Assembly (NCBI RefSeq): GCF_006937785.1
Contig: NZ_SJEE01000011.1
Span: forward strand, 62,001-126,000
Direction: 5' to 3'
DNA: 64,000 bases
DNA from: Pseudanabaena sp. UWO311
Lineage (GTDB): Bacteria > Cyanobacteriota > Cyanobacteriia > Pseudanabaenales > Pseudanabaenaceae
Positions 1 through 64,000 of the stretch are shown piece after piece; within the stretch, counting starts at the first letter, position 1; every line of letters begins with the position of its first letter. The notes under the pieces are model-generated. The model saw only the letters and a list, made by a program, of their open reading frames with translations. It made no database searches and was not told the DNA's origin. Position numbers and translations under genes: made by a program.

Positions 1-82
1 GAATCGGTGTGGGCTCAGTATAGCCGCGTGCAGTGACAGCGCGAACGATTTGATCAGACAAACCAAGGGCTGAGAAAGACAT
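1..82 (-). CDS. DEAD-box RNA helicase, N-terminal fragment
   Basis: The first 27 codons of a minus-strand gene that runs off the left edge. The start ATG is at 80-82. The peptide begins MSFSALGLSDQIVRAV and ends GYTEPTPI, which is the Q-motif segment (LGLS..I..A....GY..PTPIQ) found at the start of DEAD-box ATP-dependent RNA helicases such as RhlE and CrhR. Such proteins unwind RNA duplexes in ribosome assembly, mRNA decay or cold adaptation. The helicase core lies outside the window, so the subfamily cannot be decided. The upstream side (83-457) contains only repeats and no further gene. Confidence 0.8.
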   Translation of the reverse strand, partial: MSFSALGLSDQIVRAVTARGYTEPTPI

Positions 83-160
83 AGAACTCCAAATTGTGTG
101 TCAGTTTTTTATCGGTCTGTCGCTGTTAATGTTGCCATTTTTATTCGTGCCAATTCATTC

Positions 161-260
161 ATACCAATTCTTAGAGGGTTGCGACATTTCTAAGAATCTA
201 AAACCTTACCCAGAGGGATTTTAAAGCTTCAAATATGGCTAAGCCATTTTTGAAATTGGT
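161..260. repeat. MITE-like element, diverged copy D
   Basis: The ends ATACCAATT and AATTGGT are inverted. Inside are two hairpins (ATTCTTAGA...TCTAAGAAT and TTCAAA...TTTTGAA) on either side of a centre reading AAAACCTTACCCAGAGGGATTTT. The plan is the same as the copies at 35511, 53471 and 56823, so this is an older, diverged member. No open reading frame is present. Together with the partial palindrome at 397-446 it makes up most of the recognisable content of the gap at 83-457. Confidence 0.6.
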
Positions 261-396
261 GTCAGATGGAGCAGAGACAGGAGGATTTAATGAGTCAGCA
301 GTATCAATAACTGGGAGCAGATACTGTAGGTCTAGATTCTAGCAGAGGTTGGTAATTTATGGTGAAATTGATGATTAGAGCCAGTAATTCTCATAT

Positions 397-446
397 GAAA
401 ACTATTTTGGTATTTTCAGCACCGCAGGTACAGCAAACTCCAAAAT
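397..446. repeat. Partial copy of ~55 bp palindrome family
   Basis: The right half (CAGCAAACTCCAAAATTGG) closely matches the palindromes at 58404-58458 and, less closely, 35329-35383. The left arm has decayed. The preceding bases (AGTAATTCTCATATGAAAA) resemble the sequence before the 35329 copy (AGCAATTCTCATTATGAAA), so the repeated unit extends beyond the hairpin. Confidence 0.55.
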
Positions 447-457
447 TGGTTTTGGGT

Positions 458-2536
458 TTAGCCAGTCTCTATCAGTTTATTGAGATAGTTTAAAATATTG
501 CGAAGTTGGAAACCTTTTGCCAATTCTATGATTTTTCCAGTAAATGTTTTTAGTCCATCATCAGACCTTTCTAAATCTTTTAAAAGCTTTTGGAGAGAAT
601 CTAAATCGCCTGCTTGTATCAGTTCTATTAACTTTAAAATGATTTGTCGAGAAGGTAGCAAAATGTTGTTGGCGATCGCTTGATCTGCTAAAGATGATTG
701 AGAAGAAGCTTCGGAATCGGCAAAATAGCAGTACTCCCACTCTAAGTTCAAATTTGCTTGAATTATGTCCATTAATGGCTGCATGGTGATGGGTTTCACT
801 AGAATATCAGCGCAACCAGCTTCTATACATTTCTGGCGATCGCTTTCAATGATATCTTCCAATATCATAATTATAACAACGTTCTTCAGCTTAGAATTCT
901 GACGGATTTTACGCAGAATATTCCAATTATCATCATCTAAATTTTTTAATCCGAGTAAAAGCAAATCAGGAATATACGCGGATGTTTTATCAAAACTATC
1001 AAGTCCACCTTCAGCTTCGATGATGTCAAAATCTAAAGGTGTAAGCATATCTATCAATACATTACGGTCTAATTGTTCTGAATCCGCTACGACGATTTTA
1101 AGCTTTTCGCCTTTATAACCAATGATTTCAAGATTCAGTTGGATCTGCTCAGTCGTTTTTGTATTTATGTAAGTAGGCAAATCAATTTCGATCCAGAAAG
1201 TACTACCTTGCCCTACGGTACTTGCTACATTTAGCTCCCCTCCCATCAACTCGATTAGGCGCTTGCTAATCGGTAAACCCAAGCCAGTTCCTGATTGCAT
1301 TTTGATGGGATCACCAACTTGTTCAAAGGATTGGAATATTTTGGGCAAATCCTCTGGCGCGATCCCCACACCACTATCGATGACATCAAAACGAATTTTG
1401 CCATCAACTAGACTCTGCACTGTCAGAGTTACAGTCCCCTTGTCTGTAAACTTGATGGCATTACCTACAAGATTAAACAACACTTGGCGCAAACGCTTAG
1501 CATCACCATAAACAAGCTTAGGAATTTGTCCAATTATCTTATAAATAACTTCAATACCTTGACTGCTTGCCTGAACCTGAAATATGTCGATTAGACTATT
1601 GAGAAGTTCATCTAAGTGGAACATATCACGATCAATCTCTAATCTACCTGCCTCAATTTTGGATAGATCGAGAATGTCATTAATTAATGTAAGTAAATGC
1701 TGACCACTTCGCAGGATAACATTTAGCCCATCTTGATGTTTAACGGGGTCATCGCTCAGTTTTAGAAGTTGAGCATAGCCTAGAATTCCATTAAGAGGGG
1801 TTCTCAGTTCATGACTCATATTAGTCAAAAACTGACTTTTTGCTTTATTTGCGCTATCAGCAGCTTCTTTAGCAATTTCGAGTTCAATAGTGCGCTCTTG
1901 GACTCGCTTTTCTAAATTCTGATTAAATTGATAGAGCTTTTTGTTTAAGATAGCCATCTTTTGACGGCCTTCGGCAAGATTTACGATACTGCTGTATGCT
2001 CTGAGACTAGAAATTAGGGTCGTAAATAATTTCTGCTCGGTCAGCTCAGTTTTTGACTTATAGTCATTGATGTCATAGTTCAAAATCACCGAAGATTCAG
2101 GGAAATAACCTGGCTGACCTGTGCGGAGGATAATCCGAACCAGTTGATTTTGCAGAACTTCACGGATATGTTTGACAGCTTGTAATCCTGCGTCATTGGT
2201 TTCCATAATCACATCTTGCAGGATCACCGCAATGTCAGGATTTTGCTCAATCGTTTTAATTCCTTCAGCACCCGAAAAAGCAGAGATGATTTTCAATTCT
2301 TTGCCTGCAAACTTAAATTCCTCTAGAGCAAGCTTGGTAACTTTATGCACGGAGGGATCGTCATCACAGATCAAAATTTGCCATGTTGATCTGCTTAGTA
2401 ATGAGGTAAATTCAAATATTTCTTGAGATTCTTTATTGTAATCTTCTAGACTAGAGAAATTCTTTTTCTCATTGTCCAAAAAAGACCTATCCTCATCCTC
2501 TTCTATAAAAATCAGCTCATCTGAATCTAAAGGCAT
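458..2536 (-). CDS. Hybrid histidine kinase, REC-HisKA-HATPase-pseudoREC
   Basis: A cytoplasmic 692-residue two-component kinase with no membrane segment. Domains in order: receiver (about 52-175) with acidic pocket ICDDD and phospho-Asp D108; coiled coil (190-235); HisKA with H242 in [18 protein letters not shown]; HATPase with N359, DSGVGI near 387 and GTGLGLP near 417; then a second receiver-like domain (about 480-598). In that last domain the phospho-acceptor position is glycine (PDLLLLGL, G529) and one pocket acid is alanine (VVADS), although K581 remains. It is therefore probably a pseudo-receiver used for binding rather than phosphotransfer. A short alpha-helical tail follows, possibly HPT-like but without a clear histidine motif. 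It lies downstream of the DUF928-CHAT-haemagglutinin genes on the same strand, separated by a hairpin. Confidence 0.9.
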
Positions 2537-2549
2537 TTTTCTATTTCAT

Positions 2550-2614
2550 AAATGATTTGATAGTGATGATAAGGATTGACGGCGCTTCGCGCTGCCAATC
2601 CTTATCAAATCATT
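2550..2614 (-). terminator. Long interrupted palindrome between DUF928 gene and kinase
   Basis: Inner arms GATAAGGATTG...CAATCCTTATC meet in a GGCGC-TTC-GCGC-type core. Outer arms AAATGATTTG and CAAATCATTT extend the stem after a one-sided bulge. It lies downstream of the DUF928 gene and just upstream of the kinase start at 2536. It could end the first transcript or lie in the kinase leader. It lacks a strong T-run on the minus strand. Confidence 0.5.
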
Positions 2615-2621
2615 TGGTGGA

Positions 2622-3371
2622 TTAGTTTGTAAGAGGAGTATTTGCTATGGACTCTAAGCTGGTGGACTTGAGTAAATTTAGCCAACTAGTCATAAGTTCG
2701 GGACTATTGGGTTGAGAAATACGCAAACTTGCAAGACCTGCGATCGCTTCATGCCAAATCCCAAATTTTGCGTACAAAGATACTCGTTCGAGCTCGGTCG
2801 CTTTCTCTAATTTGCTTAGTAAAGTTGTGTCTGGTTTGATGCGACGGATAATGCCTTCGGCAAATATATCTTCAGGATCACCAGTTTCACATATGACGGA
2901 GATTAGCCATTTGTAATCTTTCCCAACTTCTAAGGGAGTGCCCTCGAATTGAACATTGATGATGCTAGGAGTGCTAGTTAGAGTGATAGTCTTTTGGGCG
3001 ATGCCTTTACCTTGCTGATTTTCAAGGGTGAACTCTACGGCGATCGCAGATGTTTTGGGAATATATGCCAAAAATGTTGGACTAGCCGAGACTGTAAGTC
3101 CAAATTTGTTTTGAGGGAGTAAGGGTGTCAGTTGCTGCTCTAAAGATTTTTTGATTTTGTCCTCTCTAGGCTGAATATCACGATTTTTCAGACATTGTCC
3201 ATCATTGGTACGCCTTCCCCCGCCAATAGTTGTTGTTGGTGCAGGGTTACTTGCCGACGGTTCAAATGTTTGGGCGCGAGCATCTGATGAAAAAACAAAA
3301 AAAGTGGTGATCTCCCAGATTGTTGCGATCGAGATAAGGACAAAGTATCGATAGAAGTATTTAGAAAGCAT
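2622..3371 (-). CDS. DUF928 family secreted protein
   Basis: I choose the ATG at 3371 (249 residues) because AAGG lies about 5 nt upstream and the signal sequence begins there; a TTG at 3410 would add 13 residues. An N-terminal hydrophobic segment ends in SSDARAQTF, a likely signal-peptidase site. The body contains the DUF928 pattern: a beta-rich region with LTVSASPTFLAYIP, FEGTPLEVGKDYKWL and a cysteine in SVICETGDP, then a helical tail with YAKFGIWHEAI. DUF928 proteins are known mainly from cyanobacteria, often near CHAT, haemagglutinin and CHASE2 genes as here. Their biochemical role is unknown. It is separated from the upstream CHAT gene by a terminator-like hairpin. Confidence 0.8.
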   Translation of the reverse strand: MLSKYFYRYFVLISIATIWEITTFFVFSSDARAQTFEPSASNPAPTTTIGGGRRTNDGQCLKNRDIQPREDKIKKSLEQQLTPLLPQNKFGLTVSASPTFLAYIPKTSAIAVEFTLENQQGKGIAQKTITLTSTPSIINVQFEGTPLEVGKDYKWLISVICETGDPEDIFAEGIIRRIKPDTTLLSKLEKATELERVSLYAKFGIWHEAIAGLASLRISQPNSPELMTSWLNLLKSTSLESIANTPLTN

Positions 3372-3529
3372 AGCCTTATACCTAGAGAAGCAATAACTGA
3401 ATAAATGCAAATTTTTCTAGTGGTCTAAATTAGCAGCAATGTCATGAAAATGCTTAATTAATATTAAGTAATATATTACTCGGTTTTTTCACGAATGGTT
3501 AATTATCGCTTGTAAAATCTAGAAAACTT

Positions 3530-3570
3530 CATAAAAAGAAGATGGTGCAAAGCGCTATCTTCTTTTTATG
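3530..3570 (-). terminator. Terminator hairpin after CHAT gene
   Basis: Arms CATAAAAAGAAGAT and ATCTTCTTTTTATG enclose a GC core GGTGC-AAA-GCGCT. It lies immediately after the CHAT stop codon, and the A-rich arm gives a U-run on the minus-strand transcript, as expected for an intrinsic terminator. Confidence 0.75.
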
Positions 3571-3571
3571 A

Positions 3572-6160
3572 TTACAACCAATTTCCGATTAAAACAAATG
3601 GAGCCCAATAGAAGGGGTGGGTATACTGTGGGTTTTTCAGAAGACTGAGCTGGGCTTTCTGTAAAGCATTAGCTTTACCTGTGCCGAGAGTCGCTAGTTC
3701 TTGATAAAAGTTTTTCATAAACGTTGCGGTGGCACTATCTTCTACTGACCACAAGCTTGCGATCGTGCTACGTGCTCCCGATCGCACAGCCATTCCTGCT
3801 AGTCCTAAAGTAGCTCGATTATCTCCCTTAGCAGTTTTGCATGCACTAAGCACCAATAGCTCAATGGGAATGCGGCTATCTTGCTCTCTAGATTGCAATA
3901 ATTCTCCTAACTGTTTGACTCCAAGTCGATTATTCCACGTTAAAACAAACGTTTTTTCAGCATCAGAGCTAAATTCACCGTGAGTAGCTAGATGCACTAC
4001 TCTATAGGGGATTTTCCTAATTTGTTTTTGAATAGATTCGCTAATAAAATCTTCATTTAGTAATAGGGTTTGAGCTGACACAAGGGAAGCAATTTGCTGA
4101 ACCTCTCTTTCGACATTTGGTAAAGCATTAAAATTTTGAGTTTCCTTACTCACTCCCCCGACAAATACAGTTAGTTGTTGGCGTTTGAGTGGGCGAGGAT
4201 CGATGAGTTGTAACCCAGGTGTGATAGCTAGATTATATTTTTCCATCAAATACTTTTGCCCATCATAAAGGACTGACATGGGCAGGTTTCTTAGAGAACC
4301 ATCAAGAACAAAGACTAAGGTTTTAATTTTGTTCGCAGCTAAAATAGATTCTGTCTCTTTCCCTATTAATATGTTGTAAATTTTTGCGGACACTGCTTTA
4401 ATATCAGTCTCAAGGGATGTTCGACGTAGCGATCGCCTTAATTCGCTCAAGAGACTTTCGAGATTGTTCTCAGAAATTTTGGTGGTGCTGTGTAGTAACG
4501 AACGATTTGGTAGTGAAATAATAACTTCTAGACTATCTGGCAAAACGATTGGGTAGATGACGGCAGCTTGTGGATCAACTTCATCAACTTGTGTAGTCAT
4601 CCCTGTAAGGCAAGCTTCTTTAAAAAAGTTGTCTAATTCGGCAAGTTGTAAAGATTCAATTATTTTACGAGCGGCTTTGAGATTTTCTTGACTAACTGGC
4701 TTTCCATCTTCAGGAGTAAGAAGTAAGGCGACAAGCTGACGGTAAACTGGTTCGACACTATCACGGAAAGAAAACTGAATGTCTTCATTACTAGATACAA
4801 GGTCGCCACGGATCGAAGTTAGCGTGTTGACAGATTCTGTATAAGCGATGATCGCCTTAGGATTGTTACCTTGAGATTTGAGTATTCGTCCGAGTTGCCA
4901 TTGCCAGCGATAGGCTATATCTGAAGCATTATTGGTTTGAGACACAAGGAGCGCTTTCTCAGTTAGGATTTGAGCTTCTGAGAACTGTTGATTTTGTTCA
5001 TAGAGATAGCCTAGATATCCGATCGCATAGGATTCGGCTCTAATGTCACCCATCTCATGGGCTTGTTGGGTAGCTGTTGCAAGGAGTTTAGCAGGGGCTT
5101 GGCGATCGCTTGTGGGATTTAGTTTAATTAGACTTTGCGCAAAGTTCACTCTTGCGTAGACTGAGGCTCGGCTGGGCGGGAGGTTCAGCAGCTGGGTTTG
5201 AATATCATCTAGCAATAATCTGGCTGCTTCAGGCTGATTCAGTTTAATCTGGAGACGTAGTTGATTTAATTGGGCTTGGACTTTTTGGCTGGGAAAGATT
5301 GCGGTATTAGCAGCTTGCTGATAATAGCTGATCGCTTCGGTAGGTTGTTGTGAGCTATAGGCGGTATTTCCTAAACTTAATAGAATATCTGCCATGATCG
5401 AAGAGTCATTTAGCTTTTTTGCGATCGCCAGACTCTCTTGCAATACCAGTTTGGAACCTTGGATATCTCCACACAATCGTAGGGTTTCACCGAGATTGAG
5501 CAAAATTGCTGCCTTAAGAGAGGAGTCGGGGTGTTCTTTGAGTTCTACTTGGGCTTGATCGAGGGTCTCTTTAGCTTTGGGATATAGAGCTAGCGATCGC
5601 ATAGCTTGACTCTGGTTAATCTTGCTACGAATAGCTCCATCTTTATCTCCTGCCTGCTGGTAGGTGATGGTGGCTCTTTGCCAAATTGCTAATGCGTCTT
5701 GAGCCTTGCCCTGTGCGAGTTGAATATTGCCCTGAATATTGAGAGCCTGAGCTAGTAATTTAGGTTGCTGTGAATCAGATTGGAGGATTTCTATACTGAG
5801 GACGATCTCCTGCTCTGCTTGCTTCCATTGTCCGAGTTGTTGATGTGCTAAGGCAAGATTTTGCAAAACAATGGCGTGATTGAGTCGATCGCCTTGTTTT
5901 ATACAAATATCAGCAGCTTGTTGCCAAATTGCGATCGCTTTTGCATATTGTCCTAATCGGTAATATTGCTTGCCATTCTGTACAAGAGTTGTCAGGCTAT
6001 CAGTATTAGGTATTTGACTGAGCGTTATATCGCTGTTTTTTTTTGAGGAGATATTGGCAATACTAGGCTGAACACTCCACCCTAAAAGGATAGTTAATAT
6101 AGTTATGCAAATTCCTATACCGATTAGTTTGTAGGTTTTCCGCCGAGAAGCAATGCTCAT
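3572..6160 (-). CDS. TPR-CHAT domain protein (caspase-like fold)
   Basis: Starting at the ATG at 6160 gives 862 residues and avoids overlapping the upstream haemagglutinin, which ends at 6177; a start at 6232 would overlap it by 56 bp. A hydrophobic segment near the N-terminus (KLIGIGICITILTILLGW) suggests a membrane anchor or signal peptide. Then come about ten TPR-type helical repeats (roughly 55-450) and a C-terminal CHAT domain (roughly 535-862). The CHAT His-Cys dyad is intact: ATHGEF (His 727) and LSACKTAKGDNR (Cys 774), followed by GLAGMAVRSGARSTIASLW. CHAT proteins are clan CD peptidase relatives. Here it is the second gene after a TpsA-like exoprotein, so proteolytic processing of that partner is possible but only inferred. 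Confidence 0.88.
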   Translation of the reverse strand: MSIASRRKTYKLIGIGICITILTILLGWSVQPSIANISSKKNSDITLSQIPNTDSLTTLVQNGKQYYRLGQYAKAIAIWQQAADICIKQGDRLNHAIVLQNLALAHQQLGQWKQAEQEIVLSIEILQSDSQQPKLLAQALNIQGNIQLAQGKAQDALAIWQRATITYQQAGDKDGAIRSKINQSQAMRSLALYPKAKETLDQAQVELKEHPDSSLKAAILLNLGETLRLCGDIQGSKLVLQESLAIAKKLNDSSIMADILLSLGNTAYSSQQPTEAISYYQQAANTAIFPSQKVQAQLNQLRLQIKLNQPEAARLLLDDIQTQLLNLPPSRASVYARVNFAQSLIKLNPTSDRQAPAKLLATATQQAHEMGDIRAESYAIGYLGYLYEQNQQFSEAQILTEKALLVSQTNNASDIAYRWQWQLGRILKSQGNNPKAIIAYTESVNTLTSIRGDLVSSNEDIQFSFRDSVEPVYRQLVALLLTPEDGKPVSQENLKAARKIIESLQLAELDNFFKEACLTGMTTQVDEVDPQAAVIYPIVLPDSLEVIISLPNRSLLHSTTKISENNLESLLSELRRSLRRTSLETDIKAVSAKIYNILIGKETESILAANKIKTLVFVLDGSLRNLPMSVLYDGQKYLMEKYNLAITPGLQLIDPRPLKRQQLTVFVGGVSKETQNFNALPNVEREVQQIASLVSAQTLLLNEDFISESIQKQIRKIPYRVVHLATHGEFSSDAEKTFVLTWNNRLGVKQLGELLQSREQDSRIPIELLVLSACKTAKGDNRATLGLAGMAVRSGARSTIASLWSVEDSATATFMKNFYQELATLGTGKANALQKAQLSLLKNPQYTHPFYWAPFVLIGNWL

Positions 6161-6176
6161 ATTTAGACTATTAAAT

Positions 6177-9100
6177 TTATTTTGAACAAGAAAGCTGAGG
6201 GATGGCAGGACTAAGAGGAGTAGAATCAACAACTAATCGCAATCTGCCATAACTATCATGTGCGATCGCATTAGCCTCGACAATAAATTTTGGAGATTCA
6301 TTCTTTACTTCTTGTTTTTGTTCAGTTGCCGAGATTTGATTTGTGTTGCTTGGTACGAGTTCAGCTAGGTCTACTAGAGATTGATTAATGGAAAGCTCAT
6401 CACTAGGACTCTTTGGTAAGCCCCCTCTACCTGCGATCGTAAAGCGATTCTCTCGATTAGAGAACTTCCCCTGCATGGCACAGCTCTGACTAACCTGTTT
6501 CGATGAATCAACAAGATTGAGCGGCAAAGAAGTTAATCCTCGACTTGGATCAATTTCAGGTGTTGTAACTGTTACATTTCCTTGCACCCCAAACTGAGAA
6601 CTAGCGGCAATGTCACTAAAATCTGTTAATTGTGGGCGGAACTCTAGTCCATAGATACCATTAGTCTTAATATCAACATTTCCTCCATTACCCGTAAACG
6701 CATTGGCAAAGATATTGCTGTTTTCGCCTTTCACTCCAACGATAAAACCCGCATTTATTTTAACGTTTCCTCCATTACCTCCAGCGTTTGAAGTACCTGC
6801 GGTAGTGCTAATATTGCTTCCATAACGCAAAAGTAAAATAGCTGGAACAGTTAAATCTATATTACCTCCATTAGTACTAGCTGTTGATGCGGTGATGGAG
6901 GAACCATTCAAAAGAGAGAGGTAATTGGCAAATACAGTAATGTTGCCACCAATGCCAGAGCCTAGACTGCCGACAGCGATTGTCGCTCCATCTTGCAGGG
7001 TCACATACTGCGGATCGATCGTAATATTGCCGCCATCTCCTGTCGAGCCTAATGTGGTATTGGCAAATAAGCCAGTACCCGCAGTAAAGAGAATTGAGTT
7101 TCCCGCAATGAGTCCGATGTTTCCAGCTTTCCCTTTGTTACTAGTTTGCGCAATAATTTGACTATTATCTTTGAAGGTAATGCTCTTTCCTGCGGTAACG
7201 GTGATACTGCCAGCATTACCGATACTACTAGTATTACTAAGGACTTGACTATTATTTTGGAAGGTGATCGCCGCAGGGCTAGTGATCAGAATATTTCCAG
7301 CAGGGGCAATTCCTTGAGTCGTACTCACGATCAGGATATTGTCAAAGATGAGATTACCTAATCCTTTAATAATTACGCCTCCTGATCGCCCACTTTGTCC
7401 AGAACCAAAAATTGTAGTGATGAAAGTGTTGGGATCGTTGATGTCATAGGCTCGTTTAGGGAACTTTACGGTCTTACTCGTAATCACTTGAAGAGATGCG
7501 ATCGCTAAATCACCTAGACCATTAATATTCACTGCTCCTGCTGCTCCAAAGGCAGATGAGGTAAAGAGCGCAAGATTGCTGATTTGATTTTTTGCTGTTA
7601 AATTAACGTCACCCCCATTACCACTTTTTGATGTTGGTGCAGAAATAGAGAATGATAATATATAGCTCGTTAATGCACTGGTAATACTTCCATTGGGCGC
7701 GTTTATAGATACAGATCCGCCATTCTGAGAACTTGCAGATGATGCTAAAGAGTATGCTGATAATGTCGAATTATTTAGTGAAATATTTCCATTGCCAGAG
7801 TAAATTGTAATTGCTCCCCCATTTCGAGAATTAGCGGATCTTGCGAATGAATAGGAATACAATGTCAAATCGTTCAGAATAATGTTGCCCAATGAGGTAG
7901 CTAGAGATATATTTCCTCCATTTCCAGAATGATTTAATTTTGAGGATGAGTAAGAAGCCGTAGATGAGTTCAATGGGGCATTAATTAATGAAATGTTCCC
8001 AGAATAGGAAGCCAAAGAAAATGCTCCTCCATTACCAGAGGAACCAGAACCTGAGTATGTACCAGCATCTAAATAAGTACCAACATCTCCAAAGAAACTT
8101 CTAACATCTTTAACCGTAATATTGCCAGAATAAGTAGCAAAAGCAATGTCTCCAGCATTTCCCGAATTGCCTGATGCCAAGGAAACAGAAGGCGATTTCC
8201 AAATTGGACGAGTAACCGTAATATTACCTGAGTAGGAAACAAGAGATACCGCGCCTGCATTGGCGGAATTACCAGAGTAAGAAAATGAAGAGGACTCAAA
8301 GTATAGTTCGTCTAATATGATGTTACCTAAATAAGAAAAGAATGAAATATTACCGCCATTCCCAGTATTGCCAGAGAATGTAAAGGAATCAGTGTATAGC
8401 TCTGAATTCATCGTAATATTACCAGCATAGGAAGAAATTGTGACTGATCCACCATTTCCTGCATTGCCAGAACCTGGCTCTGAATATGCAATTAAGTTGG
8501 AATTTATAGCAATATCGCCTCGACTATAAATTCGAACATCTCCAGCATTAGCTCCGACTATACCAGTCCCAGTATTAATTTCTTGAGTGGAAATTTTGCC
8601 TTGTAAAGTATTGGGAACAAATTGATTAGTTAAGAACACTAACCCACTAGGTTGACTCACGCGAATATTCCCATTCACAGTAATATCAGATCTAGTAGGA
8701 GGGTTTGCATAGGAAGGAACAGACGCGATCGCACCTAAAACGATAGGACTAGCAGGCAACCCCCCCAATTTTGACCAATCCACTCCTGCTCTTATATCCA
8801 AAGTTGCCTTAGTACTTCCATCAATCGTAATAGGAGTTTGAACTGGGACAATATCTTGAACTGAGCCATTGCTATCTTTGATCGCTTGATAGTCAGTCAA
8901 GTTAAATGTTGCTAAGTCTGCATAACGCTTAGTGGCATTAAATAATGTTGTATTACTGGGATTAATCGTAGAGTTAATAGCCCCAGTATTATTTATAATG
9001 ACATTCGCCATAGTCACACTACCGCCAGCTAAGATATGCAGTGATGCCCCAGTGTAGTTACCTAACGCCACATTGCCATTTGCCAGAATTACTGGATCAT

Positions 9101-9989
9101 TAGGACTGAGCAAATCACCGATAGTTCCATTTAACTTCTCAATATTTAAGTTTCCACCAGCATAGAAATGAGCGTCGCCAACAACAGGATTTTGCGATCG
9201 CAGCACCATATTCCCACCCGACCAAAAACCACTATTAGGGTGATTTAAGGTAAAAATATCAACCGATTGATTTCCTTGTACTAGTATGTCTCTACCAGAT
9301 GCTGCCACAAATTTTGTGTTAGCAGTATCGCGAATCGTTACCGTATCCTGAGCCTGCAAGATCAGATCTCGACCTGCCTGTAATTGACCCTGCAAGTCCA
9401 ATTTGTCAGCATTTAAAACTAAATCTTGTTTCGTTGAGAGATTAGCCTGATTGGCTATCGCAGCACCATTATTACTAGTTCCATACTGCAATCCTGTTGT
9501 AATATTCATTGTTAGCAATGGTGGTGCTTGAGGATTCGTGGCACTAAACTCGCTACCATCGGAGAATTTAAAGCTATTTGCTGTACTACCAACAAATGTT
9601 CCGCCAATATCTAACTTCGCATTTGCGCCAAAGACGATTCCATTGGGATTGAGCAAAAATAAATTTGCATTGCCATTCGCTTTCAATATCCCGTCAATAT
9701 TTGAAACGGAGCCGCCTGTCACTCGCGTCAACACATTCTGAATGTTCGGTGCATTATTAAAATAGGCAGTATTATTTGTCGAAACTGAGAAATCTCGAAA
9801 ACTATGATAGAGGTTAACTCCTCTAATCGTGCCCCCATCAATAGTTTGGATTAGTCCGTTAGTTGTTACTGTAGAGTTATTAGGTAAGGTATTATCTGGG
9901 AGAATCTGCGCCATAGCTGAAAATGCTGTTGTGAAGAAGCTAAAAGCAAATCCACATGTCAATTTGATATAGCGAAGAGCAAGTTTCAT
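6177..9989 (-). CDS. Filamentous-haemagglutinin (TpsA-like) exoprotein
   Basis: 1270 residues. ATG start with GAGGA about 9 nt upstream. The signal peptide ends near FSAMAQ. A TPS secretion domain follows (about 28-160) with the diagnostic NLFLLNPNGIVFGANAKLD. The rest is Gly/Asn/Ser-rich and predicted to be a right-handed beta helix. A block of roughly 35-40-residue repeats with the theme SGNGG..SLASYSGNI lies at about residues 508-795. The C-terminus carries the cyanobacterial signature RFTIAGRGGLPKSP, preceded by a Cys (SQSCAMQGKF), with a second Cys at the end (LSCSK). TpsA proteins are exported through a TpsB (FhaC/ShlB) outer-membrane partner; none is encoded in this window. It is followed 16 bp later by the CHAT gene, so the two are likely co-transcribed. 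Confidence 0.9.
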   Translation of the reverse strand: MKLALRYIKLTCGFAFSFFTTAFSAMAQILPDNTLPNNSTVTTNGLIQTIDGGTIRGVNLYHSFRDFSVSTNNTAYFNNAPNIQNVLTRVTGGSVSNIDGILKANGNANLFLLNPNGIVFGANAKLDIGGTFVGSTANSFKFSDGSEFSATNPQAPPLLTMNITTGLQYGTSNNGAAIANQANLSTKQDLVLNADKLDLQGQLQAGRDLILQAQDTVTIRDTANTKFVAASGRDILVQGNQSVDIFTLNHPNSGFWSGGNMVLRSQNPVVGDAHFYAGGNLNIEKLNGTIGDLLSPNDPVILANGNVALGNYTGASLHILAGGSVTMANVIINNTGAINSTINPSNTTLFNATKRYADLATFNLTDYQAIKDSNGSVQDIVPVQTPITIDGSTKATLDIRAGVDWSKLGGLPASPIVLGAIASVPSYANPPTRSDITVNGNIRVSQPSGLVFLTNQFVPNTLQGKISTQEINTGTGIVGANAGDVRIYSRGDIAINSNLIAYSEPGSGNAGNGGSVTISSYAGNITMNSELYTDSFTFSGNTGNGGNISFFSYLGNIILDELYFESSSFSYSGNSANAGAVSLVSYSGNITVTRPIWKSPSVSLASGNSGNAGDIAFATYSGNITVKDVRSFFGDVGTYLDAGTYSGSGSSGNGGAFSLASYSGNISLINAPLNSSTASYSSSKLNHSGNGGNISLATSLGNIILNDLTLYSYSFARSANSRNGGAITIYSGNGNISLNNSTLSAYSLASSASSQNGGSVSINAPNGSITSALTSYILSFSISAPTSKSGNGGDVNLTAKNQISNLALFTSSAFGAAGAVNINGLGDLAIASLQVITSKTVKFPKRAYDINDPNTFITTIFGSGQSGRSGGVIIKGLGNLIFDNILIVSTTQGIAPAGNILITSPAAITFQNNSQVLSNTSSIGNAGSITVTAGKSITFKDNSQIIAQTSNKGKAGNIGLIAGNSILFTAGTGLFANTTLGSTGDGGNITIDPQYVTLQDGATIAVGSLGSGIGGNITVFANYLSLLNGSSITASTASTNGGNIDLTVPAILLLRYGSNISTTAGTSNAGGNGGNVKINAGFIVGVKGENSNIFANAFTGNGGNVDIKTNGIYGLEFRPQLTDFSDIAASSQFGVQGNVTVTTPEIDPSRGLTSLPLNLVDSSKQVSQSCAMQGKFSNRENRFTIAGRGGLPKSPSDELSINQSLVDLAELVPSNTNQISATEQKQEVKNESPKFIVEANAIAHDSYGRLRLVVDSTPLSPAIPQLSCSK
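7603..8466 (-). repeat. Coding tandem repeats in the haemagglutinin
   Basis: About seven or eight degenerate units of roughly 105-120 bp encode the pattern NGG-(S/A)-hydrophobic-SYSGNI followed by a Ser/Tyr-rich stretch. The units are imperfect, so recombination-driven copy-number change may be slower than in perfect repeats. They are probably coils of the beta-helix stalk. Confidence 0.6.
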
Positions 9990-10591
9990 GTTTTAAGTTC
10001 CTCTTATAATACCGATCCTCGAAAGTGTGACTACATTGTCAAAACAATACTTTTTAAGATATTTCACCTTCAAAGTAGCATTGTTGTTTTAAAGATTTCG
10101 ACTACAGTAATTTCAGGCTAGAAGACCATTATAAATTCTTAGAAATACGATGCAACAATGCTTAATAGAACTTCTTGGATAAGACTAGATTGGGAATTAC
10201 TATACAACAGATATTAATATAATCTTTAGTAAGATAATTAACATTGGGGTATTCATTATACCTAAATAATACCAATGAGTAGTAGAAACAACTGGTGAAT
10301 CTTTAGTAATCAAATATATTCAAATTCAAATTTTGCAAGGCTATAGAATTTGTGTTTTTTGATAATTGATGCTTTTGCTCTAGAATTTATACTTAAATCC
10401 TAAAAGATACGCTATTTTTTTAGTATAAACTCTTAAGATGTTTCTTATTTAATTTACACAAATTGCTGCTGCTTTTCTATTATTGCGAAATTAATCTGGG
10501 GAACTAGCGATCGCAGCTGAGCTAACGATTAATGGCTATATCGATAGAGTAATCCCCATTGCTCCTCACTCTTGACTGTTAGAATTTACAG
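9990..10591. other. AT-rich divergent intergenic region
   Basis: 602 bp between the divergently transcribed haemagglutinin and CHASE2-kinase genes. It is strongly AT-rich, with one HIP1 site near 10508 and a GAGGA motif before the haemagglutinin start. No small ORF, RNA gene or palindrome stands out. Promoters for both directions must lie here, but I cannot place them with confidence. Confidence 0.4.
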
Positions 10592-13015
10592 ATGTGGATT
10601 AACTTCAAAAAGATAATTTGGAAATTGCGTGGGGTTTTGGTTGTTGTCCCAGCAACAACAGGTATTTTGCTTGGACTGCGCTTTGTGGGAGTTTTGCAAC
10701 CAATAGAACTTGCTGTATATGATTTGTTCTTTCAATGGCGACCGTCAGAAGCCAAAGACGAACGCATCGTGATTGTCGCAATTAATGAACCAGACATCCA
10801 GAAGTTTGGTTCACCTATCTCTGACGAAACCCTTGCCAAGCTCTTAAATTTAATTCAACAACAACAACCCAGAGTAGTCGGGCTAGATATCTATCGAGAT
10901 CTCCCAGTACCCAAGCAATATGGAGATGCATATCGACAGTTAGTAAACACGTTTGAATCAATGCCAAATCTAATTGGCATCCGCAAAGTTATCGCAAATC
11001 AAGGCGGTAGTGATGTGGATGGCTCCCCCATCCTAGAAAAGCTTAATCAAGTAGCTGCAAATGATTTGCTTCCTGATGGTGACGGCAAGATTCGCCGCAT
11101 CTTACTTTCTCTAAAGGACAAACAGGGTAAAACTATCACTAGTTTGAGTGCTGCTTTAGCCATCAAGTACCTCAAACAAGAGAATATTAGCATCGAAGTT
11201 GTTAATTCTAAAACACAGCAATATAGGTTGGGAAAAGCAATATTTGCTCCAATCACCGAAAATGTTGGAGGCTATGTAAGCCAAGATCTGGGGGGATATC
11301 AAATACTTTCAAATTTCCGTAATTTTCAAAATGGTTTTCATACAGTTTCTTTAACTGATGTACTCAATAAAAATATTGCTCAGGATACATTTCGCGATCG
11401 CCTTGTTCTAATTGGAATTACCGCAGAAAGCAATACAGATTATTTTATTACTCCATATAACAGCACAACATTAGGTAGTCCTTTCCCAGTCACAAGCGGC
11501 GTTATTCTTCATGCAAATATTGCCAGCCAATTAATCGCTAACGCCCTTGATGGACGACCCACCATACAAGTTTGGTCTAAATTAATCGAATCTTTGTGGA
11601 TTGTGCTCTGGGGAGGTATTGGTGGTTTATTATGTCGCAGTAGGCGCTACAAAAGAATACTGACCTCATCAAAATTTCCATTGCATATGCATTGGAATAT
11701 TCTGACGATTTTGGGATTAGGAGGAGGGCTACTTACGGTTAGCTACATCGCATTTTTGTGGGGTTGGTGGATGCCTATAGTTCCTACTTTATTAGCACTA
11801 TTTTGTTCAGCGATCGCGGTTACAAGCTATACGACTCTCAGCGCTGGGGAAACTCGCAGAAGAGCGATTCTTTCTGTTATTCCTGATTTAATGTTTCATG
11901 TTAGTGCAGATGGTATCTATCTTGGTCAGGTTAACTATGAAAACGAAATCGAGTTACTTTATCCTGACTTTGAGAATATTGGTAAGCATGTGTCCCAAAT
12001 CCTTCCAACCGAAATTAGCGATCGCCAGCTTTTCTATATAAATCAAGCTATCGTCACAAGGGAAATGCAAATTTATGAGCAGCAAATATGTGTAAATGGC
12101 TACTGCCAAGATGAGGAGGTTCGCATAGTAGTGAGCGGAGCCAACGAAGTGCTATTTATGATTCGCAATATTAGCGATCGCAAACGAGCAGAGGCTGCAA
12201 TTTATCAAAAGAATATCGAATTAGCCAGCACCTTAGATGAACTTAAAACCACCCAAAAGCAACTGTTAGAGTCCGAAAAATATGCTGCTCTCGGTAGTAT
12301 GGTGGCAGGTATCGCCCATGAGGTGAATACTCCTGTTGGCAATAGTTTAATGGCAGCTTCCATTCTTGATAATGCGACAAATAGATTTAGGGAATCTTTT
12401 GAGATTGGGGAACTTAAAAAATCTAGCTTGCAAGCATATTTAGAGAAAACTAAAAGCAGCAGCGAAATTCTATTGACTAACTTACAGCGGGCTGCCGAGC
12501 TCATCCAAAACTTTAAGCAAGTTGCCGTTGATCAAACCAGTCTAGAGCAGCGCAGTTTTGAAGTGAAAGACTATATCGAGAAGATTCTGCTTAGTCTAGC
12601 CCCGCAAATTCAAAATACTTCACATCAAATTAAAGTCCTTGGTGATAATGCGATCTCTATACGAAGTTACCCTGGAGCCTTATCTCAAATCATCACAAAT
12701 TTAGTGGTAAATTCTCTTGCTCATGCCTATCACAACTTAGATAAAGCTGGACAATTACAAGTTGAAATTTCTCAGCAAGATGACAAAGTTCTCATTACTT
12801 ACTCTGATGATGGTAATGGTATTCCATCTGAAAGTCTAGACAAAATTTTTGAACCTTTTTTCACAACAGCTAGAGATAGAGGTGGTAGTGGTCTTGGGCT
12901 ACATATTATCTATAACCTTGTGACACAAAATTTGAAAGGAACAATTCTTTGTGAAAGCACAGTGGGTGTTGGCACAAAATTTTCGATTATCTTACCACTC
13001 AACATAGAGCTATAA
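10592..13015 (+). CDS. CHASE2 sensor histidine kinase
   Basis: 807 residues. A short N-terminal membrane segment (13-36) is followed by an extracytoplasmic CHASE2 domain (about 40-320, with AVYDLFFQWRP, VGLDIYRDLP and the DRLVLIGITA region). Membrane segments follow at about 333-350, 368-388 and 390-412, typical of CHASE2 proteins. Then come a PAS-like region (about 423-530), a coiled coil, HisKA with H576 in GIAHEVNTPVGNSLM, and HATPase with N706 and GGSGLGLHIIYNL. The natural ligand of CHASE2 is unknown. No obvious Shine-Dalgarno precedes the ATG. It faces the haemagglutinin-CHAT-DUF928 genes; co-occurrence of these families in cyanobacteria suggests that it senses or controls that surface system. 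No adjacent stand-alone response regulator is present. Confidence 0.9.
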   Translation: MWINFKKIIWKLRGVLVVVPATTGILLGLRFVGVLQPIELAVYDLFFQWRPSEAKDERIVIVAINEPDIQKFGSPISDETLAKLLNLIQQQQPRVVGLDIYRDLPVPKQYGDAYRQLVNTFESMPNLIGIRKVIANQGGSDVDGSPILEKLNQVAANDLLPDGDGKIRRILLSLKDKQGKTITSLSAALAIKYLKQENISIEVVNSKTQQYRLGKAIFAPITENVGGYVSQDLGGYQILSNFRNFQNGFHTVSLTDVLNKNIAQDTFRDRLVLIGITAESNTDYFITPYNSTTLGSPFPVTSGVILHANIASQLIANALDGRPTIQVWSKLIESLWIVLWGGIGGLLCRSRRYKRILTSSKFPLHMHWNILTILGLGGGLLTVSYIAFLWGWWMPIVPTLLALFCSAIAVTSYTTLSAGETRRRAILSVIPDLMFHVSADGIYLGQVNYENEIELLYPDFENIGKHVSQILPTEISDRQLFYINQAIVTREMQIYEQQICVNGYCQDEEVRIVVSGANEVLFMIRNISDRKRAEAAIYQKNIELASTLDELKTTQKQLLESEKYAALGSMVAGIAHEVNTPVGNSLMAASILDNATNRFRESFEIGELKKSSLQAYLEKTKSSSEILLTNLQRAAELIQNFKQVAVDQTSLEQRSFEVKDYIEKILLSLAPQIQNTSHQIKVLGDNAISIRSYPGALSQIITNLVVNSLAHAYHNLDKAGQLQVEISQQDDKVLITYSDDGNGIPSESLDKIFEPFFTTARDRGGSGLGLHIIYNLVTQNLKGTILCESTVGVGTKFSIILPLNIEL

Positions 13016-13068
13016 ACCAAAAAAAAGGCAAATCGCCCGCTAAGCGGACGATTTGCCTTTTTTGGGTT
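13014..13068. terminator. Bidirectional terminator between kinase and lepA
   Basis: Stem AAAGGCAAATCG / CGATTTGCCTTT with a loop containing CGCTAAGCG, flanked by A-runs on the left and T-runs on the right. It serves two convergent genes, which is the expected arrangement for a shared intrinsic terminator. Confidence 0.85.
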
Positions 13069-14880
13069 TTAATCACCGTTCAATTGCAAAATTGCCATAA
13101 ACGCTGCTTGTGGAACTTCCACTGTTCCAATTGACTTCATCCGCTTTTTACCTTTCTTCTGCTTCTCCAACAACTTCTTCTTTCGAGATATGTCGCCGCC
13201 GTAGCACTTGCTCAACACATTCTTTCGCAAAGCCGAGATATTCTCCCGCGCCAATATCTTTGTCCCGATCGCAGCCTGAATTGGAATTTGGAACTGCTGC
13301 TTTGGAATCAACTCCCTCAGCTTAGATACTAATGCTCGCCCAACATTATAAGACTTGTCGCGATGGACAATACAAGCCAAAGCATCCACAGGTTCTTCGT
13401 TCACGAGAATGTCAACAAGCACCAGATCGTTTGGACGATAGCCAATGACTTGATATTCCATACTGGCGTATCCCTTTGTGCGAGACTTCATTTGATCGAA
13501 GAAATCAGTTACCATTTCGGCTAAGGGAAGTTCGTAAATTAAAGTTGCTCGTTCTGTAGTGATGTACTTAGTATCTAAAAATACTCCTCGTCTTGCCACG
13601 CATAACTCCATCAAAGTCCCAATGTAAGATTGCGGAGTCATGATTTCTAGCTTGACATAGGGCTCCTCGATCGACTTTCTGGAATTTGGTGGCGGTAACT
13701 CACTAGGATTATCCACCATTAAAATTTCGTCCGTATTTGTCGTTACACGATAAATTACTGATGGCGCAGTCACAATTAGATCGAGATTATATTCACGTTC
13801 GAGGCGCTCTTGTACGATCTCCATATGTAGCATCCCCAAAAATCCACAACGGAAACCAAACCCCATCGCATTCGAGGTTTCTGGCTCATAATTTAGAGAT
13901 GCATCGTTAAGCTTAAGCTTGGTAAGTGCTTCGCGCAATTCCTCAAACTGATCGGCATCAGTGGGAAACATGCCGCAGAAAACCATAGGTTTTGCTTCTT
14001 CGTAACCAGGAAAAGGCTCAGGGGCAGAGTCGATCGCTGAAGTAATCGTGTCACCAACCCGCGCATGGGCGACCATCTTAATCGCAGCAGCGAGATAACC
14101 CACTTCACCCGCATGTAATTCATCAACTTGGATTTGCCCAGGGGCAAGTACGCCAAGCTCATCGATTACATATTCTTGTCCTGAAGCCATGAATTTAACG
14201 CGATCGCCTTTTTTGACCGTGCCATCCATTACACGGAAATAGACGATTACGCCACGATAGGCATCGTAATAACTATCAAAAATTAAAGCTCGTAATGGTT
14301 GATCAACCGTATCTTTGGGCGGCGGCACTTGCAAAACGATCGCCTCAAGGATTTCCCTGATCCCAATCCCTTGCTTTGCTGAAGCTCTAATTGCTGCCGA
14401 GCAATCTAACCCAATTAACTGTTCGATTTCATTGGCTATGCGATCGGGATCTGCTCCTGGTAAATCAATTTTATTAAGTACTGGGACAATCTCCAGATCG
14501 TTGGCTAGTGCTAAATAGACATTAGCCAGAGTTTGCGCCTCGACCCCTTGCGACGCATCAACCACTAACAAAGCTCCTTCACAAGCTGCCAAGCTACGCG
14601 ATACCTCATAGGAAAAGTCCACATGACCTGGGGTATCGATCAGATTAATCGTATATTCATCACCATTAAGCGCTTGATAATTCATCCGCGCCGCTTGTAA
14701 CTTAATTGTGATCCCCCGCTCACGTTCCAAGTCCATGTTGTCGAGAAACTGCGCTTTCATATCCCGATCCGCCACAGTGCCTGTAAATTGCAGCAAGCGA
14801 TCGGCAAGCGTAGACTTGCCGTGATCGATATGAGCAATGATTGAAAAGTTGCGAATGCGAGAGACGGGTACGTTGGTCAT
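13069..14880 (-). CDS. lepA: Elongation factor 4 (LepA)
   Basis: 603 residues, the usual full length. The GTPase domain shows G1 [10 protein letters not shown]2 in RERGITIK, G3 DTPGHVDF and G4 NKIDLPGAD. The domain II barrel, EF-G-like domains III and V, and the LepA-specific C-terminal domain with [18 protein letters not shown] follow. LepA is a ribosome-associated translational GTPase that acts on stalled or mis-translocated ribosomes. The ATG is at 14878-14880 in a clear [20 protein letters not shown] start. It is a single-gene unit convergent with the CHASE2 kinase. Confidence 0.98.
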
Positions 14881-15484
14881 AAAATCACAATGCTTCGAGA
14901 CTGTCCGATCCTACCTTAAATTAAAGTAGTGTAAATAACTGTAACAATGCAAATGCACTTAAGTTCATTAACTAGGGCTTTAGAAATTTAATTAATCCTT
15001 TGATTTTTTAGGCACAGCTAAGTAAAATGGGGCTTTTCAAAAATTTGAGCCAATTATTCACACAAAGCGCAATAAAGTAGATGAGCATAATTAATTACTA
15101 ACCCAAACCCATAGGGTTGTGCCCCTGCGAGTCATAAACTATGGATTTGGGTAATTTATACAGAAAAAATCTCTTCTCAAAAACTATGTTTAGGGGTAAT
15201 GTACAAGAGCTAGTAAACTGAGTGAGATTTTGCCAAGGTTTGTGAGCCAAATTAGCTAACATCTCATATTACTAGGTTGTATGAGTAATAATAGCTATAG
15301 TAGTTTCATTTAAAAATTGAAACCTACTCGCTAGCCTGTTCAGCAGGAATAGCTAGGCGCTTCTAAGATTAACTATGGTCAATGTAATTCAGTCAATGTA
15401 ATTCAACCTAGCAAAAGATAGGAAGCAACTTCTATGTAAATTCAATTTCATCGTGTACAACAGTTACGCAGGGCAGAGTAAGCA
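14881..15484. other. Divergent region between lepA and infB
   Basis: 604 bp with no gene. It holds an inverted repeat (ACCCAAACCCATAG at 15101-15114 against CTATGGATTTGGGT at 15139-15152, one mismatch) and a perfect 14-bp tandem duplication GTCAATGTAATTCA at 15378-15405. It also contains a stretch (AAAAACTATGTTTAGGGGTA at 15179) that resembles AAAAACTATCTTTAGGTATA upstream of the M23 peptidase gene (35948). The long region upstream of infB probably includes its promoter and leader. Confidence 0.5.
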
Positions 15485-18400
15485 ATGAGTATAAGCAATC
15501 GAGTTCGACTATATGAACTCTCACGAGAGTTAGATCTCGACACCAAAGATGTAATCGCGGTATGTGAGCAATTAAATATAGTTGTTAAAAGTCATAGTAG
15601 TACAATTACAGAATCAGAGGCGGAATTGGTACGCATCAAAGCCCCTCAATATCATCATAAAGCTGCCGATCCTAGAGCTTCTGAAAAGAAAGCTGCTGCT
15701 GCGGCAAAGACCAAAGAATCTGATGCTCGTATTGCCAAGCAGCAAATTCTTGCGGTTACCAAGCCCACAATTCGTCTCAATACTCCACCTGTCTCTGTTA
15801 ATGTAGGAGCTACAACTTCTGTAAATCCGCCCCTTAACTCACCTAGTGCGATCGCCGAGCCTAGCTCAGAACCTCCTGCTAAAACTGCTGTTATTAACCC
15901 TCCCCTGCCCATGCCCTCTGCTTCTTCATTAGTCAAGCCTCCCAGTCGTCCTTCTGTCTCAGAAGGTGAACAGTCCGAAACTAACCCTGCGCCCAAAATT
16001 GAATTGACCTTAGAAACAGCATTGACCCCACCAGTAAATCCCCAATCGATCAAAGACTCTCAGCCAAGATCACCCTCAGAATCAAAAACAGAGTTAATTG
16101 CGCCGCTAGCTCCACCTAAATCATCCGAAAAGGCGGCCGCATCTGCCCCTGCGAAGATTTTTGCTGAGGAACAAGCAACACCCAGCATCGTTACACCGAA
16201 ACAAGCACCTAAGGAACAAGCACCCCGAAAAGAGACTCCAAGGGCTGAACGACTACAAGCAGAAAAAGCTGAGCGCCCTCCTGTTGTGCCAAAACAATCC
16301 TTAGTAAGTGTGTCGCCTCCTCAGGTCAAATTGAATAAACCTGCTGCTCCTGAGAGACCTAAGCCTCCAGTAGCTGTTGCTCCCAAATCTGTTATTGCAC
16401 CCAAACCACCTGCGGCAAAACCTTCAGACGAGTCAAGAATTTCAGCAAAAGCCAATCAGAGTAGGTCTGAGCAGGACAGAACTGAGCAGATTACTGGTGA
16501 GGAAAAACCAGAAACAGTTAAGGTCAACAAGCCTGAAAAGCCAAAATTGAACAAACCTGCGGAACAACAGTCTGCCCCTGCTGCTGGTAGACCTCAAAGC
16601 CGTGGACCGAAGTTGGTAAAGGACTCGGTACTCATCGAACGTGGGATCACTGCCCCGACAGAACCACCGCATAATTTGCGTCCACCGATGCCAACCTTGA
16701 TGCGTGCGCCTGAAAAGCCTGTTATTGCTGACAAAACTGGTAAGAAACCAGAATCAACAGGTGGATTTAATCCTGCACTACCAGAACTTTTAGAAAAACC
16801 AACGTTGCCTGGTAAGGGTAGTAAACGTAAAGGTAAATCCAAAGAAGAAGAAGAAAAGGATTTACTAGAGCTTAAAGAAAAAAATCGCCTGAACAAGCCG
16901 AAGCGCTATTTGCGTGATTTTGATGATGAGGATGATGATGGAGCTGATGCCGATGCTGCTGCTGAGTTAGCACAAATCAGTTTGTCGCTGGCTCGTCCAA
17001 CAGCACGTCCTAAGGCTGCGGTTGTGCCATCGAAGCCAACCATGGCAGCCGACATTAAGCCAACGCAAAAGGGCAAAAAATCTGCACCTAGTCGCGATCG
17101 CCGTCATCAACAAGTCGAAATTATTCCTGAAAAACCGACCTCGGTAGAAATCGAAGAGGGTATGACCGTTGCTGTACTAGCCAAGCGGTTGGTACTTTCA
17201 GAGACAGAGGTAATTCGTACCCTGTTTATGAAAGGGATCATGGCGAATATTAACCAAACCCTCGATGTCGGTACTGCCAAAATGGTGTCGGCTGAATTGG
17301 GCTATGAAGTCCATGCCCCCGAGGTCGTCGAGCTTGCGCTCAAGACGGAAATGATTGAAGTTGGCGACCTTGACAAATTGCAACGCCGTCCGCCAGTAGT
17401 CACAATCATGGGACATGTTGACCATGGTAAAACCACCTTGCTCGATGCAATTCGTAAGAGCAAAGTCGCTCAAGGAGAGGCGGGTGGTATCACTCAACAT
17501 ATTGGCGCATATCATGTTGATGTTGAGCATAATGGTCAGAAACAACAAATCGTCTTCCTTGATACCCCAGGTCACGAAGCCTTTACTGCCATGCGTGCGC
17601 GTGGTACGAAGGTGACTGACATTGCTGTACTAGTTGTTGCTGCCGATGATGGTGTTCAGCCTCAAACCATTGAAGCAATCAGCCATGCTCGTGCTGCTAA
17701 AGTGCCAATTGTTGTTGCCATTAACAAAGTCGATAAGGTTGAAGCTCAGCCCGATCGCATTCGTCAAGAGTTAACCGAATATGCCCTCGTTGCTGAAGAA
17801 TGGGGCGGCGATACAATCATGGTTCCTGTCAGCGCCATCCGTCGTGAGAATCTGGATACCCTGCTCGAAATGATCTTGCTGGTTGCCGAAGTTGAAGATT
17901 TACAGGCGAACCCTAACCGTACGGCTAAAGGCACGGTCATCGAAGCTCACCTCGACAAGGCAAAAGGTCCCGTTGCGACATTATTGGTTCAAAACGGTAC
18001 ATTGCGCGTTGGTGATATCTTTGTGGCGGGTGCTGCCTTTGGTAAGGTACGCGCCATGGTGGACGATCGCAACGTCCGTGTTGATAAAGCTTCGCCATCC
18101 TTTGCGGTGGAAGTTCTCGGTTTGGGCGATGTCCCTGCGGCAGGTGATGAATTTGAGGTCTATCTTGATGAAAAAGTGGCTAGAGCGATCGCTGATCAAC
18201 GCACGATGGATCAACGTCAAGCCCGTTTGGTACAAGCAATGGCTTCCCGTCGTGTCACCCTTGGAACCTTGTCAGAAAAGGTCAAAGAAGGCGATCTCAA
18301 GGAACTCAATATTATCCTCAAGGCAGATGTCCAAGGTTCGCTCGAAGCAATTCTGGGCGCTCTTGCTCAGCTACCACAGCGGGAAGTTCAACTCCGCATC

Positions 18401-18916
18401 CTCCTCTCAGCTCCTGGTGAAATCACCGAAAATGACATCAGTTTGGCAGCGGCGAGTTCGGCAGTAGTCCTAGGTTTCAATACCACGATGGCTCCTGGTG
18501 CAAGACAGGCTGCTGACGAGATGGGTGTTGATTTCCGTGATTACAACGTCATCTACAAGCTCTTGGAAGATATCCAAGATGCGATGGAAGGCTTACTCGA
18601 TCCTGAAATGGTCGAGGAATACCTTGGTCAAGCTGAAGTTAGGGCAATCTTTGCGATCGGCAAGGGTGCTGTGGCTGGTTGCTATGTCCAGAATGGTAAG
18701 CTACTCCGTAACTGTAATGTCCGTGTCAAGCGCGGTAATGAGGTTATCCATTCGGCTGTACTTGACTCACTCCGACGGGTTAAGGATGATGCCAAGGAGG
18801 TCGCCTCTGGATTTGAGTGCGGTATCTCTCTTGCTAAGTTTTCATCATGGAAAGAGGGCGATATCATCGAAGCCTTCCGCATGGTCACGAAGCGTCGCAC
18901 GCTAGCTACTTCTTAA
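15485..18916 (+). CDS. infB: Translation initiation factor IF-2
   Basis: 1143 residues, long as in cyanobacteria. The N-terminal IF2_N module ([19 protein letters not shown]) is followed by a roughly 400-residue Pro/Ala/Lys-rich disordered linker and an acidic run ([17 protein letters not shown]). A second IF2_N-like module ([16 protein letters not shown]) precedes the GTPase with G1 [10 protein letters not shown]3 DTPGHEAF and G4 NKVDK. Domains II-IV complete the fMet-tRNA and ribosome-binding C-terminus. IF-2 delivers fMet-tRNA to the 30S subunit. In many bacteria infB sits directly after nusA and ylxR; here it stands alone behind a 604-bp divergent region. Confidence 0.98.
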
Positions 18917-18949
18917 ACAAAAAAGCGCCCCAAGGGCGCTTTTTTGTTT
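18915..18949 (+). terminator. infB intrinsic terminator
   Basis: AAACAAAAAAGCGCCC / GGGCGCTTTTTTGTTT with a very short loop, starting at the infB stop codon. GC-rich core plus T-run. Confidence 0.9.
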
Positions 18950-19061
18950 TGGCAATTTTTTTAGTTAAATAATTCTTCCCTATACTAATCAAACCCAAAA
19001 CTAGCTAAAATGCTTGGATTTACCCAAGTCTTTTGCAATTTTTACACTTTGGAATTTATTT

Positions 19062-20213
19062 ATGCTTCAAAGACTATATGTACATAACTTCAGATGCTTG
19101 GAGAATTTTGAGTTAACTCTAAAAGATCTCCCATCCTCACTTTTAATTGGGAAAAATGGTGCAGGTAAATCAACTATTGCTTTTGCATTAGAAATATTAC
19201 AAAGTATTGGTCGAGGTATCAATAGAGTCAGTCAACTTATACAGACTAAGGACTTTAGTCGCGGTAGGTCTGATGTTCCAATTCGTTTTGAAATAGAAGT
19301 ATTACTTAAAGAGCAACTGTACAAGTATGTTCTTGCATTAGAATTATCAAAAAATTTCAAAGAAATTCGTGTATTGGAAGAACAATTACTTGTTGCAGGA
19401 AATCCAGTTTATTTGCGTGAAGATGCTCAAGTAATACTTTAGGGGAAACCCCGCCAATCTCACCGACTATCCAAGGGAATTAGACCTGCCGCTCGTCTTT
19501 TAGCGCCTTCGCACTTTCAAGTAGATTGGAATCTTGTAGCTCTTCCATTAATTCAGGTGCAATCAGAGACCGATCCACTTTATATCTTTAAGAATTGGCT
19601 ATCTCGCATGATCGTTTTGGCTCCAATCCCAAGCTTGATGACGGGAGAATCAAGTGGTGAAACTTTGGAGCCAAAGCGAGATGGTTCAAATTTTGGTGAA
19701 TGGTTTTCTGGATTACTTAGCCGTTACCCCGCCGCTTACGCGCAGGCTGACAGATACCTTCGAGAAGTTATGCCTGATATTGAAGATTTTCAGAACGAAA
19801 AGATCGGCAAAGATGCTAAAAACATGATTGTTCGGTTTGAAGCCAATAGTGCAGAGTTGAGCGTTGATTTTAAAGATTTATCTGATGGGGAAAAATGTTT
19901 TTTCCTTTGTGCTGTTGTCCTCGCTGCAAACAAATACTACAGTCCTTTTTGTTTCTGGGATGAACCTGACAATTATTTATCGCTATCAGAGGTAGGACAT
20001 TTCATCACAACGCTGCGACGCTCATTTAGGAATAGTGGTCAGATTTTAGTGACTTCACACAATGAAGAAGCAATCCGCAAATTCTCAGATGAAAACACTT
20101 TTATACTTGATCGAAAAAGCCATTTAGAACCAACTTTAGTAAGGTTAAAGAGTGATGTACATATAGATGGTGATCTCCCAAGTAGCTTAATTCGCGGCGA
20201 TATAGAATTATGA
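19062..20213 (+). pseudogene. AAA/OLD-like ATPase interrupted by in-frame TAG
   Basis: From the ATG at 19062 the frame is open for 126 codons, meets TAG at 19440-19442, and then continues in the same frame to TGA at 20211-20213. One nonsense codon therefore splits an otherwise continuous 383-codon gene. All ATPase motifs survive: Walker A GKNGAGKST (30-38), ABC-type signature LSDGEKC (about 273), Walker B FCFWDEPDN (D300, E301) and a switch His in LVTSHNEE (about 333). The region after the stop reads GKPRQSHRLSKG..., plausible protein sequence. It overlaps the next gene by ATGA, so the pair is translationally coupled. It resembles SMC/RecF/OLD-type ATPases that pair with nuclease or TOPRIM partners in defence. 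It could be a true pseudogene, a readthrough gene, two separately made fragments (GTG restart at 19557), or a sequencing error. Confidence 0.7.
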
Positions 20214-20716
20214 GCGTCAACAGACATCAACTACATCTTCTAGTATTGCCAGAAGATAAAGCTAATCGCCAAATTGCTAACGGATTTCTTCTTGAACCAA
20301 GTCTTAACAGTCGAGCAATCCAAGTTCTTTCATTTGCTGGTGGTTGGGGAGATGTCATACAGGAATTCCTGCATGATTATGTTCCTACAATGCGAAAATA
20401 TCCACAAACGATGATTGCTTTGCTTATTGATTTTGACGATAAGAAGCCAGATTTCTTGAACTATAAAGATCGATTAAACTATATAAAAGGTCAGATTCCA
20501 GACGATCTCAAAGAGAAAGTATTTGTTCTTGGATCTCGGACTTCACCAGAAAAATTAAGGAGCAACATGAAAAAATCTTTTGAATCAATTGGAGAATCTC
20601 TTGCTAAGGATTGCGCTGAAAATACAAATAAAACATGGGGACACGATCTTCTTAAACATAATGAAGAAGAGCTAAAGCGTATGATTTTATCTGTTAAGCC
20701 ATTCCTGTTTGATTAA
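20210..20716 (+). CDS. TOPRIM-like partner of AAA ATPase
   Basis: 168 residues, not assigned to a named family with certainty. Its ATG overlaps the ATPase stop (ATGA). The pattern fits a small TOPRIM-type metal site: a beta-strand followed by a conserved-looking Glu (LHLLVLPEDKANRQIANGF, E15), then LLIDFDDKKPD giving D74-x-D76. The C-terminus has KTWGHDLLKHNEEELKRM and ends VKPFLFD. By analogy with ATPase-plus-TOPRIM pairs such as OLD/PARIS-type systems, it could be a nuclease or effector held by the ATPase. The function is inferred from architecture only. The reading frame is intact even though its upstream partner carries a stop. Confidence 0.7.
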   Translation: MSVNRHQLHLLVLPEDKANRQIANGFLLEPSLNSRAIQVLSFAGGWGDVIQEFLHDYVPTMRKYPQTMIALLIDFDDKKPDFLNYKDRLNYIKGQIPDDLKEKVFVLGSRTSPEKLRSNMKKSFESIGESLAKDCAENTNKTWGHDLLKHNEEELKRMILSVKPFLFD

Positions 20717-20723
20717 CGCTACT

Positions 20724-21056
20724 TTATAGATTTTGAATTATCAGTAAATATATAGATTCCTGAGTTGTATTAGCTTGAAATTGCATGTCCAAACTAAATA
20801 TTTGGGCAAAGGTTTGCGCGATCGCATTTTTTACCTGCTCAATCCTCACATCATGGGCAAACTGATTCAGATTACAAACTTGGCAATCGGTAATTCCACA
20901 GTGAACAGTGCGATCGAAACCTGATAAGTTCATATTTACGTTTAGAGCAAAGCCATGAATGGTGAGCCATTGGCTGAATTTAATTCCGACTTGAGCAATT
21001 TTTGGGTTTTGACCAGCATGATCAATCCAAACGCTTGAAATAGATCTTTGCCCCAA
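20724..21056 (-). pseudogene. lipB: C-terminal remnant of octanoyltransferase LipB
   Basis: Open for about 110 codons with no convincing start (only a TTG). It matches the second half of LipB: SVWIDHAGQNPKIAQVGIKF (the family's KIAAIGVK lysine region), then TIHGFALNVNMNLSGFDR and HCGITD, the catalytic-Cys motif, usually PCGI. LipB proteins are about 210-240 residues, and the N-terminal half with its RGG and HPPxYT-type motifs is missing: 21057-21147 contains no continuation. LipB transfers octanoyl from ACP to lipoyl domains. The fragment is next to the ATPase/TOPRIM-like pair, so a rearrangement at this site may have removed the first half. Confidence 0.75.
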
Positions 21057-21147
21057 TTATTGCAACTCTTTAAAAATTATTACAAATATATTATGTAGTT
21101 TTGTATACTGATAGGTTAAATGGGATATAAAAAAGGTATTTAACAGC

Positions 21148-22842
21148 GTGAGTCAGCATCCCCTCGAACAGCTAAATCGCTACGACGCAAAAGCCAATGC
21201 CGAATATTACGGTCGTCGTCCTTGGTTAGCGATCGCACGTATTTTCAAAATCATTTATTTTGCATTGAGCTTTGCTATAGCCTTTGGCTGGGATGTCTTG
21301 ACAGGCAACACAGTCAGTCAGCCTAAGCTAGCCGAGCAACTACGACGCATTATTACTGCTCTTGGCCCCACCTATATCAAGGTCGGGCAAGCACTATCGA
21401 CAAGACCTGACTTAGTGCGAGTCGATTTCCTTGAAGAACTAACGAAATTGCAAGACCAGTTACCACCTTTTTCTAACGAACAGGCTTTTGCAATAATTGA
21501 GTCAGAGCTAGGAAAACCCGTCAATACAGTTTATCGCAACATCTCTGAAGATGCAGTTGCGGCAGCAAGTTTAGGACAGGTTTACAAAGCCACGCTTTAC
21601 ACTGGCGAAGAAGTAGCAGTCAAGGTACAGCGTCCTGGATTAGTGCCTACACTCACCCTCGATCTCTACATCATGCGTGGCATTGCGGCATGGCTGGGGC
21701 CACTTTTGCCCCTGAACCTAGGTAATAGTTTAGAAGCGATCGTCGATGAGTTTGGCTTAAAGCTATTTGAAGAAATTGATTACGTCCATGAGGCAACCAA
21801 CGCCGAGCGTTTCGCTGGTTACTTCAGAAACGATCCCGATGTCAAAGTTCCATCCATCTATCGTCAGTTCAGTACTCATCGAGTTCTGACACTTGAATGG
21901 ATTAACGGCATCAAGCTAACTGAAATTGACCAGATTAAATCCGCAGGACTAAATACTGACAACCTCGTAAAAATTGGCGTTATGTCTGGGTTACGTCAAC
22001 TTCTAGAGTTTGGCTTTTTCCACGCTGATCCTCACCCTGGCAATCTATTTGCCACCTACGATGGCAAGATGGCATATATTGATTTTGGAATGATGGATCA
22101 GTTAGACCTCACGACCAAAGAGCAGTTAGTTGATTCAGTCGTGCACTTACTGAATAAGGATTACGACGAGCTAGGACAAGACTATGTAAGACTTGGTTTC
22201 TTACAACCTGACATCGATATGAAGCCAATTGTCAATGCTCTCGAATCAGTGTTAGGCGATATCATGTCCGAAAAAGTGAAGGACTTTAACTTTAAAGTTG
22301 TGACCGATCGCTTCTCGAAAGTGATGTATGACTATCCCTTCTGCTTGCCAGCTAAGTTTGCTCTCATCATTCGCTCAGTAATTACCCAAGAAGGGGTTGC
22401 TCTGAGTCTAAATCCAGAATTTCAGATTGTGCAGGTTGCCTATCCCTACGTGGCGAGACGCTTGCTCACTGATGAATCAGAAAGTCTGCGTCAACGTTTA
22501 GTTGGAATTCTGTTTAAAGACGATAAGTTCCAATGGACAAGATTAGAGAATTTATTGGCGATCGCTAAATCCGATAGTGATTTTGACATTATACCGACTG
22601 CAAGTATGGGCTTAAAATTCTTGACTTCTAAGGATGGTGCTTATATCCGCCGCCGCATTTTGTTAGCTCTTACTGAAGACAATCGCCTACATACCGAGGA
22701 GCTAATGCGAATCTGGCAAATGATTGGTGCAGATCTCGAACCTTCCAAATTGTGGGATATGGCAGTTAAGACCTTAACTGGCGCAGTTCCTAAAGCGATC
22801 GCAGCGGCTCTTCCATTCGCTGCTTTTCAAAACATCAACTAA
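21148..22842 (+). CDS. ABC1/AarF/UbiB family atypical kinase
   Basis: 564 residues from a GTG start (MSQHPLEQLNRYDAKANAEYY). Diagnostic motifs: the KxGQ segment IKVGQALSTRPDL, the Ala-rich nucleotide loop AAASLGQVYKA, lysine AVKVQRPG, the catalytic FFHADPHPGNLF and metal-binding YIDFGMM. One hydrophobic stretch near the N-terminus and one near the C-terminus (TGAVPKAIAAALPFAAF) suggest membrane association. The family includes UbiB/COQ8 and chloroplast ABC1K proteins that support quinone, tocopherol or lipid metabolism. Cyanobacteria have several paralogues, so the precise substrate is open. It ends in a strong palindromic terminator. Confidence 0.92.
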   Translation: MSQHPLEQLNRYDAKANAEYYGRRPWLAIARIFKIIYFALSFAIAFGWDVLTGNTVSQPKLAEQLRRIITALGPTYIKVGQALSTRPDLVRVDFLEELTKLQDQLPPFSNEQAFAIIESELGKPVNTVYRNISEDAVAAASLGQVYKATLYTGEEVAVKVQRPGLVPTLTLDLYIMRGIAAWLGPLLPLNLGNSLEAIVDEFGLKLFEEIDYVHEATNAERFAGYFRNDPDVKVPSIYRQFSTHRVLTLEWINGIKLTEIDQIKSAGLNTDNLVKIGVMSGLRQLLEFGFFHADPHPGNLFATYDGKMAYIDFGMMDQLDLTTKEQLVDSVVHLLNKDYDELGQDYVRLGFLQPDIDMKPIVNALESVLGDIMSEKVKDFNFKVVTDRFSKVMYDYPFCLPAKFALIIRSVITQEGVALSLNPEFQIVQVAYPYVARRLLTDESESLRQRLVGILFKDDKFQWTRLENLLAIAKSDSDFDIIPTASMGLKFLTSKDGAYIRRRILLALTEDNRLHTEELMRIWQMIGADLEPSKLWDMAVKTLTGAVPKAIAAALPFAAFQNIN

Positions 22843-22858
22843 ATATATTGATGTAATA

Positions 22859-22909
22859 AAACCCAAAAAACAATAGCGGCGCGAAGCGCCGCTATTGTTT
22901 TTTGGGTTT
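22859..22909 (+). terminator. Near-perfect 51-nt palindromic terminator
   Basis: AAACCCAAAAAACAATAGC / GCTATTGTTTTTTGGGTTT around core GGCGC-GAA-GCGCC. It is followed by TATGTCC, which also follows the palindrome at 25373-25425, suggesting common descent. Confidence 0.85.
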
Positions 22910-22987
22910 ATGTCCTAAGCAAAATTTGCATTGCTATATTTGATGATCGCTTGTGTGCGCCTACTTTGCCGTACAATCAGATCTGCT

Positions 22988-23944
22988 ATGAATCTAGAAA
23001 TCAGCCCTACAGCCAATAACAATACTAACTTGCTTGAAGTCGGGACAGATTTGATTAAATCTGAGCGAATTGATCGCTTCTTAGCTCGTCACCTTGCAGA
23101 CCTATCCCGATCGCGGATTCAAGCATTAATCGATGAAGGGCATGTCACCGTTAATGATGTACTTTGTAATAACAAAAAAGATTTAATCAAAGCAGGCGAT
23201 CGCATTCAGCTAATTACTCCTGATGCAACGCCGCTCGACATAGTTGCCCAAAAAATTCCTCTAGATGTTCTGTATGAAGATGAGCATTTAATTGTAATTA
23301 ATAAATCGGCAGGACTAGTTGTCCATCCTGCGGTAGGACATAGCGATGGAACTTTAGTGAACGCTCTTTTAGCTCATTGCACTGAGCTTTCGGGAATAAA
23401 TGGAACTCAACGCCCAGGCATTGTGCATCGTTTGGATAAAGATACCAGTGGCGTAATGGTAGTCGCCAAAAGCGATCTCGCTCATCAAGACTTACAAGCC
23501 CAAATTCAAGCAAAAACAGCAAGACGAGAATATCTAGGCATTGTGCGCGGTGTTCCCAAAGGTGAATCAGGGCTAATTGATGCTGCGATCGCCCGACACA
23601 AGAGCGATCGCAAAAAAATGGCAGTTATTCCTGATGGTCGAAAAGCGATTACTCATTGGCAAATTCAGGAACGTTTAGGAAATTACACGCTTGTTAAGTT
23701 CGATCTGGAAACTGGACGTACACATCAAATTCGTGTTCATTCTGCATATATGGGCTGGGCGATCGCTGGCGATCCTGTCTACGGATATCCAAACAAGGAA
23801 ACTTCGCAATATTTGACAGGTCAAGCACTACATGCATGGCGGCTAACCTTTACTCATCCAGTCTCAGGCGCATTAATTGAAAATACAGCCCCAATACCTG
23901 AAGGGTTTGAGAAGTTATTAGTATTTTTAAGACGCAGAAAATAA
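22988..23944 (+). CDS. RluA-family 23S rRNA pseudouridine synthase
   Basis: Starting at the ATG at 22988 (MNLEISPTANN) gives 318 residues; an upstream TTG at 22931 would add 19 unlikely residues. An N-terminal S4 RNA-binding domain (about 26-85, RIDRFLARHLADLSRSRIQ) is followed by the catalytic domain with HRLDKDTSGVMVVAKS, which holds the nucleophilic Asp, and TGRTHQIRVHSAYMG. These enzymes isomerise uridine in rRNA (RluD: positions in helix 69 of 23S rRNA). The S4 domain makes RluD/RluC-type more likely than RluA proper, but the site cannot be read from sequence. A repeat element separates it from convergent rsmI. Confidence 0.92.
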   Translation: MNLEISPTANNNTNLLEVGTDLIKSERIDRFLARHLADLSRSRIQALIDEGHVTVNDVLCNNKKDLIKAGDRIQLITPDATPLDIVAQKIPLDVLYEDEHLIVINKSAGLVVHPAVGHSDGTLVNALLAHCTELSGINGTQRPGIVHRLDKDTSGVMVVAKSDLAHQDLQAQIQAKTARREYLGIVRGVPKGESGLIDAAIARHKSDRKKMAVIPDGRKAITHWQIQERLGNYTLVKFDLETGRTHQIRVHSAYMGWAIAGDPVYGYPNKETSQYLTGQALHAWRLTFTHPVSGALIENTAPIPEGFEKLLVFLRRRK

Positions 23945-23945
23945 A

Positions 23946-24080
23946 GCCCTGCACTCAAGTGCGGGCTAAAAGCTAAAACCAGTTGAAACGGGTTACGGAC
24001 AGAGCAAAGTGTTGTAGAAGAAGTATTTTTTAGTCGGTTTCAACCGACTTGAGCTTTTAGCCAAGAACTTGAGTTCTTGA
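23946..24080. repeat. Imperfect inverted repeat between convergent genes
   Basis: A left arm at about 23961-23995 (GGCTAAAAGCTAAAACC, then AGTTGAAACGGGT) and a right arm at about 24031-24065 (AGTCGGTTTCAACCGACTT, then GAGCTTTTAGCC) pair imperfectly. Smaller hairpins flank them (AGCCC...GGGCT, and CAAGAACTTGAGTTCTTG). It may end transcription from both sides. Confidence 0.6.
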
Positions 24081-24081
24081 C

Positions 24082-24924
24082 TTATTCTTGTAGCGTCAGC
24101 GCTAGTTGATATATTTGGCGACGTGGTAAATCGGCTAGTTCTGCTAATTGACGGCTTGCCTCCGATCGCGAAACGCCAGAATCAATCAAATCTTGCAATT
24201 CTTTTAATATTACTTCCTCTGTCCAAGCATGTTTTAGACGAGCTTGCGCTCCTTCTAGTACCAATGTAAATTCACCCCGAGGAGCCTGAATTGTAAAATA
24301 GGCGATCGCATCTTCTATGGAACCACGCCAAAATTCCTCATGTAATTTGGTTAATTCTCTAGCGATCGCGATTCGACGTTCTTTTCCCAAGCTCTCGGCA
24401 AGCTCTTCGAGAGTTCTTAATAACCGATGTGGCGATTCATAAATAATCATCGTGCGAGTTTCTAAACGCAAAATTTCTAAGCGATCGCGTTTTTCTTTTT
24501 TATCAGTTGGCAAAAATCCATCAAACCCAAAATGCTGTGTCGCAAACCCCGAAGCGGTCAAAGCAGCAATCCCTGCGGTGACGACAGGAATTGGCACAAC
24601 ACGCACACCCGCAGCGATGCATCCTTGTACTAGTTCCACCCCAGGGTCAGAAATCGCTGGCATTCCTGCATCGGTGACTAAGGCGATCGCCATACCTTGC
24701 AACAACTTTTCTACCAGTTCGGGGACACGCTTAAAAGCATTATGTTCGTGATAGCTTGTCTGCGGAGTCTCAATTCCAAAATGATGTAGAAGCTTGCCAG
24801 TATGTCTGGTATCCTCCGCCGCAATTAAATCTACCTGTTTTAGAGTTGCGATCGCTCTGAAAGTCATATCCTCCAAATTACCGATCGGCGTTCCCACTAA
24901 ATACAGAATTCCTGAAGATTCCAT
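24082..24924 (-). CDS. rsmI: 16S rRNA C1402 2'-O-methyltransferase RsmI
   Basis: 280 residues, normal length. It begins with the SAM-binding LYLVGTPIGNLEDMTFRAI, then AAEDTRHTGKLLHHF, VTDAGMPAISDPG and the family hallmark MIIYESPHRLLRTLEEL, with a C-terminal helical extension (SGVSRSEASRQLAELADLPRRQIY). RsmI 2'-O-methylates C1402 in the decoding centre of 16S rRNA and is a tetrapyrrole-methylase-fold enzyme. It lies 3 bp downstream of the phasin-like gene and is probably co-transcribed with it. Confidence 0.97.
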   Translation of the reverse strand: MESSGILYLVGTPIGNLEDMTFRAIATLKQVDLIAAEDTRHTGKLLHHFGIETPQTSYHEHNAFKRVPELVEKLLQGMAIALVTDAGMPAISDPGVELVQGCIAAGVRVVPIPVVTAGIAALTASGFATQHFGFDGFLPTDKKEKRDRLEILRLETRTMIIYESPHRLLRTLEELAESLGKERRIAIARELTKLHEEFWRGSIEDAIAYFTIQAPRGEFTLVLEGAQARLKHAWTEEVILKELQDLIDSGVSRSEASRQLAELADLPRRQIYQLALTLQE

Positions 24925-24927
24925 TAA

Positions 24928-25251
24928 TTAGCGCCATTGCTTATTTTCTAAATCACGCATCTGACGCTCTAGGCGATCGATCCTTCCACGCAATTCATCC
25001 ATTTCATTTTGACGTGGTACGCCCAAATCTTGCATCACATTACGAATCTGTCGCTGAATTAAAGTCTCTAGATTTCCCTGCTCTGACTTGAGTCGGCTTG
25101 CAATATCATTAAGGATCTCTGAAGCCTGTTCAGGATCAATTTTGCCGTCTTTGACCCAATCTTCACTAGCTTCTTTTATTTTTTCTAGCACCATCGAAGT
25201 CGTGCCAACACCAAGCATGAGTAACTGCTTGAGCAAATTATTGCTATCCAT
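24928..25251 (-). CDS. Phasin-like small coiled-coil protein
   Basis: 107 residues: MDSNNLLKQLLMLGVGTTSM at the N-terminus, then VKDGKIDPEQASEILNDI and a C-terminal coiled coil (ELRGRIDRLERQMRDLENKQ). This matches the short proteins annotated as phasin/PhaF-like polyhydroxyalkanoate granule or regulatory proteins in cyanobacteria. There is no catalytic motif. It forms a two-gene unit with rsmI. Whether it binds polyester granules cannot be judged, since no pha genes are nearby. Confidence 0.7.
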   Translation of the reverse strand: MDSNNLLKQLLMLGVGTTSMVLEKIKEASEDWVKDGKIDPEQASEILNDIASRLKSEQGNLETLIQRQIRNVMQDLGVPRQNEMDELRGRIDRLERQMRDLENKQWR

Positions 25252-25309
25252 AACTATATGTGATCCTCAAAGCCGATCTATCACTCCATCATACTACTTC
25301 CTTCTCTGT

Positions 25310-25352
25310 CAAAAACAGTGGAGTGGGGCTTAGCCCCACTCCACTGTTTTTG
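25310..25352. terminator. Perfect hairpin, first of three in tandem
   Basis: CAAAAACAGTGGAGTGGGGC / GCCCCACTCCACTGTTTTTG with loop TTA. It sits upstream of the phasin-like gene (-) and upstream of the cyclophilin gene (+), so it does not end either gene; it is a stand-alone palindrome in the divergent gap 25252-25617. Confidence 0.6.
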
Positions 25353-25372
25353 ATTATAGAAATGCAAATTCT

Positions 25373-25425
25373 AAAACCCTAAGAATAGTGGTGGCGCAAA
25401 GCGCCTCCACTATTCTTAGGGTTTT
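25373..25425. repeat. Second palindrome of tandem set
   Basis: AAAACCCTAAGAATAGTGG / CCACTATTCTTAGGGTTTT around the core GGCGC-AAA-GCGCC, with a symmetrical T-T bulge. It resembles the terminator at 22859-22909 (same outer AAACCC, inner AATAG and trailing TATGTCC). Confidence 0.65.
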
Positions 25426-25499
25426 ATGTCCTCCTCCCTTTCAGACAAGAATTGGTGATGCGGGGTGAACTAATTCGATCATCACTATAAAAAATAAAC

Positions 25500-25535
25500 A
25501 AAAGCAGAGTTAATTCATGAATTAACCCTGCTTTT
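25500..25535. terminator. Third hairpin of tandem set
   Basis: AAAAGCAGAGTTAATTCATG / CATGAATTAACCCTGCTTTT with one internal mismatch. It lies 80 bp before the cyclophilin ATG, so it may shape that leader or end readthrough transcription. Confidence 0.55.
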
Positions 25536-25617
25536 GGGGTTTTGCATCTTAACTGCCTTGGCGGTTGCTATACTTTAAGCTGATTTAAATTTCAAAAACT
25601 TTTAGGTAAGTCTACTT

Positions 25618-26100
25618 ATGATCCGTGCTGTAATCGAGACCGCTAAGGGAACCATCCGTGCTGAGTTTGATGATCAACACGCCCCAATCACTGTCAAAAA
25701 TTTCGTAGACCTAGCCAAGCATGGTTTTTATGATGGACTAACTTTTCATCGTGTCGAACCAGGATTTGTAATTCAAGGCGGCGATCCTCTTGGTAATGGT
25801 ACTGGTGGATCGGTCGATCGCGTCAAACTCGAAATCTGGGCGGAGGGTGATACCCAAGCCACTATTGGCAATATTTTAACTGGTGGTAAAAAGCCCGTGA
25901 TTAAGCATAATAAAGCAGGTGTTTTCTCAATGGCACGTACTAATGATCCTAATAGCGCAACCAGTCAATTTTTTATCACTCTTGGTGACGCATCATTTTT
26001 AGATGGTCAATATGCAGCTTTTGGATATACAGAAGATACCGAAGTCGCGCAAGCAATTCGCCGTGGCGACAAAATCCTCTCAATTAAAGTTGAAGAATAA
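25618..26100 (+). CDS. Cyclophilin-type peptidyl-prolyl isomerase
   Basis: 160 residues, one cyclophilin domain with no signal peptide, so cytoplasmic. Characteristic motifs: FHRVEPGFVIQGGDPLGNGTGG (split over about 45-68), GVFSMARTNDPNSATSQFFI and GDASFLDGQYAAFGYT. It catalyses cis-trans isomerisation of X-Pro bonds during folding. The ATG follows TAGGTAAGTCTACTT. It is monocistronic with its own terminator. Confidence 0.95.
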   Translation: MIRAVIETAKGTIRAEFDDQHAPITVKNFVDLAKHGFYDGLTFHRVEPGFVIQGGDPLGNGTGGSVDRVKLEIWAEGDTQATIGNILTGGKKPVIKHNKAGVFSMARTNDPNSATSQFFITLGDASFLDGQYAAFGYTEDTEVAQAIRRGDKILSIKVEE

Positions 26101-26102
26101 AA

Positions 26103-26137
26103 ACAAAAGAAAGGGTGCTTTGCACCCTTTCTTTTGT
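26103..26137 (+). terminator. Terminator between cyclophilin and hmpF
   Basis: ACAAAAGAAAGGGTGC / GCACCCTTTCTTTTGT with loop TTT. It is placed between two convergent genes and is likely bidirectional. Confidence 0.85.
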
Positions 26138-26142
26138 ATGTC

Positions 26143-27831
26143 TTAAGAAGAAACTAAACTCTGAATAACAGATTGTAATTCAGTGAGAATTTGCGAGGAG
26201 CTATTACCATTTGACATGGCTCCCAAATCCTGAACTGCCGCTTCTAACTGTGGACGTAACGTGTCCACAATATCCTGCACAGGGCGTAAAAGCTGCTCTT
26301 GAGCACTAATTTGACCTAACAACTCAGCCACAACTCTAATCTGATCTTGCTGTAGAGATTCGGCTGAACGAATTGATTGGTCTTGTTGCTGATGCTCCTG
26401 AGTTTGTTTAGCGAGAATGTCTTGCTGCTGCTGCGTATAGTTTCTGACTGCATCAATTTGGCTTTCCATCTTCCGCAGTTCTTGTTCTTGACGGTTCTTT
26501 TGAGATTCAATTTGCGTTAACAAAGGCAATAAACTTTGGACTGGATTTGAATCAACTGCAATTCCTTTGCGACGATCTAAAACAGCTTTTTGTTGATTTA
26601 GTAATGATAAGCGCTGTTCCATACTCACTCTTGTTCCCATCACGCTGTCTTCAAGAACTTTGTACTGCTCTTCAGCAAACTCCTTATTACTCTCTAGTTC
26701 AATGCGATCAAATTGATCAGCAGTTTCTACTTGACTTTGTAGATCTGCTATTTCACCTTCTAGCCCAGCCAGCTCATCTTCTTGAGCACTTACATAATTG
26801 GCTAATTTATTGAAATCAGACTGTAAAGCTGTAATCGTTGATTCTAGCTCCTCAATGGACATTGATTGCAAACGGCTTTCTTCTTCTGGACTAAGTACTT
26901 CCATGCTACCTGGCCCCCCAAATGACTCGATCGCATTGAATGTCTGCTGGTAGAGGTCAATTTGAGCATCAAGTTGTACTCTAGACATCGCCATATTATT
27001 TTCTTGTAGCTTCAGAATGCCGCGCTGAGCTTTAAGCTCCGCTTGGGCATCAGCAAGAGCAATTTGAGTCTGTTGCCACTGACTCTTACGGGCATTAAGG
27101 TCTTCTGTTGATTTGTTTAAACTACCTTTTTGCTTTTCGGCTTCATTTTTTAGTCTATCTAAGCTTTGCCAAAATCCTGTAAGTATTTCTTGGCGCTGGT
27201 TGAGCAGATCAATAGCGCTATGGATTCTACCTCTAAGGGCATCTGGATTTGTAAAACTTGTTGATAATTGACTAATCAGAGCTTTGATATGCTCAGCCTG
27301 ATCGACTGTTAAGGCTGCTGCCTTAGCCTCAAACTGCCCTCGTTCTACTTCAATATTTTTACGTAATTGCTCAAGTTCACTACGCTCTTTAGCAAACTTG
27401 GATTCTAACTCCTCAATTTCTTGTTTTCTAGTGTCAAGATGTTCTAGCTCTAGTTCCTTTTGTTCTAATTCCTGCTCACGCCGATGCAACTCTTGGCTCT
27501 GAAAATTAAGAGATTGCTTCCACTGCTCGACTTCTTCTTCGGCGGATTTATATTTGTCTTGCGATCGCGAAAAAGCCTGCAAGATATTGACAATTTTTTT
27601 AGAAGCATCTTGGACACTTTGCACTTGGTTACTGCCAGTTATCTCGGCAATTACCATTTGACCATCTTTAAACTCTTTCGCTTGTGCCGCATCTTGAATT
27701 GGTAAAACTTGCTCGTTAGTAATCGGCTGCCAAACATTTTCACCCGTATTACGTGCTAATAGACGGACTGACGAGTTACCGCCTAATCCAAAAGCTGCTT
27801 TCGATATTTGAAGTTCCGCTAAGTACTGCAC
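26143..27831 (-). CDS. hmpF: Pilus motility taxis protein HmpF
   Basis: 562 residues from a GTG start supported by TAGGAG 10 nt upstream. The N-terminus is a small beta-rich domain (QYLAELQISKAAFGLGGNSSVRLLARNTGENVW), followed by a very long coiled coil (about 90-510) and a short C-terminal helix. This layout and N-terminal sequence match HmpF, a cyanobacteria-specific protein needed for type IV pilus-driven gliding and phototaxis in filamentous species, where it gathers at cell poles. It is a single gene here; hmp chemotaxis genes are not adjacent. It fits a motile filamentous host. Confidence 0.85.
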   Translation of the reverse strand: MQYLAELQISKAAFGLGGNSSVRLLARNTGENVWQPITNEQVLPIQDAAQAKEFKDGQMVIAEITGSNQVQSVQDASKKIVNILQAFSRSQDKYKSAEEEVEQWKQSLNFQSQELHRREQELEQKELELEHLDTRKQEIEELESKFAKERSELEQLRKNIEVERGQFEAKAAALTVDQAEHIKALISQLSTSFTNPDALRGRIHSAIDLLNQRQEILTGFWQSLDRLKNEAEKQKGSLNKSTEDLNARKSQWQQTQIALADAQAELKAQRGILKLQENNMAMSRVQLDAQIDLYQQTFNAIESFGGPGSMEVLSPEEESRLQSMSIEELESTITALQSDFNKLANYVSAQEDELAGLEGEIADLQSQVETADQFDRIELESNKEFAEEQYKVLEDSVMGTRVSMEQRLSLLNQQKAVLDRRKGIAVDSNPVQSLLPLLTQIESQKNRQEQELRKMESQIDAVRNYTQQQQDILAKQTQEHQQQDQSIRSAESLQQDQIRVVAELLGQISAQEQLLRPVQDIVDTLRPQLEAAVQDLGAMSNGNSSSQILTELQSVIQSLVSS

Positions 27832-28002
27832 GCTGAATATACTCCTATTTTGCTGATGCTAACTTTCAGATTGACATGACGAAAGAGCAAAAAACCCGTC
27901 ACAAACAATACAAAATAGCCTAAATCCTAGTCTCATACTACCTAATTGCCTAAGCATTTTGGCGACATATTTTAAGACTGTTGGGAATTTTTTAAAAAAA
28001 GT

Positions 28003-29031
28003 CTATTGCCTAATGTTTTTTGGGTCAAGGGCATCACGTAAACTATCACCTAAGAGATTAAATGATAGCACCGTCAATACGATCGCTAATGCAGGAACCC
28101 ATACAAGCCAAGGTTGTAGAATTACAATCGAGGCATTTGTAGACACAGACAGCATATTACCCCATGAGGGATCAGGAGGCTGAATGCCCAATCCTACAAG
28201 ACTTAAAACCGCTTCTACAACGATAAATCGGGGGATATCGAGGGTTGCCGAGATAATAATAAATGTGATGGTTTGTGGTAAGACGTGATTGACAATGATC
28301 CTTAATGGGCTTGCTCCTGATGCACGAGCTGCCAAAATAAAAGTTTGTTCTTTGATGGACAGTACTTGTCCTCGAATAATTCTTGCTAGTCCTGCCCATG
28401 ATACAAATGAAATGATCGCAATGATTAACGCGAATCGCTCAGTATTACTGATTTCAGGTGGCAAAATTGCAGTTAATGCTACTAACAAATATATTGAAGG
28501 AACTGACATTAGAACCTCAACAAAACGCATTAACACCACATCAAGCCAGCCGCCAACATAGCCCGAAATACCACCAACAAGGCAGCCTACAGTGTAGGAA
28601 ATAATTGTACCGATAAAGCCAATTAGGAGGCTAATTCTACCGCCATACAATAGGCGGGTCAACTGATCCCGCCCTTGCTCGTCAGTGCCAAGTAGGTTTA
28701 GTTGGGCATTGCTAGTGGTACTAAACAAATGTCCACCATGAAAAATCTGAATCTGTGATGGTTTGCTGTAGTCAATAATTAAGGCGCGATCGCCTGTTTC
28801 CATATCGACTTTGCCTTGCGTAGTCGGATAGACATGAGCACCAATATATTGCCCTTGCCGATCGCGCCAATGAATTTGGGTAGGTGGAAGTAATGCTCCA
28901 TTTTTAGCTGATTCGTTAACACCATAGGGTGTTACAAAATTAGCAAATAGAGCCAAGCCGTAGAAAGTCGTTAAAATTATAATGCCAATCCAAGCAAGAG
29001 GATTGGTTCTGAGTCGTTTCCACCAAGTCAT
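28003..29031 (-). CDS. Peptide-type ABC transporter permease (OppC/DppC)
   Basis: 342 residues with an N-terminal anchor (LAWIGIIILTTFYGLALFA), a roughly 65-residue extracytoplasmic insertion (35-100), LGTDEQGRDQLTRLLYGGR, and five further membrane segments. The cytoplasmic EAA loop is present (EQTFILAARASGASPLRI). This is the second permease of oligopeptide/dipeptide/nickel-type importers. No DppB, solute-binding protein or ATPase lies beside it, as is common in cyanobacteria where opp parts are scattered. Its start codon overlaps the stop of the small membrane protein gene by one base. Confidence 0.9.
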   Translation of the reverse strand: MTWWKRLRTNPLAWIGIIILTTFYGLALFANFVTPYGVNESAKNGALLPPTQIHWRDRQGQYIGAHVYPTTQGKVDMETGDRALIIDYSKPSQIQIFHGGHLFSTTSNAQLNLLGTDEQGRDQLTRLLYGGRISLLIGFIGTIISYTVGCLVGGISGYVGGWLDVVLMRFVEVLMSVPSIYLLVALTAILPPEISNTERFALIIAIISFVSWAGLARIIRGQVLSIKEQTFILAARASGASPLRIIVNHVLPQTITFIIISATLDIPRFIVVEAVLSLVGLGIQPPDPSWGNMLSVSTNASIVILQPWLVWVPALAIVLTVLSFNLLGDSLRDALDPKNIRQ

Positions 29032-29216
29032 TAGGATCCTTTAAGGGCTTTAAAGAAATTTTTGCGGTAGTTACCATTCATGGCAAATAAGACTGGCCAG
29101 AGCAAGGCTAGTCCGATCTGATTACCTTCAAAATCAGTACGACGAAAACCCAACAAAAATTTTACAACGCCAAAAACGTAAGCGATTAGTACCAAAATTC
29201 CAATTAGCTGTGGCAT
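29031..29216 (-). CDS. Small conserved-looking membrane protein
   Basis: 61 residues: an N-terminal membrane helix (IGILVLIAYVFGVVKFLLGF), a short charged loop (RRTDFEGNQIG) and a second hydrophobic stretch (LALLWPVLFAMNGNY), then a basic tail. I do not recognise a family. The TAATG-type overlap with the downstream permease indicates translational coupling, so it may assist that transporter or simply share its transcript. Confidence 0.65.
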   Translation of the reverse strand: MPQLIGILVLIAYVFGVVKFLLGFRRTDFEGNQIGLALLWPVLFAMNGNYRKNFFKALKGS

Positions 29217-29234
29217 ATATCAATTTCTCTTGAC

Positions 29235-29981
29235 TTAATTATCTAATTTAACATCAAAAACTCCAGACCATTGCTCCCATAGCCGATCGCCTATTATTGC
29301 TCCGTTGGTCAAGATTTCCCGATCTTGGTTGGTTATATTTCCAATTTTACCTAAATAAGCTGATGTGATCGCCCCAGCCTGTAGTGTAATTTGGAGGTTA
29401 TTAGGGTTATTTGTTTGTGGATGTCTTTGAGCGCGTTCAGTTACTAGGCTCCAACTGTGGGGTGTGCTAAGGAAATAATACAAACTGCTAGAAATCCCAT
29501 TGTATAGACCTTGTGACCTATGGGCTGTGATTGCACTTGTACCTTGATTAACAAATTCCTGTGCTAGCTGTAGTTGATCTAAGCATTGTTGTTGATCTTT
29601 GAGATCATGACTGAGAGATCTTCTTTTATTAAAGTCATGACAAATATGATCAATACATGATTGCGGTTTTAGCTCATCTCGACATGCGAGGGCGATCGCA
29701 TAGGCTAATACCAATTCCTGAATATCGGCATTGCAATGGGACTGTAGTCCTAGTATGCGCGATCGTACTTCTTGCAAATCTTGATGCCAATATGCGCCGA
29801 TTGCGATCGCCAATAGGGTTATATCTATAGCGTCGATTAGTTCTAGATTGCTCAATCTGTCATTGATTACGCAGCTGGTCAGGGCTTTTAAGCGATCGGC
29901 ATGATTTGGCTCTGCATTTAGCAAGATACTTGTAAAAATAGCGCGAAATCGACTTTTTAAAGATATTTGTGTTGTTAACAT
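29235..29981 (-). CDS. Uncharacterised helical protein, ADP-ribosylglycohydrolase-like end
   Basis: The start at 29981 (MLTTQISLKSRFRAIF, 248 residues) sits 5 bp after the GIY-YIG gene stop; a longer frame to 30119 would overlap that gene. The protein is largely helical. The C-terminal segment QAGAITSAYLGKIGNI resembles the late motif of ADP-ribosylglycohydrolases (GAITGAYLG), but the metal-binding acidic motifs of active enzymes are not evident. It is probably a diverged, inactive relative or an unrelated fold. It is co-transcribed with the upstream GIY-YIG gene. Confidence 0.55.
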   Translation of the reverse strand: MLTTQISLKSRFRAIFTSILLNAEPNHADRLKALTSCVINDRLSNLELIDAIDITLLAIAIGAYWHQDLQEVRSRILGLQSHCNADIQELVLAYAIALACRDELKPQSCIDHICHDFNKRRSLSHDLKDQQQCLDQLQLAQEFVNQGTSAITAHRSQGLYNGISSSLYYFLSTPHSWSLVTERAQRHPQTNNPNNLQITLQAGAITSAYLGKIGNITNQDREILTNGAIIGDRLWEQWSGVFDVKLDN

Positions 29982-29986
29982 AGAAT

Positions 29987-30394
29987 TTAATTTGATAGCA
30001 AATAGATAAGAGCAGCGATCGCTAGCATTAGTAAGAAAAGATAAATAATCACTCGTCCCCATACCGCCAAAAACAGACATAGTAGATCCCAAAAGGTCAC
30101 TCTTGCCGTGCCATTCCATGCAGGACGAAATCGCGCAATCTCAGCTTTCTCAAAGGAATGGATCTGATTCGTTGTCAATACCTTGTAATGTAGCCTGCCA
30201 AACGGATGCAGTAGTCTAAATTGTTGATAGCGGTGATGGGCAGTTTTCCATCGACTGCGTAAATTCTTTGCTTTGCCGATGTATAGCACAATCCAAAGAG
30301 CCGTAATGTAATATACACCCGCATCTTGAGGTAATTCCTTTAACTTCTTGATGGGTTTAGACGGTAACCAAAAAATATGAAGCCATTCAGTCAT
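29987..30394 (-). CDS. GIY-YIG domain protein with C-terminal membrane helix
   Basis: 135 residues. The N-terminal GIY-YIG core is present (AGVYYITALWIVLYIGKAKNLRSRW) with a following acidic residue in FEKAEIARFRPAWNG. The C-terminus is a strong membrane segment (FLAVWGRVIIYLFLLMLAIAALIYLL). GIY-YIG modules cut DNA in UvrC and homing enzymes. The first motif here is VYYI rather than GIY, and the fusion to a membrane helix is unusual, so nuclease activity is uncertain. It is the first gene of a likely pair with the next gene on the minus strand. Confidence 0.75.
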   Translation of the reverse strand: MTEWLHIFWLPSKPIKKLKELPQDAGVYYITALWIVLYIGKAKNLRSRWKTAHHRYQQFRLLHPFGRLHYKVLTTNQIHSFEKAEIARFRPAWNGTARVTFWDLLCLFLAVWGRVIIYLFLLMLAIAALIYLLSN

Positions 30395-30524
30395 AGGTAG
30401 TTTGCTATCTTGGTGTGCTTATTCCCAGAGATTTGATTACTTTTGTACGATCACTATAAAATTTAAGCTACGATATAGTTGTTTTGCTTAGGTAATCTAG
30501 ATCATTTAGTTAGGTTTTGCTCGT

Positions 30525-30659
30525 ATGACAGATTTTAATCGCGGCATCATGAAGTTTGAGAATGCTGATAGTCCTTTATCAATTGTGCTTTCTAGCGTTG
30601 TTGTTTTGAGTGCGATCGGATTCTTGCTCTGGTGGGGATTCCAGGCTGCTTACGTCTAG
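30525..30659 (+). CDS. 44-residue single-helix membrane protein
   Basis: ATG 30525 to TAG 30657. The peptide starts MTDFNRGIMKFENADSPLSI and continues with a single membrane helix (VVVLSAIGFLLWWGF) and a short tail QAAYV. The size and layout resemble the small single-helix subunits of cyanobacterial photosystem and NDH complexes, but I cannot match it to a named Psb, Psa or Ndh protein. It has its own palindromic terminator 12 bp later, so it is an independent, probably well expressed gene. Confidence 0.7.
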   Translation: MTDFNRGIMKFENADSPLSIVLSSVVVLSAIGFLLWWGFQAAYV

Positions 30660-30670
30660 TCTGAAATATT

Positions 30671-30709
30671 GCAAATAAAAAGCGGCGCATTGCGCCGCTT
30701 TTTATTTGC
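30671..30709 (+). terminator. Terminator of small membrane protein gene
   Basis: GCAAATAAAAAGCGGCGC / GCGCCGCTTTTTATTTGC with loop ATT. Perfect stem followed by a short AT stretch. Confidence 0.88.
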
Positions 30710-30750
30710 TAAGTTAAGCTAAGACAACTATTTTATTATTTTAGTGAATA

Positions 30751-31239
30751 ATGACCGTTACCACTTCTCAAGATGAACAACTCGGAGCTGCAATTGGCGC
30801 GATCCCAAGTGGGTTGTTTATTGTTACATCTCAACAAAATGACAAAACTGCTACCATGCTCGCTTCATGGGTTCAGCAAGCTGGGTTTACGCCTCCTTCG
30901 GTAACGATCATCGTTGCTAAGGGTCGCCCCATTGAGTCTTTTTTAACAGTCGGCAGTCCTGTTGTGATTAATATTGCCGAAAAAGGGCAGGGTAAAATTA
31001 TCGGACATTTTGCTAAGGGTTTTGCTCCTGATATTGATCCTTTCGATGGTGTTGAAACTGCTGCTGCGCCTAGTGGACAGCCATATCTAACTGATGCGAT
31101 CGCATATCTTGATGCAACAGTCACAGGTAGTCTTGATGCGGGCGACCACACAGTAATTTTGGCAACTATTAACGCAGGTGAGCGCCTTCGTGAAGGTGAG
31201 TCCGCCATCCACACGCGCAAAAATGGTTTCAAGTATTAA
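30751..31239 (+). CDS. Flavin reductase domain protein
   Basis: 162 residues. One flavin-reductase-like (FMN-binding split barrel) domain: IGAIPSGLFIVTSQQND, TATMLASWVQQAGFTPPSVT and GDHTVILATINAGE. It is close in sequence style to the C-terminal NAD(P)H:flavin reductase module of cyanobacterial flavodiiron proteins, but it stands alone without the metallo-beta-lactamase and flavodoxin parts. It probably supplies reduced flavin or acts as a small NAD(P)H oxidoreductase; the partner is unknown. Confidence 0.88.
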   Translation: MTVTTSQDEQLGAAIGAIPSGLFIVTSQQNDKTATMLASWVQQAGFTPPSVTIIVAKGRPIESFLTVGSPVVINIAEKGQGKIIGHFAKGFAPDIDPFDGVETAAAPSGQPYLTDAIAYLDATVTGSLDAGDHTVILATINAGERLREGESAIHTRKNGFKY

Positions 31240-31272
31240 AAATAAAGCATCGCTTTGCGATGCCTTATTTTT
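31238..31272 (+). terminator. Terminator after flavin reductase
   Basis: AAAAATAAAGCATCGC / GCGATGCCTTATTTTT, one mismatch, loop TTT, followed by a T-run. Confidence 0.82.
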
Positions 31273-31302
31273 TTGTTTTTAGGTTAGCGATCGCCATAGT
31301 AA

Positions 31303-31353
31303 AAATCTGTTTTTTGAAAGCCAGCCTTAGGCTGGCTTTCAAAAAACAGATTT
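31303..31353. repeat. Palindrome, two-copy family (copy 1)
   Basis: AAATCTGTTTTTTGAAAGCC / GGCTTTCAAAAAACAGATTT, continuing inward through AGCCTTAGGCT. A related palindrome occurs at 35374-35425 with the same TTTTTTGAAAGC arm and the same trailing TATA. Confidence 0.7.
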
Positions 31354-31449
31354 CTATAATTAGAATTGCTCTTGCTGAAAAAAATTAGTTGACATTGTTC
31401 CCAATGTTTGTCATATTAGTAAAGCGCTAAACGCAAAAGACCGCTAAAT

Positions 31450-31521
31450 GCGGGTGTGGCTCAGTGGTAGAGCATCTCCTTGCCAAGGAGAATGTCGTGG
31501 GTTCGAATCCCATCACCCGCT
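31450..31521 (+). tRNA. tRNA-Gly (GCC)
   Basis: 72 nt. Acceptor GCGGGTG pairs with CACCCGC, discriminator T; D-arm GGCTCAGTGGTAGAGC; anticodon stem CTCC-TTGCCAA-GGAG gives anticodon GCC; T-arm GTGGGTTCGAATCCCAT. CCA is not encoded. It reads the GGC/GGU glycine codons. The gene is followed by its own perfect hairpin. Confidence 0.97.
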
Positions 31522-31530
31522 TAATAATTG

Positions 31531-31569
31531 ATAAAGTAAAAGGGACGCATTGCGTCCCTTTTACTTTAT
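31531..31569 (+). terminator. tRNA-Gly terminator
   Basis: ATAAAGTAAAAGGGACGC / GCGTCCCTTTTACTTTAT with loop ATT. It ends 12 bp before the TldD start, so TldD must be read through it or have its promoter within this short stretch. Confidence 0.8.
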
Positions 31570-31581
31570 GGATTTTTCCTG

Positions 31582-33024
31582 ATGCAATTTGATTTAAAAG
31601 CTGCCTTATCTCATATTGATCTGCCATCTGCTGAATGGATTGGCTTGCGTGAAGTCAAAGAAATTAATACAACTCGGTATGTGCGCGATCGCAAACCACA
31701 GTCCAATGGACGTAGCCAATCCCATGGCGTAATGATCGAAGTGCTAGCAAACGGACAATTTGGCTATGCCAGCACTAATCATCTTGATCTCAAAAATATT
31801 CAATTAACGGCTCAGAAAGCCTATCAACAAGCGAAAACATCAGCACAGTGGGCAGTACATCACTTTACGATCGCTCAAAGACCAAAGGCGATTGGACAGT
31901 ATTTCTCACCATTTCTCAAATCATCAGATGCGATCACCTCAAAAGAAATAAATGAACTCCTAATCGAAATCTGCGAAACCTTAAAGGTTTCCGATCAAAT
32001 CGTTAAAACTAGTGCCTATGCAGTAATTACCGAAATCGAGACAAGATTTGTCAGCAGTAACGGTTCTGACATTTATCAAAAATTTCTCGCCATCGCTACG
32101 GACTATGCTGCTACAGCCCAAGATGGTGCAATTATTCAAAAACGTGGGGATAATGGACAACTGGCTCGTTGTAATCAGATTGGGATGGAAGTATTTGATC
32201 GTGAGGAAATCTTGCAAAGAGCGCAAGTTGTCGGTGAGCAAGCAGTTGAATTACTCACCGCTGTAGAATGTCCCACGGAAACTACAGCACTAGTTTTAGC
32301 ACCAGATCAAATGTTGCTGCAAATCCACGAAAGCATCGGACATCCCTTAGAAATTGATCGAATCTTAGGCGATGAGCGCAACTACGCAGGCGGCAGCTTT
32401 ATCAAGCTCGAAGACTTTGGTAACATGCAGTATGGCTCATCGCTGATGAATGTCTCCTTTGACCCCACGATAGCAGGTGAATTTGCTAGTTATGCCTTTG
32501 ATGATGTTGGGATTCCAGCGACCAAAGAATATTTAATTAAAGAAGGTAAATTATTGCGCGGTTTAGGTAGTTCTGAGAGCCAAGTGCGATCGGGTATCGG
32601 AGGAGTAGCTAATGCCAGAGCCAACTCATGGAACCGTCCTGCAATTGATCGCATGGCAAATATTAATCTTGAGTCGGGAGAATATGCTTTTCAGGAGATG
32701 ATCGCCGATATCGAACGCGGCGTATATATGGAATCAAATCGCTCATGGTCAATTGATGATTATCGCAACAAGTTTCAATTTGGCTGTGAATACGCGAAAC
32801 TTATCGAAAATGGTAAGTTAACTAAAACACTGCGTAATCCTAATTATCGCGGGATTACTAATCAATTCTGGAATAGTCTTGCCAAGGTAGGCGATCGCGA
32901 CACTGTTGAAGCTTATGGCTCACCCTTTTGCGGTAAAGGTGAACCTAACCAAGTAATTCGCGTAGGGCATGCTTCGCCTGTTTGCCTGTTTACAAATATT
33001 GAAGTCTTTGGTGGCGCTACCTAA
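31582..33024 (+). CDS. TldD-family metalloprotease
   Basis: 480 residues, usual length for TldD. The metal site HESIGH (H249, E250, H254, the HExxxH form of this family) lies in QIHESIGHPLEIDRILGDE. The C-terminal beta-rich half includes GIGGVANARANSWNRPAIDR and ends with the glycine-rich GHASPVCLFTNIEVFGG. In other bacteria TldD works with TldE (PmbA) in peptide maturation and degradation. No tldE is adjacent. No clear Shine-Dalgarno precedes the ATG. Confidence 0.92.
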   Translation: MQFDLKAALSHIDLPSAEWIGLREVKEINTTRYVRDRKPQSNGRSQSHGVMIEVLANGQFGYASTNHLDLKNIQLTAQKAYQQAKTSAQWAVHHFTIAQRPKAIGQYFSPFLKSSDAITSKEINELLIEICETLKVSDQIVKTSAYAVITEIETRFVSSNGSDIYQKFLAIATDYAATAQDGAIIQKRGDNGQLARCNQIGMEVFDREEILQRAQVVGEQAVELLTAVECPTETTALVLAPDQMLLQIHESIGHPLEIDRILGDERNYAGGSFIKLEDFGNMQYGSSLMNVSFDPTIAGEFASYAFDDVGIPATKEYLIKEGKLLRGLGSSESQVRSGIGGVANARANSWNRPAIDRMANINLESGEYAFQEMIADIERGVYMESNRSWSIDDYRNKFQFGCEYAKLIENGKLTKTLRNPNYRGITNQFWNSLAKVGDRDTVEAYGSPFCGKGEPNQVIRVGHASPVCLFTNIEVFGGAT

Positions 33025-33055
33025 AAAAGAAGGGCGCTTTGCGCCCTTCTTTTTT
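33023..33055. terminator. Shared terminator, tldD and small minus-strand gene
   Basis: AAAAAAGAAGGGCGC / GCGCCCTTCTTTTTT with loop TTT. It starts at the tldD stop and reaches the stop of the convergent 51-residue gene. Confidence 0.88.
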
Positions 33056-33209
33056 AATTTAAGCCCAATTGCTTCATTTCTTGTTCAAGGACATTTAGTA
33101 ATCCAGCATCATTATTATTACGAGCAACTTCCATACGGCGTTTAATTGAAGCTGATAGATTGGCTTTATGATTTGCTGCTGCTTCAGCCTTTCTTTGAAT
33201 GGTATTCAT
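33054..33209 (-). CDS. 51-residue basic helical protein
   Basis: ATG 33209 to TAA 33054. The sequence begins MNTIQRKAEAAANHKANLSA and ends LLNVLEQEMKQLGLN. It is wholly helical and basic in its middle (SIKRRMEVARNNND). I do not recognise a named family. The absence of stops over a compact frame, the codon-like composition and a terminator exactly at its end support a real gene. Confidence 0.6.
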   Translation of the reverse strand: MNTIQRKAEAAANHKANLSASIKRRMEVARNNNDAGLLNVLEQEMKQLGLN

Positions 33210-33330
33210 CACTAATATCCCTTAAATTACATATTGTTTATATATAGTTACCATAACATATAATTATTTAAACGGTAGCATACACTACTAAAATCTCATT
33301 AAAAAAAGGTTAAGAAAAGTCTCAGAATAT

Positions 33331-33383
33331 AAAACCGAAAAGAGAGCTGCGGCGCTTCGCGCCGCAGCTCTCTTTTCGGTTTT
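33331..33383 (-). terminator. Perfect palindrome after GH57 gene
   Basis: AAAACCGAAAAGAGAGCTGC / GCAGCTCTCTTTTCGGTTTT around GGCGC-TTC-GCGCC: a 25-bp uninterrupted stem with a 3-nt loop. It lies just downstream of the minus-strand GH57 stop at 33400. Confidence 0.8.
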
Positions 33384-33399
33384 GGGACTATAGCTATGA

Positions 33400-34998
33400 T
33401 TAGCCAGCCGTTAATGGACGATAAGTTCTGTAATTGATATCGGGAAATATATTGTCAATATATTCAATTTTTTCTAGCCAGCCAGCATCAATTGTGCCAG
33501 CCTCAATATCATCAAATAGTTTCTCCAACCGCATTAAGTGCGATCGCGTCCTTCTAATTGCATAGGGAACCATCGTGCCAGTGCGCATGATGAAAGCCCA
33601 ATCAGAAGACTGCGCTAAAAGCAACTCACGCGCCGCTTGATTAAGCGCTCGCCATTCTAGCTCGTCAACAGGCTCACGATAGGACAAATGAATCATCCTC
33701 TCCGCACCTTTATGTAAATGTTGATAAACCCAAGCATTTGTCTCATTTAGCCAATATTCATGGAAGCCTTTATAACCCCAACTAGATTGAGCAGGACGAG
33801 ATACTTGTTGAGTTGGATTGCCACGTAGATAGTCGGCAAGATGCGTCATCTCAAAAGTGGTTTGATCGTAATGAGACTTACGAATCAGAAAATCAATAAA
33901 CCAAGGTCCCTCATACCACCAATGGCCAAACAATTCTGCATCATAAGGAGATACCACAAGTGGCGGGCGACCCATCATGTCATGGAGATAGCCGATCTGA
34001 CTTTCACGATTTTGCATGAAATTAGTCGCATGTTCAGCTGCTTTCTCCTTTGCCCAATATGGATCATAAAGCTGCTTTGCATCTAGCCCAAAATCACTTC
34101 CTGTAATGCGGTGATACTTGACACCTGTATTTTTGCGCTGACCGTTAGGCATGATAAACGGCTTGATATATTCATACTCTGCCTCCCATCCTAAGTCTTT
34201 ATAAAATTCTCGATAAACAGCATTACCAGGGTATCCAACTTTTGATGACCATACCTGCTGTGATGACTCATGATCGCGGGCAAATGCAGCCACGCCTGTC
34301 TCTGTAAAAATAGGTGCATATGTCCCAAAGCGAGGTCGGGGCTGACCATACAAAAGCCCATGCCCATCAGTCAGAAAATAGCGCAATCCTACATCCGCCA
34401 ATAACCTCTCTAGCCCATCGTAATAAGCACATTCTGGCAACCAAATTCCATTGGGTGCTCGTCCAAACTCTTGCGTGTAATGTTCAACGGCGACTTCTAA
34501 TTGTGCCCAGACTGCCTCTGGATACATTTTCATTAGCGGCAGATAGCCATGCGTTGCGCCACAGGTGATGATCTCAAGGTTATTTGTATCCTGAAACTGT
34601 TTGAAAGCAGTTATAAGATCGCCACCATATTTTTCCCAAGTTTCGCGCGTTTCGGCAAATTCTTTAACGTAGTACTCAGCAAGATACTTGACATGACCAT
34701 TATGCTCATTGCGAATTACTTCAAGTTCAACCAATTGCTGTAGCATCGCTAGATGCTTGTCATACCGTTCTTGCAGAAGTGGATCACGCAGCATTGAGAC
34801 AAGTGGCGGTGTCATGCTCATGGTCATCTTGAAATCAATGCCATCTCGCCTAAGTCCCTCGTAGACTTTGATGAGGGGAATATAAGTCTCGGTGATCGCC
34901 TCATATAGCCATTCTTCTTCAAGTACGTAGTCGCTTTCGGGGTGGCGGACGTAAGGCAGGTGAGCGTGTAAGACCAGCGCGAGATATCCAATGCTCAT
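33400..34998 (-). CDS. GH57 1,4-alpha-glucan branching enzyme
   Basis: 532 residues. The GH57 (beta/alpha)7 barrel starts LALVLHAHLPYVRHPE. The catalytic nucleophile is E189 in GIWLPECAYYDGLE and the acid/base is D353 in SPYDAELFGHWWYEG. The helical DUF1957-type C-terminal domain includes WAFIMRTGTM and the arginine-rich RRTRSHLMRLEKL. Such enzymes form alpha-1,6 branches in glycogen; cyanobacteria often have one alongside GH13 GlgB. It is a single-gene unit with a strong terminator. The GH57 family also holds amylopullulanases, but the residue spacing fits branching enzymes. Confidence 0.92.
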   Translation of the reverse strand: MSIGYLALVLHAHLPYVRHPESDYVLEEEWLYEAITETYIPLIKVYEGLRRDGIDFKMTMSMTPPLVSMLRDPLLQERYDKHLAMLQQLVELEVIRNEHNGHVKYLAEYYVKEFAETRETWEKYGGDLITAFKQFQDTNNLEIITCGATHGYLPLMKMYPEAVWAQLEVAVEHYTQEFGRAPNGIWLPECAYYDGLERLLADVGLRYFLTDGHGLLYGQPRPRFGTYAPIFTETGVAAFARDHESSQQVWSSKVGYPGNAVYREFYKDLGWEAEYEYIKPFIMPNGQRKNTGVKYHRITGSDFGLDAKQLYDPYWAKEKAAEHATNFMQNRESQIGYLHDMMGRPPLVVSPYDAELFGHWWYEGPWFIDFLIRKSHYDQTTFEMTHLADYLRGNPTQQVSRPAQSSWGYKGFHEYWLNETNAWVYQHLHKGAERMIHLSYREPVDELEWRALNQAARELLLAQSSDWAFIMRTGTMVPYAIRRTRSHLMRLEKLFDDIEAGTIDAGWLEKIEYIDNIFPDINYRTYRPLTAG

Positions 34999-35328
34999 AG
35001 ATCTTCTTTTCCTAAAAAGTCTTTAAATTAGCCGATAGTGCTAAAAATGGCAGAATTTCACTATCACAACTGACAACGCTATATGTTGCCTATCTTGATA
35101 TTGAAACCTACTCATTAGTCTGACAACAATTTTCAAGCAAATTAAGTACGTTAGAGCCTGTCTACCCTAATTTAAATGTGGGTAGGGGCTTCGGTAACTT
35201 CGTGATGCTGATGAAAGGTGTTATCTACAAATGTGATTTCATTTTTTAAGGCATTTTTAAAGTAATTTTAAGCTATTCCTGTACCCATTGTGATTATGTA
35301 TACATCTTGACCAGCAATTCTCATTATG

Positions 35329-35425
35329 AAACCGATTTTGGTGTTTCCAGCGCCAAAGGCGCTGGAAACACCAAAATCGGTTTTTTGAAAGCTCACCATA
35401 GGTGGGCTTTCAAAAAACCGATTTT
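35329..35425. repeat. Two overlapping, mutually exclusive palindromes
   Basis: Palindrome 1 (35329-35383): AAACCGATTTTGGTGTTTCC / GGAAACACCAAAATCGGTTT around CAGCGCC-AAA-GGCGCTG. Palindrome 2 (35374-35425): AAAATCGGTTTTTTGAAAGC / GCTTTCAAAAAACCGATTTT. They share the segment AAAATCGGTTT, so only one can form fully at a time. They belong to two different dispersed families (with 58404 and 397, and with 31303). Confidence 0.75.
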
Positions 35426-35436
35426 TATAGGGTTAT

Positions 35437-35479
35437 CCCAAAGAGAGTTGTATCGCTTCACGGTGCAACTCTCTTTGGG
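35437..35479. repeat. Imperfect hairpin
   Basis: CCCAAAGAGAGTTGTATCG against CGGTGCAACTCTCTTTGGGG: an 18-bp stem with small mismatches and a short loop. It lies in the same gene-free stretch as the palindromes at 35329-35425. Confidence 0.6.
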
Positions 35480-35510
35480 GTTTGATTGATCGCCTTGTAG
35501 GGAAATAAGT

Positions 35511-35616
35511 AATACCAAATTAAGAAACGGCTACACCATTTCTTAATTTAAAAAACCTTACTGGGTTTGGTTTTTAATTCATACAAGTGTTGTCACACTT
35601 CCGTGAATTGGTATAA
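35511..35616. repeat. MITE-like element, copy A
   Basis: Inverted ends AATACCAA and TTGGTATAA. Left hairpin AAATTAAGAAA...TTTCTTAATTT; centre AAACCTTACTGGGTTTGG; right hairpin AATTCA..AAGTG-TTGT-CACACTT..TGAATT. It shares the centre and one hairpin with copies B (53471, opposite orientation) and C (56823). It has no coding capacity. Confidence 0.75.
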
Positions 35617-36260
35617 AGCGGTCTCTATGGAATTTAGATGAGCCAGTCTTATCTGAAAATTCTAACCAAAAGATAAAAAAAATCTGTAAATAACTTGCGT
35701 GAGATTTATTTTGTAAATTTTTTCTAGCAAATTGTTAAAAAATGATTACACAATGAAATAAATTAATTTTAATCGTTAAATGCAGTAAATAGGAGCAAAA
35801 TGGAGATAGTAAGAGCTAACTACTATGAAAAACTATAATTACTGCTATTGCTATGTGTGGAGATGAGAGATACCTTAAGAACTCGAATTAAGCAAAATCA
35901 TCTTCTAGACCCAAAAAAGGGATCGATTAGGAAATATGGTTTTTAACAAAAACTATCTTTAGGTATAGTTAAGTACAAATTGTTTTTTTAAAGATTTTGC
36001 AAGATTATTTTACCAAATTGATTGTTGACAAAACTATGTCTTATGTGTAATGAGAAAGAATTGCTGATTCAATACATAAAATCTGCTTTTTTACTGTTCA
36101 CAATGAACTTGTTTTAAGGAAAAAAGCAAGGTAACTTATTAAATGTAATTGCTCCTTAAGTTGAGTTAATAGTTCAGCAGTTCTAAGCTTAATTATTTAA
36201 CTCGCCTTATTCTCACACTTGATTTATCAGGAGCAAAGCTAGTTAAGAGGAGGCAGTTTT
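35617..36260 (+). promoter_or_regulatory. Long AT-rich leader of the M23 peptidase gene
   Basis: About 640 bp with no ORF. It contains AAAAACTATCTTTAGGTATA at 35948, similar to a stretch upstream of infB, and TTGACA at 36025-36030, which could be a -35 box although no good -10 follows at the usual spacing. A c-di-AMP-type riboswitch would be plausible upstream of such a gene, but I do not see its conserved bases. Confidence 0.35.
36245..36253 (+). promoter_or_regulatory. Strong ribosome-binding site before a TTG start
   Basis: AAGAGGAGG lies 7 nt upstream of TTG at 36261. This near-perfect Shine-Dalgarno is what makes the TTG, rather than the ATG at 36327, the likely start of the LysM-M23 gene. 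Confidence 0.7.
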
Positions 36261-38789
36261 TTGAAAAAGATATCTTCTAAAGACGAGGATCTAACAACCA
36301 ATGTTTCCCTGACGTTGGGTGAAAAGATGTCCTCTTTGAAGGTCCGTCGTTCACTTGCAGTTTTAGGATTTGCTCTATCCGCTGGGACTGTGGGGGTGTT
36401 GGTAAACCAACAATCAGCAAACAATAATCTTAAAGCTTCACCTGTTGCTGCGTCATCTCGAACATTGACTGATGTGATGTCGCAAAATCAGGATCGCAAA
36501 TATGAAATGGCAAGAACTGCGATCGCCTCAGGTATATGGGACAACTCCCAAGGCGTTATTGTGCATGAGGTTAGAGAAGATGAAACCTTATGGAAACTAA
36601 CTCAAGTTTATCAAGTTGACGCGGCTGCGATCGCGGCTTCAAATAACATCAGTGCAAATACTGAGTTACAACCTGGCACTAAGCTACTAATTCCTCCTGT
36701 GAACGGATTGGTGCACAAGGTTAAATCTGGGGACACTCTGGAGGCTATTTCCAGTTACTACAACGTTCCCAAGAGTGAAATTATTAAGTTTACGTCTTTA
36801 AGTTCTGGCGACTTTTTGGCTATTGACCAGTCTCTAGTAATTCCAGGAAATGTATCGACTTTAATGCAAGTTAAAGAAGGTCATGTTAAGAGACAGTTAG
36901 TTGCTGAAAAAGAGCGCTTAATGCAGCGTTTACAGGAATTAGAAGGTAAAAAAGCAGTAGCTACATTAGCTAGCACTAGTTCTAAGTCAACTATGGCTGA
37001 GAACGACATTGCTAAGCAGCCAAAGTATATTTCCTACCGAGTTCAGAATGGCGACACCATTGAAACAATCGCACGTCGCAACGGAATTACTCAAAAATCA
37101 ATTATCGAAGCAAATAAGCTAGAAAACCCTCAATGGTTGGAGCTTAATCAAGAGTTAAAGCTTCCTCAAGATCGCAATCTGCCAGCAACCCAAACGATTG
37201 CATCTTCTAATGAAAAGCCGATTAAGCAGATCCCTTCTCCTGTAGCATCTTTGTCAGAGACTACTAGAGTTGGAGAATATTCTGCCCCTAGAGGTGTTGA
37301 GCCAGTCATGGTTACTGCGGCAACACCGATGGTTTTGCCAAAAGATGCAGTAAAAATTGCAGCAGCTAATCGCATTTCCCCATGGGGCGGATTGATGCAG
37401 CTAACTGGAACTGAGGCTTCTGCGAATCTGCCAATTACACCCGCACAAGAGCAGTCAGCTAGCCTGCAAGCAAAATCAACAGCTATACAACCAAACCTCC
37501 CAGTTGCTGGTGAGCCAGCAATTAAGGTTGCAGTTGCACTTTTTCCCTTTGCGCCCAGTCAGCTACTCGGTGAATTAGGCGGTTCTAACAATAAGAAAAG
37601 TCCTGCGATGTCTTCAACGGCACTTAATCTGCCAGCCAGATCGATCGCTACACCAGCTATTCCTTCATCAAGTGCAGCCGAGCAGTTTAGCAACAATAGA
37701 TCAATACCCATTGAAGCAAACTCTTCTCAACCAGTAGCTGAGCCTAAGATTCAATTCTCCCCGAGAATTGCGACAGCTTTATCGTTACCGCAGATTCCTA
37801 CAGCACTGATCAAGGAGCAGAGAGTCAGTTTGGTTAATGCTCCTGTGGAAACAATAAACCAACCAGCAGCTGAGCCAGTTACAAAGTCTTCGCCAGTAGC
37901 AGCAATATCAGTTCCGACTATTCCTGCAAATCGGGTAGTCGAACAAAATGGTAACTCTAACTCCGAGCCTGCATCTGCTGTCCCACAACCTGCATCTGAA
38001 CCGAACGTTCAGATCCCTGCAAGGTCAGCTGCTAGCCTTGTACCGAAAGTTCCAGTATCAGCATCTATTGACCAGCAGACTGGGATCATTGCACAGCCAA
38101 ATCAAGTTGCCCTATTGCCTGAGCCTGAAGCAAGGATGACTTCTCTTGAAGTTAAGCGTCTGGAATCAGAAGTGGATCAACTTAACAGTAAAGTTCGTGA
38201 AGCTGAAATCAAGGAAGCAGCTCGTAAAGCCGAAGCCGCAAGAATTGCAGCAGCCAACTTAAATGCTTCACCTAATCCTGATCGCAATTTCGATAGTAAT
38301 CGTAGTGCGATCGCAAATCCTGGGGATCGCTCAGGAATTTCTCCACAGTTGCCACAATTGACGGCTAGCGCTTACTTGCCAGATGTCCAAGACTATGGAT
38401 TGTCAACTGGGTTTATCTGGCCTGCCGATGGTGTATTTACCTCTGGATATGGCTGGCGTTGGGGCAGAATTCATGCAGGTATCGACATCGCAGCACCTGT
38501 TGGCACGCCAATTTTGGCAGCAGCTTCGGGTGTAGTTGAGTATGCTACTTGGAATGATGGTGGCTATGGCAATATGATCGATATTCGCCATGCTGATGGC
38601 ACAATCACCAGATATGCTCACATGAATGAGCTATATGTCAAAGAAGGTCAAACCGTTAGCCAAGGTCAGACCATTGGCGCAATGGGAAGCACTGGTTTTA
38701 GTACTGGACCTCATCTCCACTTTGAAATCCGTCCTAATGGTGGCAGTGCGATCGATCCAATGGCATTTTTAGCTAGTGCCAAAAGATAA
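36261..38789 (+). CDS. LysM-M23 peptidoglycan peptidase
   Basis: 842 residues from a TTG start chosen on its ribosome-binding site. A hydrophobic segment near residue 30 (SLAVLGFALSAGTVGVLV) anchors or exports the protein. Three LysM modules follow: about 98-143 (VREDETLWKLTQVYQV), 149-195 (VKSGDTLEAISSYYNV) and 256-304 (VQNGDTIETIARRNGI). Next is a long Pro/Ala/Ser-rich linker with repeated PVAEP-type phrases and a short coiled coil, then a C-terminal M23 domain (about 717-842). The M23 zinc motifs are intact: HAGID and HLHFEI, with YAHMNEL. It cleaves peptidoglycan cross-links or acts as an EnvC/NlpD-like activator; the intact metal ligands favour an active enzyme. The long linker would let it span the thick cyanobacterial wall. 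Confidence 0.92.
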   Translation: MKKISSKDEDLTTNVSLTLGEKMSSLKVRRSLAVLGFALSAGTVGVLVNQQSANNNLKASPVAASSRTLTDVMSQNQDRKYEMARTAIASGIWDNSQGVIVHEVREDETLWKLTQVYQVDAAAIAASNNISANTELQPGTKLLIPPVNGLVHKVKSGDTLEAISSYYNVPKSEIIKFTSLSSGDFLAIDQSLVIPGNVSTLMQVKEGHVKRQLVAEKERLMQRLQELEGKKAVATLASTSSKSTMAENDIAKQPKYISYRVQNGDTIETIARRNGITQKSIIEANKLENPQWLELNQELKLPQDRNLPATQTIASSNEKPIKQIPSPVASLSETTRVGEYSAPRGVEPVMVTAATPMVLPKDAVKIAAANRISPWGGLMQLTGTEASANLPITPAQEQSASLQAKSTAIQPNLPVAGEPAIKVAVALFPFAPSQLLGELGGSNNKKSPAMSSTALNLPARSIATPAIPSSSAAEQFSNNRSIPIEANSSQPVAEPKIQFSPRIATALSLPQIPTALIKEQRVSLVNAPVETINQPAAEPVTKSSPVAAISVPTIPANRVVEQNGNSNSEPASAVPQPASEPNVQIPARSAASLVPKVPVSASIDQQTGIIAQPNQVALLPEPEARMTSLEVKRLESEVDQLNSKVREAEIKEAARKAEAARIAAANLNASPNPDRNFDSNRSAIANPGDRSGISPQLPQLTASAYLPDVQDYGLSTGFIWPADGVFTSGYGWRWGRIHAGIDIAAPVGTPILAAASGVVEYATWNDGGYGNMIDIRHADGTITRYAHMNELYVKEGQTVSQGQTIGAMGSTGFSTGPHLHFEIRPNGGSAIDPMAFLASAKR

Positions 38790-38800
38790 GGTTTAATCGT

Positions 38801-38851
38801 AAAAACTACAGAGAGTTGAGGCGCGAAGAGCCTCAACTCTCTGTAGTTTTT
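38801..38851 (+). terminator. Terminator of the M23 gene
   Basis: AAAAACTACAGAGAGTTGAG / CTCAACTCTCTGTAGTTTTT around GCGCGAAGAGC; 20-bp arms and a T-run. Confidence 0.88.
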
Positions 38852-38967
38852 TGACTGACTATAGATATAGAGCGTACTAATGAACTTTAGTGATCGCCTC
38901 AGAGTTTGTATTTTTTCTGCTAAAGTTATCATAGAAAGAATTCTTCATAAACAAATAGGAAGCGTTG

Positions 38968-39972
38968 ATGGCAACGGACTTAGAGGGCTTAACTGCCCAA
39001 TTGCAATCTCTAGCAGAACTCGCAACAAAATCAGTTGGAGATGTGCAAACTCCTGAAGAATTAGAGCAGTTAAGAGTTGAGTATTTAGGAAAGAAAGGTA
39101 CTCTTTCTCAGATTCTTGGCGCGATGGGTAAATTATCTGCTGAAGAACGTCCTCAAGTTGGTGCGATCGCCAATCAGGTTAAGCAAACATTACAAACCCA
39201 GCTAGAAGAACGCAAAACTAAAATCCAGCAATTATTAATTGCCAAGCGTTTGGAAGCAGAAACTCTTGATGTGACAATGCCAGGAATACTGCATTCTTAT
39301 CAAGGTAGACAACACCCAATCCAAAGCACAATTGACCGTATGTTGGATATTTTGGTGGGTTTGGGATTTACCGTTGCTCAAGGACCAGAAATCGAGACAG
39401 ATTATTATAACTTTGAAGCTCTAAACACACCAGCTGACCATCCAGCCCGTGACATGGCAGACACTCTATATTTGAGTGATGGGAAATTACTACGATCGCA
39501 AACTTCCTCAGTGCAAATTCGCTATATGGAAGAAAACGATCCCCCTTTAAGAATCGCTTGTCCTGGACGTGTTTATCGCAAAGATGACATAGATGCTACT
39601 CACTCACCAATTTTTCATCAGATCGAGCTTTTAGCTGTCGAAGAAGGGCTAACTTTTGGGGATCTCAAAGGCACTGTCAAAACCTTCGTGGAAGAATTAC
39701 TCGGTGAATGTCCTATTCGCTTCCGTCCTAGCTACTTCCCTTTCACTGAGCCATCTGCTGAAGTTGATGTTATGTGGAATGGACGGTGGCTGGAACTTGG
39801 TGGCTGTGGTATGGTTGATCCAAACGTTTTCAAGGCTGTTGGCTATGATCCTGAACTAGTTACTGGGTTTGCTTGGGGATTTGGTGTAGATCGTGTAGCT
39901 ATGGTTTTACATAAAATAGACGATATCCGCCGTCTATTTACTAGTGACTTACGCTTCTTACGTCAGTTTTAA
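38968..39972 (+). CDS. pheS: Phenylalanyl-tRNA synthetase alpha subunit
   Basis: 334 residues from the ATG at 38968, with AGGA 7 nt upstream. An N-terminal coiled coil ([20 protein letters not shown]) is followed by the class II catalytic core: [21 protein letters not shown], motif 2 [17 protein letters not shown], and motif 3 [22 protein letters not shown]. It forms an alpha2-beta2 enzyme with PheT that charges tRNA-Phe. No pheT is adjacent, as is usual in cyanobacteria. It is followed closely by an ABC exporter on the same strand. Confidence 0.97.
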
Positions 39973-40004
39973 ATTGAGACTCAAGATAGATATTGGTCAA
40001 ACCC

Positions 40005-41849
40005 ATGTTCCTGAAAACAGATTTTTTCAAAAATATTGTAAGAAACAGTAAATTTTGGCGACACAACTACATTTTTCTTCGGGAATTTAAGTATTTTTGG
40101 TTAATTGCTTTACTTGCAATAATATTTTCTCTTCTAGGAGTAGTATTTGAAGGGATTGCTGTAGGAGTAATTAATTTATTCCTACAAAGTATAACTAGTC
40201 ATAGCGCATCATCATCTCAAGCAGGTACAGGTTGGATAGACACTTTTATCTTAGGAGTACAATCTAGCCATACAGAAAGACTCAACAGATTGGGGCTTTT
40301 AGTGATTGTTGCTGCTTTTTTGCGTTCAATATTTTCTTATTGGGCGGCAGTATTTGCTCTATCAACAGAGTCTTCATTTGGTGATCGCTTACATAAATCA
40401 ATGTTTGAGCAGTTGTTAAGTGTGAGTTTGAGTTATTACTCAAGTTCAAAGTCTGGCGACTTAATCAATTCAATGACACATGAGATAGAGTCTATCCAGC
40501 GGTCTTTTTCATCTACTTCGGCACTTGGTATTTCTGGGGCAACGCTGATAGTTTACATTATCTCAATGTTTGTTATATCTTGGCAATTATCCATAGTTGC
40601 TTTAATTCTATTTGGTGCATTGTCGTTATTTATAACAAAATTTGGCATTAAAGTAAGAGAATTGAGTTTCCCAACATCACAAGCTTATTCTAGTTTTGCT
40701 TCTCGTACACTTGAATTTATTAATGGTATTCGCACAATCCAAACCTCATGCACACAAAAATTTGAGAGGGAAAGATTTTATAAAAGCTCATTAAATTTGA
40801 AGAAGACACATCTTAATTTGTTCTCTTATATGAGTCTTGTACGTCCTTTGGCAGAATCTATTTCCACTGCAATTTTGATTGGTATTATTTTAGTAGCATT
40901 TAACTTTCTCGTAATTGCGGGAAAATTAGAAATCTCTGCTTTGCTGACTCTTATGTTTGTTTTGTTTCGTATGATGCCCCTTGTGCAACAGGTTAATGGT
41001 ATAAGAACAGAATTAGCAGGCTTTGCAGGCTCATACAGTAAAATTAGGAGTATTCTGCAAGAAGAGGATAAAGTTTATCTATTAAATGGAAGCTTAGAGT
41101 TCAAAAATCTAGATAATTCCATTGATTTTTTGTCAGTTAATTTTAGTTACAGTGCAGATCAACCGATTTTACAGGATATTAATTTGTCTATTAAATGTGG
41201 TCAAACTACAGCACTAGTCGGTACTTCAGGAGCAGGAAAAACTACATTAGCTGATTTAATCCCAAGATTGTATGACCCAACTCAGGGTAGAATCCTGATT
41301 GATGGAATTGATTTGAGGGATTTGGAAATCAATTCTCTACGTCGTAAGATGGCTATTGTCAGCCAAGATACATTTATATTCAATGCTTCAGTTAGAGAAA
41401 ACATTGCTTATGGAGTAGATATAGTTGATGAAATAGAGTTACAAGAAGTTGCTAAACAAGCCAATGCTCTGGATTTTATCCTAGAAATGACTGAGGGATT
41501 TGATACAATACTTGGTGATCGCGGTGTAAGATTGTCAGGCGGACAAAGACAAAGAATTGCGATCGCACGAGCTTTGCTACGAAAGCCTGAAATTTTGATT
41601 TTAGATGAAGCAACAAGTGCTCTTGATTCTGTAACAGAGAGATTGATTCAAGAATCATTAGAAAACTTATCAAAGGGATGTACGGTAATTATGATTGCCC
41701 ATCGACTTTCGACAATTGTTCGTGCTGATAACGTAGTTGTTTTGGAAAAAGGAGAGATTGTTGAACAAGGAAGTTATCAAGAGCTTATAGAGAAGAAAGG
41801 TAGTTTATGGAAGTATCATCAAATGCAAAATGAGTCGTCCCAAAACTAA
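40005..41849 (+). CDS. ABC exporter, fused membrane and ATPase domains
   Basis: 614 residues from the ATG at 40005; a TTG at 39993 would add four. The six-helix transmembrane domain (about 25-330) is followed by the nucleotide-binding domain: Walker A GTSGAGKTT, Q-loop VSQDTFIFN, signature LSGGQRQRIAIARALL, Walker B ILILDEATSALD and switch His IAHRLST. This is the MsbA/lipid-A-type half-exporter layout that works as a homodimer. It is followed by a HAD-like protein and a Wzm-type permease typical of surface polysaccharide regions, so a lipid-linked or glycan substrate is a reasonable inference. Base composition is somewhat more AT-rich than in neighbouring house genes. Confidence 0.9.
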   Translation: MFLKTDFFKNIVRNSKFWRHNYIFLREFKYFWLIALLAIIFSLLGVVFEGIAVGVINLFLQSITSHSASSSQAGTGWIDTFILGVQSSHTERLNRLGLLVIVAAFLRSIFSYWAAVFALSTESSFGDRLHKSMFEQLLSVSLSYYSSSKSGDLINSMTHEIESIQRSFSSTSALGISGATLIVYIISMFVISWQLSIVALILFGALSLFITKFGIKVRELSFPTSQAYSSFASRTLEFINGIRTIQTSCTQKFERERFYKSSLNLKKTHLNLFSYMSLVRPLAESISTAILIGIILVAFNFLVIAGKLEISALLTLMFVLFRMMPLVQQVNGIRTELAGFAGSYSKIRSILQEEDKVYLLNGSLEFKNLDNSIDFLSVNFSYSADQPILQDINLSIKCGQTTALVGTSGAGKTTLADLIPRLYDPTQGRILIDGIDLRDLEINSLRRKMAIVSQDTFIFNASVRENIAYGVDIVDEIELQEVAKQANALDFILEMTEGFDTILGDRGVRLSGGQRQRIAIARALLRKPEILILDEATSALDSVTERLIQESLENLSKGCTVIMIAHRLSTIVRADNVVVLEKGEIVEQGSYQELIEKKGSLWKYHQMQNESSQN

Positions 41850-41955
41850 AAAGGAAATAATCACAGATGGAATTAAAGCAAACAATTAATTTTTTGTAAT
41901 TTTAAAATAGCACTTCCCTTCTTAAGCTTGTTATTAAGTATGTGTAGTTAAACAA

Positions 41956-43464
41956 ATGGATGTAAGTTCTTCTCTTTCAATAAAAACAGATCTCAATCGT
42001 TATGAACAGTTGATAGTAGAAAATGAAAAGCTATCATCTTATTTTAGATCTCAACTGGTTGAAACCACCCGTATATGTCGATTACATTGTCCTGAAACTG
42101 ATATAAATAATAAGACGATTTGGAACACTGCTTCTAATGTTATTGCGCCGATCATTTTTGGCTTCGTCTATTGGGTTTTAATAGAAGCGAAGCAGAAAGG
42201 TATTCAAAGACTATATTTCATGGCTAGGGATGGGCAAATTCTTTTCAAGGTTGCTCAAACGATCATCAGTCAATGGGGATATGAGATTGATTGCCGATAT
42301 TTTTACGGGTCGAGGCAAGCTTTTCACTTTCCCGCCATTGAGTCTATAGGTGAACAGGAATTTAATTGGCTTATGGATAATCCGGGATTTCTTTCGATTC
42401 GGATTATCTGCGAACGAGTTAATCTGAAGCCAGAACTAATTGCTGATATCCTCTCTAGATATGACTTTAGAGAAGACAGTTGGGACAAAGCGCTTAATGA
42501 TAGTGAACTTATGATCTTGAGAGAAATCTTTCAAGATTCATCTGTTTTAGAGCAAATTCTTGCTATGGCTAAGATATTTCGGGACAAAGCTATTGGATAC
42601 TTTAAGCAAGAAGGAATGGGAGACAAAATACCTTATGCAACAGTAGATATTGGCTGGTCTGGTAAATCTCAAAGATCTCTGAGTAATCTTTTAGCAGCAG
42701 GGAACATCTACCCAGATACGGGCTTACAAGGCTTTTTCTTTGGTCTACTTAGTAGTACTCAGGCATTCCCGAAGGATCAGTTAATGCCTTATTTTCTGGG
42801 AGTTAATGACAGAAGCGATCGCTATTTTTTATGTGATCCTCAAATTTTAGAGTTATTTATGGCAGCAGATCATGGAAGTACGGTTAGATATGACAAACAA
42901 GATGACAGGTATATACCTATTTTAAGATCTGAAAGTAATGAAAGTGGTATTGAGTGGGGCTTATTAGTGCAGCATCAGGCAATTGTTGATTTTGCTGAGT
43001 GTCTAACTAAAAATCTACAACCACAAGAATGTAAATCTGATTACTTTAAGCAAATCACTGAAGACTTACTGAAAGTTTTTATTTGTAATCCAAGTAAGGC
43101 TGAGGCTGAATCCTTTGGAGCACAACCATTTTCTCGCCATCAATCAGAAAGCAAGTTCTATGATCTTGCTCCAAAGTATGGATTCAAAGATACTTTAAAA
43201 ATTTTATTTTCAAATTACATTCATGCTTTTGCTTGGCTGCCTGCTTCAATTCAAAGAAGCCATCTGTTAGCCAAGATTGCACTAAGATATATCAATGCTC
43301 GCCAAAATAGTTTTACATATTCTAATTATGCGTGGCAAGAATTACAAAAGGGCAATAAGAATTCGTCTCGCAAGCTTGCTATGAAGGCTCTAAAATCTAG
43401 TCCAGTTATTTTATTATCAAAACGATTTATTCGCATGAGTTTTTTATTGTTTTTTAATATATAA
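41956..43464 (+). CDS. HAD-like protein of surface-polysaccharide type
   Basis: 502 residues with no signal peptide. Near the N-terminus IQRLYFMARDGQILFKVAQ resembles the YFLSRDG motif of HAD-superfamily-like proteins often found in exopolysaccharide and glycosyltransferase loci. A second marker is PYATVDIGWSGKSQRSLSNL, also typical of that group. The remainder is helical, and the C-terminus is basic and hydrophobic (FIRMSFLLFFNI). The first Asp of the classical DxDx(T/V) motif is not clear, so catalysis is doubtful. It lies between an ABC exporter and a polysaccharide-type permease on the same strand, consistent with a role in cell-surface glycan assembly. Confidence 0.65.
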   Translation: MDVSSSLSIKTDLNRYEQLIVENEKLSSYFRSQLVETTRICRLHCPETDINNKTIWNTASNVIAPIIFGFVYWVLIEAKQKGIQRLYFMARDGQILFKVAQTIISQWGYEIDCRYFYGSRQAFHFPAIESIGEQEFNWLMDNPGFLSIRIICERVNLKPELIADILSRYDFREDSWDKALNDSELMILREIFQDSSVLEQILAMAKIFRDKAIGYFKQEGMGDKIPYATVDIGWSGKSQRSLSNLLAAGNIYPDTGLQGFFFGLLSSTQAFPKDQLMPYFLGVNDRSDRYFLCDPQILELFMAADHGSTVRYDKQDDRYIPILRSESNESGIEWGLLVQHQAIVDFAECLTKNLQPQECKSDYFKQITEDLLKVFICNPSKAEAESFGAQPFSRHQSESKFYDLAPKYGFKDTLKILFSNYIHAFAWLPASIQRSHLLAKIALRYINARQNSFTYSNYAWQELQKGNKNSSRKLAMKALKSSPVILLSKRFIRMSFLLFFNI

Positions 43465-43513
43465 AATATTAATGCGATGCATAAGGGATCTACGATTTAA
43501 TAAAGTACCAAAT

Positions 43514-43582
43514 ATACTTTCTTCCCAGTGAAAGACGTTTTGGCGCTCCGCGCCAAAACGTCTTTCACTGGGAAGAAAGTAT
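43514..43582 (+). terminator. Perfect 33-bp stem palindrome
   Basis: The arm starts ATACTTTCTTCCCAGTGAAA, continues GACGTTTTGGCGC, and is repeated exactly in reverse complement after a 3-nt loop (TCC). The whole palindrome is 69 nt with no mismatch, the longest in the window. It separates the HAD-like gene from the Wzm-type permease and begins about 50 bp after the former's stop. Confidence 0.85.
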
Positions 43583-43615
43583 GAGAGTTGTGGACTGAAA
43601 GGATGTAAATACGTT

Positions 43616-44458
43616 ATGGATGACCAAAGTAGCATTTCCCAAAAAGAACTAGTAATTGAAGCTGGGCGAACTGAGAAGCAGTATTGGAAGGATTTGTGGC
43701 GCTATCGGGAACTATTTTATTTCTTAGCATGGCGCGATATTTTGGTGCGATACAAGCAAACTGCGATCGGGATTACTTGGGCGCTGATTAGACCATTTTT
43801 GACGATGGTTGTGTTCACTGTAGTTTTTGGACAGTTAGCTAAATTGCCTGATCAAGGAGTACCTTATCCAATTCTTGTTTTCACAGGAATGCTTCCTTGG
43901 CAGTTTTTTTCTAATGCTTTGGGTGAATGCAGTAACAGTTTAGTTGGAAATGCAAATTTGATTTCTAAGGTGTACTTTCCTCGATTGATTGTGCCGACTA
44001 GTGCTGTGATTGTGAGTTTTGTGGATTTCTTGATTTCAGGGATGATTTTGTTGGGATTAATGGCATATTATAGCTTTGTCCCTGATTGGCGCATTTTGAC
44101 TTTGCCGATTTTTATTCTGATTGCCTTTGCAGCCTCTATGGGGGTAGGTTTATGGTTGGCGGCGCTGACTGTGCAGTATCGAGACTTTCGGTTTGTTGTG
44201 CCATTTATCATCCAATTTGGGCTGTATATTTCTCCAGTTGGGTTTAGTAGCAGTATAGTTCCAGACCAATGGCGGTTGCTATATTCCATCAATCCAATAG
44301 TAGGGGTGATTGATGGTTTTCGTTGGGCTATTTTGGGGGGTGAATCTAAGCTTTATTTACCTGGCTTTACTCTATCTTTGGTACTTGTTTTGTTGTTTCT
44401 TTGGAGTGGTATTTGGTATTTTAGAAAAATGGAACGAACGTTTGCTGATGTCATCTAA
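43616..44458 (+). CDS. ABC-2 polysaccharide export permease (Wzm/TagG type)
   Basis: 280 residues with six membrane segments. The N-terminal amphipathic part ELFYFLAWRDILVRYKQTAIG is a hallmark of this family, as are GMLPWQFFSNAL and LISKVYFPRLIVP. The C-terminus has INPIVGVIDGFRWAIL. Wzm-type permeases pair with a Wzt ATPase to export O-antigen, teichoic acid or capsule. No Wzt gene follows; a terminator comes 16 bp later, so its ATPase must be elsewhere or the gene is orphaned. Confidence 0.92.
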   Translation: MDDQSSISQKELVIEAGRTEKQYWKDLWRYRELFYFLAWRDILVRYKQTAIGITWALIRPFLTMVVFTVVFGQLAKLPDQGVPYPILVFTGMLPWQFFSNALGECSNSLVGNANLISKVYFPRLIVPTSAVIVSFVDFLISGMILLGLMAYYSFVPDWRILTLPIFILIAFAASMGVGLWLAALTVQYRDFRFVVPFIIQFGLYISPVGFSSSIVPDQWRLLYSINPIVGVIDGFRWAILGGESKLYLPGFTLSLVLVLLFLWSGIWYFRKMERTFADVI

Positions 44459-44473
44459 TTCTTAAGAACTACA

Positions 44474-44523
44474 TATCAAAAAAAACAAAGCGACCGTGTA
44501 GTGGGTGCTTTGCTTTTTTTGAT
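44474..44523. terminator. Terminator between convergent permease and TIGR03943 genes
   Basis: ATCAAAAAAAACAAAGCGAC against GGTGCTTTGCTTTTTTTGAT with loop GTGTAGT; a T-run follows on the plus strand. Confidence 0.78.
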
Positions 44524-44549
44524 GTTTAAGCGTTCTTCTGTCGAAGTAC

Positions 44550-45329
44550 TTAGTAATCGTATGGGTTTTTCGGTTCCGAGATCGCAGTGATATTACTTGC
44601 GACGATCACAACTTGGCGCTTGCCATTGGATGTTTCCACATCGGCTTGACCTTCTATTTGTAACCAGCGATCGGGTGGATAGCTAGAACGACTTCCCGTA
44701 ATCTTTACTGGCAGACTGACAGGATAGACATCAGCAGCGCAGCAGGTGATCACAAATCGCGTAATTAGAAACATATTGTCTGGTTGATCAGGTGCATGGA
44801 CGACGAAGCCTGTAAGCTTTACCTTCTGTCCTTTATAAGCATCAGGTTCAGGGTAGGCGCTGATCGTACGAACCCATTCTACGAGAGTGCGCTCTTCAGG
44901 ACGGTTACTAGCGCGAAAAGATTTGGGAATAGTTCTAGCATCGGCAATATTATCAATTACGCCACGATGAATTGCTTTTTCGCTGGTGAAAGGGCGAGGA
45001 TTGATACATAAAGCGACGATCGCTACAATTAAAAGTAAACTGCTACTCAAGGATGGCTTGATCAATGTCACATGTTGCTGAGTATTGTTATAGCCTCGTC
45101 GCCGTTTGGCTACGCGCCAAGCTTCTGCTATTCCCACTACAGTGAGTCCGATACCTGCAATTATGGTTAGTGGAATATAGTTAGGATGGATTAAGAGATA
45201 TAGCTGTCCAGCAAGCCATAGCTTCAGCAATGTGATTCCCCAAGCGGCGATCGCACAGGATTCTATCCAAGGTAAGAACTTTTGCCAGTAATTGTTTATA
45301 AATGATGAATTTGCAGATCGGGATGGCAT
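44550..45329 (-). CDS. TIGR03943/DUF1980-type membrane protein
   Basis: 259 residues. Three or four N-terminal membrane segments (IESCAIAAWGITLLKLWL, YIPLTIIAGIGLTVVG and SSLLLIVAIVALCI) are followed by a soluble C-terminal domain with the family hallmark ITCCAADVYPVSLPV after TGFVVH. This matches the YcgQ-like TIGR03943 group, usually encoded with a YraQ/YcgR-type permease and associated with metal homeostasis. No such permease is adjacent here. The CC pair is a possible metal or redox site. Confidence 0.85.
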   Translation of the reverse strand: MPSRSANSSFINNYWQKFLPWIESCAIAAWGITLLKLWLAGQLYLLIHPNYIPLTIIAGIGLTVVGIAEAWRVAKRRRGYNNTQQHVTLIKPSLSSSLLLIVAIVALCINPRPFTSEKAIHRGVIDNIADARTIPKSFRASNRPEERTLVEWVRTISAYPEPDAYKGQKVKLTGFVVHAPDQPDNMFLITRFVITCCAADVYPVSLPVKITGSRSSYPPDRWLQIEGQADVETSNGKRQVVIVASNITAISEPKNPYDY

Positions 45330-45422
45330 GGGGAAAGACTACTAAATGGTGACTAGTCTGTATCTTACAGCGCTTTACGATGAAGTAAACTGCACAAATT
45401 TCAATAAAAGTTGTGTAGTTTA

Positions 45423-46034
45423 TTATCCTTGAATCAGATCAATCAGGCTATCTACCAATCTTTGAGCAGGAAGTGGCATGATTTCCTTACCATGAATAAT
45501 CTCCTGTACTACCACATAAGAGACTAGTGAACCAAAGAAAATATGTGCTGTGGCTTCCGAGTCTTTAATGCCTAATTCTGGACGAGAATCAAAGTATTGA
45601 CTTAATAATTGCCGTCCACGTTGAATGACAGTTTGGTAGTAAAGTTTTGACATTTCAGGAAACCGTGAAGATTCCGCAATTATTACTCTTAATAGACTGA
45701 GATATTCTCGATCCTCACCAACTTTGAGTAAGTAGATTTCTGCTAACTGTCGCAGTAACTGCTCAGGTTCACCACACAATTCCTTTGACTCAAAGAGAGT
45801 ATGAAATCTCGCGATCGTAATTTGTTCGATCAGCGCTTTGAATAAGCTCTCTTTATCATGAAAATAGCTGTAGATAGTTTGCTTAGAAACTCCTGCCTCG
45901 ATCGCTACCCGATCCATGCTCGTCCCCGCATAGCCATCCCGAAAAAAGACCTGCATCGCTCCCTGCAATATTTTGTGTTGTTTCGTATTACTGGGTTGAT
46001 TGCTATTCAGAGAGATACTTTCGAGAGAATTCAT
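45423..46034 (-). CDS. TetR-family repressor
   Basis: 203 residues from the ATG at 46034 (MNSLESISLNSNQPSN); a longer frame to 46187 would run into the divergent gene. The N-terminal helix-turn-helix is typical: ILQGAMQVFFRDGYAGTSMD, then RVAIEAGVSKQTIYSYFHDKE. The C-terminal ligand domain resembles the TetR_C group found next to HlyD/ABC efflux operons. It is divergent from the HlyD gene, with a perfect palindrome in the 84-bp gap, so it very likely represses both itself and the exporter operon. Confidence 0.92.
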   Translation of the reverse strand: MNSLESISLNSNQPSNTKQHKILQGAMQVFFRDGYAGTSMDRVAIEAGVSKQTIYSYFHDKESLFKALIEQITIARFHTLFESKELCGEPEQLLRQLAEIYLLKVGEDREYLSLLRVIIAESSRFPEMSKLYYQTVIQRGRQLLSQYFDSRPELGIKDSEATAHIFFGSLVSYVVVQEIIHGKEIMPLPAQRLVDSLIDLIQG

Positions 46035-46062
46035 GAAGTTGATGTAAAAACTTAATCCTATT

Positions 46063-46081
46063 ATACTAGACTGTCTAGTAT
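46063..46081. promoter_or_regulatory. Palindromic TetR operator
   Basis: ATACTAGAC-T-GTCTAGTAT, a perfect 19-bp inverted repeat around one central base. It lies between the divergent TetR (start 46034) and HlyD (start 46119) genes, where a repressor would block both promoters. ACTAGAC/GTCTAGT half-sites resemble operators of TetR regulators of efflux genes. Confidence 0.82.
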
Positions 46082-46118
46082 GATGTAAAAAACTTGATGC
46101 TTTGGCAATCTCTAAGTT

Positions 46119-47444
46119 ATGACACATGCTGCCCCCAACTCCTCGAAAGTGCCTCAGACAGAGCCAGCCTCGCAAAATCCCGAACAAGTAGGGGATTCAC
46201 CGAAAAATCCACCGAAAAAATTCAATCCTCGGTTAGCGATCCCGATCGTGTTGGCGATTGGGGCGATCGGCTATGGGATATGGACAATTTTGCCAAAGCC
46301 TGCGGAAACTGTTTTACATATTAGTGGACGATTGGAATCCGATGAAACTGATATTGGCGCAAAGACGGGCGGACGAGTGGCAGCAATTTTGGTGCGTGAG
46401 GGCGATCCTGTTAAAAAAGGACAAGTGATCGTTGAGATGGAAGATGAAGAAATTCCCGCGCAACTCAGCGGCTTAAATGCCCAAATTGAATCAGCACGCC
46501 AAGAGGAAGTGCAAGCCCAAGCTGAAGTTGCCGTTGCTGAAAGTCGCATCCGCGAGGCAACCTTGAACCTAAAACAATCAGAAGGTGATGCCGTTGGACG
46601 TATCGATCAAGCTCAATTTACAGTTTCCGCGACCGAGTCAGATTTGCGGCAAGCGGAAGCACAAGTGAAGCAATCGGAAGCGCAATTACAACAGTCGAGA
46701 GCCGAGTTAAAACTGGCAAAAATCGAACGCGATCGCTATGCCGAATTGGTAAAAGAAGGAGCCGTCAATCAGCAGCAGTTCGATCTCAAACAAACGACTT
46801 TTTCGACGGCGATGGCGAATGTCGATACAGCCGAAGCCAAGTTGGTGGCGAGTCAGGCGGCGGTGAGGGCAGCAGGCGATCGCTTCCGTGCGGCTCAAGG
46901 TGGTTCGATACAGGTGCAATCTACGGGCTTAAACCCCGATATTCGTACCGCTCAACTGGATACCTATTATTTGCAAAGGAGTCAAGCACAGGCGAAATTA
47001 GTCGCCGCTCAGGCAAAGGTCAAGAATGCTCAGGCTGAACGCGATCGGATTCAAAAGCGATTGGATTCCTTTAAGGTGAAGAGTCCGATCGATGGCATTG
47101 TCCAGAGTCGTCCGCTTGAGTCAGGCGCAGTAGTGGCAACGGGAAAAACTCTACTCACCGTCCTCGATCCCAATCAAGTCTATCTCAGGGGCTACATTCC
47201 TGAAGGTCAAATTGGCAAGATTCGCGTGGGACAAACCGCTAGAGTATTTCTCGATTCCAGCCCGAATAAGCCCTTCATCGCCCATGTTTCGCAGATCGAC
47301 ACCAAAGCTTCCTTTACTCCTGAAAATATTTATTTCAAGCAGGATCGCGTTAAGCAAGTATTTGGAATTAAGTTAGCGATCGATCGGCCTGAAGGCTTTG
47401 CGAAGTCGGGTATGCCTGCCGATGCTGAGATTGATTTGAAGTAA
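46119..47444 (+). CDS. HlyD-family efflux adaptor (YbhG-like)
   Basis: 441 residues. An N-terminal cytoplasmic stretch and one membrane anchor (LAIPIVLAIGAIGYGIWTIL) are followed by a biotinyl-lipoyl-like half (GGRVAAILVREGDPVKKGQ), a long coiled-coil hairpin (about 125-300), the second lipoyl half (IDGIVQSRPLESGAVV) and a beta-barrel (VYLRGYIPEGQIGKIRVGQ). It bridges the inner-membrane ABC pump to the outer membrane. It is the first gene of the HlyD-ATPase-(CoiA-like)-permease-permease run, with TetR divergent. Confidence 0.93.
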   Translation: MTHAAPNSSKVPQTEPASQNPEQVGDSPKNPPKKFNPRLAIPIVLAIGAIGYGIWTILPKPAETVLHISGRLESDETDIGAKTGGRVAAILVREGDPVKKGQVIVEMEDEEIPAQLSGLNAQIESARQEEVQAQAEVAVAESRIREATLNLKQSEGDAVGRIDQAQFTVSATESDLRQAEAQVKQSEAQLQQSRAELKLAKIERDRYAELVKEGAVNQQQFDLKQTTFSTAMANVDTAEAKLVASQAAVRAAGDRFRAAQGGSIQVQSTGLNPDIRTAQLDTYYLQRSQAQAKLVAAQAKVKNAQAERDRIQKRLDSFKVKSPIDGIVQSRPLESGAVVATGKTLLTVLDPNQVYLRGYIPEGQIGKIRVGQTARVFLDSSPNKPFIAHVSQIDTKASFTPENIYFKQDRVKQVFGIKLAIDRPEGFAKSGMPADAEIDLK

Positions 47445-47528
47445 TTAATCTAACTAGAGGAAGTTCAAGAATTTACCTCAATCTTTTTGGATGAGTGCGA
47501 TCGAATTATAAATACTCCCTAAAAAACA

Positions 47529-49502
47529 ATGCTGCTTACTTCTAATCCCTCAGTTGAGAACTCTATCTCCTTTGATTCTGTAATCTCTGTAAGAAATCTA
47601 TCGAAGCGCTACGGCAACTTTACGGCAGTTAAAGGCATCAATTTTGAAGTTCAACAGGGAGAAATATTTGGCTTGATTGGTCCCGATGGCGCAGGGAAAA
47701 CCACTTGCTTCCATATCTTAGGCGGTGTAATGGAATCTTCTGGTGGAGAAGTATTGGTATTAGGAGAAGCCCCGCGCACTGCTCGATTAAATATTGGCTA
47801 TCTCACGCAGCAATTTTCGCTCTATTTAGATTTGAGCATTGATGAAAACTTACGCTATAGTGCGGGATTGCGACAGGTTCCCGACGATCAATTTGCACTG
47901 CGGCGCGATAAGTATTTACGCTTAATGAGTTTAGAGAGGATTGGCGATCGCCTTGCAGGTCAATTATCAGGCGGGATGAAACAAAAGCTGGCTCTCTGTT
48001 GTGCCTTAGTGTCCCAGCCACGATTGCTATTGCTAGACGAACCGACTACAGGAGTCGATCCCGTATCGCGCCGTGAGTTTTGGGATGTGCTAGCTGCCCT
48101 TGCCGATGATGGGATGACCATTGTCGTAGCAACGCCTTATCTCGATGAAGCCGAGCGCTGTAATCGCATCGCCCTGATGTATGAAGGACAAATTAGCGAA
48201 ATCGGCACATTACCGCAATTACGCGCCAATCTGAGATTGCAGCGTTTAGAGGTAAGGACATCGGCGCTAGCGGCGGCGGAAGAGGTACTTTTAGAAACCG
48301 CAAGGGGGCGATCGAGCATTGCTGACGTGCAGACCTTTGGCGATCGCTTAGATGTGCTGGTAGAAAATCTAGAAACCGATGAGCGAGCCGTGAGACAGGC
48401 GTTTAGCGAAAGTTTAGTCCCGATTGATAGCATTCAAGCCAGCGAAGCAACCCTTGAAAATGTATTTGTCACCAGACTGCGGCAGCAAGGCTCCGATCCC
48501 TTATTTCTGCCTTTTCCGCGATCTAAGGCACAGAATTTGAGTTATGCAAGAATGGATCGTGTGGCGATCGCTGCTAAAAATCTCCAAAAGACCTTTGGCA
48601 AATTTCGCGCCGTCAAAGAGGTGAATCTAGAAATTCGCTATGGAGAGATTTACGGACTGTTGGGCGCGAATGGTGCAGGCAAGACCACGACGATTAAAAT
48701 GCTATGTGGCTTGCTGGAAGCAACGAGCGGCAAAATGACCTTAGCAGGACAGAGCCAGAATTTACGCAGTAGTGCGTTACGGAAACGGATCGGCTACATG
48801 AGCCAAAAGTTCACGCTCTATGACGATCTCAGTATTCTTCAGAATTTAGAATTCTATTGTGGCGTTTACGAAGTTCCTCAACATTTACGCCAACAAAAAA
48901 TTGCTTGGGTCTTAGAAACCTGTGGTTTAATTGGACGCGAAAATATGCTGACGGGTAAACTTCCGGGGGGATGGAAGCAACGTGTTTCCTTTGGGGCTTC
49001 GGTGATGCATGAGCCAGAAATTCTCTTTTTAGATGAGCCGACTTCTGGGGTCGATCCTTTGGCAAGGCGACAGTTTTGGCGCACGATTAATGATTTTGCA
49101 CGGCAGGGAACGGCGATTTTAGTGACCACGCATTATTTAGAGGAAGCGGAACAATGTAATCGCATGGGCTTTATGGTGGCTGGTGAGGTGGTCTTGCAAG
49201 GTTCGCCTACGGAGGTCAAAGCCGCCCAAGTCGGGCAGTTAATCGAACTGAAGGTCGATCGCAATCAACAAGCCGCTAATTACCTAAAAACAATTTTGGA
49301 GCCTTGGCGCGTCTCGATCTTTGGCGATCGCCTCCATGTAGTACTAGACGATCCATCGGTCGAGTTGCCGCAAATGCGATCGCATCTAGCCGAAAATCAC
49401 ATTCAAATTTTTAGCGATCGTCCCGTACCTTTCTCTTTGGAAGATGCTTTTATCGGAACGGTACAGCGATCAGAGGCTGGTATAGCTCATTTATCTGAGT
49501 AA
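47529..49502 (+). CDS. Fused double ABC ATPase (YbhF-like)
   Basis: 657 residues carrying two complete nucleotide-binding domains. First: Walker A GPDGAGKTT (51-59), signature LSGGMKQKLALCCAL, Walker B LLLLDEPTTGVDP. Second: Walker A GANGAGKTT (about 379), signature LPGGWKQRVSFGASV, Walker B ILFLDEPTSGVDP. The second signature reads LPGGW instead of LSGGQ, a departure that may lower its activity. The fused form is typical of YbhF in the YbhGFSR drug exporter. It is followed after 13 bp by the CoiA-like gene instead of directly by the permeases. Confidence 0.94.
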   Translation: MLLTSNPSVENSISFDSVISVRNLSKRYGNFTAVKGINFEVQQGEIFGLIGPDGAGKTTCFHILGGVMESSGGEVLVLGEAPRTARLNIGYLTQQFSLYLDLSIDENLRYSAGLRQVPDDQFALRRDKYLRLMSLERIGDRLAGQLSGGMKQKLALCCALVSQPRLLLLDEPTTGVDPVSRREFWDVLAALADDGMTIVVATPYLDEAERCNRIALMYEGQISEIGTLPQLRANLRLQRLEVRTSALAAAEEVLLETARGRSSIADVQTFGDRLDVLVENLETDERAVRQAFSESLVPIDSIQASEATLENVFVTRLRQQGSDPLFLPFPRSKAQNLSYARMDRVAIAAKNLQKTFGKFRAVKEVNLEIRYGEIYGLLGANGAGKTTTIKMLCGLLEATSGKMTLAGQSQNLRSSALRKRIGYMSQKFTLYDDLSILQNLEFYCGVYEVPQHLRQQKIAWVLETCGLIGRENMLTGKLPGGWKQRVSFGASVMHEPEILFLDEPTSGVDPLARRQFWRTINDFARQGTAILVTTHYLEEAEQCNRMGFMVAGEVVLQGSPTEVKAAQVGQLIELKVDRNQQAANYLKTILEPWRVSIFGDRLHVVLDDPSVELPQMRSHLAENHIQIFSDRPVPFSLEDAFIGTVQRSEAGIAHLSE

Positions 49503-49515
49503 GGAGAAAAAGAAT

Positions 49516-50550
49516 ATGATTAAGTATAAATTTGCTTACGATAGTCAACAAAAGATTATTGATATTCAAACATTATCAAAAGCAACTAAGCAAAGCGATT
49601 TTATTTGTTTAGGATGTGGTAACGAGATGGTTCCTGTTCTTGGTGAAAAGAAAGTTAAGCATTTTCGCCATAAAGTTATCAGAGAAATCAACTGTTCTCC
49701 TGAAACATATTTACACAAATTAGCAAAGACTAAATTTTATCAAACTTATCAAGATTGTTTAGACAATAACAAACCATTCAAAATTAGAATACTTAAGTAT
49801 CCAGTTTGCAATTTCTATGAAAAAGACTTTTTGACTACTTGTCTTCTAAAACCAAACATACAAGAATTTGAATTAACTCAATTTTTCAAGAAAATCTATC
49901 TGGAACACAAAGTAGATTCTTTTATACCAGACGTATTACTGGAATCTGATAATAAAGAAAAGATTTTCTTTGAGGTTGTAGTTACACACTTACCTAGTGA
50001 AGCAAAAATTAACTCGAATTATAGGATTATACAATTTATAATTAACTCTGAAGAAAATATCAAGGAAATTGAATCATGTATCTTGGAGGAATCCCATAGA
50101 ATTCAGTTTATAAACTTTAAAAAAATGAATAAAAAAGATGACTGGTGTAAAGGGAAATGTATAAATGGCATTGTCCCTTATGCAGAAAAAGAATTACTAC
50201 ACAACGCTTTTATTATTGATAAAAATGGAAGAAGTAGGTTTATCAGAAAATCGATAGATTATATGGAATTATTACACTCAAAAGTCCTATATTTTGAGTA
50301 TGTTCGACTTACAGATTGCATAGAAGAAGGCGATTTCTATAAACATAAGATAGTTGAGGCTTATAGAAAAGATTTGAAAATCAAAAATTGTTTTTTATGT
50401 AGATATCACGCCGAAAAGATTCACGAAAATATTTCGCAAGGAGTATTTTGCAAATTCTTAAAAAAATCTGGTGACTCTAATATGGCTGTGGATTGTCAAT
50501 ACTTAAGACCAGATCCTCAAGTCTTCTCTAACTACACAATAAAATCTTAG
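49516..50550 (+). CDS. CoiA-like nuclease/zinc protein inserted in efflux operon
   Basis: 344 residues. The N-terminus has the CoiA zinc-like motif CLGCGNEMVPVLGEKKVKHF, ending in RHK. The middle has IPDVLLES...IFFEVVVTH, which aligns with the PD-(D/E)xK-like core of CoiA (competence-associated) proteins, although the final Lys is Val. The C-terminus has two Cys-rich patches (DDWCKGKC and NCFLCRYHAEKIHE...FCKF). AAGGAG overlaps the upstream stop and lies 9 nt before the ATG, so it is translated from the operon transcript. The gene and the following 232 bp (50551-50782) are strikingly AT-rich and lack HIP1 sites, unlike all flanking genes, pointing to acquisition. The biochemical role is unknown; DNA processing is inferred. 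Confidence 0.75.
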   Translation: MIKYKFAYDSQQKIIDIQTLSKATKQSDFICLGCGNEMVPVLGEKKVKHFRHKVIREINCSPETYLHKLAKTKFYQTYQDCLDNNKPFKIRILKYPVCNFYEKDFLTTCLLKPNIQEFELTQFFKKIYLEHKVDSFIPDVLLESDNKEKIFFEVVVTHLPSEAKINSNYRIIQFIINSEENIKEIESCILEESHRIQFINFKKMNKKDDWCKGKCINGIVPYAEKELLHNAFIIDKNGRSRFIRKSIDYMELLHSKVLYFEYVRLTDCIEEGDFYKHKIVEAYRKDLKIKNCFLCRYHAEKIHENISQGVFCKFLKKSGDSNMAVDCQYLRPDPQVFSNYTIKS

Positions 50551-50782
50551 TATGAGATATGCAAAGACAAATAGATATGCAGTATGAAATTAAAAAAATT
50601 TAAACCTGTTTAGATTAATTGGTTTTTAAAAGCCTAATAAATACATTTTAAACCATTGATTTCACAAATAGATAATCTTTAATTGACAATAAAACTAAAG
50701 ATACAATTAAAAAATCTGTATGTTCTAATTTTAAAAATTTAAATCCACGAGCCATGACTTATTCAACTCTAAAAATAAGCCT

Positions 50783-51889
50783 ATGAAAAGAATTATTTCA
50801 CAATGTAGCAAGGAACTATCGCAATTTAAGCGCGATCGCTTGACCTTGGCTTTAGCGTTTTTACTGCCATTGATTACACTATTTATTTTCGGCTTTGCCA
50901 TTCGGCTAGAAGCGAAGAACATTCCCCTTGTGATTCAAGATTACGATCGCAGTCCGATTAGTCAGCGCTATGTCGCTAAGCTATTTGCCACCAATCAATT
51001 TATCTTTGTGCCTTGGAGTGTGAATGACTCGGTAGAAATTGCCCTCGATCGCGCGATCGCCAAGGCAGGGATAATTATTCCCCCTGAGTTCAGTCGCCGC
51101 ATTGCCGCAGGAAATATCGCCGATGTCCAAGTGCTAGTCGATGGAACCGATAGCAACAATGCCAGAGTGATTAAGAACAGCATCAAGGCAACAACCAATG
51201 ACTTTATGCAATCCGAAGGCTTAATTCCTGAAACGAATTTACTCACCACGCGATCGCGCCTATGGTTCAATCCCGCCAGACAGGAATCGCTCTATATCGT
51301 CCCCGGTGTCTATGCAGTGGTGCTATGGATTTTCCCTTCGCTACTGTCTGCGATCGCGATGGTTCGCGAAAAAGAGCGTCAAACGATTTTGCAAGTTTAT
51401 GCTTCTAGTATGACTTCTACGGAATTGATTTTAGGCAAAGGCTTAGCCTATCTGATCGTCAGTCTTGGGATTGCACTAGTTGTCATGGGTATCGGAGCGA
51501 TCGTCTTCAGACTCAGTTTTGCGGGCGATCCCACACCTTTGCTTGTAGCCATCCCGATCTATCTATGGGCGAGTGTGATGTTCGGCACGATGTTGGGAAC
51601 GCGCACCACCAACCAAAATGCCGCAGTACAGGGCGTTGCCCTTGTGGGATTTCTCACAGCCCTACTTCTATCAGGCTTTATCTATCCATTAAGTAATATT
51701 CCTTTTCCTCTGTCTCTATTACCCAATGTCATTCCTGCTCGTTATTTTATTGAAATCACTCGCGATGCCTATGTACGCGGTACTGGTTGGATTGGCGTAT
51801 GGTTTGCCGAACTGATGATTTTCGCGATCGGGATGTTCTTTTTTAACGTTGCTCGAAGAGTCTTAAGCAAAATGCAGTTGACGGAGTGA
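50783..51889 (+). CDS. ABC-2 efflux permease, first subunit (YbhS-like)
   Basis: 368 residues. One N-terminal membrane helix (LTLALAFLLPLITLFIFGFAI), a large periplasmic domain (about 45-175) with VLVDGTDSNNARV, and five C-terminal helices. The conserved MVREKERQTILQVYASSMTS follows the second helix. It forms the membrane channel with the next gene and is driven by the double ATPase. It starts 232 bp after the CoiA-like gene, within HIP1-containing DNA again. Confidence 0.92.
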   Translation: MKRIISQCSKELSQFKRDRLTLALAFLLPLITLFIFGFAIRLEAKNIPLVIQDYDRSPISQRYVAKLFATNQFIFVPWSVNDSVEIALDRAIAKAGIIIPPEFSRRIAAGNIADVQVLVDGTDSNNARVIKNSIKATTNDFMQSEGLIPETNLLTTRSRLWFNPARQESLYIVPGVYAVVLWIFPSLLSAIAMVREKERQTILQVYASSMTSTELILGKGLAYLIVSLGIALVVMGIGAIVFRLSFAGDPTPLLVAIPIYLWASVMFGTMLGTRTTNQNAAVQGVALVGFLTALLLSGFIYPLSNIPFPLSLLPNVIPARYFIEITRDAYVRGTGWIGVWFAELMIFAIGMFFFNVARRVLSKMQLTE

Positions 51890-51951
51890 TAGCTTTTAGC
51901 TTTTAGCGAGTGGGTAATAACGCAAATTTAATTGAGATGAGAATTTAAAAA

Positions 51952-53070
51952 ATGTTTAACTGGTTTTTTGAAAGTCGCTTTTGGGCTTTGGTGCGAAAGG
52001 AAATCAATCAAATTTTACGAAATAAACAGTTAATTATTTTGTTGGTTTTTCCGCCCACCGTGCAATTACTAATCTATGGATTTGCCCTCAATCCCGATGT
52101 GCATTTTCTGAAAATGGGGGTCGTGGATTATGCGCGATCGCACGAAAGCCGTGAATTAATCTCCTCTTTTACGGAAAATCGGATTTTTAATCTTGAGCAA
52201 ACTCTCTCTAGCGAAAAAGAATTAGGTCAGCAGGTGGAGCAAGGGAAGCTGACCGTAGGTGTGGTAATTCCGCCCGAATTAAATCGCAATCTTGCGAAGG
52301 ATAAGTCTACCGAAATCCAAGTACTCATCGATGGTGTGGATGCCAACACTGCGGGAATTGCCAATGGTTACGTTAGTCAAATCGTGCGCCAATATAGCTT
52401 AAAGCTCACAGGTCAATCGCTCTCACCGCCTGTAGATACTCATGTGACCTTTCTCTATAATCCAGGGTTAGCCAGTAGTTGGTTCTTTGTACCAGGGGTG
52501 ATCGGGCTGGTGCTAACCCTGATTGGTTCGATTGTTTCTTCGATCACTCTGGTTCGCGAAAAGGATACAGGAACCTTAGAACAACTGCTCATGACTCCAT
52601 CGGAACCTTGGGAAATTCTAGTTTCTAAGATCGTGCCTTTATTCGTTCTGCTCATGGGCGATGTATTTCTAGCTTTGGGCTTAGGAAGATTTGTATTTGG
52701 AATTCCCTTTCAAGGTAATTTCCTATTGTTTCTGATACTTTCAGGGCTATATGTTTTTGTGGGTATTGGGGTGGGCATTATGTTGGCTACTCTCTGTCAG
52801 TCGCAGCAGCAGGTAGTTCTGACTACGTTTTTTATCAATTTACCAATGGTGCAACTCTCAGGCGCGATCGCACCCGTGGAAACGATGCCTGAATTCTTTT
52901 ACTATGTCTCGTGGTTTAATCCTTTACGTCACTATGTAGCGATCGTGCGAGGAATCTTATTAAAGGGTGTAGGTTTAGAAGCTTTATGGATGAATGTAGT
53001 GATGCTTGCCATTTTTGCGGTTTTATTGCTGGCAATCAGCGCTAAACAGTTCCGCAATCAGCTAAGTTGA
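51952..53070 (+). CDS. ABC-2 efflux permease, second subunit (YbhR-like)
   Basis: 372 residues with the same layout as its upstream paralogue: an N-terminal helix (LIILLVFPPTVQLLIYGFAL), a periplasmic domain with IQVLIDGVDANTAGIANGYV, then VREKDTGTLEQLLMTPSEPWE and five helices ending in a basic tail. The two permeases share about the same motif order, indicating an old duplication. Together with HlyD and the double ATPase they make up a complete type I-like exporter. Confidence 0.92.
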   Translation: MFNWFFESRFWALVRKEINQILRNKQLIILLVFPPTVQLLIYGFALNPDVHFLKMGVVDYARSHESRELISSFTENRIFNLEQTLSSEKELGQQVEQGKLTVGVVIPPELNRNLAKDKSTEIQVLIDGVDANTAGIANGYVSQIVRQYSLKLTGQSLSPPVDTHVTFLYNPGLASSWFFVPGVIGLVLTLIGSIVSSITLVREKDTGTLEQLLMTPSEPWEILVSKIVPLFVLLMGDVFLALGLGRFVFGIPFQGNFLLFLILSGLYVFVGIGVGIMLATLCQSQQQVVLTTFFINLPMVQLSGAIAPVETMPEFFYYVSWFNPLRHYVAIVRGILLKGVGLEALWMNVVMLAIFAVLLLAISAKQFRNQLS

Positions 53071-53097
53071 AATTAGAAATATTCCATAAAATTAATT

Positions 53098-53155
53098 TCT
53101 AGATCCAAAAAAAGAGATGTGGAACAAAGCTCCGTATCTCTTTTTGGGATCTAGA
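53098..53155 (+). terminator. Terminator of the efflux operon
   Basis: TCTAGATCCAAAAAAAGAGA against TCTCTTTTTGGGATCTAGA, with a central part containing GGAACAAAGCTCC; a few mismatches. It lies 28 bp after the last permease stop. Confidence 0.75.
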
Positions 53156-53229
53156 AAACATTGGTAATCAGGCGATCGCACAAATTGTTCACAGCAATTA
53201 TCTAGCAATGTAAGGTTTGCTTAGGAGAT

Positions 53230-53284
53230 AAAGCCCAAAAGATGAGTGGCAGCACGAAGCGCTGCCACTCATCTTTTGGGCTTT
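53230..53284. repeat. Near-perfect palindrome
   Basis: AAAGCCCAAAAGATGAGTGG / CCACTCATCTTTTGGGCTTT, continuing through CAGC and GCTG. Core ACGAAGC. It is not next to a gene end and belongs to the same architecture as the gene-end palindromes. Confidence 0.75.
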
Positions 53285-53303
53285 GATTTATCCTAGTAAC
53301 TGA

Positions 53304-53461
53304 TGTTACGTGGAAGGAATTCCTGCAATGTTGAAGGATCGGGGCTGGCACGGGGGCGCAGCCCCTACAAAAAATTTAAATTATTCAGGTAGGGGCAATC
53401 CCCCCGTGGTTGCCCTGCTGTGCTAGCAGCAAGAAATTCATGCCCTGAGTTCCACGTAACA
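53304..53461. repeat. 158-bp element with 12-bp inverted ends
   Basis: TGTTACGTGGAA at the left and TTCCACGTAACA at the right are perfect inverted repeats. Inside are GGGGGCGCAGCCCCTAC and GTAGGGGCAATCCCCCCGTG, a GC-rich sequence unlike the AT-rich surroundings and of a kind often seen as scattered repeats in cyanobacterial genomes. No ORF. Confidence 0.65.
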
Positions 53462-53470
53462 CCAACTAGT

Positions 53471-53576
53471 AATACCAATTCACAAAAGTGTGACAACACT
53501 TCTGTGAATTAAAAACCAAACTCTGTAAGGGTTTTAAAAACACAAAGTGGCGCAGCCACTTTGTGTTTTGGTATAA
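53471..53576. repeat. MITE-like element, copy B (inverted)
   Basis: AATACCAATTCAC at the left and TTGGTATAA at the right. It contains the hairpin TTCAC..AAGTGTGACAACACTT..GTGAA, the centre CCAAACTCTGTAAGGG and the hairpin CACAAAGTGG..CCACTTTGTG. Orientation is opposite to copies A and C. It ends 5 bp before the methyltransferase stop codon. Confidence 0.8.
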
Positions 53577-53580
53577 TGTA

Positions 53581-54777
53581 TTAGATTTTATTCAAAAGAA
53601 TAACTTGTTGTTTTTGAAGCGATCGCACATCTTCTAAACTTGCATCTACAGACTGTAAGATCTGAGCAACAGTTTGCTGTTTAGTTTGGTTTTCGTCACA
53701 AGCTAGCAAGAACTTCCACGCAGCATCACCAATTTTCGCAAGTTGATAATTATAGTCAAAGAAGTTAGGGCTATCTTTCCAGCCATAGATACAGGGACTA
53801 GGCTCAGGAATTGCTGCTAGGAGATCTACATCAACTTGCCAAGTCTGCTTAGGAATTGGAGGACGTGCCAAAAAGAACTCATAATGAGAGATTGTCTGAG
53901 GATCGAGAACTTCAATAAGACGGTAGCGCTGACGTTCAGAGAGATGTTGCGATCGCTCAATTAAGTTTGAAACTTTCCCAATTAGGCGATCTAAATCCCA
54001 CACATGAGGATTTGAAAACCCGAGAAACTCCAAACCCGATGCATCAATTAATTCAAACAGCGTATTAACGTTGTAATCAATTTCTTGGGGATGCACATAC
54101 ATATCGGCAAAACAAGCATCCTGAGTATTCTCCATTTCCCATCGTTCTTTCTCACGACGACGCAGAGCATTAGTCTCAGGAAGGGTTGCAAATATTTCTC
54201 TACCAATTTTTACGCCATCGACATAATCTCCACGCTTGTCACCTTGCAATAACGCGATCGCCTCTTGCATTAATCTGATTTCCCATCGACCTAATTCACC
54301 ATAAACAAAGATATGTAGCAATCCCCCAGGGGCGAGCTTATTTGCCAAAGCCTGAATTCCCCGAATTGGATCGGATGTATGATGCAGTACTCCCACTGAG
54401 TTGATTAAATCAAATTCTCCTTCAAGCTGATCGGCATCAAATAAGCTGAGATGATGGAATTCTACTCTAGTTGCTCCCGATCTTTTGCAACGTTCCTTGG
54501 CAACGGCAAGAGTTCCTTCGCTGAGATCAATTCCCACGACGGTGGCTTCAGGATTCAGGTGGACTAAATATTCTGTACTAACTCCCGATCCACAACCAGC
54601 ATCAAGAATCCGAATATTGTCTGTTGCAGGCTTTTGCCCAGTGCAAAAGCTACAGGCTGCTTGCCAATTCCATCGCCAGTTATACCCAGGTGGTGGTTCA
54701 TCCAAGATTGGTTCTGGGGGGAATGGATAAGTATTATAGAGACTGGCTACGGCGGCGCTAACTTTGGGATCAGACAT
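53581..54777 (-). CDS. Class I SAM-dependent methyltransferase
   Basis: 398 residues from the ATG at 54777 (MSDPKVSAAVASLYNTYPFP); a TTG at 54801 would add eight. The methyltransferase core lies near residues 55-165: ILDAGCGSGVSTEYLVHLNP, VVGIDLSEGTLAVAKERC and SVGVLHHTSDPIRG. The N-terminal Tyr/Pro-rich lead and the long C-terminal half (about 200 residues ending in a winged-helix-like segment) occur in cyanobacterial methyltransferases of unknown substrate. It follows cpeZ by 46 bp on the same strand, so it may be carried on the cpeYZ transcript, but a pigment link is only positional. Confidence 0.85.
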   Translation of the reverse strand: MSDPKVSAAVASLYNTYPFPPEPILDEPPPGYNWRWNWQAACSFCTGQKPATDNIRILDAGCGSGVSTEYLVHLNPEATVVGIDLSEGTLAVAKERCKRSGATRVEFHHLSLFDADQLEGEFDLINSVGVLHHTSDPIRGIQALANKLAPGGLLHIFVYGELGRWEIRLMQEAIALLQGDKRGDYVDGVKIGREIFATLPETNALRRREKERWEMENTQDACFADMYVHPQEIDYNVNTLFELIDASGLEFLGFSNPHVWDLDRLIGKVSNLIERSQHLSERQRYRLIEVLDPQTISHYEFFLARPPIPKQTWQVDVDLLAAIPEPSPCIYGWKDSPNFFDYNYQLAKIGDAAWKFLLACDENQTKQQTVAQILQSVDASLEDVRSLQKQQVILLNKI

Positions 54778-54823
54778 GGTATTCGGGAGATTTTCCTTCA
54801 AAAAAGACTGCTAGCATATTAAC

Positions 54824-55438
54824 CTAAGCTTGCCCTCTCTTAAAACCTGCCACCATCTCTAGTCTAGAGATTGCACTAGTTGCAGCTTCTTTTACGTAGG
54901 AATCTGCCGACTCGTCCTTAATAATTGCTTGCAACACATCAATGCCACGGCTATCTCCAATTGTAGCGATCGCATTGACTAGGGAAATTGCCAAAGCAGG
55001 ATTATCGGTTTCTGCTAAAGCCTCAATCAAAATATGAACAACAGGCTCACCGATCTCGCCCATCGCCATTACCGCCGCAATATTGACGACAGGATTCGGA
55101 TCTTGTAACGCCGCTTTTAGACCTTGTACACCTTCTGGTGATAATGGCTCCTCAGGATGACAAATCACAACTTGCGCGATCGCCTTCGCTGCGCTGCCTC
55201 TGACGGTGACATTGTCACTATGCAGCATTGCTTGTACTAATTGTGGCACTGTAGCATGACCGATTTCGCCAAGGGTTTTAACTGCTGCTCGGCGATAGTT
55301 CGTATCCTGTTCATCAAGAACGCTCATTAACTTAGCGATGATCTCTTCATCATAGTTTTCGGCTAGTTCCCACATTGCTTGATTGCGAAGATTAGGGTTG
55401 GGATGTTTGAGCTGTTGAAATAGCGTTTCTGTAGACAT
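54824..55438 (-). CDS. cpeZ: Phycoerythrin lyase-associated HEAT protein CpeZ
   Basis: 204 residues made almost entirely of HEAT/PBS-lyase repeats (LFQQLKHPNPNLRNQAMWEL, AAVKTLGEIGHATVPQLV, AAVMAMGEIGEPVVHILIEA). Size and repeat order match CpeZ. In other cyanobacteria CpeZ assists CpeY and behaves like a chaperone for phycoerythrin folding and chromophorylation. It lies downstream of cpeY on the same strand with an 81-bp gap containing an imperfect hairpin. Confidence 0.9.
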   Translation of the reverse strand: MSTETLFQQLKHPNPNLRNQAMWELAENYDEEIIAKLMSVLDEQDTNYRRAAVKTLGEIGHATVPQLVQAMLHSDNVTVRGSAAKAIAQVVICHPEEPLSPEGVQGLKAALQDPNPVVNIAAVMAMGEIGEPVVHILIEALAETDNPALAISLVNAIATIGDSRGIDVLQAIIKDESADSYVKEAATSAISRLEMVAGFKRGQA

Positions 55439-55485
55439 AGTTTAATCAAGGAAAATGGTAAAAGTAAAAAGTAAAAAATGTAATT

Positions 55486-55531
55486 CAAAAACTTTGATAA
55501 TTGGGATTTTGATCCATTATCAAAGTTTTTG
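55486..55531 (-). terminator. Imperfect hairpin at cpeY end
   Basis: CAAAAACTTTGATAAT against TTATCAAAGTTTTTG with a loop of about 15 nt. It overlaps the last cpeY codons and precedes cpeZ, so it may trim the transcript or reduce readthrough into cpeZ. Confidence 0.5.
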
Positions 55532-56791
55532 GGTTTTGGTTTTTTCGCGAATTAATAGGTCGCTGTCGTTGGCTAAGATTTTGTAGGCGCTGAGATCACC
55601 GAATTTTTCTAAAGCCATCAGAGATGCATATTTGAGATCCCAAATGGGCGTATCTAGACAAGCCTTAATTTCTGGGATAGCTCTTTCATCACCGATTTCG
55701 GCAAGGGCTATTGCGGCGGCAGCGCGTGATTTTTGGAACTGTGGTTGCTTATTGTGCAAAGCAGTCAGCAATAAATCATAAGCGGGAGCATATTTCAGCC
55801 ATCCAAAAAGTTTCATCACATGGAAGTGAGCGCCATAGTCATTGTGAGCCTCTTCCGCATATGTTCCAAAAAGTGCTTCTGGTGCTACATCAGCATAGCT
55901 ATCTAATATGGTTTTGATAGCAAGATAACAACGCCCAAAATCGGTTTCGTATAATTCGCGCAGTAAAAAAGATAGCGCTGGTAAACCATCGTAACTATGT
56001 ACTAACAGCAAATCATCGGGATGGTCACGCAAGGATTTTTCTAAGTAAGGTTGCACGTCTGAGAATGCGATCGCGCCTGCTTTAATTCCTTCTTCGCCTA
56101 ACATTCTAATTCCGCGCAATCGAAACACTAGGGATACTGGACAGGTGGAAATATCAGGAATCGCCGCATGATAATTTGCATCGATTAAATCTTGAATTGA
56201 TAATCGTCTGGCAATCACACTAGCGTTATGCAGTAGATCAACTACTTGCTCCATTTGCGAATAGTCTCTCGTCAGACGACAAATTGCAGTAATGGCAGCG
56301 CTAGCTAAGGGCAGGTCACTTTCAGTTGTAAATTTGCGAATCCGATCTAATGCTGGTTTGTAATCTAGTTTCGCTAAAGTCTGAATAATAGCGCGATAGG
56401 ATTGCCCCGATATACCTAATAACTGAGCAACTTCTTCTAATATCTGTTCGTTATCAGTGCCAATCTCACCGATCGCCCAAACGGCATTTTCTACTAAAAA
56501 ACAATCAGACTCACTTAAACATTCACGAATCACGGGTAATGCTTGAGATGCTCGTAGTTTTCCTAATGTTTCGACAGACTTCCGCCGCACGATCCGATTA
56601 TCTATCGCATCGTCTGTTTGTTGAATGGCTCTACTAAGAGCGGCGATCGATTTATCAGTTGAGAAATTTATTAAATGAGAAGCGGCAATATAGCGAGAAT
56701 CCTCCTCACCTATTTGATCCTGAGGTGTATCTAAAAGAGCGATCGCTTGATCTTCTGTCAGGTTAAAAAAACTATTAAAGCGTTTATCCAT
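55520..56791 (-). CDS. cpeY: Phycoerythrobilin lyase CpeY
   Basis: 423 residues of E/F-type HEAT repeats, the CpeY size. Markers include RRKSVETLGKLRASQALPVI, ENAVWAIGEIGTD, the central PVSLVFRLRGIRMLGEEG with YNYHAAIP-like preceding turn, and YGAHFHVMKLFGWLKYAPA. CpeY attaches phycoerythrobilin to alpha-phycoerythrin, at Cys82 in studied species, with CpeZ improving yield. It lies downstream of cpeBA on the same strand, separated by a terminator and a MITE, which is a simple way to make far less lyase than pigment protein. Confidence 0.93.
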   Translation of the reverse strand: MDKRFNSFFNLTEDQAIALLDTPQDQIGEEDSRYIAASHLINFSTDKSIAALSRAIQQTDDAIDNRIVRRKSVETLGKLRASQALPVIRECLSESDCFLVENAVWAIGEIGTDNEQILEEVAQLLGISGQSYRAIIQTLAKLDYKPALDRIRKFTTESDLPLASAAITAICRLTRDYSQMEQVVDLLHNASVIARRLSIQDLIDANYHAAIPDISTCPVSLVFRLRGIRMLGEEGIKAGAIAFSDVQPYLEKSLRDHPDDLLLVHSYDGLPALSFLLRELYETDFGRCYLAIKTILDSYADVAPEALFGTYAEEAHNDYGAHFHVMKLFGWLKYAPAYDLLLTALHNKQPQFQKSRAAAAIALAEIGDERAIPEIKACLDTPIWDLKYASLMALEKFGDLSAYKILANDSDLLIREKTKTQKL

Positions 56792-56822
56792 AATCTTAAA
56801 ATTATATCAATCGCTAACCAAC

Positions 56823-56930
56823 TTATACCAAAGCATGAAGTAGTGTAGTCACTTTGTGCTTTTAAAACCCTTACTGGGTTTGGCTTTTAATTCAAAAAAG
56901 TGTGACAACACTTTTTTGAATTAGTATTAA
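56823..56930. repeat. MITE-like element, copy C
   Basis: Left end TTATACCAAAG, right end TTAGTATTAA (slightly decayed). Hairpin GCATGAAGTAGTG...CACTTTGTGC is degraded; centre AAAACCCTTACTGGGTTTGG; second hairpin TTCAAAAAAGTG-TGACAA-CACTTTTTTGAA is nearly perfect. It is inserted between cpeA and cpeY. Confidence 0.8.
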
Positions 56931-56941
56931 CTAGCAACACC

Positions 56942-56982
56942 AAAAAAGAAGAGGAAGCGCTTAGCGCTTCCTCTTCTTTTTT
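56942..56982 (-). terminator. cpeBA terminator
   Basis: AAAAAAGAAGAGGAAGCGC / GCGCTTCCTCTTCTTTTTT, loop TTA. It is 45 bp past the cpeA stop. On the minus strand the A-run gives the terminal U-run. Strong, with probable partial readthrough to cpeYZ. Confidence 0.88.
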
Positions 56983-57026
56983 TTCTCAAGAGCTAAGCGA
57001 AGCACAGCCCTTATCAAATCAATTGA

Positions 57027-57521
<495 letters not shown>

Positions 57522-57620
57522 TTATTAAATCTCCAAACTGGATTCTTTTTATACTAGTGAGCTTTAGTTTTAGTCTGTCTGAGCAAATCTCAATCAGTAA
57601 AATCGTAATTGAGCAATCAA

Positions 57621-58202
<582 letters not shown>

Positions 58203-58288
58203 TTATTAAAACGTTGTTCGCTTGTTTGATTTACAAGACATATAGAACATAAAAGATCGAAGTATGCATCGTCTCATCTATTGGAAAC

Positions 58289-58326
58289 AAAGTAACATTC
58301 CTTAACAACTCTGACTAAAAGTAACA
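58289..58326 (-). promoter_or_regulatory. Direct repeat upstream of cpeB
   Basis: On the minus strand TGTTACTTT occurs twice with starts 29 bp apart (plus-strand AAAGTAACA at 58289-58297 and 58318-58326), about 115-150 bp before the cpeB start. The approximately three-turn spacing would suit a dimeric or tandem activator such as a light-colour regulator. No named box is claimed. Confidence 0.4.
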
Positions 58327-58403
58327 AAAGCGACAGCAATGACAATGAATTTGATGATGTTTTATTGCCACAGCCACTAAAACATCATGCAGTTATCATT
58401 TTG

Positions 58404-58458
58404 AAACCAATTCTGGAGTTTGCTGTGCCTGCGGCGCTGCAAACTCCAGAATTGGTTT
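58404..58458. repeat. ~55 bp palindrome family, copy at cpeB upstream
   Basis: AAACCAATTCTGGAGTTTG / CAAACTCCAGAATTGGTTT with a GC-rich loop (CTGTGCCTGCGGCG). It is related to the palindrome at 35329 and the partial copy at 397, including the leading CAGTTATCATTTTGAAACC. It lies between the divergent cpeB and ABC ATPase genes. Confidence 0.75.
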
Positions 58459-58513
58459 AGTTGAGAGGATTTCGAGATAAAATCATTCAGGCTACTTTTT
58501 AGGATGTTTTGCG

Positions 58514-59659
58514 ATGGCTCCCGTACGTTTGTGTGGCATTACCAAGAAATTTGGACAAAATATAGTTCTTAAAGAGATTGACTTAGAAGTAGAAGATCGG
58601 GAGTTTATGGTATTGGTGGGGCCATCGGGCTGTGGCAAAAGTACTTTGTTGCGCCTGATTGCGGGCTTGGAGGAAGTAACTGATGGCTCTATATATTTGG
58701 GCGATCGCCAAATTAATCATTTACCTCCCAAGGTGCGTGATATTGCGATGGTTTTTCAAAGTTATGCGCTTTATCCGCACATGACTGTGTATAACAATAT
58801 TGCTTTTGGTCTGAGGCGACAGCGATCGCGCCAATTAGCTGCATGGTTTATGCCTCTGCCTAAAAAACAACGCACCGAGATTGATCAGAGGGTTCAAGAG
58901 GTTGCTAAGTCTTTGCAAATCGCTCATTTGCTTGATCGCAAGCCCAAAGAATTATCGGGCGGACAAAAACAACGGGTTGCTCTAGGTCGGGCGATCGCCA
59001 GAAATCCACAAGTTTTTCTGATGGATGAGCCGCTATCAAATCTTGATGCTCAGTTGCGCAGTGATACGCGATCGCAAATTGTGCAGTTACAAAAGCAATT
59101 GCAAGTTACGACTATTTATGTAACCCACGATCAAGTTGAAGCAATGACGATGGGCGATCGGATTGTGGTTTTAAATAAGGGAGATATTCAGCAAGTAGAT
59201 ACGCCTCTAAATATTTATCGTAAACCTGCAAATCAATTTGTAGCTGGATTTATGGGTTCGCCACCGATGAATTTTCTGTCTGTAAAAGTTGATGCTAATG
59301 GATGCTTGCAAGGAGAAAGTTTGCTCAAGCCAATTTCTATTAACGAGTTCTCAATTAAAGAAATTGGTTGCGATCGTCCATTTACATTAGGATTCCGTCC
59401 TGAAGATTTGCAACCTGCTACATCTGACATGGCTCATATTGAAGGAACTGTGGAACTAGTAGAAGCTCTTGGTTCGGAAACAATTGTGCTGTTAAGGCTG
59501 CAAGATAGCGAATTAAGAGCGAGAGTTTCAGCGGATATTGGTCTAGAACATCATTGGCAAATTGGCGATCGCAGTTTCTGGCGATTTGATTTAAATAAGA
59601 TCTATGGATTTGATGCAGATTCAGGCGTTACTTTGCATCATCCCTACAACAAGATTTAG
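58514..59659 (+). CDS. MalK/UgpC-type ABC ATPase
   Basis: 381 residues. Walker A GPSGCGKST (37-45), Q-loop VFQSYALYPHMTV, signature LSGGQKQRVALGRAIARNP, Walker B FLMDEPLSNLDAQLR, switch His VTHDQVEAM, then a C-terminal regulatory TOBE-type domain (about 250-381) with FRPEDL. This is the shared ATPase type of sugar, polyol and glycerol-3-phosphate importers. An insertion of about 15 residues in the helical domain (RQLAAWFMPLPKKQRTEI) is unusual. No permease or binding protein is adjacent, as is common for multi-user ATPases. Confidence 0.92.
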   Translation: MAPVRLCGITKKFGQNIVLKEIDLEVEDREFMVLVGPSGCGKSTLLRLIAGLEEVTDGSIYLGDRQINHLPPKVRDIAMVFQSYALYPHMTVYNNIAFGLRRQRSRQLAAWFMPLPKKQRTEIDQRVQEVAKSLQIAHLLDRKPKELSGGQKQRVALGRAIARNPQVFLMDEPLSNLDAQLRSDTRSQIVQLQKQLQVTTIYVTHDQVEAMTMGDRIVVLNKGDIQQVDTPLNIYRKPANQFVAGFMGSPPMNFLSVKVDANGCLQGESLLKPISINEFSIKEIGCDRPFTLGFRPEDLQPATSDMAHIEGTVELVEALGSETIVLLRLQDSELRARVSADIGLEHHWQIGDRSFWRFDLNKIYGFDADSGVTLHHPYNKI

Positions 59660-59662
59660 CTA

Positions 59663-60238
59663 TTACCAAATGGATGCTAATTCTAGAACAAAGTCGGGTA
59701 ATACGGTTTCACCAGAGAGCGAAATTGGTGCTTGGAGAACTTCTATAGGTTGTCCAATGCGATAAATTTCTACTTGGCGATCGCGGCGATTGATTAGCCA
59801 GCCTAGTCTTGCGCCGTTGTCTTGATATTCTTGCATTTTGGCTTGGACAGTTGACAAGGTGTCGGTTCTCGACATTAACTCGATCACGAAATCTGGACAA
59901 ATTGGTGCAAATTTAGATTGTTGCTCTGGAGTCAGAGCATCCCATCTTTCTTGTAATATCCAACAAGCATCAGGCGATCGCATTGCACCATTAGCCAAGA
60001 TAAATCCTGTGGAAGAACCAAATGTAAAGCCTAGTTTTTTCTGTTGATTCCAAAGCCATAAGTGTCCATTTACGTCAGAACTGCGCATTCCTGTGTCACT
60101 ACCTTCGGGAGCCATGATCGTAATATCTCCTTGAGCGCTGCGCTCGAATCTCAGATCGCTATTTTTTTGGCAGAGTTGAAAGAACTTTTCTTCAGTTAGT
60201 TCAAATATTGACTCTAGGCTTATAGTTAGGGCGTTCAT
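59663..60238 (-). CDS. Uma2-family (DUF820) PD-(D/E)xK-like protein
   Basis: 191 residues from the ATG at 60238 (MNALTISLESIFELTEE). The family features are present: LRFERSAQGDITIMAPEG, FVIELMSRTDTLSTVQAKMQEYQDNGARLGWLI (the PD-(D/E)xK-like core spread over about 115-150) and RQVEIYRIGQP. Cyanobacteria carry dozens of these genes; a nuclease fold is predicted but the natural role is unknown. It is convergent with the ABC ATPase with only 3 bp between stops. Confidence 0.9.
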   Translation of the reverse strand: MNALTISLESIFELTEEKFFQLCQKNSDLRFERSAQGDITIMAPEGSDTGMRSSDVNGHLWLWNQQKKLGFTFGSSTGFILANGAMRSPDACWILQERWDALTPEQQSKFAPICPDFVIELMSRTDTLSTVQAKMQEYQDNGARLGWLINRRDRQVEIYRIGQPIEVLQAPISLSGETVLPDFVLELASIW

Positions 60239-60325
60239 AAAGAATATTTGCCTCTTGCTGCTAGGTATTGCAGATCCCAATTTTCATTATGACAGAATTA
60301 CAGCTATCCCATAGGTGATCGCCTT

Positions 60326-60532
60326 CTAGTCATCGGGAAATTGCCAACACATAATCCATTCGACACTTTTGGAGCCACATCGACAGGCTTCGGCATGGGA
60401 GGCAACCCATTCATAATCACATTTACGACAGTGATGTAAGACGTTGTTAATATTAGCGGCGGCAATGCGATCGCGTCCTGCTTTTAGTTCTTCAGGTGTT
60501 AGAAAAGATTCAGGATTGTTTTGCTCAGTCAT
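60326..60532 (-). CDS. Small zinc-ribbon-like protein
   Basis: 68 residues. Four cysteines in the pattern HCRKCDYEW...ACRCGSKS form a likely zinc ribbon, preceded by a helical SFLTPEELKAGRDRIAAANI and ending EWIMCWQFPDD. I do not recognise a family. Zinc ribbons of this size often bind nucleic acid or protein. It follows the same strand direction as Uma2 but has an 87-bp gap. Confidence 0.65.
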   Translation of the reverse strand: MTEQNNPESFLTPEELKAGRDRIAAANINNVLHHCRKCDYEWVASHAEACRCGSKSVEWIMCWQFPDD

Positions 60533-60654
60533 TACAATATCTCTTCTTGGGGCTGCTTATTTAAGTTCGAGAAAATTGGCTGGTGTGATAATCTGAATAT
60601 CTTCTTACTATGAGTCTTAAGAAAATAGACAAATCCAAAATGTTCTATTTATTA

Positions 60655-60881
60655 ACGTGAGTTCGATGAATTTCAAGACTCCAAAGCTTTATGAATCAAG
60701 GTTTTTGAAGCCTAGTCATATAAACAAATCCAAGTTTTTATTGAGAATGAAATCAATAGTATGCAACCCCACGCATTATTGACTCTATTCTCAATAATTT
60801 CAAACGCTTTTATAGAACATAATTTCTTGTAATGCTCATTGAATAAGGTTTATAGACATTGAAAATTCATCGAACTCACGT
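60655..60881. mobile_element. 227-bp MITE with 6-bp target duplication
   Basis: The ends ACGTGAGTTCGATGAATTT and its inverted copy AAATTCATCGAACTCACGT are identical over 19 bp, with looser similarity beyond. The direct repeat TTATTA flanks it on both sides (60649-60654 and 60882-60887), the footprint of transposition. There is no transposase. It is a non-autonomous element mobilised by a related insertion sequence elsewhere in the genome. Confidence 0.85.
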
Positions 60882-60887
60882 TTATTA

Positions 60888-61140
60888 AGTGTTTCTCCAA
60901 TCAAAAGCTAATTCTCAAAAAACACCTGCTGAATATTTGGTTGGATCAGTTGTTCCAATTGATCGGTATCAGTGGGCGATCGCTTAACTATTATTTATCT
61001 TTTTTACGATCGCCAATAACTTCTCGGAATTAACAACGAAGCCGACTATTTTTGCTTGCTGAATCTTGTCTAGAAACAGACAACCTTAACGGGCTTATCG
61101 GTTTGCTTAACGCTCCAGTCTTTTATGCTGAACAACCCAC
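60888..61140. other. Gene-free stretch with short coding-like fragments
   Basis: Two stretches translate without stops but have no start: plus strand around 60900-60990 (TPAEYLVGSVVPIDRYQWAI) and minus strand around 60985-61080 (KIQQAKIVGFVVNSEKLLAI). Both include HIP1-like sites. They may be remnants of older genes; neither is long enough to name. Confidence 0.3.
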
Positions 61141-61146
61141 TTCTCT

Positions 61147-61550
61147 TCAAGCTTCTTCAATACACTCAATATTCTCGAAAGTCTTTACTTTACCTACAAA
61201 CACTGTCTTTTTCAAAATCCTCTCATAGAAAGGGTGGAAGGATTCTGGTCTGACAAAAAAGTATATTTCATCATATGAATCTAACTTGGTATTGAAATCT
61301 ACAATGATAATCTCCTCTTCTTGTGGTATAGAAAAGGAGGAAGGATGCTTTTCGTACCAGACATGACATCGCTTGACAGATAAACTCCATGGAGATTAGA
61401 TAGAACAGCCCAACTCACATTTTTTTGACACCTCTACATGAATTGCTGAATACCAGAATTTGTGTACAGCTTATCAGCGGTGATTGCAATATCAGTTCCT
61501 TTAAGATTAGGCTCCTTTTCCTTGGGGCAGTGGGTTAGATATACGCGCAT
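61147..61550 (-). pseudogene. Decayed DUF6884-like gene
   Basis: The ATG at 61550 opens MRVYLTHCPKEKEPNLKGTD and continues to residue 38, where TAG (61434-61436) interrupts. The same frame resumes with VSWAVLSNLHGVYLSSDV, then shifts by one base near 61365 and continues CHVWYEKHPSSFSIPQEEE, VDFNTKLDSYDEIYFFVRPE and SFHPFYERILKKTVF to TGA at 61147. Joined, about 130 residues give one coherent protein with the Cys and Trp pattern I associate with small DUF6884-type proteins. One nonsense and one frameshift mean it is no longer functional. It lies in a stretch with a MITE, consistent with a degrading accessory region. Confidence 0.65.
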
Positions 61551-61801
61551 GGCTCTAAATCAATCTCTAAGTATATATGAGAGTAAACTTGCGAATTGAT
61601 GCTATTACAGCTAACTTATTGTTTTAACGCAATTGCTTGTTAATTACTCTACAGAGAACAAAGTACCGCAGAGTAATATAAAGGGTTTGTGGAATTGCGA
61701 TCACTAGTACTGGGAGTTCTGAGCGCTCGCTTAACCAATGTTTTCTTTGCGATCACTAGTGTTTAAATAGGCTTAAATGCGCTAATGAAATGTTACATAC
61801 C

Positions 61802-62164
61802 CTATTGGAGTATCTTAGGATCTGGATGTGTTGCTGGAATACTTTCTGCCCCAGTACATATTCCGTCGTACTGCATCTTACGAAGAGTATTGACCGCCCA
61901 CTGCTGCGAAGTTTTGTACTGACGGATATCAGGTCTATCGGTTCCAGTAAGCCTCACTAGCTCAGACCATGAGTTATACCAACAGTAGGCTCCTTCTCCA
62001 TTAGAGTAGTAGACGGCAGGTCTACCCGAAAGTTTAAACACGCCTTGTGGAATTGATTTCTTAGGGGTTTCTGCATTACTTGCCCATACTCCTAATCCCA
62101 AGAACGTGATCATTGTAGTTATTAAGCAAAATAAAGTCTTCTTTGAATTCCTATTCATTGTCAT
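61802..62164 (-). CDS. Secreted protein of unknown function
   Basis: 120 residues, ATG at 62164 with AGGAG 6 nt upstream. A clear signal peptide (TLFCLITTMITFLGLGVWASNA) is followed by a small domain with PQGVFKLSGRPAVYYSNGE, AYCWYNSWSELVRLTG and TGAESIPATHP. Two Cys in the mature part could form a disulphide in the periplasm. I do not recognise a family beyond its secreted look. Confidence 0.6.
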   Translation of the reverse strand: MTMNRNSKKTLFCLITTMITFLGLGVWASNAETPKKSIPQGVFKLSGRPAVYYSNGEGAYCWYNSWSELVRLTGTDRPDIRQYKTSQQWAVNTLRKMQYDGICTGAESIPATHPDPKILQ

Positions 62165-62370
62165 CTCTATCTCCTAAAAAAGCTAATTATTTGGGGAGCT
62201 AATGCTAAGCACTAATAACAATCATACGTTATTCAGCTATATAAATCTGAACCGCTTATACGAAACTATTATTCAAGTTGAGCCATAGATGCACAAATCT
62301 TTAGAACTGATTCCAGACTGACCTAGAGAGATTATTTTACATTTGGGCTTTAATTGCGATCGCCCAATGA

Positions 62371-62445
62371 TCAATCTGCTAAAGGTTTGCTGATGGCGAT
62401 CGCTAATACTGTGAGTCGTAATTTTTAGGTGATCGCATCAACGAT
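62371..62445. repeat. HIP1-bounded repeat, unit R1
   Basis: CAATCTGCTAAAGGTTTGC, then GGCGATCGCTAATACTGTGA, then GTCGTAATTTTTAGGTGATC and GCATCAAC. The same order of phrases recurs at 63125 and 63639. It reaches to within 3 bp of the toxin stop codon. The rest of the gap 62165-62447 shows nothing recognisable. Confidence 0.65.
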
Positions 62446-62447
62446 AC

Positions 62448-62798
62448 CTATTCCTCCACAAATTCTTTAATAATTTTTTCGATCACATTATTCTCTATAT
62501 CTGACGTGTCGGACTTAGAATAAATCGTCACCAAAACCACACTAGTTTCAGTTTTCACATAATAAATAACCCGATAACCTGCGCTTTTTCCCTTTTGAAT
62601 ATTGCTATTTTTGAGACGAACCTTAAATACTTGATTATTCAAACCAGAAATTTGATCGCCTAAAACTTCTCCTGATTTAAGCTGCTCAACTAGAGGTTCT
62701 AGATCCTGACGAATTGAACGATAACGTTTAGCTAATTGACTAAGATCTTTTTTAAAACGAGAAGTCAGAAAAATTTCGATAGAATTACTCGACATCAA
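62448..62798 (-). CDS. RelE/ParE-type toxin
   Basis: 116 residues. RelE-like core: IEIFLTSRFKKDLSQLAKRY at the N-terminus, LKSGEVLGDQISGLNNQVFK, and the C-terminal KSAGYRVIYYVKTETSVVLV, then YSKSD. Such toxins cut mRNA on the ribosome or inhibit gyrase (ParE). The first codons overlap the end of the antitoxin gene by 14 bp, the usual antitoxin-first layout. The final helix (NNVIEKIIKEFVEE) is longer than in minimal RelE. Confidence 0.85.
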   Translation of the reverse strand: MMSSNSIEIFLTSRFKKDLSQLAKRYRSIRQDLEPLVEQLKSGEVLGDQISGLNNQVFKVRLKNSNIQKGKSAGYRVIYYVKTETSVVLVTIYSKSDTSDIENNVIEKIIKEFVEE

Positions 62799-63012
62799 TC
62801 CCCTCCCACATCTGAGACAGAGGAATAGTTTGACCGCTCATCGCCTCTTTGAGTCCTTGCTTAATACCTTCGAGAACAATATCATCGGGGGTATCATCAA
62901 GATCCTCACGGGTTTTTTTGACTAAATATTGTAAAACTTCTTGCTGCTCATTAAGTGAAAGTTGATCGATCAAAGTAAAAACTTGATCTTTTGTAATTTG
63001 TAAAGTTAGCAT
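62785..63012 (-). CDS. Type II antitoxin partner of RelE-like toxin
   Basis: 75 residues. Helical N-terminus (ITKDQVFTLIDQLSLNEQQE) and an acidic middle (REDLDDTPDDIVLEGIKQGL), a common look for cyanobacterial antitoxins that neutralise RelE-type toxins. AAGGA lies about 11 nt before the ATG. It overlaps the toxin gene and would autoregulate the pair. Confidence 0.8.
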   Translation of the reverse strand: MLTLQITKDQVFTLIDQLSLNEQQEVLQYLVKKTREDLDDTPDDIVLEGIKQGLKEAMSGQTIPLSQMWEGIDVE

Positions 63013-63124
63013 AAGTGTCAGTTTCCTTAAGTGTTATTCATAAATTTAGCAAAATATTATTTTCTATTGCCTAAATTATAACGGCACATCAATCCCCCAC
63101 TCCTCACACCCCCCTCGAATCAAG

Positions 63125-63206
63125 CGATCGCATTAACAATCTATCTTCTAAAGGCGTTCGCTATTATTGTGAGTCGTGAGCTTTAGGTGATCGCATTTAA
63201 CAATCA
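63125..63206. repeat. HIP1-bounded repeat, unit R2
   Basis: GCGATCGCATTAACAATC, then TATCTTCTAAAGGCGTTCGC, TATTATTGTGAGTCGTGAGC and TTTAGGTGATCGCATTTAAC ending AATC. The direct phrase GATCGCATT(T)AACAATC bounds it at both ends, so the unit can join head to tail. Confidence 0.7.
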
Positions 63207-63230
63207 CTTCTATTTCGCTGTAGCGCATAG

Positions 63231-63548
63231 TTAGGTGCGTTCAAGTCCATACTCTCGATTCAGGTCTAATAATCGGTGTCCTAGTACCGTGCAGGCTGCG
63301 ATATCGATCACGATCACCATGAACACATTCTTGTCCTCGCTATTCACATGCACAAACTGATAGCGACTGGTGGAATCCACCCAAACATAAGTGACACTAC
63401 TTTCAGAACAGTTATACCCATCAAAATCTGACGACGGAATTGACTCAAAGTAAAGCCAAAAATCGCAAGGTGGTGAAGTATCGAGTGATAATCGCCTCAT
63501 TGGGGCTGAGATCGTCGCTAGAAATTCTGCTTTAGTGAGTTGCTTCAT
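63231..63548 (-). CDS. Protein of unknown function
   Basis: 105 residues. The sequence contains SPPCDFWLYFESIPSSDFD, VTYVWVDSTSRYQFVHVNSE and FMVIVIDIAACTVLGHRLLD. It seems a single small alpha-beta domain with no signal peptide. I do not recognise a family. An ATG start and lack of internal stops in a region otherwise full of repeats support a real gene, but only moderately. Confidence 0.5.
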   Translation of the reverse strand: MKQLTKAEFLATISAPMRRLSLDTSPPCDFWLYFESIPSSDFDGYNCSESSVTYVWVDSTSRYQFVHVNSEDKNVFMVIVIDIAACTVLGHRLLDLNREYGLERT

Positions 63549-63638
63549 TGCTGATGTGGTTGAACACCTTATTTAAAGTTTATAATGCAACTACGTTCTA
63601 AATACAAATCACCGCAGAGTTCTAAATCTAAGTCAAAC

Positions 63639-63755
63639 GCGATCACATTAACAATCCATCTTCTAAAGATGATCGCTATTACTGTGAGTCGTGATTTTTA
63701 GGCGATCGCCTCAATTATCTATCTACTAAAGGTTTGCCGATGGCGATCACTATGG
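63639..63755. repeat. HIP1-bounded repeat, units R3 and partial R4
   Basis: R3 runs from GCGATCACATTAACAATCC through CTTCTAAAGATGATCGC and TATTACTGTGAGTCGTGAT to TAGGCGATCGCCTCAATTA. It is followed directly by a shortened unit R4 (TATCTACTAAAGGTTTGCC, then GATGGCGATCACTATGG). R4 resembles the start of R1, so all belong to one family. Confidence 0.7.
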
Positions 63756-63829
63756 TTAACAACTAAGGAAAAGGAAATAGCTGATTTTTATCTTGTGTGA
63801 GATAAGGAATCGCCAATAGTTTCATTGAC

Positions 63830-63866
63830 AAAAAACAGAGGGGTGCTCCGCGCCCCTCTGTTTTTT
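63830..63866 (-). terminator. Glutamate synthase terminator
   Basis: AAAAAACAGAGGGGTGC / GCGCCCCTCTGTTTTTT, one mismatch, loop TCC. It overlaps the last codon of the minus-strand gene that follows; a U-run forms on that transcript. Confidence 0.85.
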
Positions 63867-64000
63867 AAACCGTTGCGACTACAGGCACAGCATCCGTAGC
63901 TTCAGGGCTATTCTGCTCCGAAGGCGGCACGACTTGCCAGAACTTCGGTAAATAGCTCGACCAATTATCGAGAATTTCCTTTGCTCGGCTACTGCCAGTA
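63865..64000 (-). CDS. gltB: Ferredoxin-dependent glutamate synthase, C-terminal end
   Basis: The last 44 codons of a minus-strand gene that continues beyond the right edge: [20 protein letters not shown], then [11 protein letters not shown] and a short valine-rich tail to TAA. The [16 protein letters not shown] end is characteristic of GltB/GlsF in cyanobacteria, the enzyme that makes two glutamates from glutamine and 2-oxoglutarate using reduced ferredoxin. The active sites lie outside the window, so NADPH- versus ferredoxin-type is judged only from the tail. Confidence 0.75.

Follow-up and report, generated by a model that had tools for sequence, protein, structure and literature searches.

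The window analysed here is a 64,000-nt stretch of the Pseudanabaena sp. UWO311 genome (NZ_SJEE01000011.1, 62,001-126,000 of the forward strand), to which all coordinates refer. Inspection of its open reading frames together with Pfam searches bore out the four families that a sequence-only reading had named, namely a TpsA-like exoprotein, a TPR-CHAT protein, a secreted DUF928 protein and a divergent CHASE2 kinase (Table 1), as well as the 16-bp spacing between the TpsA stop codon and the likely CHAT ATG at 6160. The module reaches beyond the start it had been given: a REC-HisKA-HATPase-REC kinase adds to its DUF928 side and holds the same place in Pseudanabaena sp. lw0831. The direct neighbours of the TPR-CHAT gene are those for TpsA and DUF928. 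The N-terminal TPS secretion domain of TpsA was confirmed with PF05860 and NCBIfam TIGR01901, and the signal peptide preceding it was read by eye. The CHASE2 kinase matched HATPase_c at E 9e-24, with HisKA below its cut-off (20.8 of 26.9 bits).

Table 1. Positions of the genes, domains and sites within the 64,000-nt window
Feature	Position	Strand	Remarks
REC-HisKA-HATPase-REC kinase	458..2536	-	85 bp after DUF928, same strand
DUF928 protein, secreted	2622..3410	-	PF06051 E 4e-53; likely ATG about 3371, signal ...DARA↓Q
TPR-CHAT protein from likely ATG	3572..6160	-	CHAT (PF12770) E 2e-61 + TPR
TPR-CHAT ORF as listed	3572-6232	-	likely ATG at 6160
CHAT domain	about 3581-4396	-	positions by hand
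Catalytic residues of CHAT	His about 3980-3982, Cys about 3839-3841	-	positions by hand
Sec-type signal peptide of TPR-CHAT	about 6056-6160	-	positions by hand
TpsA-like exoprotein, 1270 aa	6177..9989	-	signal peptide + TPS domain, PF05860 E 9e-50
Cys-bracketed C-terminal tail of TpsA	6186..6482	-	positions by hand from ORF residue numbers
TPS domain of TpsA	about 9183-9911	-	PF05860, residues 27-269
Intergenic region tpsA / CHASE2 kinase	9990..10591	.	divergent; no TpsB remnant found
CHASE2 sensor histidine kinase	10592..13015	+	CHASE2 E 7e-64, domain about 10661-11629; divergent from tpsA

The absence of a TpsB pore gene from the locus, also remarked upon in that reading, was confirmed: PF03865 had no match on the contig, the surroundings of the TpsA-CHASE2 gap yielded no TpsB remnant, and PF03865 found nothing in the 20.9 kb lw0831 locus. 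The proposed search for the genome's TpsB genes located seven elsewhere. TpsA proteins of a sister cluster (C27), with 69-80 % TPS-domain identity to the window TpsA, adjoin a TpsB, which is the best candidate pore for the window TpsA.

Neighbourhood conservation

The neighbourhood statistics suggested in the earlier reading place linkage of the families well above chance in the own genome, in eight genomes and in 80 CHAT-centred loci. Across the 8 closed or near-closed genomes (1 to 10 contigs each), the proximity of TPS to CHAT, CHAT to DUF928, DUF928 to CHASE2 and TPS to DUF928 was matched by 0 of 1000 circular shifts; this test dropped matches off the main contig, CHAT matches below 150 bits and second pieces of one frame, kept CHAT domains in a CHASE2 frame apart and used a rounded length for one genome (G014). 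TpsB-DUF928 linkage was weaker than that of the other pairs, with 3 and 4 of 1000 shifts as high. Within the best 80 of at least 574 confirmed CHAT loci, the 51 of at least 17 kb held TPS in 42, DUF928 in 40 and CHASE2 in 39; this sample shares two loci with the first sample of loci (L216 = L058, L191 = L126). A DUF928-centred sample was obtained from 121 non-own matches, reduced to 107 by removal of copies within 10 kb and to 96 by omission of the sister genomes G045 and G066, from which 80 were taken at random (19 genomes); here CHASE2 lay nearby in 52, CHAT in 39 and TPS in 24, and 18 of the 80 loci had none of the three. The description of the locus as one module is thus upheld in part, in that linkage recurs in two samples centred on different families. 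A single joint system of all four is weakened, because DUF928-CHASE2 pairs often occur without TpsA or CHAT and because of those 18 loci.

The tpsA and CHAT genes are linked with a marked polarity. Adjacent same-strand pairs in the order TpsA-then-CHAT numbered 20 and 34 in the two samples (median gap 21 and 53.5 bp) and the reverse order 2 and 1, giving totals of 54 versus 3. The two domains also occur in single polypeptides, found in 6 of 9 genomes and accounting for 7 of their 56 TPS frames. Ten fused ORFs were collected among 70 TpsA, a proportion that is not a rate since some loci were fetched for holding fusions. In these fusions CHAT occupies the position of the TpsA Cys tail described below; all ten keep the catalytic dyad, none has a Pfam TPR at E<=0.001, and three have no Cys beyond residue 35 other than the catalytic one. 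In many cyanobacteria, then, an adhesin gene lies beside, or is fused to, one for a caspase-like protein, close to genes for a putative periplasmic protein and its sensor, an arrangement that may reflect dedicated cutting or monitoring of surface adhesins.

The CHAT protein

The His-Cys dyad noted previously in the window CHAT protein is intact (HLATHG and LSAC). Both residues are invariant in a 20-row alignment, and the dyad is kept in 100 of 100 CHAT frames (99 distinct) from TPS-holding loci, where His was scored by pattern in 99, Cys in 97, and the remaining four by eye. The protein had been described as membrane-anchored; this is doubtful because its N-terminus resembles a Sec signal ending in a small-x-Ala site (QPSIA↓N), although a segment further on is hydrophobic enough to be taken for a transmembrane helix. 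A simple hydrophobicity rule, used in place of SignalP, identified such a signal site in 101 of 126 unfused CHAT proteins, and in 25 of the 126, one of them the window protein, also a later helix-like stretch. The signal site points to a probable periplasmic location.

Among solved structures, sequence searches with the window CHAT protein returned TPR proteins only. A model of its last 310 residues (pLDDT 87.7) matched Csx29 (Z 21.3), separase (Z 19.9) and gingipain RgpB (Z 17.6), with identities over the aligned part of 16 % to Csx29 and 14 % to separase. The nine cyanobacterial genomes searched contain between 7 and 38 CHAT domains each. In a midpoint-rooted tree, one group of 59 (98/95) takes in all 10 fused CHATs and 33 of the 34 TPS-adjacent ones, together with 12 located beside DUF928 or CHASE2 and 4 with none of these near. 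Outside this group lie 14 CHATs without nearby TPS, 13 of them from the own genome. The CHASE2-fused CHAT type showed no linkage to TPS (1/41; 201 of 1000 shifts as high).

The C-terminal tail of TpsA

The window TpsA has only two Cys after residue 35, Cys1170 and Cys1268 (-101 and -3), which bracket a tail containing GRGGLP at residues 1187-1192. Such a two-Cys tail was found in 49 of 60 unfused complete TpsA in the first sample, with three atypical C27-tandem ORFs scored as misses (two run past the tail and one is a short fragment), and in 55 of 61 TpsA in the second, drawn from the best 80 of at least 574 CHAT loci; one TpsA is common to both. The tails carry GxGG..P and EAQGW-like motifs. 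We infer that the tail may form a disulfide-closed anchor tethering the adhesin. It occurs also in TpsA without CHAT nearby, and therefore does not by itself imply CHAT; as an exception of another kind, the C15 TpsA has a linked CHAT, which lies outside the main tree group, and is devoid of the long Cys tail.

An Arg or Lys in the GxGG motif is associated with CHAT linkage (63:5 versus 12:7, Fisher p 0.003), as counted on 113 rows after removal of 18 whose nearby CHAT was placed otherwise and of 8 that had no scorable motif, using a motif pattern widened after a first scoring. With relatedness controlled, the association was not significant (5 and 4 independent pairs, median p 1), and several CHAT-linked TpsA have Ser (L116), Gln (L075, L207, L213) or His (L218) at this position, or no motif (L030, L067). 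For these reasons we rejected GRGG as a proven cut site; G(R/K)GG may be regarded as a tentative candidate.

DUF928 and its linked kinases

The DUF928 protein combines a beta-sandwich with C-terminal helices, its Cys73 being invariant and Cys174 nearly so. No solved relatives were found by sequence at E<=1. The nearest fold was the MtxA C-terminal domain (Z 9.6, rmsd 4.3, 151 aligned), followed by carbohydrate-binding, fibronectin and other sandwiches near Z 6-7, matches too weak to name a function; the open-licence literature searched held almost nothing on the family. DUF928-CHASE2 pairs are commoner than TpsA or CHAT near DUF928, are frequent without either and carry many kinds of output, and relatives of the REC-HisKA-HATPase-REC kinase found beside DUF928 elsewhere are CHASE2 kinases. 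DUF928-CHASE2 is a separable sensory pair. The proposal that CHASE2 senses the outcome of adhesin processing is weaker for this independence and variety of outputs.

Discussion

The earlier reading as a whole is partly supported. Its central suggestion, an adhesin processed by the CHAT protein, gains as a prediction from the fusions, the dyad kept throughout the TPS-holding loci, the polarity of the tandem genes and the protease fold match. We favor, at a probability of about 0.5, a two-partner-secretion adhesin module with its own exported separase/Csx29-like CHAT protease that processes or releases TpsA. Sec would carry TpsA across the inner membrane and a TpsB encoded elsewhere across the outer one, its Cys tail remaining periplasmic as a disulfide-closed plug that keeps the adhesin on the cell. 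The TPR-CHAT protein would likewise reach the periplasm. There the TPR arm may recognise either TpsA or TpsB, and the Cys-His site, caspase-like in kind, may cut TpsA near the tail, leading to maturation or release; in the cis versions, CHAT is fused in place of the tail and lacks the TPR arm. DUF928 might act as a periplasmic partner of CHASE2 that couples envelope state to cytoplasmic kinases or cyclases. A more specific version appears doubtful to us. In it, CHAT would be a separase-like counterpart of the LapG release switch, cutting C-terminal to the Arg or Lys of G(R/K)GG within the Cys-closed plug; in the cis versions the protease domain would itself form the plug, and tension on the adhesin or its export would control a caspase-like enzyme fixed in the pore.

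Two other roles for the CHAT protein deserve weighing. Instead of being a regulated release protease, it may be a periplasmic quality-control or secretion aid, a TPR chaperone that degrades jammed TpsA. The TPR arm would suit this role, as would genes that lie in tandem or overlap with tpsA and at some loci also with tpsB (8 TpsB-CHAT pairs are adjacent); the fusions, however, put CHAT without TPR in the tail's place, which suggests a stoichiometric role at the C-terminus, and we consider this role rather unlikely. Alternatively, TpsA may be an exposed receptor and CHAT an alarm protease that acts on other substrates upon disturbance by phage or contact, much as Csx29 does in CRISPR immunity. 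That Csx29 of Craspase is the nearest CHAT fold, that a phage-resistant Nostoc 7120 substrain is mutated in a protein with an FHA N-terminal domain (PMC10811720), and that 11 of 54 CHASE2 proteins scanned carry CHAT in the same frame all accord with such a guard, but an exported CHAT could not reach cytoplasmic suicide targets, and the six proteins scanned against a defence library matched a TPR model and nothing else; we regard it as distinctly unlikely.

Co-location without joint function, by which expanded envelope and signalling families simply gather in islands, draws on the fact that all of these families are expanded paralogs with many unlinked copies (27 CHAT, 13 TPS, 10 DUF928 and 11 CHASE2 in the own genome). 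It is already disfavored, and to our mind very improbable, given the circular-shift result for the main pairs, the polarity of the gene order across gaps a few tens of bases long, the in-frame TpsA-CHAT fusions and the concentration of linkage in one part of the CHAT tree.

A fixed adhesin-protease pair that also exists as natural fusions points to a likely class of substrates for this CHAT type and can be put to a simple test. If the favored cleavage reading is true, cyanobacteria would possess a caspase-family switch for surface adhesins from a different protease family than LapG, which could matter for aggregation, for mats and for exposure to phage.

No description of a joint TpsA-CHAT-DUF928-CHASE2 module was found in the open-licence papers searched, and its parts recall several known systems. 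The two-Cys tail of unfused TpsA resembles the C-terminal anchor of HMW1 and HxuA (Haemophilus influenzae, type Vb), described for HMW1 as a disulfide anchor in the periplasm and expected to be the same for HxuA (PMC5422565); the available text of that source mentions no CHAT partner for them, whereas TpsA here has GxGG..P and EAQGW-like tail motifs. In Pseudomonas aeruginosa, the TpsA protein CdrA, presumably retained through a Cys hook at its C-terminus, is cut near that end by the periplasmic cysteine protease LapG under c-di-GMP control (PMC4694147, PMC11898600, PMC5422565). The CdrA-CdrB/LapG-LapD system thus shares with the present one a TpsA adhesin, a C-terminal Cys feature and, as proposed here, cutting near the C-terminus by a periplasmic cysteine protease. 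LapG is a Peptidase_C93, whereas the putative protease here is a CHAT protein whose gene lies beside that of TpsA and is sometimes fused to it; Peptidase_C93 (PF06035) was found in 0 of 9 genomes, the Caulobacter positive control being matched. HetF, an Anabaena CHAT protein reported to cleave PatU3 (PMC12288457), provides a cyanobacterial family member with reported protease activity (PMC12288457, PMC8406250), but differs in its substrate and its divisome and heterocyst role, with TpsA absent from the available text of these sources. Craspase Csx29 shares with the window protein both the TPR and CHAT pairing and the CHAT fold, and separase the CHAT fold, while the window CHAT is set apart from both by its export signal and its linkage to TpsA.

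Organization of the window locus

The sequence-only reading had grouped a TpsA exoprotein, a TPR-CHAT protein, a DUF928 protein and a CHASE2 kinase as one surface-signalling module. We confirmed all four genes at the positions assigned to them, as well as the 16-bp spacing between the tpsA stop codon and TPR-CHAT when counted from the likely start of the latter. An additional kinase gene follows DUF928. It holds the same position in Pseudanabaena sp. lw0831. Among the fetched open reading frames, several of the closest relatives of this kinase are CHASE2 kinases adjoining DUF928. Among the matches listed, the nearest named locus is that of lw0831 (CHAT identity 91%), which keeps the window gene order and the extra kinase. 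A 230-residue open reading frame that the window lacks (lw0831 locus L162, 7594-8286, + strand) separates tpsA and CHAT there. No gene for the outer-membrane pore TpsB occurs across the 20.9 kb of the lw0831 locus either, and the missing TpsB of the window is therefore not an assembly accident.

Genes of the window locus, with positions in the window
Gene	Position	Strand	Basis	Remark
tpsA	6177-9989	-	ORF and family check	
TPR-CHAT	3572-6160	-	ORF and family check	6160 is the likely ATG
DUF928	2622-3410	-	ORF and family check	
REC-HisKA-HATPase-REC kinase	458-2536	-		85 bp past DUF928; omitted from the sequence-only reading
CHASE2 histidine kinase	10592-13015	+	ORF and family check	divergent

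Linkage of the four families

Linkage was assessed in eight closed or near-closed genomes of the phylum sample, at a distance of 10 kb and against 1000 circular shifts. DUF928 lay near CHASE2 in 22 of 31 cases (shift mean 0.9), near CHAT in 15 of 31 (1.4) and near the TPS secretion domain in 12 of 31 (0.6), while TPS lay near CHAT in 21 of 41 (1.5), five of these being fusions; for all four pairs none of the 1000 shifts equalled or exceeded the observed value, so that the families are linked beyond chance. DUF928 was present in 24 of the 79 phylum-sample genomes, all within the 31 of the same class. A first sample, 80 stretches centred on DUF928 and taken from 19 other genomes, held CHASE2 in 52, CHAT in 39, TPS in 24 and TpsB in 11, and 18 stretches had none of CHASE2, CHAT and TPS. 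The second sample, the best 80 of at least 574 confirmed named loci encoding the closest CHAT relatives, shares two loci with the first. Because it was ranked by likeness to the window CHAT, its counts (TPS in 53, DUF928 in 53 and CHASE2 in 51; among the 51 loci of at least 17 kb, 42, 40 and 39, respectively, with all four families in 29) inform on that CHAT type and not on CHAT overall. Adjacent same-strand pairs with TpsA preceding CHAT numbered 20 and 34 in the two samples (median gaps 21 and 53.5 bp), and those in the reverse order 2 and 1.

A family profile search of the UWO311 genome itself (5.2 Mb, 61 contigs) returned 27 CHAT, 13 TPS, 10 DUF928, 11 CHASE2 and 7 TpsB matches. Each of the seven TpsB genes, which had been proposed as a target for searching, has a TpsA no more than 12 kb away. 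All five families occur on contig C15 and on C47; C35 carries CHAT, TpsA and TpsB, and C6 carries CHAT, DUF928 and CHASE2. On C27, a sister cluster places CHASE2 and TpsB on the strand opposite to that of five TPS matches, CHAT and DUF928. Since the TPS domains on C27 are 69 to 80% identical to the window copy, we infer that the C27 TpsB would be the leading candidate for the pore that exports the window TpsA. A tandem of five TPS copies, then a single CHAT and DUF928, spans fetched loci L028 (7213-20000) and L029 (1-11638, both + strand), with extended C-termini in two copies and one copy apparently interrupted. Thirteen CHAT paralogs of the UWO311 genome (on C47, C27, C11, C59, C60, C56, C16, C33, C61 and C37) form an expansion within one tree group and, by coordinates, have no TPS match within 10 kb.

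TpsA-CHAT fusions and the CHAT tree

CHAT is also encoded within 7 of the 56 TPS frames above the family cut-off in the UWO311 genome and eight others (two in UWO311; one apiece in genomes G002, G011, G014, G027 and G068). We examined ten fused frames, three of them from further genomes: by Pfam, CHAT forms the extreme C-terminus in all ten, TPR is found in none, and the TPS domain is found in nine, the tenth TPS coming from a separate search. In a midpoint-rooted tree of 80 sequences the fused CHATs cluster with a few short stand-alone CHATs beside the TPR-CHAT group, and together they make up a supported group of 59 (98/95), comprising 33 that adjoin TPS, 10 fused, 12 beside DUF928/CHASE2 and 4 with none near. 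Separate from this group stand 14 CHATs without TPS near, 13 from the UWO311 genome; the C15 CHAT is the sole TPS-adjacent CHAT outside it.

Several frames depart from the common pattern. At L149 (4084-9410, + strand) the TPS frame ends in an odd repeat and is followed 60 bp on by a 456-residue CHAT of the fused group, which looks like a split fusion. A glycosyltransferase-2 stretch, identified by Pfam at L068 (4128-9596, + strand) and merely similar-looking at L153 (5351-9508, - strand), precedes TPS in two fused frames whose true start may be internal. L050 (1-4404, + strand) encodes TPS and TpsB (ShlB) in a single open frame of 1476 residues, an exoprotein fused to its own pore.

The TpsA tail and the putative CHAT protease

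Exactly two cysteines follow residue 35 in 43 of 60 complete unfused TpsA proteins, and 49 of 60 have one Cys in the last 12 residues and another 60 to 170 residues from the end. The second sample, in which the terminal Cys was scored over the last 13 residues and which has one TpsA in common with the first, gave 45 of 61 and 55 of 61. The window TpsA conforms (Cys at -101 and -3). According to the TPS review PMC5422565, a disulfide-closed C-terminal domain of HMW1 remains periplasmic and keeps the protein locked into the pore, and an equivalent lock is expected for HxuA; the tail described here is likewise bracketed by two C-terminal cysteines and, by analogy, may serve as an anchor. The fusions lack this tail and have CHAT in its place. 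Between the two cysteines sits G(R/K)GG. Where CHAT lies downstream on the tpsA strand, no more than 6 kb away, the second residue of this motif is basic in 63 of 68 scored TpsA; where no CHAT is near, the count is 12 of 19 (Fisher p 0.003; of 113 rows, 18 with a differently placed CHAT in the neighbourhood and 8 with no scorable motif are excluded). The association is not significant in a tree-controlled test.

The predicted model of the CHAT domain (last 310 residues of the window protein, pLDDT 87.7) resembles Csx29 in fold (Z 21.3, rmsd 3.2 with 276 residues aligned), as well as separase (Z 19.9) and gingipain RgpB (Z 17.6). Because separase and gingipain R both cut at Arg, G(R/K)GG is tempting as a candidate cut site for CHAT. 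The PDB title of 1cvr reads Arg-specific. The catalytic His and Cys are retained in 100 of 100 CHAT frames (99 distinct) from TPS-holding loci, including four missed by the pattern in which both were found by eye. Judged by a simple hydrophobicity criterion, 125 of 126 unfused CHAT proteins have an export-like N-terminus, whether or not they are linked; 101 show an Ala-type cleavage site and 25, the window protein among them, a later membrane-like stretch.

The DUF928-CHASE2 pair

DUF928 reads as an exported protein, with two conserved cysteines and a predicted fold of a beta-sandwich, then helices. It associates with CHASE2 first and with TpsA/CHAT second, and the outputs of 54 CHASE2 proteins scanned with Pfam, 53 of which adjoin DUF928, vary (22 nucleotide cyclase, 12 kinase ATPase domain, 11 CHAT); both points are consistent with an envelope sensor of general use that the adhesin module has recruited. 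That the pair reads adhesin processing is our guess. The CHAT in those 11 frames is a different, weak one, placed N-terminal to CHASE2 by genome positions (L109, L075, L050 and others; C44:22041-23417 in the UWO311 genome). It is probably cytoplasmic and would serve as an output of the CHASE2 sensor.

Proposed role of CHAT

The four-family association is real and stronger than the sequence-only reading could know, and the literature listings searched contain no description of a joint TpsA-CHAT-DUF928-CHASE2 module. Its interpretation as adhesin processing is plausible: CHAT would act on the neighbouring TpsA as a processing or release protease, to which we assign a probability of about 0.5. 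A quality-control function of CHAT toward TpsA seems unlikely, and the guard role also raised by the sequence-only reading less probable still. With CHAT as processing or release protease, type Vb secretion would here be paired with a dedicated, sometimes built-in, putative caspase-like protease.

This proposal draws on CdrA, a TpsA presumably retained through a Cys hook and set free by LapG, a cysteine protease of the periplasm (PMC4694147 and PMC11898600), together with the absence of the LapG family from all nine genomes searched. CdrA-LapG is the nearest working parallel, joining a TpsA with a presumed Cys-type hook to a cysteine protease; the difference is that, in these LapG-free cyanobacterial genomes, the proposed protease is CHAT.
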